A stretch of 27,174 nt of DNA from a virus. The stretch's first letter is position 1. Each line of letters opens with the position of its first letter. The DNA is taken from the IMG/VR virus record IMGVR_UViG_3300027714_000097, positions 1-27,174 of that record. One strand, written 5' to 3'. The translations under genes were made by a program, and so were the position numbers. Below the pieces are notes generated by a model, which was not told the DNA's origin, did no database searches, and worked only from the letters and a program-made list of their open reading frames with translations. Below are positions 1-27,174 of this stretch, one piece after another.

Positions 1-358
1 TCATATTAATTTTGTATCTATTTTCTTCCTTATATCGTTTATTAAACTTATAACTTATAGGTGACACATCATGATCAATCTCAAAATTTTCAATCCACTC
101 ACACTCTGGAAATGTGTCGAACATAAGAGGCACAATATACTGAGCAAACCAACCAGCAAGTAGAGCTACTCTTTTCGGTTGAACATCTAATTTCTCTAAT
201 GTCTCTACCAACCAGAGTTTACTTTCTAATTGAGAGGCGTTCATAGAATCTAGAACCCTTCTAGTCATATAATGATAATTTCCAGCATTCAACTCACTGG
301 AAGCTAACATTGCATTCTTCCAATCATTTGCCAGTTCTGGTGTAAATTGTAAATTCAC
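1..358 (-). CDS. Partial protein with methyltransferase-like segment (runs off left edge)
   Basis: The frame is open from about 388 to the window edge. I prefer the GTG at 358 as start because GGAGG lies eight bases before it; an in-frame ATG at 388, overlapping the end of the glycosyltransferase gene, has a weaker site. About 119 codons are visible. They read NLQFTPELANDWKNAMLASS at the start, then a helical part, then VALLAGWFAQYIVPLMF and ENFEIDHDVSPIS. A hydrophobic strand ending in a Gly-containing loop, then a helix, then a strand ending in Asp/Glu-rich EIDHD is the arrangement of motifs I and II in class I SAM-dependent methyltransferases. The conserved Gly pattern is only partly met and the rest of the gene is missing, so this is tentative. 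The neighbours fit a modification enzyme. Confidence 0.5.
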   Translation of the reverse strand, partial: MNLQFTPELANDWKNAMLASSELNAGNYHYMTRRVLDSMNASQLESKLWLVETLEKLDVQPKRVALLAGWFAQYIVPLMFDTFPECEWIENFEIDHDVSPISYKFNKRYKEENRYKINM

Positions 359-381
359 GTTTTGGCCCTCCGATACTATTT

Positions 382-1224
382 TTACCATAATGATTTCAAC
401 TCTTCAACATCGTTAGTATCTGCACTATTATTAAATAAACAAATCCTATGATCTGGTCTTAATTTTTTTTGTTCCATATCTGAGGGAAAAATGTTGCCTG
501 TGTAATATGAATAAATATCTCCTTTTGGAAATACATTAAAGAAACTTTCATCTGTCCGACCACTATCTTCATAACACATATTATACCAAAAGTGATTGAG
601 ATAATTATCAATGGTAGGATATGTAAAAAATAAAACGTCTAAGTTCTTAGCAATGTGCTTGTATATCTCTGTGAGTTGACCCCTATTCCATCGAATGACA
701 GATGAATTTATAGGAGTTGATTGCATCGCTGCATAATTCTTTCGACACTCATTCATGTTATTCCACCAACCTCTAACGATCCACGGTTTACCGTGTACAG
801 CTGTAACTTTAGTCTCTGCTGTCCATGATTGTTTCATATCAAGATCAAAGAAATATTTTAAGTCTTGATGGATGATAACGTCAAGGTCAAGATAGAGAAA
901 ATTATCTCCCTGTATAGATTTGAAATCTCTTTCTGATTCATCCCAGCCACCTGTAGCCGTGTAATAATCAAGTTGGAACATGTAGAGTTTTCTGTATGCC
1001 CACATGTTTGAAGGAGCCTGTTGATTACGAAATCTACTATGCAAACCTTCGTACTCATCCCAAGCTGTAGGAAGCAAAATATCATAATCTTTTTCTTTTT
1101 TGTCAGTGAGACAGTAAAAGTTGAAAGGGACTGAACAGTTATCTTCACACTGTTGTTTCAATTTCTCTACATATTCTCGGCTGTACTTGTCGCCCCACTT
1201 AACGCATAATATTGTGTTATTCAT
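382..1224 (-). CDS. putative GT-A-type glycosyltransferase (280 aa)
   Basis: The 280-residue product opens with a beta strand typical of phage and bacterial glycosyltransferases (MNNTILCVKWGDKYSREYVE). A VPFNFYCLTD strand follows, and then a metal-binding DxD motif in FLYLDLDVIIHQDL (Asp113, Asp115). This arrangement resembles GT8/GT32-like GT-A enzymes, which use UDP- or GDP-sugars with a divalent cation. Downstream are a Trp-rich region (KPWIVRGWWNNMNECRKNY), INSSVIRWNRGQL (possible acceptor loop) and a C-terminal RPDHRICLFNN with a candidate His. It has no membrane segment. GGAGAG lies four bases before the ATG. The gene follows the SGNH pair and precedes a methyltransferase-like gene, consistent with a sugar assembly cassette. 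Donor and acceptor are unknown. Confidence 0.75.
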   Translation of the reverse strand: MNNTILCVKWGDKYSREYVEKLKQQCEDNCSVPFNFYCLTDKKEKDYDILLPTAWDEYEGLHSRFRNQQAPSNMWAYRKLYMFQLDYYTATGGWDESERDFKSIQGDNFLYLDLDVIIHQDLKYFFDLDMKQSWTAETKVTAVHGKPWIVRGWWNNMNECRKNYAAMQSTPINSSVIRWNRGQLTEIYKHIAKNLDVLFFTYPTIDNYLNHFWYNMCYEDSGRTDESFFNVFPKGDIYSYYTGNIFPSDMEQKKLRPDHRICLFNNSADTNDVEELKSLW

Positions 1225-1897
1225 AAATCTCTCCGTGTCTTTTATATATAATGTTACTCATAACTTCATGCCCATCTTGGTTTGGGTGACCGCTTTCAGG
1301 ATTATCAACAATCTCATAAAAATGAAATCCACCGATATGTTTGAAAAACGGCCAGCCAATAATGTTTGGCCTATCTAAATCCATAAATGGTTTGTATTGT
1401 AACATCAACTTTGCTATTTCAATAGAAACAATTGGCATACAATTCATTATACTAGATAATTGTAAATAAGGTAAGTTTTTATCTCGACAAAAACTAGACA
1501 AGGACAACATATTTCTAATACCTTTTTCAATCATATATCTTGGGTATTTACGAGATTGGGTTACATTCCCAGCAGTTTTTAAATTTGCTTTCACATCCAT
1601 CATATCGTAATCACCAAAGGGGCATTCTGGAACTGGAATATCAATAAACATTTCTGCCGCTTCAGTTGATATTGTCCTATCAAATCCAGACCATGCAGAT
1701 ACGACTAAACCTATATTTTTGCTTTCATATATCGTGTCAATGGTTATGTCATGAATATACTGATTACTTGCGCCGCCCCTGCCAAGATTAATAAAATCCA
1801 TATCTAATTTTTCTGCAAGAAGTTCTGGCCAAAATTTTAGGTGTTGATCTTTATTCCATGTAAAACTACAACCAGATGCAATTAGTAATTTTCTCAT
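1217..1897 (-). CDS. SGNH-hydrolase-like protein, paralogue 2 (226 aa)
   Basis: I chose the ATG at 1897, seven bases after AAGGA, rather than the GTG one codon earlier. The motif set matches the 266-aa neighbour: ASGCSFTW (Ser11), FWPELLAEKLDMDFINLGRG followed by GASNQY, NIGLVVSAWSGFDR, GWPFFKHIGGFHF, and a C-terminal SGHPNQDGH. At the catalytic Asp-x-His position this copy has Ser202-Gly-His204, so the usual Asp is missing. It may use the preceding Glu201, depend on a Ser-His dyad, or be inactive. An 81-base gap separates it from the other paralogue, the longest intergenic stretch in the window. Its stop overlaps the next gene's start by eight bases. The function is probably related to that of its paralogue, perhaps on a different acyl group. 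Confidence 0.72.
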   Translation of the reverse strand: MRKLLIASGCSFTWNKDQHLKFWPELLAEKLDMDFINLGRGGASNQYIHDITIDTIYESKNIGLVVSAWSGFDRTISTEAAEMFIDIPVPECPFGDYDMMDVKANLKTAGNVTQSRKYPRYMIEKGIRNMLSLSSFCRDKNLPYLQLSSIMNCMPIVSIEIAKLMLQYKPFMDLDRPNIIGWPFFKHIGGFHFYEIVDNPESGHPNQDGHEVMSNIIYKRHGEIYE

Positions 1898-1978
1898 CAC
1901 TCATCCTTCTCGTATATGAAGTTATGGGGTGCAGGCGACTTTCTTCTCATGATCACAGTTGACCAGAAAAGTCTCAAC

Positions 1979-2779
1979 CTAAGAATAATTCTTTTTATAA
2001 CCATCTAACAATATCTCCATAATATATTCATGACCCATTTCGTTTGGATGGGTATCTTTTTTAGTTATTCTCATATTATTTCTTGATGGGTCTTTTTGAT
2101 CCATCAGATAATCCCAACACCAACCGCCAATATGTTCTGATATAGGCCAACCAAGAAATGTTGTATCTTCAATCAAAGAGAGGTACGGACTATTTATAAT
2201 CTCCTTACCAAACCTCTGCATGTCTGTAGTCGCATCTCCATCAGCACTTGGATAACAAGATTGAAATTGTAAATAAGGAACTTTCAAAGATTGACACAAT
2301 GTCTGTAGGTTGTAAATATACCTAAGTGTTTTCTGTGTCCCTGCCTTTACATCCATTAACTTATGATGCCAAAACAATTCAGATATTTTATAAGCTTTAT
2401 TTTTTTTAAAAACCTCTTTGTTATCTTTTCTGTTTTCAATATCATCCATCTTTCTTGCAGGCTTGAAACTTTCCCACTGATGTTGATACTGTAAATTTCT
2501 TGCATTAAAAATTTCAGCAAAGAAACTAACTCTATCAACCTCTGACCAACCAACAACTACCAATCCAATATTTTTTGTATTGACTATTTCATCAGTTACC
2601 TTGCTCCATATTGCTTCATTACCATCTCCACAGTTGCCAAGATTTACTAACTCCATGTCAAGTTTATCAGCAAGAAGTTCAGCCCAGATAGGAAATTGTT
2701 TTATATGAATTTTCATTGCATAGTTGTCAGTGTAACTGCAACCAGCAACTATAAGTTTTTTCTTAGAAAATAGCGACAT
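1979..2779 (-). CDS. SGNH-hydrolase-like protein, paralogue 1 (266 aa)
   Basis: SGNH/GDSL enzymes are esterases or acyltransferases acting on acyl groups of sugars, lipids and polysaccharides. Visible blocks are the nucleophile motif VAGCSYTD (Ser15), NLGNCGDGNEAI (residues 46-57, supplying the oxyanion Gly and Asn), a VVVGWSEVDR segment, and the C-terminal DTHPNEMGH with Asp242 and His244. The last has the spacing seen in DTHW-type acyltransferases and in several phage SGNH proteins. No signal peptide is present, so it probably acts in the cytoplasm of the infected cell or within the virion. The gene begins inside the end of the carbamoyltransferase gene (17-base overlap). It is paralogous to the next gene (shared GCS[YF]T, LLA[DE]KLDM, NIGLVV and GWP---HIGG). 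Acetylesterase versus acetyltransferase activity cannot be decided. Confidence 0.75.
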   Translation of the reverse strand: MSLFSKKKLIVAGCSYTDNYAMKIHIKQFPIWAELLADKLDMELVNLGNCGDGNEAIWSKVTDEIVNTKNIGLVVVGWSEVDRVSFFAEIFNARNLQYQHQWESFKPARKMDDIENRKDNKEVFKKNKAYKISELFWHHKLMDVKAGTQKTLRYIYNLQTLCQSLKVPYLQFQSCYPSADGDATTDMQRFGKEIINSPYLSLIEDTTFLGWPISEHIGGWCWDYLMDQKDPSRNNMRITKKDTHPNEMGHEYIMEILLDGYKKNYS

Positions 2780-4127
2780 TATATAATTTTGAAAACTCCT
2801 TAGCGTCTTCCCAAGTATTTACCATTGGTTTACCCTTTATATTTAGGGAGGTGTTCAGAAGCATTGGACAACCTGTTCGTTCATACCACTCTTCCAGAAC
2901 TTGTCTTATTAAGGACGAACAATCTTTCTTGACCACCTGTACTCTTGCAGTGCCGTCAACATGTGTAACAGAACTGTAATCATGCTTTGCTTTTGCGACA
3001 AACTGCATATACTCATTCATTGGACCTTCAAAATATTCCTCTGCATACTCCTCTAGGATTGCAGGAGCAAAGGGACGGAACTTCTGTCGTTTCTTAATAT
3101 CGTTCACAGTATCCTTGATGTCATATCGTGGATCACCAAGGAGTGAACGATTACCCAGTGATCGTGGGCCAAACTCTGCTCTACCAGTTGCAAAACCACA
3201 CACTTTATTATCCAACAATTCTTGCACAACGTTGCTGATATTAACTGGATTTAAAATTGGAGTTCCAAGGTATGGACCTTCCCATTCTAATTTTTGTTTT
3301 CTTACCAATGCAGCTGCACCTAATGCACTTCCCGCATCACCCGGCGCAGGCATTATCCAAATATTCTTACCTTTAATTTTTGAGTTTGCAACACAGTTCA
3401 AAGCACACCCACCCATTATAACCAAGTTTTCATGTGGACACATCTCTACCAATTTAAGAAGTTCTCTCTCGTACAGGTCTTGTACGGACGCTGCGAGGTC
3501 TTCTGAACGTGCTTTTGGTAAAATGTCCATGCAACCTTTATGATTGTTTTCTAACATCTGATATTCTAAATTATGTATCGGCTCACCAAATGCAGCCATA
3601 CCCATTGTGATATATTCATCTTCATTAGGTTTTAGACCAATACGTTGTGTGATTGCAGAATAGAGAAGTCCCAAAGAATATGGATACTTCCAAGATTTTA
3701 TCTTTTTGAGTGTGTGGGTTTTCTGCCCCATATATCCATTTTCTACAGAACCCTTCCATATAGAAATAGTGTCCCACTCACCGATTGCATCTATAACTAG
3801 AACGTTACACTCATCAAATGGGGCAGTGTAGTAACCAGCAGCAGCGTGAGATTCATGATGACCAAAAGACACATCAAAGTTGGTGGTGATTTTTTTCCAC
3901 CCCTGACCAGAATACAATCTTCTTAAATTTTTACGAAAGGGTTTTTCGTAATATGCAATTACATCAGGTTTGTATTTTTCTGTTTTGGGAAGTTGGTCAG
4001 AATGAATCCACTTATCATTCTTAACCCCACTAAACCTTTCGGCTTGAGAGGCAAATATTATTCTGTTGTTTCTTAAAACGCATACTGCTGCGTCATGAAA
4101 CCCTTCTGATATTCCTAATATATTCAT
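2763..4127 (-). CDS. NodU/CmcH/TobZ-family carbamoyltransferase
   Basis: The family transfers a carbamoyl group from carbamoyl phosphate, through carbamoyl-adenylate, to hydroxyls of sugars or other small molecules. Signature segments appear in order: ILGISEGFHDAA (residues 3-14), QAERFSGVKND (28-38), the metal-site HHESHA (90-95), VIDAIGEWDT (111-120), GGCALNC (239-245), PAPGDAGSALG (260-270), GPRSLGNRS (320-328), RPFAPAI (351-357) and NTSLN (425-429). Both the Kae1-like and the YrdC-like halves are thus represented. At 454 aa it is shorter than typical members (about 550-600 aa), mostly through compact linkers. The start overlaps the stop of the 148-aa gene by four bases, and the end overlaps the next gene by 17. 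The substrate is unknown; neighbours suggest a glycan. Confidence 0.92.
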   Translation of the reverse strand: MNILGISEGFHDAAVCVLRNNRIIFASQAERFSGVKNDKWIHSDQLPKTEKYKPDVIAYYEKPFRKNLRRLYSGQGWKKITTNFDVSFGHHESHAAAGYYTAPFDECNVLVIDAIGEWDTISIWKGSVENGYMGQKTHTLKKIKSWKYPYSLGLLYSAITQRIGLKPNEDEYITMGMAAFGEPIHNLEYQMLENNHKGCMDILPKARSEDLAASVQDLYERELLKLVEMCPHENLVIMGGCALNCVANSKIKGKNIWIMPAPGDAGSALGAAALVRKQKLEWEGPYLGTPILNPVNISNVVQELLDNKVCGFATGRAEFGPRSLGNRSLLGDPRYDIKDTVNDIKKRQKFRPFAPAILEEYAEEYFEGPMNEYMQFVAKAKHDYSSVTHVDGTARVQVVKKDCSSLIRQVLEEWYERTGCPMLLNTSLNIKGKPMVNTWEDAKEFSKLYNVAIF

Positions 4128-4570
4128 CCATAATAATCCACAATATATCTAAATATTTTCTTGGCTATATATTCTTTTTTATTCCACCGAAATTCAACAA
4201 GAGACATAGTTACTTTTTGCAATTTTAGATCATTTCTAACTGGACAAGGTAAGGCGACAAAAGACACTTTAAGTTCGTTATCATGTATTGTAAACCATAT
4301 CTCATCTTTTATAAAATTAATATTACTTATACTAATACAATAACATGTTGAAGTTTTTTTGTCAAGTCTACATTTCACATTTTGTTTTATATATTTATTG
4401 TGTTCTGGTATAATTATATCATACACAGATTCATTAACAGAATACCAAGTTGGGTTTTTGTAAAATGGATGCCACAAATCTAAGTGATGAATATCAATGA
4501 TACTGGTTTCTTTAGGCCGTTTTATTAAAAAAGATTTGTCAAAGTAAGTTCTCTCAGCCAAAAAATTCAT
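4124..4570 (-). CDS. uncharacterised protein preceding the carbamoyltransferase (148 aa)
   Basis: The 148-residue product has AAGGA eight bases before its ATG. It contains many aromatic and Lys/Ile residues (for example HHLDLWHPFYKNPTWYSVNE near residues 28-47) and Cys at about 87, 97 and 99 in a beta-rich core, and it ends with a basic helix (EYIAKKIFRYIVDYYG). I recognise no family. Base composition is more AT-rich than in the structural genes, as in the other accessory genes. Its stop overlaps the carbamoyltransferase start (ATGA), so the two are co-translated and may act together. Confidence 0.55.
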   Translation of the reverse strand: MNFLAERTYFDKSFLIKRPKETSIIDIHHLDLWHPFYKNPTWYSVNESVYDIIIPEHNKYIKQNVKCRLDKKTSTCYCISISNINFIKDEIWFTIHDNELKVSFVALPCPVRNDLKLQKVTMSLVEFRWNKKEYIAKKIFRYIVDYYG

Positions 4571-4577
4571 AATATAA

Positions 4578-4598
4578 ATCCTTTTTTAAAAGAAGGAT
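4578..4598 (-). promoter_or_regulatory. Hairpin overlapping a stop codon and the next ribosome binding site
   Basis: On the minus strand ATCCTT (4598-4593) pairs with AAGGAT (4583-4578), with a T/A-rich middle that can extend the pairing. The hairpin includes the TAA of the 198-aa gene and the AAGGA that should serve the 148-aa gene's ATG at 4570. Ribosomes finishing the upstream gene would open it, so it could couple translation. Alternatively it could be a weak attenuator at the end of the structural block. No U-tract typical of an intrinsic terminator follows. Confidence 0.4.
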
Positions 4599-5182
4599 GC
4601 GTATGCTTTAATAGCCTCCACAGGAGTTGTTGCCTTACGAATTTCAGTTTTGGCTTTTCTCTTCTTGCTGTTTTTAACAGCATCCTGTTCAAACATTTTT
4701 AATTTCATCTTAAATAAAACTTCTTTGTGTTCAGCTTTATCCAAATCAAAATCAAAAACAATATTCAAACTACCTTGACTTTCATCTTGGCTTTGACCAG
4801 CATCCAAACCATGACCGTACATGTTGTTCTGTGTGGCATAACGATGAAACGCATCTCTGAACTCTTGTCTTGTATTTTCATTTTTGTTTCGAGTACATTC
4901 ATCAATTGCCTCATATGAGAACTCTTCCAACAATGCAGCAAGTCTAACGTCATTGTCAACAACACTAATATTATAAATGGTTGCTTCCATTTCGCCACCA
5001 TTGGGTGTTACCCCATCAGCCTTAGTATGGAAACCATCATTTGGAACTTCATAGTTGTGTACAACACAAATGTTGTCTAGTGCAGCGCTGGTATAGTATG
5101 CTTCAATAATTCTACCTGTAAATGGAAACTTTGGTTCCCCATCTGCAAAATATGCCGCACTCTCTTTTCCTGTAAATGCCAT
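4586..5182 (-). CDS. uncharacterised protein at the end of the structural block (198 aa)
   Basis: Two purine-rich stretches (AGGAGG and AGGAGA) precede the ATG. The product is 198 residues, mixed alpha/beta and soluble. It begins MAFTGKESAAYFADGEPKFP with a FTGRIIEAYYTSAALDNICVVHNYE region. The middle is acidic and helical (LLEEFSYEAIDECTRNKNEN, then TRQEFRDAFHRYATQNNMYGHG). A Ser/Gln/Asp-rich hinge follows near residues 128-137, and a basic C-terminal tail holds KNSKKRKAKTEIRKAT. I do not recognise it. Its place directly after fibre-like genes suggests a virion or assembly role. It ends inside a small hairpin that also contains the ribosome binding site of the next gene, marking the boundary between structural and enzyme-coding genes. 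Confidence 0.6.
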   Translation of the reverse strand: MAFTGKESAAYFADGEPKFPFTGRIIEAYYTSAALDNICVVHNYEVPNDGFHTKADGVTPNGGEMEATIYNISVVDNDVRLAALLEEFSYEAIDECTRNKNENTRQEFRDAFHRYATQNNMYGHGLDAGQSQDESQGSLNIVFDFDLDKAEHKEVLFKMKLKMFEQDAVKNSKKRKAKTEIRKATTPVEAIKAYASFF

Positions 5183-5202
5183 TGTCTTCTCCTACCTCCT
5201 AT

Positions 5203-6156
5203 TTAGGAACGGTGTGCCCGTAAATTATATAGAGCTATATTTTGAGCTGTACCATTCGGAAATTCTTGTGACCGATAATCATCAATGTTAACCTGTAACT
5301 GAGCATACTGACCAGAACCATCAAGCTTAGTGTTTGTCATTGTTGACCCACGAACACCACCATTGCCACTTGTTCCAACATTATAAGATATTTTGTGGCT
5401 GGAACTAGTAGAAGCAGTTTTTCTTAACCAGTTTCCTAATATAGTTCCTAAAGCACTTATAGAAAATTCTCTAAGATTATTATTTGAATCTATAAATAGT
5501 GGAGCTCTAGATGGAGTAACATCTACACCATCTCTTCTATGAAGAAAATAACTAGTTATTGTTGTTGGTTGATCAAGTGTTTCTGGAATACCAGCAGCAG
5601 AATATGCACCTGTGTTTGCTCGTGTATCAATAAATACGGCAGTAGATGAGACTTGTGTATAGTTTGTAGCAGCAGTAGCCGAAGTCGTGATAGTATACGT
5701 TCCACCAGTATCAGCTGATTCAGTTCCGTTGACCAAACTAATAATTGCTGGATGTAAAAAAGTATCTAGTACATCAGTCAACGTCATTGCTTTAATAGAA
5801 TTAGAATTATTATCAAAATGTACAGGAAATGTTGTTCCAGTGTCATCGGTTTCACCTACACCACTTGTAACATATGCAAGATTAATTTTATCAAATGCAA
5901 CTGTTACTGTGGTAGGTTCTGCTGTTCCAGATGCATACACGAATGCAGATGCAGATTGTGACGCCGCACCAGCCGCTGTTCTTGTATCTGCCATACCGTC
6001 TATAAGAGCACCACTACTAGAAACTTGTGTTAGAACAGCAGTAGGACTTGAAGCATATACAAAAATAGCTTTCTGTCTCCACTGATTAATCTCACCAGCT
6101 GTCATACGAGTTAAGGCACCAGAGCCATTATAATATAAAGGTTCTACGGATGCCAT
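5203..6156 (-). CDS. putative virion structural protein (317 aa)
   Basis: The ATG overlaps the stop of the 712-aa gene (TAATG). The protein is rich in Ala, Thr, Ser and Gly and has no transmembrane segment or enzymatic motif. It opens MASVEPLYYNGSGALTRMTA, then GEINQWRQKAIFVYASSP. Two similar FVYAS-type segments follow (residues about 32-36 and 72-76), with SGALIDGMADTRTAAG and later VFIDTRANTGAYSAAG, suggesting a weak internal repeat. The C-terminus (SQEFPNGTAQNIALYNLRAHRS) is tidy. I do not recognise a named family. Context among fibre-like genes and composition suggest a virion protein, possibly a short fibre or neck/whisker component. The downstream gene starts 21 bases on, after an AGGAGG site. 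Confidence 0.6.
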   Translation of the reverse strand: MASVEPLYYNGSGALTRMTAGEINQWRQKAIFVYASSPTAVLTQVSSSGALIDGMADTRTAAGAASQSASAFVYASGTAEPTTVTVAFDKINLAYVTSGVGETDDTGTTFPVHFDNNSNSIKAMTLTDVLDTFLHPAIISLVNGTESADTGGTYTITTSATAATNYTQVSSTAVFIDTRANTGAYSAAGIPETLDQPTTITSYFLHRRDGVDVTPSRAPLFIDSNNNLREFSISALGTILGNWLRKTASTSSSHKISYNVGTSGNGGVRGSTMTNTKLDGSGQYAQLQVNIDDYRSQEFPNGTAQNIALYNLRAHRS

Positions 6157-8294
6157 TATATTGCTCCCGGCGCAAACCCAGCGAGAGAGTTTAATAACCT
6201 ACCACCAGAACTACGAATTTCAATTACATTCCTCTGCATACCACTATGTAGGAAGACTTCATCCTCCCCAATAATATCATCACCAACGTCTGTACTGGCA
6301 GCTGATCTATCCATGATAACATTGTCACCAGCGTCTGTGCCTGCAGCAGCTGTTTGATCCAAGACGATGAATACATCTTCACCTCTTCTTGCCAGAGGAG
6401 CATATGCTGTTGATGTCATCAACAAGCCAACGTTATGATTATGGGTTAATGCAATTTCACTATTTGCACCAAAGGTGATAACTGCCGAATCAGATAACAT
6501 AAAGATATCATCACCGATTGAAAGATCAAGAGAAATACCAGCACCACCAGCAACTGTTAATGCACCAGTGGTCTTACTTGTAGAAGCTGTTGTTGCAGAG
6601 ACGTTAATACCGGCACTTAATACTGGTATCTGATTCATAGTTACTACGCCATCAGAAGCAATCGCAATGGCATCCAAGTCACTAGCAGAACCAATAAGAC
6701 CGCCATCTTTAATTACCAAGTCACCAGCAACTTGGAAGTCGCCAATTGAACTTAGTGTTGCTTTCGCAGTGGCACTAGAAGCAGCTGTTTCAGAAACACC
6801 AGTTGTGAATACGAGTTTTGTTTTGTTGACAGAGGCACTAAACGTGTCTTCTGCAATCGCATGAATACCAGCAGCAACCGTGGCACCGTCAGTACCATCT
6901 GAGTCACCAGCAGCAAACTCAATTGAAGCAATAACCTCATTCGCAATAACCGCATCCTCTTCAGATTTCAATTGTAATACAACTGGTAGGTTATCACCAG
7001 CAGTGTGGTGTTCTATCGTAAGACCAACATTATGAACATGAGCCAATGTGATTTCAGAGTTTACACCAAAAGCAATTTGGGCAGCATCACTTATCATTAT
7101 AATGTCATCACCGATAACAGCATCCAAGACTACTGATAGACCACCATCTGTCTGTAGTGAACCATCTGTTGTACTTGTAGCAGCAGTAGTATCATCTGTT
7201 TTAATAATACCACTTGCAGTTACCGTACCAGTTACCGCTAGGGCCGAACCAGTAAAAGTTAAGTTTGCCTCACCGTTACCAGTGTTGGAACCTGTCGCAG
7301 TAATAACACGGTTGTTACCGTCATTATTCAAAGATAAACCATCAGATTGATTAGCAAAAGTTAAGTTTCCAGCACCATCAGTTGAAAGAAGTTGATCTGC
7401 ATTACCATCAGCAACAGGCATTGTAAACTGAACACCACCAGCTGCTGGAACAAGAAAAAGAGAACCTAAGAGGTTGTCACTTGTTGCAGTCTGATAAGCA
7501 AATCTTGCATTAGCAGATGACTCATCAACATTTTCTCTAGTTAAGAATACAGAGTTGAAAAAACTTGACTCCTCAAGAATTATAAATTCTTCATTGTCAT
7601 CAAATATTGGATTTACGATATGATCACTTGTACCTGTTTCGTATAGAAGAGCTTCACCAACATCTGATTGTATACCATCTACGGCAGTTGCAACACCGTC
7701 TAGAATAATTGCTGAACCAGCATCTGCACCATTGGCATCAGTACCACTAAGTAAGATAATATCATCAATATCTCTACCTTGTAGGGCGACAGTGCCTGTT
7801 TTATCTTGAAGTGTAATTGTTCTGTCAGCACTAGGATCAGTAATTGAAAGAGTTGTTTCAAAGGCATCAGTAGTTGCACCTTCAAAGACAAAGTTACCAG
7901 CAATTTGAAGAACAGGATTAACTATATGATCACTTGTTCCACTTTCGTATAGGAGAGCTTCACCAGCATCTACACCATCTGCACTTGCATTAAGGAGAAG
8001 TGCGCCAGCCTCATCTGTACCACTTCCATCAGAAGCATCCATAACAACAACATCATTGATATCCCGACCTTGCATTGCAAGTATGCCAGTTTTATTTTGG
8101 ATTGTTACAGTTCTATCAGCAGTAGGATCAGTAATTTGAAGAGTGGTTTCAAAGTCATCAGCAGTTGTTCCTTCAAAAACAAGACTTCCACCAAAGGACA
8201 GTCCTTGAATATCACCCCTCAACGTATTAAATTGTTGACGAAATGTTTCTAAAGAGTCTCTAGTTGCGACTACTGCTGCGGTTATTGTTGCCAT
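6156..8294 (-). CDS. repetitive tail-fibre-like virion protein (712 aa)
   Basis: The product begins with a short helix (residues about 1-30, RDSLETFRQQFNTLRGDI), common at the start of phage fibres. It then consists of beta-rich repeats. A roughly 90-residue unit appears twice, at residues 39-127 and 136-229, each opening with VFEG and ETTL-ITDP-ADRT and closing with LLYE-GTSDHIVNP. A second pair of repeats contains GDDI-M-SD, FG-NSEI-L and HNVGL. Asp-rich motifs of the GTDAGD type recur. No enzymatic or lectin motif is recognisable, and the C-terminus (SSGGRLLNSLAGFAPGAI) is hydrophobic. It is coupled by TAATG to both neighbours. Likely part of the adsorption apparatus; a baseplate-bound structural protein is the alternative. 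Confidence 0.72.
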   Translation of the reverse strand: MATITAAVVATRDSLETFRQQFNTLRGDIQGLSFGGSLVFEGTTADDFETTLQITDPTADRTVTIQNKTGILAMQGRDINDVVVMDASDGSGTDEAGALLLNASADGVDAGEALLYESGTSDHIVNPVLQIAGNFVFEGATTDAFETTLSITDPSADRTITLQDKTGTVALQGRDIDDIILLSGTDANGADAGSAIILDGVATAVDGIQSDVGEALLYETGTSDHIVNPIFDDNEEFIILEESSFFNSVFLTRENVDESSANARFAYQTATSDNLLGSLFLVPAAGGVQFTMPVADGNADQLLSTDGAGNLTFANQSDGLSLNNDGNNRVITATGSNTGNGEANLTFTGSALAVTGTVTASGIIKTDDTTAATSTTDGSLQTDGGLSVVLDAVIGDDIIMISDAAQIAFGVNSEITLAHVHNVGLTIEHHTAGDNLPVVLQLKSEEDAVIANEVIASIEFAAGDSDGTDGATVAAGIHAIAEDTFSASVNKTKLVFTTGVSETAASSATAKATLSSIGDFQVAGDLVIKDGGLIGSASDLDAIAIASDGVVTMNQIPVLSAGINVSATTASTSKTTGALTVAGGAGISLDLSIGDDIFMLSDSAVITFGANSEIALTHNHNVGLLMTSTAYAPLARRGEDVFIVLDQTAAAGTDAGDNVIMDRSAASTDVGDDIIGEDEVFLHSGMQRNVIEIRSSGGRLLNSLAGFAPGAI
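6421..7198 (-). repeat. Second repeat pair in the 712-aa fibre-like gene
   Basis: Segments at about 7021-7198 and 6421-6605 encode similar sequences: a Thr/Ser-rich lead (TS-T-G-L), then GG-S--LD--IGDDI-M-SD, then FG-NSEI-L-H-HNVGL. About 415 bases of other beta-rich sequence separate them. They support a modular, duplicated fibre shaft. Confidence 0.75.
7608..8180 (-). repeat. Two ~90-residue protein repeats in the 712-aa fibre-like gene
   Basis: Repeat 1 spans about 7914-8180 and repeat 2 about 7608-7889. They share VFEG-T-D-FETTL-ITDP-ADRT, then TG--A-QGRDI-D, then an Asp/Gly/Ala-rich stretch, then GEALLYE-GTSDHIVNP. The DNA has diverged, so this is an old in-frame duplication kept as protein structure. 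Confidence 0.85.
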
Positions 8295-8521
8295 TATTCT
8301 TTACCCACCAATTGTTTCAAGAGAGATTTGATTTCGTGCATCTCACATTTAATATTATTTATCTCTCTTGTGGCAGACCTTAATGAATCTCTTTGTTCTT
8401 GAGCAGCATTTGCTCGGGAAACTGCTCTGTCGTATGCAACTGTATTTGTATTAACAATTGCATTAGAGTGTTTATCTCTAGAAAGGTCTAGATTTTCTTC
8501 TACTTTTATAAATTCTGTCAT
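8294..8521 (-). CDS. small coiled-coil-like protein (75 aa)
   Basis: The frame is open further upstream, but I place the start at the ATG at 8521, two bases after the stop of the DUF4815-like gene (TAAAATG). The upstream extension would overlap that gene and reads as a shadow. The 75-residue product begins MTEFIKVEENLDLSRDKHSN, followed by AIVNTN. It continues as a highly charged helix with heptad-like hydrophobic spacing (REINNIKCEMHEIKSLLKQLV). Small proteins of this form (a short LxRDxxSxAVINT N-terminus plus a coiled coil) are common among structural genes of marine T4-like phages, but I know of no assigned function. It is coupled to the next gene by TAATG, so it may act as a chaperone or trimeric connector for the fibre protein; that is a guess. 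Confidence 0.7.
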   Translation of the reverse strand: MTEFIKVEENLDLSRDKHSNAIVNTNTVAYDRAVSRANAAQEQRDSLRSATREINNIKCEMHEIKSLLKQLVGKE

Positions 8522-8522
8522 T

Positions 8523-9755
8523 TTATGTTGCCAATGCCATTGCCCTAAAGTCTTTAATTCTAGGAGGTTCAGCAGAATTAGTTGATTGCATAACAATTTT
8601 AATTGAGAACGAAATGAATGGGTCTAATGAAATTCCAAGACCATCATCAGTAACACCAGCGGTAAATAGATACTCTTGGAAATCATCTCTACCTAGTGAT
8701 GGATTTGTAGTAGTGTCAGGAAGACCAGTATCGTTGAAGTATCTCCAACCCAACTCATCAAAATCACTCGCATCATCTGATCTTAAAATTTTATACATTA
8801 CTTTAATTTCAGAATCAGTGTCTCTATTTCCTGAGAAGAATACTTTAAGAGCTGTTGCTGATTGAGCAAGTGAAGCCTTTCTTGTTATATAGATTGCAAC
8901 GTTGTTGTCTCCATCTGGTTCAGTTGAATCAACATATTCAGATGTAGGATAAACATCAGCTGATGAATCAACGTTATTAATTCTATTTGATACAGCAAAT
9001 CCTGACATTCTTGCTGTATCAATAACAGGAGAAATATTATTATTATTAGTGTTCAAAGTACAAGTAAGAGTTAACGATTTATTACCAGCAAGTTCATTTG
9101 TCTCATTTATTTGAGATGCAATCATATATGGAATATCATAATACACATTCTCATTCAAAGGCACAGACTCTGCATCTGAAAGTGTTGTCTTAATAAATGA
9201 TGTTTGACTTCCAGCTGGACTTGTAGCAGTTGTTCCCTGTTTTACAGCCCTTATAGATGTACCTGTTAGCTGCATGTTTGATACATTAAATTGTGCAAGA
9301 TCGTACAACATATTTTCTGTCGCATAAACTTCAGAACCACCATTTTGAGCCCGTGTTGTTCCTGTTCCATCGATGTATGCTTCAGTTGTTGTTGTAAACG
9401 TATAACTGTCAATTCCAATATTAGCAATAGCAGTTTGTGTTTCATTTGCACCTGCTTCAGAAGAAAATTCAGAATAATGATTAAGTTCTGTAAATGGAAT
9501 TTTGTGTAACTGATACAATTCAACTGGAGCACCGGCAGGATGATAAATTCCACTTCCTACGTGGTTTGTGCCAAAGGCTCGACTAGCACCACTAATTGTA
9601 TTACCACTAATTGATGAATATTGAATTGGTTCATTTTGTATTTTTATAAGCCAATTGTTATTCGCATCCCTAGAATATTTACCAGTGGTATCATTAAAAT
9701 TTGTACCATCAGCCAAGACAATAGTTGTGTCTGTTCTATCAATCGCAGTGGCCAA
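8523..9755 (-). CDS. DUF4815-like baseplate/fibre protein, C-terminal fragment (frame-broken)
   Basis: The 410-codon frame has only a TTG as its nominal start, inside the 98-bp duplication, with no ribosome binding site. It is best read as the C-terminal part of the large gene. Once one 98-bp copy is removed it is continuous with the central fragment. The sequence has NEPIQYSSISGNTISGASRA near its N-terminus and a conserved-looking C-terminus (DIPYMIASQINETNEL, then RYFNDTG, then DDFQEYLFTAGVTDDG, then FSIKIVMQSTNSAEPPRIKDFRAMA) typical of the final beta domain in this family. Its stop is followed after one base by the ATG of the 75-aa gene (TAAAATG). Confidence 0.82.
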   Translation of the reverse strand: MATAIDRTDTTIVLADGTNFNDTTGKYSRDANNNWLIKIQNEPIQYSSISGNTISGASRAFGTNHVGSGIYHPAGAPVELYQLHKIPFTELNHYSEFSSEAGANETQTAIANIGIDSYTFTTTTEAYIDGTGTTRAQNGGSEVYATENMLYDLAQFNVSNMQLTGTSIRAVKQGTTATSPAGSQTSFIKTTLSDAESVPLNENVYYDIPYMIASQINETNELAGNKSLTLTCTLNTNNNNISPVIDTARMSGFAVSNRINNVDSSADVYPTSEYVDSTEPDGDNNVAIYITRKASLAQSATALKVFFSGNRDTDSEIKVMYKILRSDDASDFDELGWRYFNDTGLPDTTTNPSLGRDDFQEYLFTAGVTDDGLGISLDPFISFSIKIVMQSTNSAEPPRIKDFRAMALAT

Positions 9756-12700
9756 GGTAGTGCATCCCTAGAATATTTACCAGTGGTATCATTAAAATTT
9801 GTACCATCAGCCAAGACAATAGTTGTGTCTGTTCTATTAATCGCAGTGGCCAAGGTAGTCGTTGCACCAGATTTGATATCAAAAAATCTAACGTTATTAT
9901 TGATTGTATTCATACCATGATTAGGATGCAAAACTTGAACAACCTTACTACCATCTTGGAATATCAAAGGATTTGTTTGAAGTTTAACAGCAGACTCAGC
10001 TCCACCCTTTTGTTCACCAAATCCTTGAGCAGGCGCAGTACCAAGAATAGTTCTGTCACCGCCTGGATTACCCATATCCCAATATCCTCTATCAGGAATT
10101 GGAAGTTGATCATTAACAAGAGGAACAACGCCGTCTAAATTTTTCAAAAATTCCGCTCTATATATTCTAAACTTAATATCTTCTGTAAGAGAAGGTGACC
10201 AAGTTCTATTATTATGTCCCTTAAACATAACACCAATTTCTGGTTGTTCTGAAACTGTTCTTTCTGCAAACAAAGCATTAGAACCAGAACTTGCAGTTCC
10301 ACCTACTCCAGAAGCTGCCAGAGTAGATTGAATTTCAGTTTCGCCCATTCTTGCAATCCAGATTTTATGTGTCGGTACGTCAGCAAGAACACAAAAACAA
10401 TATTCCAAAGAGGATTGTAAATAAACAGGCGAAGCAAATTTAAAGTTTGTAGCTTTCTGACCAGTTTCGTCAAGGATAAGTTCAGAACCAGATCGAATAG
10501 CCCTGCCAAAAGGCATAACTTTTGGGCCAGGATAACCATTTATAACATTTCTAATTTCTACAGTAACAGGAAATGTTTCATCTTTATCTCCAAAGAAAAG
10601 ATCAATACTAGTAATAAAAGCACCGCCATCATTTTGTACTAAGAAAGTTTGTGCAAGAGGATCACCATCACCCGAATCGCCGCCATCACCGTCATCGCCA
10701 TCATCTCCATCATCTCCGCCATCTCCACTTGCCGGCGCAGGATTTCTACTACCAACCGTAGATGTAGAAACATTATTAGAGAAAATTGATGTATCTTCGT
10801 TTGTTCTTGTTCTTTTTATTTCTGCATTTCTAGTTGCAATTATTGTTTCTTGTTCAGTCTCTAAAATGCCAGTAGCATAGTATATTGCTTCACCAGCTGT
10901 AATAGGATCAATAGATGTTATGTTTGTAGGACTTGCTGTAAGTCTAAATTGAAGTTCACCAGTTTTAAATTGAGGATTACCCGAAACTTTAGGATCAGGG
11001 AGATTAAATGTTCCCTTAATTCTACCTGCTGCACTTGTTATAAGTGCATCACCAAATATTAAACTAGAATCAGATGTAGAAAATCCTTCTTGTGGTTTAG
11101 TAAAAGCAGCAACATCCTGTCTATCAAAGAAAGGATAAACCTGTGTATTTGGTAAAAAACGGTTGCCTTCAAAGTTAATTATTTTTGGCCGGCAGAAAGG
11201 CAATAATGCCCGGGCAATAACTTTAGTTCCCTGAGATTCGTAATCAATTTTTTCAACAATATCAGTTTGAACTCCCTGTCTAGTCTGATCAGTACGAACT
11301 GTTTGTGTTGTTCGTTGAACTAAACTATTACCAGACCACCACTGAGAACTTGATGATTGTGTAGTGCCAGTCCATTGAGTTTGCCAGGCGTTCCATACAG
11401 TTCCAATCGCATCCTTATTTGATTCAAAGAATGTATCAAAGTTTCCTTCTTGATTAATAATTAGATCAGGGGCAATTTCTGTTTCAAACCAATCATCACT
11501 AAATGGATCAAGAGCGATATTGCCTGCCCAATGAGAAACAAGGACAGGAGTAACTCTCTCAAGTCTAGTTGCATATGGCTGTTCAACTTGAACAACTTCA
11601 CTATATGGTAGAGTTATAAGATCACCTGTTTTCTGATAACCATGTCCAGCACGTTCTGCATCAGTTGTTGATTCTTCTATTAGATTAAAAGCTTTTGTCT
11701 TAGAAGCTGGGCGCAACTCATTTGCTTCCATATCAATAGAACACTTATAATCTTGATGTTTAACATCTCCAAGACGATGACCTTGAAAAGCATCAACAAC
11801 AAATCCAGACTTAAATCTATTAAGTCCATTTGCATCAGTAATTTCAAAACTCTCAGCATCCCTTTCTAACAAAGACAGGTGAGTGTAATACTCTAAGTTC
11901 TGAATACGATCTTGAAGTTTACCAATGTCTCTCATTGTAAAACGTTGGTTCTTTTCTCTTCGTATAACAACATCCGTTGGTTTAAAGGTAAATGGTGGGA
12001 TATATAATTCTGCAAGCTTCATTGTCGAACTTCTTAGTTCTGGTATTGCTGGATTTTCTGAAGAATCTCCTTCAGTTACAGTTAATTTTCCACCAAATTC
12101 TAGATCAATTACTGCTCTTTTTCCAATATAATATTCATAATCAGCTTGAACTAGAGAACCTGGCTTGAGGAAATTATTTGGAGATGAACCTGTACCATCA
12201 TATTGACGATGGAAAAAATCAAATGAATAACCAGTAATAGCATCAGTATTTTCTATAGTTGAACTTGCTCCGGTAGCATCCTCAACACAAGGTCTGAAAT
12301 CAAACACATTGTATAACGGATAATTGCCCGTAGGAGCAGGAGCATCAGGATCAACCTTAGTTGCAGTATATGTTGGAATATCAATGTAATCCATTTGATT
12401 AGCAATATCAGTATATGAATCAACAGTAAGAACATCACCAGCACTATGTTCAAGGTAATCAAAAACAATCAACAGCCTGCCTGTCGGTGCAGGCAGTCCA
12501 GACTTTCTCTGAATACGAGAGATATCATAATAGTTATCTCGTTGTCCAGTATCAAGTTGGTAATTAGTTGATATAACTGAATCGCCTTGTGTTGTAGCAC
12601 TAACCGTTCCAGTTGTAGCAGAAGATTCAGCAAGAATTGTTTCATTAACAGAAAATTGTTTTGATGTTCCAGAGGTATATACAATCTGAAGTGGAGTTGT

Positions 12701-14989
12701 TGTGGTAATAATTCTTGCGGTAGCCTTACTAGATGCACCAGTGATCTTTTCGCCCCTAATCAATGTACCCGTAACCTCTCCAAGACTTACTGTCGGAGCA
12801 ATTGCATCAGCATCAGAAGCACCAGATTCAAATACTGCCATAAGTCTAAACGCATCTGCTCGACCCAAGGAAATTTGTTTATCCGTTGGGCGTGTTCCAA
12901 ATGCAGCTGTTGCGCCAGGGACAACTTTTATCTGTTTCATCAATTTAGTTGTTTTGGTTTTTTGAACAACTGAAGTTTTAGAAATGGTTGTCATAATTTT
13001 TAGTTTAGCACCTGTACCAAACTGAGCAGCATTTCCAATGGAAACAGTTCCTGTTCCACCACCAGAAAATCCTGTGGAGGCACTAACAATGTCACCAGCT
13101 TTAGCAGCACCTGATCCAGCAGTTAGAACTGAAATTGTAAAATCGGTTTCACTATGAGAAAGGAAAATTTCATTTGCACCAGCAGATAGTGTTACTACAC
13201 CAGAAGAGTTTGTTGTAACAACAAACTGCCGGCGAATTGTAAACTGTGTATCACTTTCACCATTATTTGTAGCAGTCAACAAAGTTTTAACTGGACGTTT
13301 TGCAATATTAAATAGTGAAATATTCTTTTCTGAATCTTGTAACTTACAAATAAATCTGAATGAACCTGTACCACCAGTTGCAGCTGTCTGTAACGAAATT
13401 GGATCAGATTCTTCTTCTGTTAGAATATTATCTCCGTTATTAGTGAAGATATTATCTGTTCCATCCAAATCTAAGAATGAGGAAGCAGTTGTTACTGCAC
13501 TAAGAGCAATGTCAGCCGTGAAGTCTTGTCCAGCATCTGCATCCTCACAAACTACCGACCTAGTTTGTTCAAAACCTTTGCTAAATACACTAAGAACAGT
13601 TAAGTCAGCATTACTAGAGTTTTCTATAATACCACCAGCTTCAGCTGAGTCAGATGAAACGAGAGTCTCTCCGACTTGGAAATTTCCTAGAACATTTGTA
13701 AGAGCAAGTGAAGCGCCTGTAGTTTCTTCACCAAATACAAAACCAGTAGCACCACTAGAACTACCTGTAATTTTATTACCACCATTTGATGCAACAGAAG
13801 TTAAAGTAGGACTTGGTGTTGCTGATAATGTTATTAAAGTAAAGGGACGAATATCAAAAAGAAAGAGTTTGTAGATAGCATCAGGTTGTCCAGCAGTACC
13901 ACTATTATGTTGATAAGTTCTAACTCTTGCAACACCAATTTTAGTACCAACAGCTGATCCAGGCGTAACAATTGCTGTATCGTATAAAGATAACTGTTTG
14001 AAGGGAGTTGATTCACCAGAAACAAAAGATACGTCTGGTGTACCAAACATGTTTGTTACTGTAACAAAGTTACCAACATCAAATGCAGTACTACTTGCAT
14101 TTACTGTTGAAAACTGTCTTGATTTAGCTAAATCAATTACAGTTGGTGAAATTTTTTCAATTTCAAAACCTTTAACATAAGCTTTACCAGAAGAAATTTG
14201 TAGAGCAAGTAAACTTTCATTAGCAACGTTACCACTATCCGTAAGTGTTCCGTTGGGATATACACCTTTATAATTTACTGGGCCAACACTAGAATCCACA
14301 GATTCTTTAATTTGAAATGTAAAAGGTCTAACTGTATAATTACCAGATTCATCAAATGTTCTTCTTGCAAGAGTTTCTTCTAAAACAGAATATTCTGTAG
14401 CTCTTGCAAATTTTATAATATTGCCTCTTTTAACTCTAATCAACTCAATGAAATTTTTATCATCTGTTGAAGCAACAGTAAGATTGGTTAAAGTCAAAGT
14501 AAATTTTAATCGATGAGCACCCTTTGCAGCAAAGTTAGATGATCCTGATGCATTATCCAACAACGAAGAATCCGCTTCAGGCGTTATAATTGATTCATCT
14601 ATTTTCAAACCAATTCTGGCTTCATCATTGTATGCGTTATATTTGTTAATAATAATTGTTTGATCTAAAACTTGGGCAAAATGACCTCTAACAAAATACA
14701 CACCAGCAGAAATGGATGCAATAGAACACTTGCCAGCAACAGGGCCTGTAGTACCTGTTGCTAATTCTTTTGACTTAATTGTTGTTTCAGAAGCTTCAGT
14801 TGTCAAAGAAGCCACATTAGCAGCAAATGTTGTTGATCCATGAGTAACTGAAACGGATGCACTAAGATTTTCGTTAATCACAAACTTATGAAAACCAGAA
14901 GCATCCAAAGCACTTATTCGAGATGCTTTATCTTTTTGCCTGGTGGGGAAACCTCCAACAGGAATAGCAGTAGGATTTGCTCCCTTCAA
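9644..14989 (-). CDS. DUF4815-like baseplate/fibre protein, central fragment (frame-broken)
   Basis: This is an open frame of 1781 codons whose nominal start is a TTG with no ribosome binding site. The coding sense continues upstream in the same frame (TTTDPVTLYGQFISSNLKG) to the 14-bp duplication. Family landmarks are visible: a WNAWQTQWTG segment, the LLPFCRPKIINFEG-RFLPNTQVYPFFD region, and after an Asp/Gly linker the DPLAQTFLVQNDGGAFITSI domain with the VINGYPGPKVMPFGRAI loop. These occur in the large DUF4815-type proteins of marine T4-like phages, which probably occupy the gp9/gp10 side of the baseplate. Several ITG-SS-AT-type hairpins lie in the first half. The last 35 or so residues (after YSRDA, from LPWPLRL on) are read from the second copy of a 98-bp duplication and are not genuine. 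Confidence 0.82.
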   Translation of the reverse strand: MKGANPTAIPVGGFPTRQKDKASRISALDASGFHKFVINENLSASVSVTHGSTTFAANVASLTTEASETTIKSKELATGTTGPVAGKCSIASISAGVYFVRGHFAQVLDQTIIINKYNAYNDEARIGLKIDESIITPEADSSLLDNASGSSNFAAKGAHRLKFTLTLTNLTVASTDDKNFIELIRVKRGNIIKFARATEYSVLEETLARRTFDESGNYTVRPFTFQIKESVDSSVGPVNYKGVYPNGTLTDSGNVANESLLALQISSGKAYVKGFEIEKISPTVIDLAKSRQFSTVNASSTAFDVGNFVTVTNMFGTPDVSFVSGESTPFKQLSLYDTAIVTPGSAVGTKIGVARVRTYQHNSGTAGQPDAIYKLFLFDIRPFTLITLSATPSPTLTSVASNGGNKITGSSSGATGFVFGEETTGASLALTNVLGNFQVGETLVSSDSAEAGGIIENSSNADLTVLSVFSKGFEQTRSVVCEDADAGQDFTADIALSAVTTASSFLDLDGTDNIFTNNGDNILTEEESDPISLQTAATGGTGSFRFICKLQDSEKNISLFNIAKRPVKTLLTATNNGESDTQFTIRRQFVVTTNSSGVVTLSAGANEIFLSHSETDFTISVLTAGSGAAKAGDIVSASTGFSGGGTGTVSIGNAAQFGTGAKLKIMTTISKTSVVQKTKTTKLMKQIKVVPGATAAFGTRPTDKQISLGRADAFRLMAVFESGASDADAIAPTVSLGEVTGTLIRGEKITGASSKATARIITTTTPLQIVYTSGTSKQFSVNETILAESSATTGTVSATTQGDSVISTNYQLDTGQRDNYYDISRIQRKSGLPAPTGRLLIVFDYLEHSAGDVLTVDSYTDIANQMDYIDIPTYTATKVDPDAPAPTGNYPLYNVFDFRPCVEDATGASSTIENTDAITGYSFDFFHRQYDGTGSSPNNFLKPGSLVQADYEYYIGKRAVIDLEFGGKLTVTEGDSSENPAIPELRSSTMKLAELYIPPFTFKPTDVVIRREKNQRFTMRDIGKLQDRIQNLEYYTHLSLLERDAESFEITDANGLNRFKSGFVVDAFQGHRLGDVKHQDYKCSIDMEANELRPASKTKAFNLIEESTTDAERAGHGYQKTGDLITLPYSEVVQVEQPYATRLERVTPVLVSHWAGNIALDPFSDDWFETEIAPDLIINQEGNFDTFFESNKDAIGTVWNAWQTQWTGTTQSSSSQWWSGNSLVQRTTQTVRTDQTRQGVQTDIVEKIDYESQGTKVIARALLPFCRPKIINFEGNRFLPNTQVYPFFDRQDVAAFTKPQEGFSTSDSSLIFGDALITSAAGRIKGTFNLPDPKVSGNPQFKTGELQFRLTASPTNITSIDPITAGEAIYYATGILETEQETIIATRNAEIKRTRTNEDTSIFSNNVSTSTVGSRNPAPASGDGGDDGDDGDDGDGGDSGDGDPLAQTFLVQNDGGAFITSIDLFFGDKDETFPVTVEIRNVINGYPGPKVMPFGRAIRSGSELILDETGQKATNFKFASPVYLQSSLEYCFCVLADVPTHKIWIARMGETEIQSTLAASGVGGTASSGSNALFAERTVSEQPEIGVMFKGHNNRTWSPSLTEDIKFRIYRAEFLKNLDGVVPLVNDQLPIPDRGYWDMGNPGGDRTILGTAPAQGFGEQKGGAESAVKLQTNPLIFQDGSKVVQVLHPNHGMNTINNNVRFFDIKSGATTTLATAINRTDTTIVLADGTNFNDTTGKYSRDALPWPLRLIEQTQLLSWLMVQILMIPLVNILGMRITIGL
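9664..9859 (-). repeat. 98-bp tandem duplication (one mismatch) that breaks the DUF4815-like gene
   Basis: Bases 9664-9761 and 9762-9859 are adjoining copies of the same 98-base unit. They differ only at 9740 (c) versus 9838 (t), which changes Asp to Asn in the encoded ATAI[D/N]RTDTT segment. The length is 3n+2, so the second copy puts the downstream part out of frame. Removing one copy makes the central fragment read on as YSRDANNNWLIKIQNEPIQY into the 410-aa frame. The single difference suggests either some divergence since duplication or the merging of two strain variants during assembly. Confidence 0.95.
10662..10735 (-). other. Asp/Gly low-complexity linker in the DUF4815-like protein
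   Basis: About 24 codons encode almost only Gly and Asp (GDGGDDGDDGDDGDG and so on), between a Ser/Thr/Asn-rich stretch and the DPLAQTF domain. It separates two conserved domains. It may be a flexible hinge or bind divalent cations; neither is shown by the sequence alone. Confidence 0.75.
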
Positions 14990-15417
14990 GTTACTAGAAA
15001 TAAACTGTCCATAAAGTGTAACAGGGTCAGTTGTAGTTGCTGCTGTTGCGTTGCTGCTGTTGCAGCAATAACCATAAACGTTACACCAGATGTTGCACCC
15101 GTAAGAACAACTGGTTTATCTACATTTACATATTGAGTTGGATCAATAGTTTCTCCACTAAAAGTACTTTGAATTTTAATATATTTTGATGCATTATCGC
15201 CGGCGCTATAGTTAGCGGAGCCAGGAATAACAACAGTTCCATCTTTGAACATATGACTAAAGCCTTGTTCAATTTGGTTCTGAAGTACTGATTGAATTTG
15301 AGTTAATTCTCTTGCCTGAATAGCAAATCCAGGCCGAAATAATGTTCTAACAAAGTTATCATCTTTGTCAAAATCATCATAATACGGGGCAACGTTAAGG
15401 TCAGTAGATTGAGGCAT
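14986..15417 (-). CDS. DUF4815-like baseplate/fibre protein, N-terminal fragment (frame-broken)
   Basis: The frame starts at an ATG preceded by GGAG and ends at residue 143. Residues 1 to about 120 (NVAPYYDDFDKDDNF, LFRPGFAIQARELTQIQS, LQNQIEQGFSHMFKDGTVV) are the conserved N-terminus of DUF4815-type structural proteins of T4-like phages. The last 25 or so residues (QQQQLQLTLLHFM...) are out of character and arise after a 14-bp tandem duplication at 15036-15063. With one copy removed, the reading continues as VIAATAATTTDPVTLYGQF and runs directly into the next fragment. This is therefore the beginning of one large gene, not a separate small protein. Confidence 0.85.
   Translation of the reverse strand: MPQSTDLNVAPYYDDFDKDDNFVRTLFRPGFAIQARELTQIQSVLQNQIEQGFSHMFKDGTVVIPGSANYSAGDNASKYIKIQSTFSGETIDPTQYVNVDKPVVLTGATSGVTFMVIAATAATQQQQLQLTLLHFMDSLFLVT
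15036..15063 (-). repeat. Perfect 14-bp tandem duplication that shifts the frame
   Basis: The plus-strand unit gttgctgctgttgc occurs at 15036-15049 and again, directly adjoining, at 15050-15063. Fourteen is 3n+2, so the extra copy moves the DUF4815-like gene out of frame. Deleting one copy joins the N-terminal fragment to the central fragment without a stop. It may be replication slippage in a GCA/ACA-rich tract, or an assembly or sequencing error. Confidence 0.85.
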
Positions 15418-15420
15418 ATA

Positions 15421-16917
15421 TTAAAACTCCACGATTACTTTAATGTCTTCGATCTGATCAGTAGACCTACTAATTGGTTTTCTATTTTCTAGATAAATTA
15501 TATCACCACTGTCAGGTTGAAGCTCTGGATTTGCGTATCCATCTGCAAAGGTTAAAGTGTTTCCCCCTGCAAGAGTCACTGCACTATCAGCACTTGAATC
15601 TGGTGTTCCAACTGCACCAGAAGTTGCTCCCGTGATAACATTGGAACCACTAAATGCAACATATGCACCGCTTGTTCCATTGGTTCCATAGTCACCAAAT
15701 CGTTCTTGTGCGTAATATAGAATTGAATTTGCACTATCCCACTCAACAACTCTACCAATTGCACCTGTAGTAGCTTGACTTATTTTTTCATCACCATCAA
15801 ACGTACCAGCTTGTGATGTTAGTTTTGCTGCATAAGTCATTCTTGCAGTTGATATTGTTGCAACTGAACTTGTGCCATATGTAAAGGGATCGACTACAAT
15901 TCCTAACTTACGGAAATCATTTTCTGTAGTAATGTCATCCCCTTCAGCTGCGGTCAATGTTGTTGCTAACATTACAAAGTGTCCACCAAGTTCTTCTGGG
16001 GCACTAAATCCATGACCACCTTTGGGTCCAACAATAATACTTACTGCACCACTAGAACCACCGATTGCTGCAGCAGAAGTTAATCCTGAGTCTGAAAAAG
16101 TGAAACCACTTGCAAGGTTTACTGTTCCAAATGTGTAACCTGCACCAGCAGAGTGAATTGTTGTATGTGTACCAGCAGTAAGACCAAAAACTTGAATTGC
16201 GTTATTTAAAACTGTAATTCGGACAATACCACCAGAGGCCGTCCCTGCACTTGTGCCGTCGCCATATATAGCGGCAAAATAAGTTCCGTTTGTGTATCCA
16301 GAACCAGCAGTGATAAGTAGTGAGTCAACTGAACCATCAACTGCTGCTGCACTTACCGTGGTATCAGTTGCAACTGGCATGAAGTCTGCTGTTAGAAAGT
16401 TATTGATTTGTCCAGCTGTAAGAGTATACATATATTGAAGAACATATCCACCAGAACTAAACGGAGAAGTTGTTGTACTAGTTGGTTCTGATCCACTATA
16501 TGCTACACCACTGTTATTGTCAAGAATTTTATATACACGAAAATCAGTAGTTATAAAAAAGAATGTAGAGTCATATAAATTGGAGGCACCAGAAGTAGTA
16601 GTTACAGTAGAACTATATTCTGGCCGATACATGTCGTATGTATCACCATTAGAAAAATTTCTTCTTGGAATAACTCTCTGAATACTATTTGTAGCGATGC
16701 TTTTGGCAGCAACCATATCATCCCATGCAAAAAATTCATCAGTTGGTCCATCTACAGGAGTTGGGGGTGAAGAGTCAGACCCGCCACTTGTCCCTGATGT
16801 AAAGGGAGTGCTTTTACCTATGAAAAGGTAATAAACATTATTAGACGATTCAGTAAACGACTCTTCGAATTGAGTAGCGTTATGAAGTCTAAATTTTTCT
16901 GTGATAATAGCTGCCAT
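15421..16917 (-). CDS. gp8: gp8-like baseplate wedge protein
   Basis: The 498-residue protein is longer than T4 gp8 (334 aa) but keeps recognisable landmarks at both ends. The N-terminal part has ITEKFRLHNA, then YYLFIGKSTPF, then VIPRRNFSNGDTYD, then GGYVLQYMYTLTAGQINNF. These parallel ITSKFR, IFITFGRSEPW, VIPRRDWGD and GYVWEYLFEIPPD of T4 gp8. The C-terminus, GDIIYLENRKPISRSTDQIE, parallels GEMIYMENRPP-DQTEE of T4 gp8. The extra length lies in the middle, a Gly/Thr/Ser-rich section with G-TSGA-type hairpins (for example GSNVITGATSGAVG) that resemble segments in the neighbouring large proteins. gp8 forms a dimer in each wedge and binds gp7 and gp10 in T4. It ends three bases before the DUF4815-like gene. 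Confidence 0.9.
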   Translation of the reverse strand: MAAIITEKFRLHNATQFEESFTESSNNVYYLFIGKSTPFTSGTSGGSDSSPPTPVDGPTDEFFAWDDMVAAKSIATNSIQRVIPRRNFSNGDTYDMYRPEYSSTVTTTSGASNLYDSTFFFITTDFRVYKILDNNSGVAYSGSEPTSTTTSPFSSGGYVLQYMYTLTAGQINNFLTADFMPVATDTTVSAAAVDGSVDSLLITAGSGYTNGTYFAAIYGDGTSAGTASGGIVRITVLNNAIQVFGLTAGTHTTIHSAGAGYTFGTVNLASGFTFSDSGLTSAAAIGGSSGAVSIIVGPKGGHGFSAPEELGGHFVMLATTLTAAEGDDITTENDFRKLGIVVDPFTYGTSSVATISTARMTYAAKLTSQAGTFDGDEKISQATTGAIGRVVEWDSANSILYYAQERFGDYGTNGTSGAYVAFSGSNVITGATSGAVGTPDSSADSAVTLAGGNTLTFADGYANPELQPDSGDIIYLENRKPISRSTDQIEDIKVIVEF

Positions 16918-16937
16918 TTCTCTTTTCCTATTTTATC

Positions 16938-16945
16938 TATTTATG
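16938..16945 (-). promoter_or_regulatory. Late promoter-like box CATAAATA upstream of gp8
   Basis: The minus strand reads CATAAATA, one base off the T4 late consensus, 21 bases before the gp8-like ATG at 16917 and overlapping the stop of the 211-aa gene. An AGGAAAAGAG ribosome binding region lies between box and start. The position mirrors that of the exact box before the 211-aa gene. It is a weaker match and may be weak or inactive. Confidence 0.5.
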
Positions 16946-17576
16946 ACGCAACGCCGGCCCCAATAATTGTTTTTAGAGTACTACCACCAGAATTAACTAT
17001 AAGAAGTGTAGATGAACTTTTCATCATCGTTCCTGTTAACACATTAGAAGCACCAGTAGTTAGGACTGTACCTGTTTCATTTCCAAATGTTATTGTTCTA
17101 TCTGCTGTTGGGTCTGTAACTGTTAAGGTTGTTTCGTGTGCATCAGGTGTTGCACCTTCAAATACAATAGATGCCCCTGTAGAAGTAATCGTTCCGCAAG
17201 TCAAATTACCAGATGTAAATGTTCCTGTCGTTGTGAGGTTTTCGTTACCAAAACTGATAGCACCAGAAGTATCTGTTATTGATCCAGCTGCAAGAACAAG
17301 AGTTCCACCTTTTAAAGTTGTACCATTTACCGTAGTTGTCGCAAGAGTCGTGATAGTAGCAGAAGTTTGTGTCCCTGCAACAACCCCACTGATATTAGGA
17401 GCAGTTAATGATAAGACAGAACCAGTTGCACTGACTCCAGTACAAAGACCAGAGCCATCACCAATCAATGTATAAATTTCTACAAAGTTATCATTGATCT
17501 TACCACCACCTGATCGTAGTGTATCACCACTACCATCGTTGGCGTTAGTTCCGATCCCTAATGATTGATATGCCAT
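16941..17576 (-). CDS. fibre-like virion protein (211 aa)
   Basis: The N-terminus (MAYQSLGIGTNANDGSGDTL, then GGKINDNFVEIY) is the widespread adaptor start of phage fibre and baseplate-decoration proteins, which use a GT-NDGTGDTLR-GG-KINDNF-E-Y pattern. The middle is a low-complexity Thr/Ser/Gly beta region. The segment at nucleotides about 17050-17168 encodes VFEGATPDAHETTLTVTDP followed by TADRTITF and TGTVL. The same module occurs twice in the 712-aa protein of this window. The C-terminus is Gly/Ser-rich. No enzymatic motif is visible. A virion appendage or wedge-attached short fibre is the best guess, from composition, the N-terminal pattern and the baseplate context. Its stop lies within the late promoter-like box of gp8. 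Confidence 0.65.
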   Translation of the reverse strand: MAYQSLGIGTNANDGSGDTLRSGGGKINDNFVEIYTLIGDGSGLCTGVSATGSVLSLTAPNISGVVAGTQTSATITTLATTTVNGTTLKGGTLVLAAGSITDTSGAISFGNENLTTTGTFTSGNLTCGTITSTGASIVFEGATPDAHETTLTVTDPTADRTITFGNETGTVLTTGASNVLTGTMMKSSSTLLIVNSGGSTLKTIIGAGVAS

Positions 17577-17596
17577 TTAACGTTCCCTCTTCTTGT

Positions 17597-17604
17597 TATT
17601 TATA
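17597..17604 (-). promoter_or_regulatory. T4-type late promoter box TATAAATA upstream of the 211-aa gene
   Basis: An exact TATAAATA on the minus strand sits in the 33-base gap after the 1744-aa gene. It is 20 bases before the ATG at 17576, with an AAGAGGGAA ribosome binding region between them. It probably starts a late transcript covering the 211-aa gene, gp8 and the genes beyond. The sequence match is direct; activity is inferred. Confidence 0.72.
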
Positions 17605-17609
17605 ACGAT

Positions 17610-20600
17610 TTACGCAGCATCAAACGTGGTTGATGTTGAATCAAATGTTCCTATCGTACTATCTACGGTAGTTATTAAAGCAACTCCAGCTTCACCCTCT
17701 GCTTCTCCGACAGGAAGATTAGTTCCACCCGACTCAGCTGTTAATCCATTTGCAATATTTATTGAATTTTGTTGTAGGAACTCAAGTGTTCCTGTACCAT
17801 CACTTTTTATTTCTATTAATAACTCATCACCAGCATTTGTACTATCGCTGTCTGTACCATTTAATAAGAAGAATCCGCCTTCATTATCTCCCACAACGTT
17901 GTGAATAGTATCAAACATAACCAGTTTATCGCTAAGGTCACGGCCGCCGGTACTATCTAGAAGTACGTTGTCGTTTTCATTAGCAGAAGTATCCTGTACC
18001 AATGCATCTCCCGCATTAGACTTACCAGAATCTGTTCCGTCTAGTAAAATAAGACCTTCGATATCAAGGACAGCTGATGTACCATCAAAGATAATATTAC
18101 CATCTTCATTCTCTAATGCAAAATTTAATCCTATTTCATATTCATCTTGTAATGACAATCTACTTGTTGGAGCAATAGAATCAATTCGAGCCTCTCTTGT
18201 AAATTGTGTTATATTTCTATTACCAAAGTTTCCGTCTGGAATACTTCCTTGATTGGTGCTGTCTTCAAACTCAATCTTACTTCCTTCAGTCAGAAGTTTT
18301 TCACCTCTGTTGAGTTGACCGTCTAGAACAAGATTAATATTATGAGCTGCATATCCTGTACCAGTACCAATTAAATAACCAGTACTAGTTTCTGTTTCCA
18401 GTTCAATTTGGCTGCCATCTTCTGTAATAAATTGTAAAAATGTTTCTAGTACAAAATCGTCAGCAGCAGAACTTTGTTCAAATACAATACCACCATCATT
18501 AGTCTTCAATGTTCCAGCTGGTTCACTAAATCCAATAGTATCTATTTCAACTAAGTCAGCGAATGAAAGATTACTAATGTCTGCAAGTTGAATACCTGAC
18601 TGTTCATTTAAGTCTCTCTCATGAGAAATTTTTGAACCAGCATTAGTACCAGTGTTATCTGTACCATCTAATACCAAATTGTCTTCCATTATAACAGGAA
18701 GACTTTCTCTTAATCCAACTTCTAATTCAATAGCTGGTGGAGAAAAGAAGATAGAGCCAGGCAAAATTCCAGAAGCAAGAGGAGCACCATAAGAAGTTTT
18801 AGGAACTGTAATCTCTGGACGAACTCTAAGTGTGGTTACATGAGATACTGATCGTTTTGAAACAGCATTTTCGCCAAGAGCTGTTTCTGCAAGTAATTTA
18901 CCAGACCCAGCACCAACATCTAAAAGAACTAAACCAGACCCAGAACTTTGAGAATTTTCAGCTGCAATATCTTCACCACCTTCAAACTGTAGATTATCTC
19001 CATTAGTTTCTTCAAGGATCAAGTCACCAATTGCTACACCATTCTCTAAAATAATTGTATCGAATAAACTACTTCCACCTGTTGTATCAAGAACTCCTTC
19101 ACGAACAGATGTTGTCATCTGAAGTGTTTCACCAAATATTACACCAAGCAATGATGCAAGTTCTGGTGAGAATGTATCATCACCTGTATAATCTATAACA
19201 CCTGCTGCAGTAGTTCCTATCGCAGCAGAAACTTGTGTTGCAAGAGAAACCTTACCAAAAGGAATAAATCCTGCTGGGTGGACGGAAGCTTTAAGTTCAT
19301 TAATATAAGAACTTAAAACTGCACCAACTTTTACTTCATATGAGAATTGTTGATAGAAGTATGAATCTTGAATACGAATAATATCTTCACTAATACGACT
19401 ATCGGTATTTAAATAATTACCAGATTTAGTTATAGTGGTTCCAATTTCTGCTATACCTCTTGCAGTTCCTTGGGCAATAATTTTAGCAGAAGCTCCACCA
19501 GAATCTAATATAGTATCACCAATAACATTGAAAGCATCTTCCATAACAATTTCTTCACCAGAATCTGTTCCATCTGATTGTGTCTGATTAAGAATTATTT
19601 GATCTATGCCAAGCTCATCCTCCATTAGGAGTTGACCACCAGCGTCCACACCATTTCCGTCTGAAGCATCAAGAATTAAATTTTGACCAGAGTGTTCGTT
19701 TAGTAATTTATCTCCACCCTCATCAATTATATTTCCAAACCCACTTTCGTCGCCAAGAGAAATTGCGGCGTTATATAATAGTTTACCTTTCTCAAGAATA
19801 TTTACATTAAACGATTGGACAGGAGACTCTTCAGTAACAAACGTTTCTAAATTTTCTCCAACTAATCTACCAGCTGGAGTATTGCTGTGTTTAACTGATT
19901 GTCCATGAATAGAAAATTCTGAAACGTCAAACACAGGTTGTAAGAGTTTGTCACCAATGTCATCTGTAGAATCAACACCGCCGCTAGTATTAAGAATTAT
20001 AGTGTTACCAGATTTCTCATTAATAATAAAACTTGGGGAACCTTCATTCAGAATAGAATCTTCAGTAAGAATAGAATCAGTATTGTTACCAAACACTATG
20101 CTTGTATCAACTTCATAAGTTAATTTATTACCATCTGTTAAATCTGAACCATCCAAACGAAGAAAACTTCCTGGCGAGGTAGTTGAATCTTCTAATAAGA
20201 TATCATCGCCCGTATTGTCTTCAAGATTTATCCTACCTTCAAAATCGACAGTAGAAAGATTAGTTAGTAAAACTCCAGAAAGTTGTTTATTGAAGAAATC
20301 AGTCCCTACTGTTTCATCTTCAAGCTCAACGTGATCTTCAAAACGTTCAGATCGATCAAAAGCTTTTGTTCGATGACTATCTAACAAAAATTTACCAGAC
20401 TCATCATCGACAACAAACGACCCAGACTCTAATTCAATACCCTCATCAATAGTAGAGTCCATGTCATCAATTTCCATACTGATTTGATGTACATTAACTT
20501 CAAATGCTTCAGAAATTATCTCACCAATTTCAAAGCTTTCTATTGCAATTCCTTTACCTTCTTCACTAAATGCATCTATTAAAAATCCAGAACCAAACTC

Positions 20601-22844
20601 ATCATTAACTTTATAAAGTTCATTAATGGGCCCATGATCAGGACGGTCTGGTTCAACAATATCATTATCCTCTAATGTTAAACCATCATTAGATGAAACT
20701 TGACTTTCTGATGTTAATCTATTTGTAGGAGTAGAACTAATTGTTAGTTTTTGAGTAGCAGAATCATATGAAACAACTGAACCTGTATGTGTCTGTAATG
20801 TATTTCCAGTTCCAAATGATCCAGTAACATCTTTAAGAATAAGGTTTGTATTTGCAGTAACGGCAGGAGTTGTCGGATATTTAAATCCAGCATCATTAAT
20901 TGCAATTTCAGAAATAGCACCAATGTCTGTTGTCAAAAGAACTAATGTAGCCTCTTCACCATTTATTGTTGAAATTGTTGCAGTTGGTAGCTTAGTATAT
21001 CCAGACCCGCCATCAATTAAATAAATTCTATTAATTTCACTGCTTTCATCATTACTCAAAGTTGATGTTTCTAAAACTATACCATCAGTATCAGTACGAA
21101 ATGAATCTCTAGAAAGTGAATCAGTGTTTGATATAATTAAATCACCAAGAACTGCTTCCGTATTTGAACTTGTAGAAGTGGTCATACCAGTTGCAACATT
21201 ACCAGACTCTAGCCGTAATGAAAATCCATCATTTAAAGCTTCTGTATCTGAATAGAATAAATTATATAAAGAACTGTTAAAACTAGTCTGACTTTTTTGC
21301 AAAAGATTAGAAGGCGACCAAAATATTAAGTCTGGAAATTCCTCAAAAATTAAAGCTTCTGCTATTCCAGTATCTAAATTTTTTACTTCAGCTCTTTCCT
21401 TTGTTGAATATAAGGGAAAGTAATATGTTTGAGTAGTACTGTACCGGCGATCTATTCCAAGAACTGTATATGGTTCACCGGAAAGAGTAGCTACTGATGT
21501 TCCATTCAATAAAATTTTATTGTTTACAAAAGATAATGTAGTCGATGTTTCTTGTGTAAGAACCTCTGGTATTTCTGTTGTTGCATCTTCAGTTGAAAGT
21601 CTACCACCTACAACAGAAACAAAAGCTCTAGCAGAATTAACACTAGTATCACTAACAGTAGGTGTAAATTTTATTCCATCACCAACATTATATTGTTTAC
21701 CAGAATTATCAATATGAATATCACTTACTGATCCCGACGATATTTCACTAACTTTTGCAGTAGCCTGACCATTTCCAATTTCTGGGTCTAAGGTTACTGA
21801 ATCGCCTGAACTGTATAGGATACCACCAAAATCTCCAGCAGATACTGTCAATACAATATTCTGAATAGTAAATTTCATAGTAGTATCTTTTGATGTAGCT
21901 ACTCCTGTTATAACTTCAGAATTTGTAAACCCACTACCTTGAACGCTGTCTTTCCTAAGAGTAAACTCCACAACGGAGTCTGTTCCTTGATTAAATTGAG
22001 ATACTCCAATAACTTGGGCTGTTGTTCCAGAAGAAGCACCAGTAATAATTTGTCCTGCCATATCAGCTGGAACTGCGCCTTCAGAATCAGAAGTACATCT
22101 AATAGCCAGAGGGTTAGACCAGTTACCATCACTTAACCTCATCATATATTTTGCTGGGTATGTGATGATTGCTTCTTCACCAAGGAATACCCTAAAGAAA
22201 AGTTTATGTCCTTCTGAAGTTCCTTTTGCTGCGTACATGTCTCTAATCTGTTTAATCAGATTTCGTTTAGACACTCCACTTGCAAGAGAAACAGGAATTG
22301 ATTCCATGAAGGAATCTTTGAATGATGTAAGAAAACGATCAACAGTATTATCAGGGTTAGCATACTCTAACAACTGTTGAATATTTTGTACAGGGTTTGC
22401 ACGATATTTTTTTAGAGTTGATACAGCACTACTTGTATTACCTGTAATAGTTTCGCCTTCAATGAACCTCTGGTTTGCAGTTATGAACAGCTGTTCATTA
22501 TCATCTACCAAAATTTTAGCAGTAGCCTTACTTGTCGTTCCAGTAATTGTTTCCCCGATAATAAATTTACCAGTTGTTCCACTACCACTTTCAAAGACAA
22601 TCCTATCTGCACCATTAGAGCCTGATATGTCAGTAGAATCTAAGACCAAAAAACTTGGCGTCAATGTTTCTAATAGAACTTGATCAATCGTTCCATCAAT
22701 AGTTATCTGGGCAGACTCAAGAAATTTATAATACTGTTTTAAAAATTCAACAAATATAGGATGGTCTGCTTGAATATAATCAGGAACTTGGCCATCTATA
22801 AGCGGTGAAATTTTTGTTGGTAATGCACTATCGAAAGGGGCCAT
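17610..22844 (-). CDS. giant acidic repeat-rich baseplate protein in the position of T4 gene 7 (1744 aa)
   Basis: The product is 1744 residues and strongly acidic. The N-terminal 250 residues look like a folded domain: an opening PLIDGQVPDYIQADHP, then FVEFLKQYYKFLES, then a helical region with NLIKQIRDMYAAKGTSEGH and FFRVFLGEEAIITYP. Two GETITG-TS-A-type hairpins occur near residues 98-140. The rest is beta-rich and carries many copies of an Asp-rich motif of the form LLDGTDS-G-TNAGD-LL-E, clear at about 17831-17875, 18011-18055, 18633-18675, 19557-19600 and 19637-19680. By order (gp6, this gene, then gp8) it fills the place of T4 gp7 (1032 aa), but I see no clear gp7 sequence signature, so the symbol is left empty. 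It could instead be a fibre-bearing wedge protein specific to marine myophages. Confidence 0.7.
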   Translation of the reverse strand: MAPFDSALPTKISPLIDGQVPDYIQADHPIFVEFLKQYYKFLESAQITIDGTIDQVLLETLTPSFLVLDSTDISGSNGADRIVFESGSGTTGKFIIGETITGTTSKATAKILVDDNEQLFITANQRFIEGETITGNTSSAVSTLKKYRANPVQNIQQLLEYANPDNTVDRFLTSFKDSFMESIPVSLASGVSKRNLIKQIRDMYAAKGTSEGHKLFFRVFLGEEAIITYPAKYMMRLSDGNWSNPLAIRCTSDSEGAVPADMAGQIITGASSGTTAQVIGVSQFNQGTDSVVEFTLRKDSVQGSGFTNSEVITGVATSKDTTMKFTIQNIVLTVSAGDFGGILYSSGDSVTLDPEIGNGQATAKVSEISSGSVSDIHIDNSGKQYNVGDGIKFTPTVSDTSVNSARAFVSVVGGRLSTEDATTEIPEVLTQETSTTLSFVNNKILLNGTSVATLSGEPYTVLGIDRRYSTTQTYYFPLYSTKERAEVKNLDTGIAEALIFEEFPDLIFWSPSNLLQKSQTSFNSSLYNLFYSDTEALNDGFSLRLESGNVATGMTTSTSSNTEAVLGDLIISNTDSLSRDSFRTDTDGIVLETSTLSNDESSEINRIYLIDGGSGYTKLPTATISTINGEEATLVLLTTDIGAISEIAINDAGFKYPTTPAVTANTNLILKDVTGSFGTGNTLQTHTGSVVSYDSATQKLTISSTPTNRLTSESQVSSNDGLTLEDNDIVEPDRPDHGPINELYKVNDEFGSGFLIDAFSEEGKGIAIESFEIGEIISEAFEVNVHQISMEIDDMDSTIDEGIELESGSFVVDDESGKFLLDSHRTKAFDRSERFEDHVELEDETVGTDFFNKQLSGVLLTNLSTVDFEGRINLEDNTGDDILLEDSTTSPGSFLRLDGSDLTDGNKLTYEVDTSIVFGNNTDSILTEDSILNEGSPSFIINEKSGNTIILNTSGGVDSTDDIGDKLLQPVFDVSEFSIHGQSVKHSNTPAGRLVGENLETFVTEESPVQSFNVNILEKGKLLYNAAISLGDESGFGNIIDEGGDKLLNEHSGQNLILDASDGNGVDAGGQLLMEDELGIDQIILNQTQSDGTDSGEEIVMEDAFNVIGDTILDSGGASAKIIAQGTARGIAEIGTTITKSGNYLNTDSRISEDIIRIQDSYFYQQFSYEVKVGAVLSSYINELKASVHPAGFIPFGKVSLATQVSAAIGTTAAGVIDYTGDDTFSPELASLLGVIFGETLQMTTSVREGVLDTTGGSSLFDTIILENGVAIGDLILEETNGDNLQFEGGEDIAAENSQSSGSGLVLLDVGAGSGKLLAETALGENAVSKRSVSHVTTLRVRPEITVPKTSYGAPLASGILPGSIFFSPPAIELEVGLRESLPVIMEDNLVLDGTDNTGTNAGSKISHERDLNEQSGIQLADISNLSFADLVEIDTIGFSEPAGTLKTNDGGIVFEQSSAADDFVLETFLQFITEDGSQIELETETSTGYLIGTGTGYAAHNINLVLDGQLNRGEKLLTEGSKIEFEDSTNQGSIPDGNFGNRNITQFTREARIDSIAPTSRLSLQDEYEIGLNFALENEDGNIIFDGTSAVLDIEGLILLDGTDSGKSNAGDALVQDTSANENDNVLLDSTGGRDLSDKLVMFDTIHNVVGDNEGGFFLLNGTDSDSTNAGDELLIEIKSDGTGTLEFLQQNSINIANGLTAESGGTNLPVGEAEGEAGVALITTVDSTIGTFDSTSTTFDAA

Positions 22845-22848
22845 CGGT

Positions 22849-24762
22849 TTAGTAGCTCGTTCCTGTTGCGTCTACTGAAGCTGGAGAAGCGGTGAATACA
22901 GCTGCACCACCTTCATCTCCTACAGCAATAGTATCGACTGCACCTGTTACTTTGGTGTTGATTGTATCAATCTCTAATATTTGATTTCTTAGGGCAACAA
23001 TATCATTTGACCTTGGAATAACAGTAACACGAATACGAGTAGAAACAGCTCCATTAATATTAGAAATACTAGTTATGACTAGATTAGAAATAGCAATGGC
23101 ACCAGTAGCATAGTTAATCTTTCCTGCTGCCGCATTGGTGTAATTTCTAGTTGCACCCGTCAAGTAATATGTTCTAAGATTTCCACTACCATCATCATCA
23201 AAGAATTGTTCTTCTGTAGGATGACTTCCAGATACATAAAATCCTGTTGAGGTAAGTATACCACCAGCAGCTGAATTGTGGCCAGTATGAGGATTATATA
23301 ACGCATTGTTAATATAAAGATTATATGCCTTTGTTTCTGTTAATTGGGGAGTAAAGTATTGAGCAAGTCTAGGAACAACGGAACTACTTGTAATTGAAGT
23401 GTCAGTATTATCAATCGCTCTCAATAATTTAGAGTGTCTCAGCACTGCATCAAATTTAACTAACTCAGTTGAGTTAAAATTCGTGATAGTAGCAACTACT
23501 TCATTGACCAACGTATCTTTTGTTTTGACAGTTGTTGTAGAGTCATACTTAAACTCACATGTCAATAAAATATAAAGAAAATCTGGATCAACTATTACAG
23601 GACTTATTGATGCAACAGTAAATTTTCCAAGAGAAGATACTAAGCTAGTTTTCTCAGATGCAGTTAAGTTAGTTCCAAGATTATTTCTTACAGAAATAAA
23701 CACCTTACCATATTCCGCTGTTGCAACAACTCCAAGACTAGGATCAAATGAACCGTTCTCTCCACCAAACACTTGGACAGCTGTAGCATTAGGATATAAT
23801 TTTTGTACAAATACCTTATAGTCATTTGTTGTAACACACCGACCTTGAGATGCATAGTCTAAGGGAGCAGATAATTTTATAGACTGAATACTCTCAGCTG
23901 CAGCACCACCACTTGCGGGCGCAACAGTTGTTGTTGTGACATTAAAGACTGTGTTGATTGCACCAGAATTTGTAAATGCAATTGCACCATTTGCTTCTGC
24001 TACATTTGATACGACATATTTTAGTACAACAAGATTTCCGTCATTAAGTTTTTTGCTAACAACCCCATCACCAAAATATATCTCAAACTGGCCGTTCTCA
24101 ATCTCTTGTAAAAAATATACTGCACTTTCACCAGTAAGTTGAGTTATGTCTGTGGCTTTAGTATAAGTAAGTGTGGTTGAATCTGATACAGAGTTTTGAA
24201 TTTGAACTGTAAGAGTATCTGTATCTGCCTTATTAGAGTTCAATAAAAATCTTTGATTAACATTTGCACTATCAACTGTATATCTACCAGTGATGTACGT
24301 TCCCTCATAAATTGGAATCTTCTCAAACAAAATACCTGATCCTGTTTGAGATGAACTAAAATCTGAAACAGTTACAAACTGATATTGAACGTTATCGATT
24401 GTAGTAGTAAAAACTTGGCCAGCATTCATTGTTGCTGTACCTAAAGTAATATCGTTTAGGGTAACATTAACTTCGGCTCTTGACGATCTAACTGAACGTG
24501 TCTCATAACCCAGAGTCTTTGCATGTGATACCACACTAGACCTTAACGCTGCACTATCAATGAACATTTCATTTGCAAGCATGTTCGCATGAAATCCAAG
24601 GTAGTGTGTGTTGTATGAAAGCACATCAAGCAATGCATTAATTCCAGAACCTTCGAAGTCATAGTCAAGAAATTGGTCTTGGTTTTTGAGATAAGTCTTT
24701 AGGTTAGTTTTGACTGTATCAAAGTCTAGACCCGATATCTCTAATTTTTGGTTGTTGGCCAT
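22849..24762 (-). CDS. gp6: gp6-like baseplate wedge protein (baseplate J-like)
   Basis: The 637-residue product is close to T4 gp6 (660 aa), the protein that dimerises to form the inner ring of the baseplate and links the wedges. The N-terminus (MANNQKLEISGLDFDTVKTN) and the following LLDVLSYNTHYLGFHANMLANEMFIDSA region, at residues about 45-75, are the hallmark of gp6/baseplate-J proteins. The central part contains the YFGDGVVSKKL-type strand turn and the DYASQGRCVTTNDYKVFVQKLYP segment, both usual for the family. A GGAGG site ten bases upstream overlaps the end of gp25 and supports the ATG at 24762. The gene is followed, four bases on, by the 1744-aa gene, so the two are probably co-translated. 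Function in the wedge is established for the family. Confidence 0.92.
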   Translation of the reverse strand: MANNQKLEISGLDFDTVKTNLKTYLKNQDQFLDYDFEGSGINALLDVLSYNTHYLGFHANMLANEMFIDSAALRSSVVSHAKTLGYETRSVRSSRAEVNVTLNDITLGTATMNAGQVFTTTIDNVQYQFVTVSDFSSSQTGSGILFEKIPIYEGTYITGRYTVDSANVNQRFLLNSNKADTDTLTVQIQNSVSDSTTLTYTKATDITQLTGESAVYFLQEIENGQFEIYFGDGVVSKKLNDGNLVVLKYVVSNVAEANGAIAFTNSGAINTVFNVTTTTVAPASGGAAAESIQSIKLSAPLDYASQGRCVTTNDYKVFVQKLYPNATAVQVFGGENGSFDPSLGVVATAEYGKVFISVRNNLGTNLTASEKTSLVSSLGKFTVASISPVIVDPDFLYILLTCEFKYDSTTTVKTKDTLVNEVVATITNFNSTELVKFDAVLRHSKLLRAIDNTDTSITSSSVVPRLAQYFTPQLTETKAYNLYINNALYNPHTGHNSAAGGILTSTGFYVSGSHPTEEQFFDDDGSGNLRTYYLTGATRNYTNAAAGKINYATGAIAISNLVITSISNINGAVSTRIRVTVIPRSNDIVALRNQILEIDTINTKVTGAVDTIAVGDEGGAAVFTASPASVDATGTSY

Positions 24763-24764
24763 TA

Positions 24765-25229
24765 CTACAATACCTCCAATAGCACGTTGATTTCAACAAG
24801 GTCAGTTGGAGCATTAAAAATTGTAAATCTTATAGTCATTTCATATGCGTTACGATCTAAGTCAGGTTTAACTTTAACATCAACATTATTAGCTCTAGGT
24901 TCATAACTTGCAATTACATCTCTACATGCTTGAGACAATGCAATGGAAGTTAGTGGACTTGCATTCTCAAACAACAGCCCTCTAATACCACACCCTATCT
25001 CTGGGTGAAAAGGTTTTTCATAAAAATTTGTTAAAACTAAATTACGAACTGATCTTTTTATAGCAGTCACATTGGTAAGAATATTAATATCCTTATCCCT
25101 TGACCTTTTTGTAAAAAACAAATCCAAGTCTCTATATTTCTGAACAAAAAATAAAGAATCATTTGTTGATTCAGAATCATCTAAAGCAGAGAGGTCTTTG
25201 AAGTTTGCTGTTTTTTCTACTGTCGCCAT
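24765..25229 (-). CDS. gp25: gp25-like baseplate wedge protein
   Basis: The 154-residue protein belongs to the gpW/gp25 family of contractile-tail baseplate wedge proteins (T4 gp25 is 132 aa). Visible features are the central FYEKPFHPEIGCGIRGLLFENAS segment, found at residues about 69-91, and the family-defining EPR triad at 110-112, followed by a beta-rich C-terminus ending LVEINVLLEVL. The frame is open 25 codons further upstream, to 25304. I chose the ATG at 25229 because GGAG sits five to six bases before it, a late promoter lies just upstream, and MATVEKTANFKDLS is a plausible family N-terminus. The gene ends two bases before the gp6-like start. In T4 the gene-25 product joins gp6 and gp53 in the wedge core, consistent with this adjacency. 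Confidence 0.92.
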   Translation of the reverse strand: MATVEKTANFKDLSALDDSESTNDSLFFVQKYRDLDLFFTKRSRDKDINILTNVTAIKRSVRNLVLTNFYEKPFHPEIGCGIRGLLFENASPLTSIALSQACRDVIASYEPRANNVDVKVKPDLDRNAYEMTIRFTIFNAPTDLVEINVLLEVL

Positions 25230-25252
25230 TATTACTCCAAGATAGTTTTTAT

Positions 25253-25260
25253 TATTTATA
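25253..25260 (-). promoter_or_regulatory. T4-type late promoter box TATAAATA upstream of gp25
   Basis: The minus strand reads TATAAATA here, the exact T4 late (gp55-dependent) -10 consensus. It lies in the short gap between the end of the PAAR gene and the gp25-like ATG at 25229, with a start site expected about ten bases after the box. The match and intergenic position are direct observations. Use by a gp55-like sigma factor is inferred from T4 biology. Confidence 0.7.
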
Positions 25261-25266
25261 AGACAT

Positions 25267-25566
25267 TCATGGCCCGGCAAAGGTATTTGCTGAACCAGTT
25301 GCAACTACTGTACAACCAGATACACCATCACCAATTCTACCACACCCTTTACCATTTATAAACACTGTTGTTGAACCTGTAGTGATTGGTGCTTGATGAA
25401 CTGGACATGGAACAGCAATAGGTATTAAATGAGGATGGTTGTTATCACCTTGTCTACTAATCCCCGTTCCATTAACAAAAACGTTAGGCGACTTATCTAA
25501 TCTAGATGGGGTAGAACAATGAACTACATCATCATCCACCATGTCTCCTCTACAAATTGCAGGCAT
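25267..25566 (-). CDS. PAAR-domain spike tip protein (T4 gp5.4-like)
   Basis: This 99-residue protein has the length and pattern of PAAR proteins, which form a sharp zinc-binding cone on the tip of the gp5/VgrG spike. It opens with MPAICRGDMVDDDVVHC. Two matching segments follow, NVFVNGTGISRQGD (residues about 28-41) and TVFINGKGCGRIGD (about 67-80), the duplicated beta-hairpin typical of the family. The stretch between them carries His44, His46, Cys54 and His57, and Cys85 follows; these are candidate metal ligands. A strong ribosome binding site (GAGGAGAGG) lies just upstream of the ATG. T4 gp5.4 is about the same size. Its place two genes after the spike gene fits assembly onto the needle. 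Confidence 0.9.
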   Translation of the reverse strand: MPAICRGDMVDDDVVHCSTPSRLDKSPNVFVNGTGISRQGDNNHPHLIPIAVPCPVHQAPITTGSTTVFINGKGCGRIGDGVSGCTVVATGSANTFAGP

Positions 25567-25576
25567 ATCCCTCTCC

Positions 25577-26110
25577 TCAACTACTTGCGTTATTTAATCT
25601 TTCTCTGGCTATTAGAAGTTTTAGACGATGTGGCCAAAGTCCTAATTCTCTATGTTCTGCATCACTATGACCATCTCCATCCACATGTGGCTCTCCAATT
25701 GGAGTATGATGATGATCAGCAGTTTGAGAATCACTTGCTGTCTCCAACATAAGATGGTTCTCTAATCCAGCTACAAAATCCTCTGGAACCATCTTACCCA
25801 ACGCATCTATCGCTGCAGCTTCGTATAACAATTGATCACCATCCTCTAGTAATAATTTTTCTTTAGCAGGAACACTATGAGAAGTTCCTTCAGTATCAAT
25901 CACAGTATTGTTAGTCTCTAACATTACTCCTTGAACAGCTGCGGAATTGAGTGTTCCTGTTTCCAAAAATATCTCATTAGAAGCAACCAATGTCCCTAAG
26001 TCTGGTTTGAAACTGATAACATGTTTCAATGTAGCCAAATCAATTGCATCATAATCAGTATACACTACCGTTACGTTTGAAGAATTTATAACAGTAAATG
26101 CGTGTGCCAT
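25577..26110 (-). CDS. uncharacterised baseplate-module protein (177 aa)
   Basis: This 177-residue protein is translationally coupled to the gp5-like gene: its ATG shares a base with the upstream TAA (TAATG). I do not recognise a family. It is acidic through the middle, with short segments such as LLLEDGDQLLYEAA that resemble the Glu/Asp-Leu-Leu repeats of the 712-aa and 1744-aa virion proteins of this window. A His/Asp-rich stretch (residues about 130-155, including HHH and DGDGHSDAEH) could bind metal. The C-terminus is a basic, probably helical segment (LWPHRLKLLIARERLN). Position between the spike and PAAR genes suggests a hub or spike accessory role, but that is inference from context only. 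The ending LNNASS stops 10 bases before the PAAR start. Confidence 0.6.
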   Translation of the reverse strand: MAHAFTVINSSNVTVVYTDYDAIDLATLKHVISFKPDLGTLVASNEIFLETGTLNSAAVQGVMLETNNTVIDTEGTSHSVPAKEKLLLEDGDQLLYEAAAIDALGKMVPEDFVAGLENHLMLETASDSQTADHHHTPIGEPHVDGDGHSDAEHRELGLWPHRLKLLIARERLNNASS

Positions 26111-27174
26111 TATGGGTTCAAGTTAATATTTGGACCACCAGTGATTGTAATATCACCACCAGAGGTGTGGGTCCACGTTGAGCCTGTAGTTCCCGCCCAT
26201 GTCGTACCAATTGTGTAATTCCAAGAAGTTCCAGTTGTTAGATTAGTGGATAGGCCTGTAGACTTAGTATCTGTTCCAGTTATGGTTGTTGATCGGGCAT
26301 GTGTTGTATCAGTTCCATAAGTCTCTGTCACATTACGTAATACCGTATCGTTAGTGCTACCTGTAACAAGCCTTGTATGAAAGTGTTTGTCTTTGGTTGT
26401 TCCATATGTCTCAATAACATTTGTCTCCACTGTCTGTTCTCGTTCTCCTTTAATGAGTGATATATGATTACCACCAATTGTTTCATGAGCATTACCACCA
26501 ATTGTTTCATACTTGTTGCCGTCAACCTGTATGTTCCAATCACCCTTGATGTAGGTCTTACAATTAGACTCGATAGTCAGATTTACATCACCCTTGATAT
26601 TTACAAAGTTGGTTCCCGCAATAATCTCATAGTTATTTCCAACTACCCTAGTGTGTTTGGTTCCATCAGCGTCAACCTCATAAAAGGTTCCCGCCGTGTG
26701 ATACTCATGGATACGTTCTGAGCCAGGCGTGTCATCGTATTCCTTAATATGTCCGCTTTCTGACTCAAAGACATGGTTGTATGGATACTTCGCTCCGTAT
26801 CGTGGACGGCCGTTTTTATTAACGTCAGATGTACGAGGTTCATTCCACTTCTCATTTGTAAGGGTGGGATCATCCTTATTCATTAGTGGATTAATTTTAT
26901 CTTGGGTGGAACTAGAGTCAACGGTTTGAGGCGCACCAGCAGCAGGAATAGGGTGAGATGCTTGATCTTGTATATCACCATTTTCGTTGATGAAACTAGG
27001 GCGACTTGCAGAGTTGGGGCCAGTTGACTTACCAGCCATCGTAGAATACTTACCCGCATTATCAAGAAATGCATCATCTTTTTTTACTTTGTTTCCATAG
27101 ATATCAATGCCAGAATTTCTTGCTGTCTTATCACTATAACGTGGATCATCTTCTCTAGCCACTTGATCAGAGTG
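26110..27174 (-). CDS. gp5: gp5-like baseplate central spike protein, C-terminal part (partial at window edge)
   Basis: The frame is open to the right edge of the window. The first possible in-window start is a GTG at 27162, but four more in-frame codons (H-S-D-Q) precede it and no ribosome binding site is visible. The N-terminus therefore very probably lies outside the window. The visible 354 codons begin with a charged Asp/Lys-rich linker. They end in a long run of 8-residue repeats such as YETIGGNA and HETIGGNH, rich in G, T, N and I, followed by Thr/Gly/Trp-rich repeats. This is the pattern of the T4 gp5 C-terminal triple-stranded beta-helix, the needle that punctures the outer membrane. 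Whether an OB-fold or lysozyme domain is present cannot be seen. The stop overlaps the next start (TAATG). The PAAR gene two genes downstream encodes the likely needle tip, which supports the call. Confidence 0.85.
   Translation of the reverse strand, partial: HSDQVAREDDPRYSDKTARNSGIDIYGNKVKKDDAFLDNAGKYSTMAGKSTGPNSASRPSFINENGDIQDQASHPIPAAGAPQTVDSSSTQDKINPLMNKDDPTLTNEKWNEPRTSDVNKNGRPRYGAKYPYNHVFESESGHIKEYDDTPGSERIHEYHTAGTFYEVDADGTKHTRVVGNNYEIIAGTNFVNIKGDVNLTIESNCKTYIKGDWNIQVDGNKYETIGGNAHETIGGNHISLIKGEREQTVETNVIETYGTTKDKHFHTRLVTGSTNDTVLRNVTETYGTDTTHARSTTITGTDTKSTGLSTNLTTGTSWNYTIGTTWAGTTGSTWTHTSGGDITITGGPNINLNP
26467..26510 (-). repeat. 24-bp period repeat in the gp5 beta-helix
   Basis: A 20-base unit (plus-strand attaccaccaattgtttcat) occurs at 26467-26486 and again at 26491-26510, a period of 24 bases or 8 codons. 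It encodes consecutive ETIGGN-type octads. The period equals the 8-residue rung of the T4 gp5 needle, so this is protein repeat structure rather than a mobile or regulatory repeat. Confidence 0.8.

Follow-up and report, generated by a model that had tools for sequence, protein, structure and literature searches.

The host recognition cluster (HRC) of pelagimyophages was described by Zaragoza-Solas et al. 2020 (PMC7029224) and, in the portion of that paper considered here, is a hypervariable structural region between VrlC and the neck genes that carries fibres, GT8 glycosyltransferases and radical SAM genes. Carbamoyltransferases (CTs) are known from T4-like cyanophages (Sullivan et al. 2010, PMC3037559) and belong to the same Pfam family as the enzyme presented below; that of S-SSM7 is also located between the tail-fibre genes and gp13. 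The 5-hydroxymethylcytosine (5hmC) carbamoyltransferase found by MetaGPA, which is thought to be phage-derived, falls in the same superfamily, and a phage-type CT was reported there to be active with carbamoyl phosphate and ATP (PMC8670742).

The locus analysed here occupies the left end of a stretch of viral DNA (the window, 27,174 nucleotides). Together with related loci, it shares the hypervariable, structural character of the pelagimyophage region as well as its fibres, GT8-type and radical SAM genes. VrlC-like genes lie upstream within the window, and related loci extend to the neck genes gp13/gp14, while the window ends earlier. The locus belongs to the accessory-enzyme island (the HRC) of a marine, T4-like phage that has the pelagimyophages as relatives and, since the region matches that cluster, an accessory island is to be expected here.

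Gene layout of the locus

The five enzyme genes of the cassette were confirmed as co-directional open reading frames, in the order CT, S1, S2, GT and MT given in a preliminary description of this DNA. Together with their neighbours they are as follows.

5203..6156, minus strand: FIB317, fibre-region protein (conserved upstream frame; Mosig homologue)
4586..5182, minus strand: U198, protein without known function between the fibre gene and the enzymes (constant neighbour in relatives)
4124..4570, minus strand: ORF of 148 aa with no function assigned (only here and in relative L001)
4127-2763, minus strand: CT, putative carbamoyltransferase, 454 aa (Pfam, profile match, tree)
2779-1979, minus strand: S1, SGNH-fold protein, 266 aa (AlphaFold, Foldseek, motif audit)
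1897..2004, minus strand: 35-aa small ORF, MVIKRIILRLRLFWSTVIMRRKSPAPHNFIYEKDE, straddling the S1 end and the S2 start
1900-1217, minus strand: S2, second putative SGNH protein, 227 aa (alignment to S1, gene orders)
1224-382, minus strand: GT, possible GT8-like glycosyltransferase, 280 aa (sub-cut-off PF01501, PHROG 1962, DxD)
388 to <2 (window edge), minus strand: MT, predicted class I SAM-methyltransferase-like protein, 129 of about 235 aa (relatives, AlphaFold, Foldseek)

Overlaps occur between CT and S1 (17 nt), S2 and GT (8 nt), and GT and MT (7 nt), while S1 and S2 are separated by 78 nt; S2 may start at the GTG at 1900 or, which is likelier, at the ATG at 1897. The cassette had been placed right after the fibre genes, and this link is borne out, but CT does not directly adjoin a fibre gene, as U198 and the 148-aa ORF intervene. 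FIB317 gave no convincing family match; it shares 49% identity with a hypothetical protein from Pelagibacter phage Mosig, which also possesses a U198 homologue and in which the related genes lie on the strand opposite to the fibre gene.

No Rfam matches or tRNA were found. An apparent duplication is present in the window at 9664-9859. The density of late promoters (TATAAATA) is no higher than in shuffled sequence and that of sigma-70-like sites only slightly higher, and a single well-placed TATAAATA lies upstream of the ORF at 17576-16941. Late expression is therefore assumed from position only. None of the five enzymes contains a strongly hydrophobic or transmembrane-like segment, and all five are predicted to be soluble.

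Two modules across related viral contigs

Many other viral contigs show the five-gene order, a check that the preliminary description had proposed, and hence it is not due to chance. The notion of a five-gene unit had nevertheless to be rejected. Scattered, independent occurrence of the genes in related phages had been named as evidence against such a unit, and the gene orders bear this out in half: CT-SGNH is inserted between U198 and GT in only some loci and is found elsewhere without GT-MT, whereas GT-MT stays constant behind the fibre gene and U198. In related contigs the frame is fibre-U198-GT-MT; an Asp/Asn-hydroxylase-like gene usually comes next, and the neck genes lie further along. 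FIB is adjacent to U198 in 53 of 61 MT-ascertained loci and GT to MT in 66 of 70. U198 is directly followed by GT in 39 of 64 cases (with GT starting a median of 3 nt after it) and by CT in 17 of 64. Beyond MT, relatives carry the hydroxylase-like gene (PF05118, usually next), radical-SAM and further GT genes, up to gp13/gp14. Module A is GT-MT, usually with the Asp/Asn-hydroxylase-like gene, fixed behind FIB317-U198.

Module B is the CT-SGNH pair, with one or more SGNH copies, an optional mobile insert. It sits between U198 and GT in 18 of 53 distinct GT-MT loci, which corresponds to 7-11 gains or losses on the tree; S2 is itself optional, being missing from the close relatives L002 and L005. 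An SGNH gene directly follows CT in 33 of the 40 non-redundant phage CTs of the window's clade, and for 18 of these 33 pairs the locus has no fibre gene within reach. The pair also occurs elsewhere in phage genomes, including beside replication genes, and a fibre-only target is therefore not suggested. In genome collections, a nearby SGNH gene accompanies 15 of 27 CTs of the window's clade versus 1 of 55 other CTs (Fisher p 2e-8, with related loci counted as independent), in both gene orders. In phages and in some bacteria, then, the two genes of module B move as a pair. The clade is rare in the class of one bacterial carrier, since a survey of 395 genomes of that class revealed no close CT beyond the carrier itself.

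Predicted enzymes of the cassette

The enzyme types named at the outset were all recovered, on evidence of differing kinds: strong Pfam matches for CT, the SGNH family twice (the fold for S1 only), a weak GT8-like signal for GT, and the fold for MT. CT matches PF16861 (4.3e-49, 167 bits), PF02543 (6.1e-40, 138 bits) and PHROG 1601, and possesses both the N-terminal Kae1-like and the C-terminal domain of the O-carbamoyltransferase superfamily (PF02543/PF16861, TobZ/GdmN). Profile matches comprise the novobiocin CT (full-length, E 1.6e-74), GdmN and TobZ. The motifs HxxxH, GR.E.GPR.LG.RS, RPFAP, HVDG.AR.QVV and NTS.N are present, and H90, H94, R322, R327, D391, R395 and N425 are invariant in 27 sequences and agree with GdmN and the novobiocin CT. 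CT is accordingly a member of this superfamily by sequence, with predicted carbamoyltransferase activity. In the tree it belongs to a clade of its own (54 rows, SH-aLRT 98), distinct from Nol/TobZ-like enzymes, and membership of the cyanophage Nol-like clade was rejected.

The AlphaFold model of S1 (pLDDT 94) adopts the SGNH hydrolase fold, and Foldseek against the PDB returned TesA and GDSL esterases (probability 1.00) as well as CgnD. Its motifs read GCSYT ... WSEVDR ... DTHPN. An audit of 101 family sequences found the block I Ser in 99, the block II Gly in 97, the block V His in 99, and the Asp two residues before this His in 95. The block III Asn is absent; its slot, located by sequence and not by superposition, is Ser or Thr in 100 of 101 sequences and is followed by an invariant Arg (WSxxR). 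S2 aligns to S1 with 29% identity.

GT scores 16.8 bits against PF01501, below the 24.3 cut-off, and this family is reached at E<=0.01 by four of the 20 GT family members. A match to PHROG 1962 (glycosyltransferase, 0.0018) and a DxD motif (YLDLDVIIHQDL) with D113 and D115 invariant in 20 sequences weakly suggest a GT8-like glycosyltransferase. The profile search against the PDB gave no match, and hhalign found no real match to the GT8-like protein of Mosig and 87% probability with a second GT of the island. MT, cut at the window edge, could be completed, as had been called for, from the relatives L002, L003 and L005. Pfam gave no match for either the window MT or the L003 protein. The model of the latter (pLDDT 80) is that of a class I SAM methyltransferase with a Rossmann-like fold and has 550 PDB matches at E<=0.001, including O-/C-methyltransferases at E of about 1e-7 and TMq of about 0.5. 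MT is, by the modelled fold of this relative, class I SAM-methyltransferase-like, and for it SAM binding and methyl transfer are predicted.

Candidate acceptors and known systems

We infer the target, which may be a fibre protein, the host surface or a small molecule. The locus as a whole is best explained as a two-module island whose enzymes decorate the neighbouring fibre or receptor-binding protein, a reading to which we assign a probability of about 0.4. The enzymes, which are predicted to be soluble, would work in the cytoplasm at a late stage, and their acceptor, most likely that neighbouring protein, would carry hydroxyl groups. These groups would be supplied by the hydroxylase-like enzyme, GT and MT would attach a sugar and a methyl group, respectively, and CT would use carbamoyl phosphate and ATP to install an O-carbamoyl group. 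The SGNH partner would act on the ester by transferring, trimming or proofreading it. With the acceptor so taken, swapping module B would alter the chemistry of the fibre tip. As a counter-point, adjacency to the fibre genes may merely reflect a plastic site.

It is possible, if doubtful, that the enzymes instead alter LPS or another envelope glycan during infection, excluding competing phages or freeing progeny, with CT adding O-carbamoyl and SGNH adjusting O-acyl groups on a sugar. The GT8-like GT is in keeping with this, as are a UDP-glucose dehydrogenase near some CTs, the sugar genes adjoining the CTs of S-SSM7 and HTVC008M, and the PF05118 family, which includes lipid A hydroxylases as well. 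In the HRC paper, in the portion considered, GT8 and other sugar genes of the island are read as LPS O-chain modification (PMC7029224). However, the cassette genes of the window include no membrane protein, flippase or lipid-carrier transferase, the five enzymes look soluble, and the cassette sits in a run of structural genes, not among early genes.

The bacterial CT-SGNH pairs also argue against a host-surface target, since in several cases their neighbours are PKS, NRPS (A-T-thioesterase), aminotransferase, decarboxylase, Asp-hydroxylase and transglutaminase-like genes. The acceptor may therefore not be a sugar but a protein, peptide or small molecule, and the modified glycan first proposed is one reading among several. 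These neighbours would also suit a pathway, active during infection, through which the wider island (radical SAM, 2OG hydroxylases, SGGxDS PP-loop proteins, CT, SGNH, MT) produces or modifies a compound that is diffusible or RiPP-like. Precedents are crocagin (carbamoyltransferase CgnI, dioxygenase CgnC, methyltransferase CgnL and the hydrolase CgnD, a Foldseek match of S1; PMC10070186) and Pantoea PNP-1 (the SGNH pnp1B and the carbamoyltransferase pnp1D; PMC4010436). We consider this unlikely, as a secreted compound is of no obvious use to a lytic phage and the candidate precursor, the 35-aa ORF, is confined to the closest relatives (L001, L002, L003 and L005). Its codon changes are few (2-6 synonymous versus 3-7 non-synonymous), so that coding is not established, though it may be a real peptide.

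DNA hypermodification, with CT carbamoylating 5hmC like the MetaGPA enzyme and GT and MT performing further base-modifying steps, is highly improbable. Glycosyltransferases and methyltransferases are known in base-modification clusters. A phage-type 5hmC carbamoyltransferase has been proven, yet the partners of the DNA type are thymidylate synthases according to the MetaGPA authors (PMC8670742). When sought here, those near some CTs of the window's clade proved to be ThyX-like, no dCMP-hydroxymethylase-type gene adjoined these CTs, and PF00303 was present in two of 12 related records (many of them fragments), neither of which is a CT-plus-fibre locus.

Within an HRC island accessory genes are expected, and the CT-SGNH pair is the less expected part; its recurrence in some bacterial biosynthetic gene clusters hints that the two settings share a chemistry so far undescribed in phages. 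We tentatively suggest, as a possibility short of probable, that CT and the divergent SGNH (Ser/Thr for the block III Asn, invariant Arg) form an undescribed two-enzyme module that marine phages have in common with some biosynthetic clusters of bacteria. The two would act on the same acceptor, and phages would insert the module beside fibre genes so that fibre or peptide substrates receive a decoration based on O-carbamoyl. If the fibre-decoration reading is true, an "LPS-like" accessory gene list of abundant marine phages becomes two testable modules, one of them tied to a recurring enzyme pair of bacterial biosynthetic clusters. It would also offer a first handle on whether the large HRC chemically modifies virion or host, a question answered only by analogy in the portion considered of the pelagimyophage paper (PMC7029224).

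That same portion describes neither the constant FIB-U198-GT-MT frame nor the mobile CT-SGNH pair, and the words "carbamoyl" and "methyltransferase" are absent from the main text (PMC7029224). The CTs of S-SSM7, HTVC008M and Mosig fall outside the window's clade (their exact placement is unsure owing to long branches), and no SGNH gene directly adjoins them. The MetaGPA enzyme differs in its DNA substrate and in its partner, a thymidylate synthase homologue, not SGNH, GT or MT (PMC8670742). The Pantoea PNP-1 cluster makes a bacterial small-molecule antibiotic, with pnp1C between pnp1B and pnp1D, and Pnp1D serves only as a precedent; like module B, the cluster unites an SGNH hydrolase and a carbamoyltransferase in one cluster, and mutation of either gene stops production or export (PMC4010436). 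Finally, crocagin is made by a bacterial RiPP pathway in which CgnD removes the leader peptide, and CgnI, too, serves only as a precedent; the likeness to the phage island is that a carbamoyltransferase, an SGNH-like hydrolase, a 2OG dioxygenase and a methyltransferase serve one substrate (PMC10070186).

The window virus and its five enzymes

The window, an IMG/VR virus record of 27174 bases, carries on its minus strand a T4-type baseplate run (gp5-like, PAAR, gp25, gp6, further baseplate wedge genes and VrlC-like genes), followed by fibre-region genes and then by the five enzyme genes. The virus is pelagimyophage-like, since the nearest relatives of its gp6 are those of Methylophilales phage Melnitz and Pelagibacter phage Mosig (48% each).

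Features of the window
4127 to the left edge, minus strand: five enzyme genes, namely a carbamoyltransferase (CT), two SGNH proteins (S1 and S2), a GT8-like glycosyltransferase (GT) and a methyltransferase-like gene (MT) cut at the edge
1897-2004, minus strand: 35-aa candidate coding ORF that shares its ends with the last part of S1 and the first part of S2; retained in the related loci L001, L002, L003 and L005
9664-9859: 98-nt tandem duplication, copies 99% identical
9644-14989 and 8523-9755: ORFs into which this duplication splits the VrlC-like reading frame
17597-17604, minus strand: perfect TATAAATA, approximately 20 nt upstream of the ORF at 17576-16941

The duplication is missing from L001 and looks like either an assembly artefact or a recent event. 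The position of the TATAAATA motif suits a T4-type late promoter, although such sites are no commoner than expected by chance.

Profile searches against Pfam, PHROG and PDB identify the CT as a full carbamoyltransferase. S1 is an SGNH protein by fold, its only Pfam matches (DUF6071 and GDSL) both being sub-threshold. The S1 family of SGNH proteins retains the Ser, Gly, Asp and His residues; of 101 sequences, 100 carry Ser or Thr in the Asn slot of block III, and all 101 share an invariant Arg. The GT is GT8-like, although it scores under the curated threshold, and its DxD motif is invariant. A Pfam search returned no match for the MT; its complete relative in L003 has the predicted fold of a class I SAM methyltransferase. 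No transmembrane-like segment was seen in any of the enzymes.

Constant and optional parts of the island

Related loci were collected in two scans, one seeded with the CT and another with the MT. In the MT-ascertained loci, the fibre-region protein (FIB) is followed by U198, a protein of unknown function, in 53 of 61 cases, while the MT is followed by an Asp/Asn-hydroxylase-like gene (PF05118) in 50 of 75. The interval from U198 to the GT, examined in 60 loci with both genes in order, contains nothing recognised in 41 and a CT with at least one SGNH gene in 17. With identical MT proteins removed, placing CT presence on a GT+MT tree requires 7-11 changes.

The preliminary description had presented the five genes as one sugar-decorating unit behind the fibre genes. 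The GT-MT part of that unit holds, the GT being followed by the MT in 66 of 70 MT-ascertained loci; the CT-SGNH part does not, the CT being inserted in 18 of 53 loci once identical MT proteins are removed. CT-SGNH genes also occur in loci devoid of fibre, GT or MT genes, where they adjoin replication genes, among them those for a DnaB-like and a further DNA helicase as well as SbcC/D-like genes. Given these adjacency counts, the insertion frequency and the loci lacking fibre, GT or MT genes, the GT-MT pair forms the constant part of the island, into which CT-SGNH is inserted as an optional and mobile element. This architecture is shown, as are the family assignments.

In relatives, the island extends via radical-SAM, further GT and other genes up to gp13/gp14. 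In many loci the hydroxylase-like gene is followed by a 420-520-aa protein without a Pfam match (cluster c10; L018 15665-16966 and relatives). Proteins that bear an SGGxDS PP-loop motif occur in tandem within the same island in L010 (18488-20871), L012 and L032; these are asparagine-synthetase-like by eye, and the one member tested had no Pfam match.

The carbamoyltransferase-SGNH pair in phages and bacteria

Among 40 phage CTs with less than 90% identity to one another and with room downstream, an SGNH gene directly follows the CT in 33 and lies within 1.5 kb in 37. Three to four tandem SGNH genes follow the CT in L026 (11395-14925), L080 (966-3690) and L140, the last with two CTs and four SGNH genes.

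The CT of the window belongs to a clade (SH-aLRT 98) outside which fall the known 'Nol-like' enzymes from S-SSM7, HTVC008M and Mosig. In a genome collection, where a few of the carriers may be MAG contigs of phage origin, a same-strand SGNH gene was found within 1.5 kb of 15 of 27 CTs of this clade and of 1 of the 55 CTs outside it (Fisher p 2e-8, indicative only because the loci are related). The SGNH gene stands upstream of the CT in some clade members and downstream in others.

Examples of biosynthetic neighbours of the CT clade in bacteria
Magnetococcales: PKS with a TylF-type methyltransferase
Antrihabitans: NRPS module with an Asp hydroxylase
Actinobacteria MAG: aminotransferase, 2OG oxygenase and carrier-protein domain
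Nonomuraea: transglutaminase-like, decarboxylase and nucleotide-sugar genes

In other carriers, none of the neighbouring genes tested was of these kinds. A peptide or small-molecule product of the phage enzymes is a close rival to a decoration of the fibre protein, if a rather unlikely one.

Proposed decoration and known systems

Our preferred mechanism, to which we assign a probability of roughly 0.4, is that the enzymes would act late and in the cytoplasm to decorate the neighbouring fibre protein; the target, the timing and the order of the reactions are what we infer. Modification of the host surface by the same enzymes is another close rival, doubtful in itself and somewhat more plausible than a peptide or small-molecule product. 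Carbamoylation of DNA is highly improbable.

A host recognition cluster has been described in pelagimyophages (PMC7029224), and the region of the five genes is this cluster; that an accessory island lies here is therefore already known. A literature search, with most subscription journals outside its scope, found neither the CT-SGNH pair in phages nor the constant fibre-U198-GT-MT frame. Among cultured phages, Pelagibacter phage Mosig (51400-76098) possesses SGNH, DegT/ArnB-like, radical SAM, CT, MT and GT8-like genes, and these stand opposite its FIB and U198 homologues. Mosig thus offers a usable model system.
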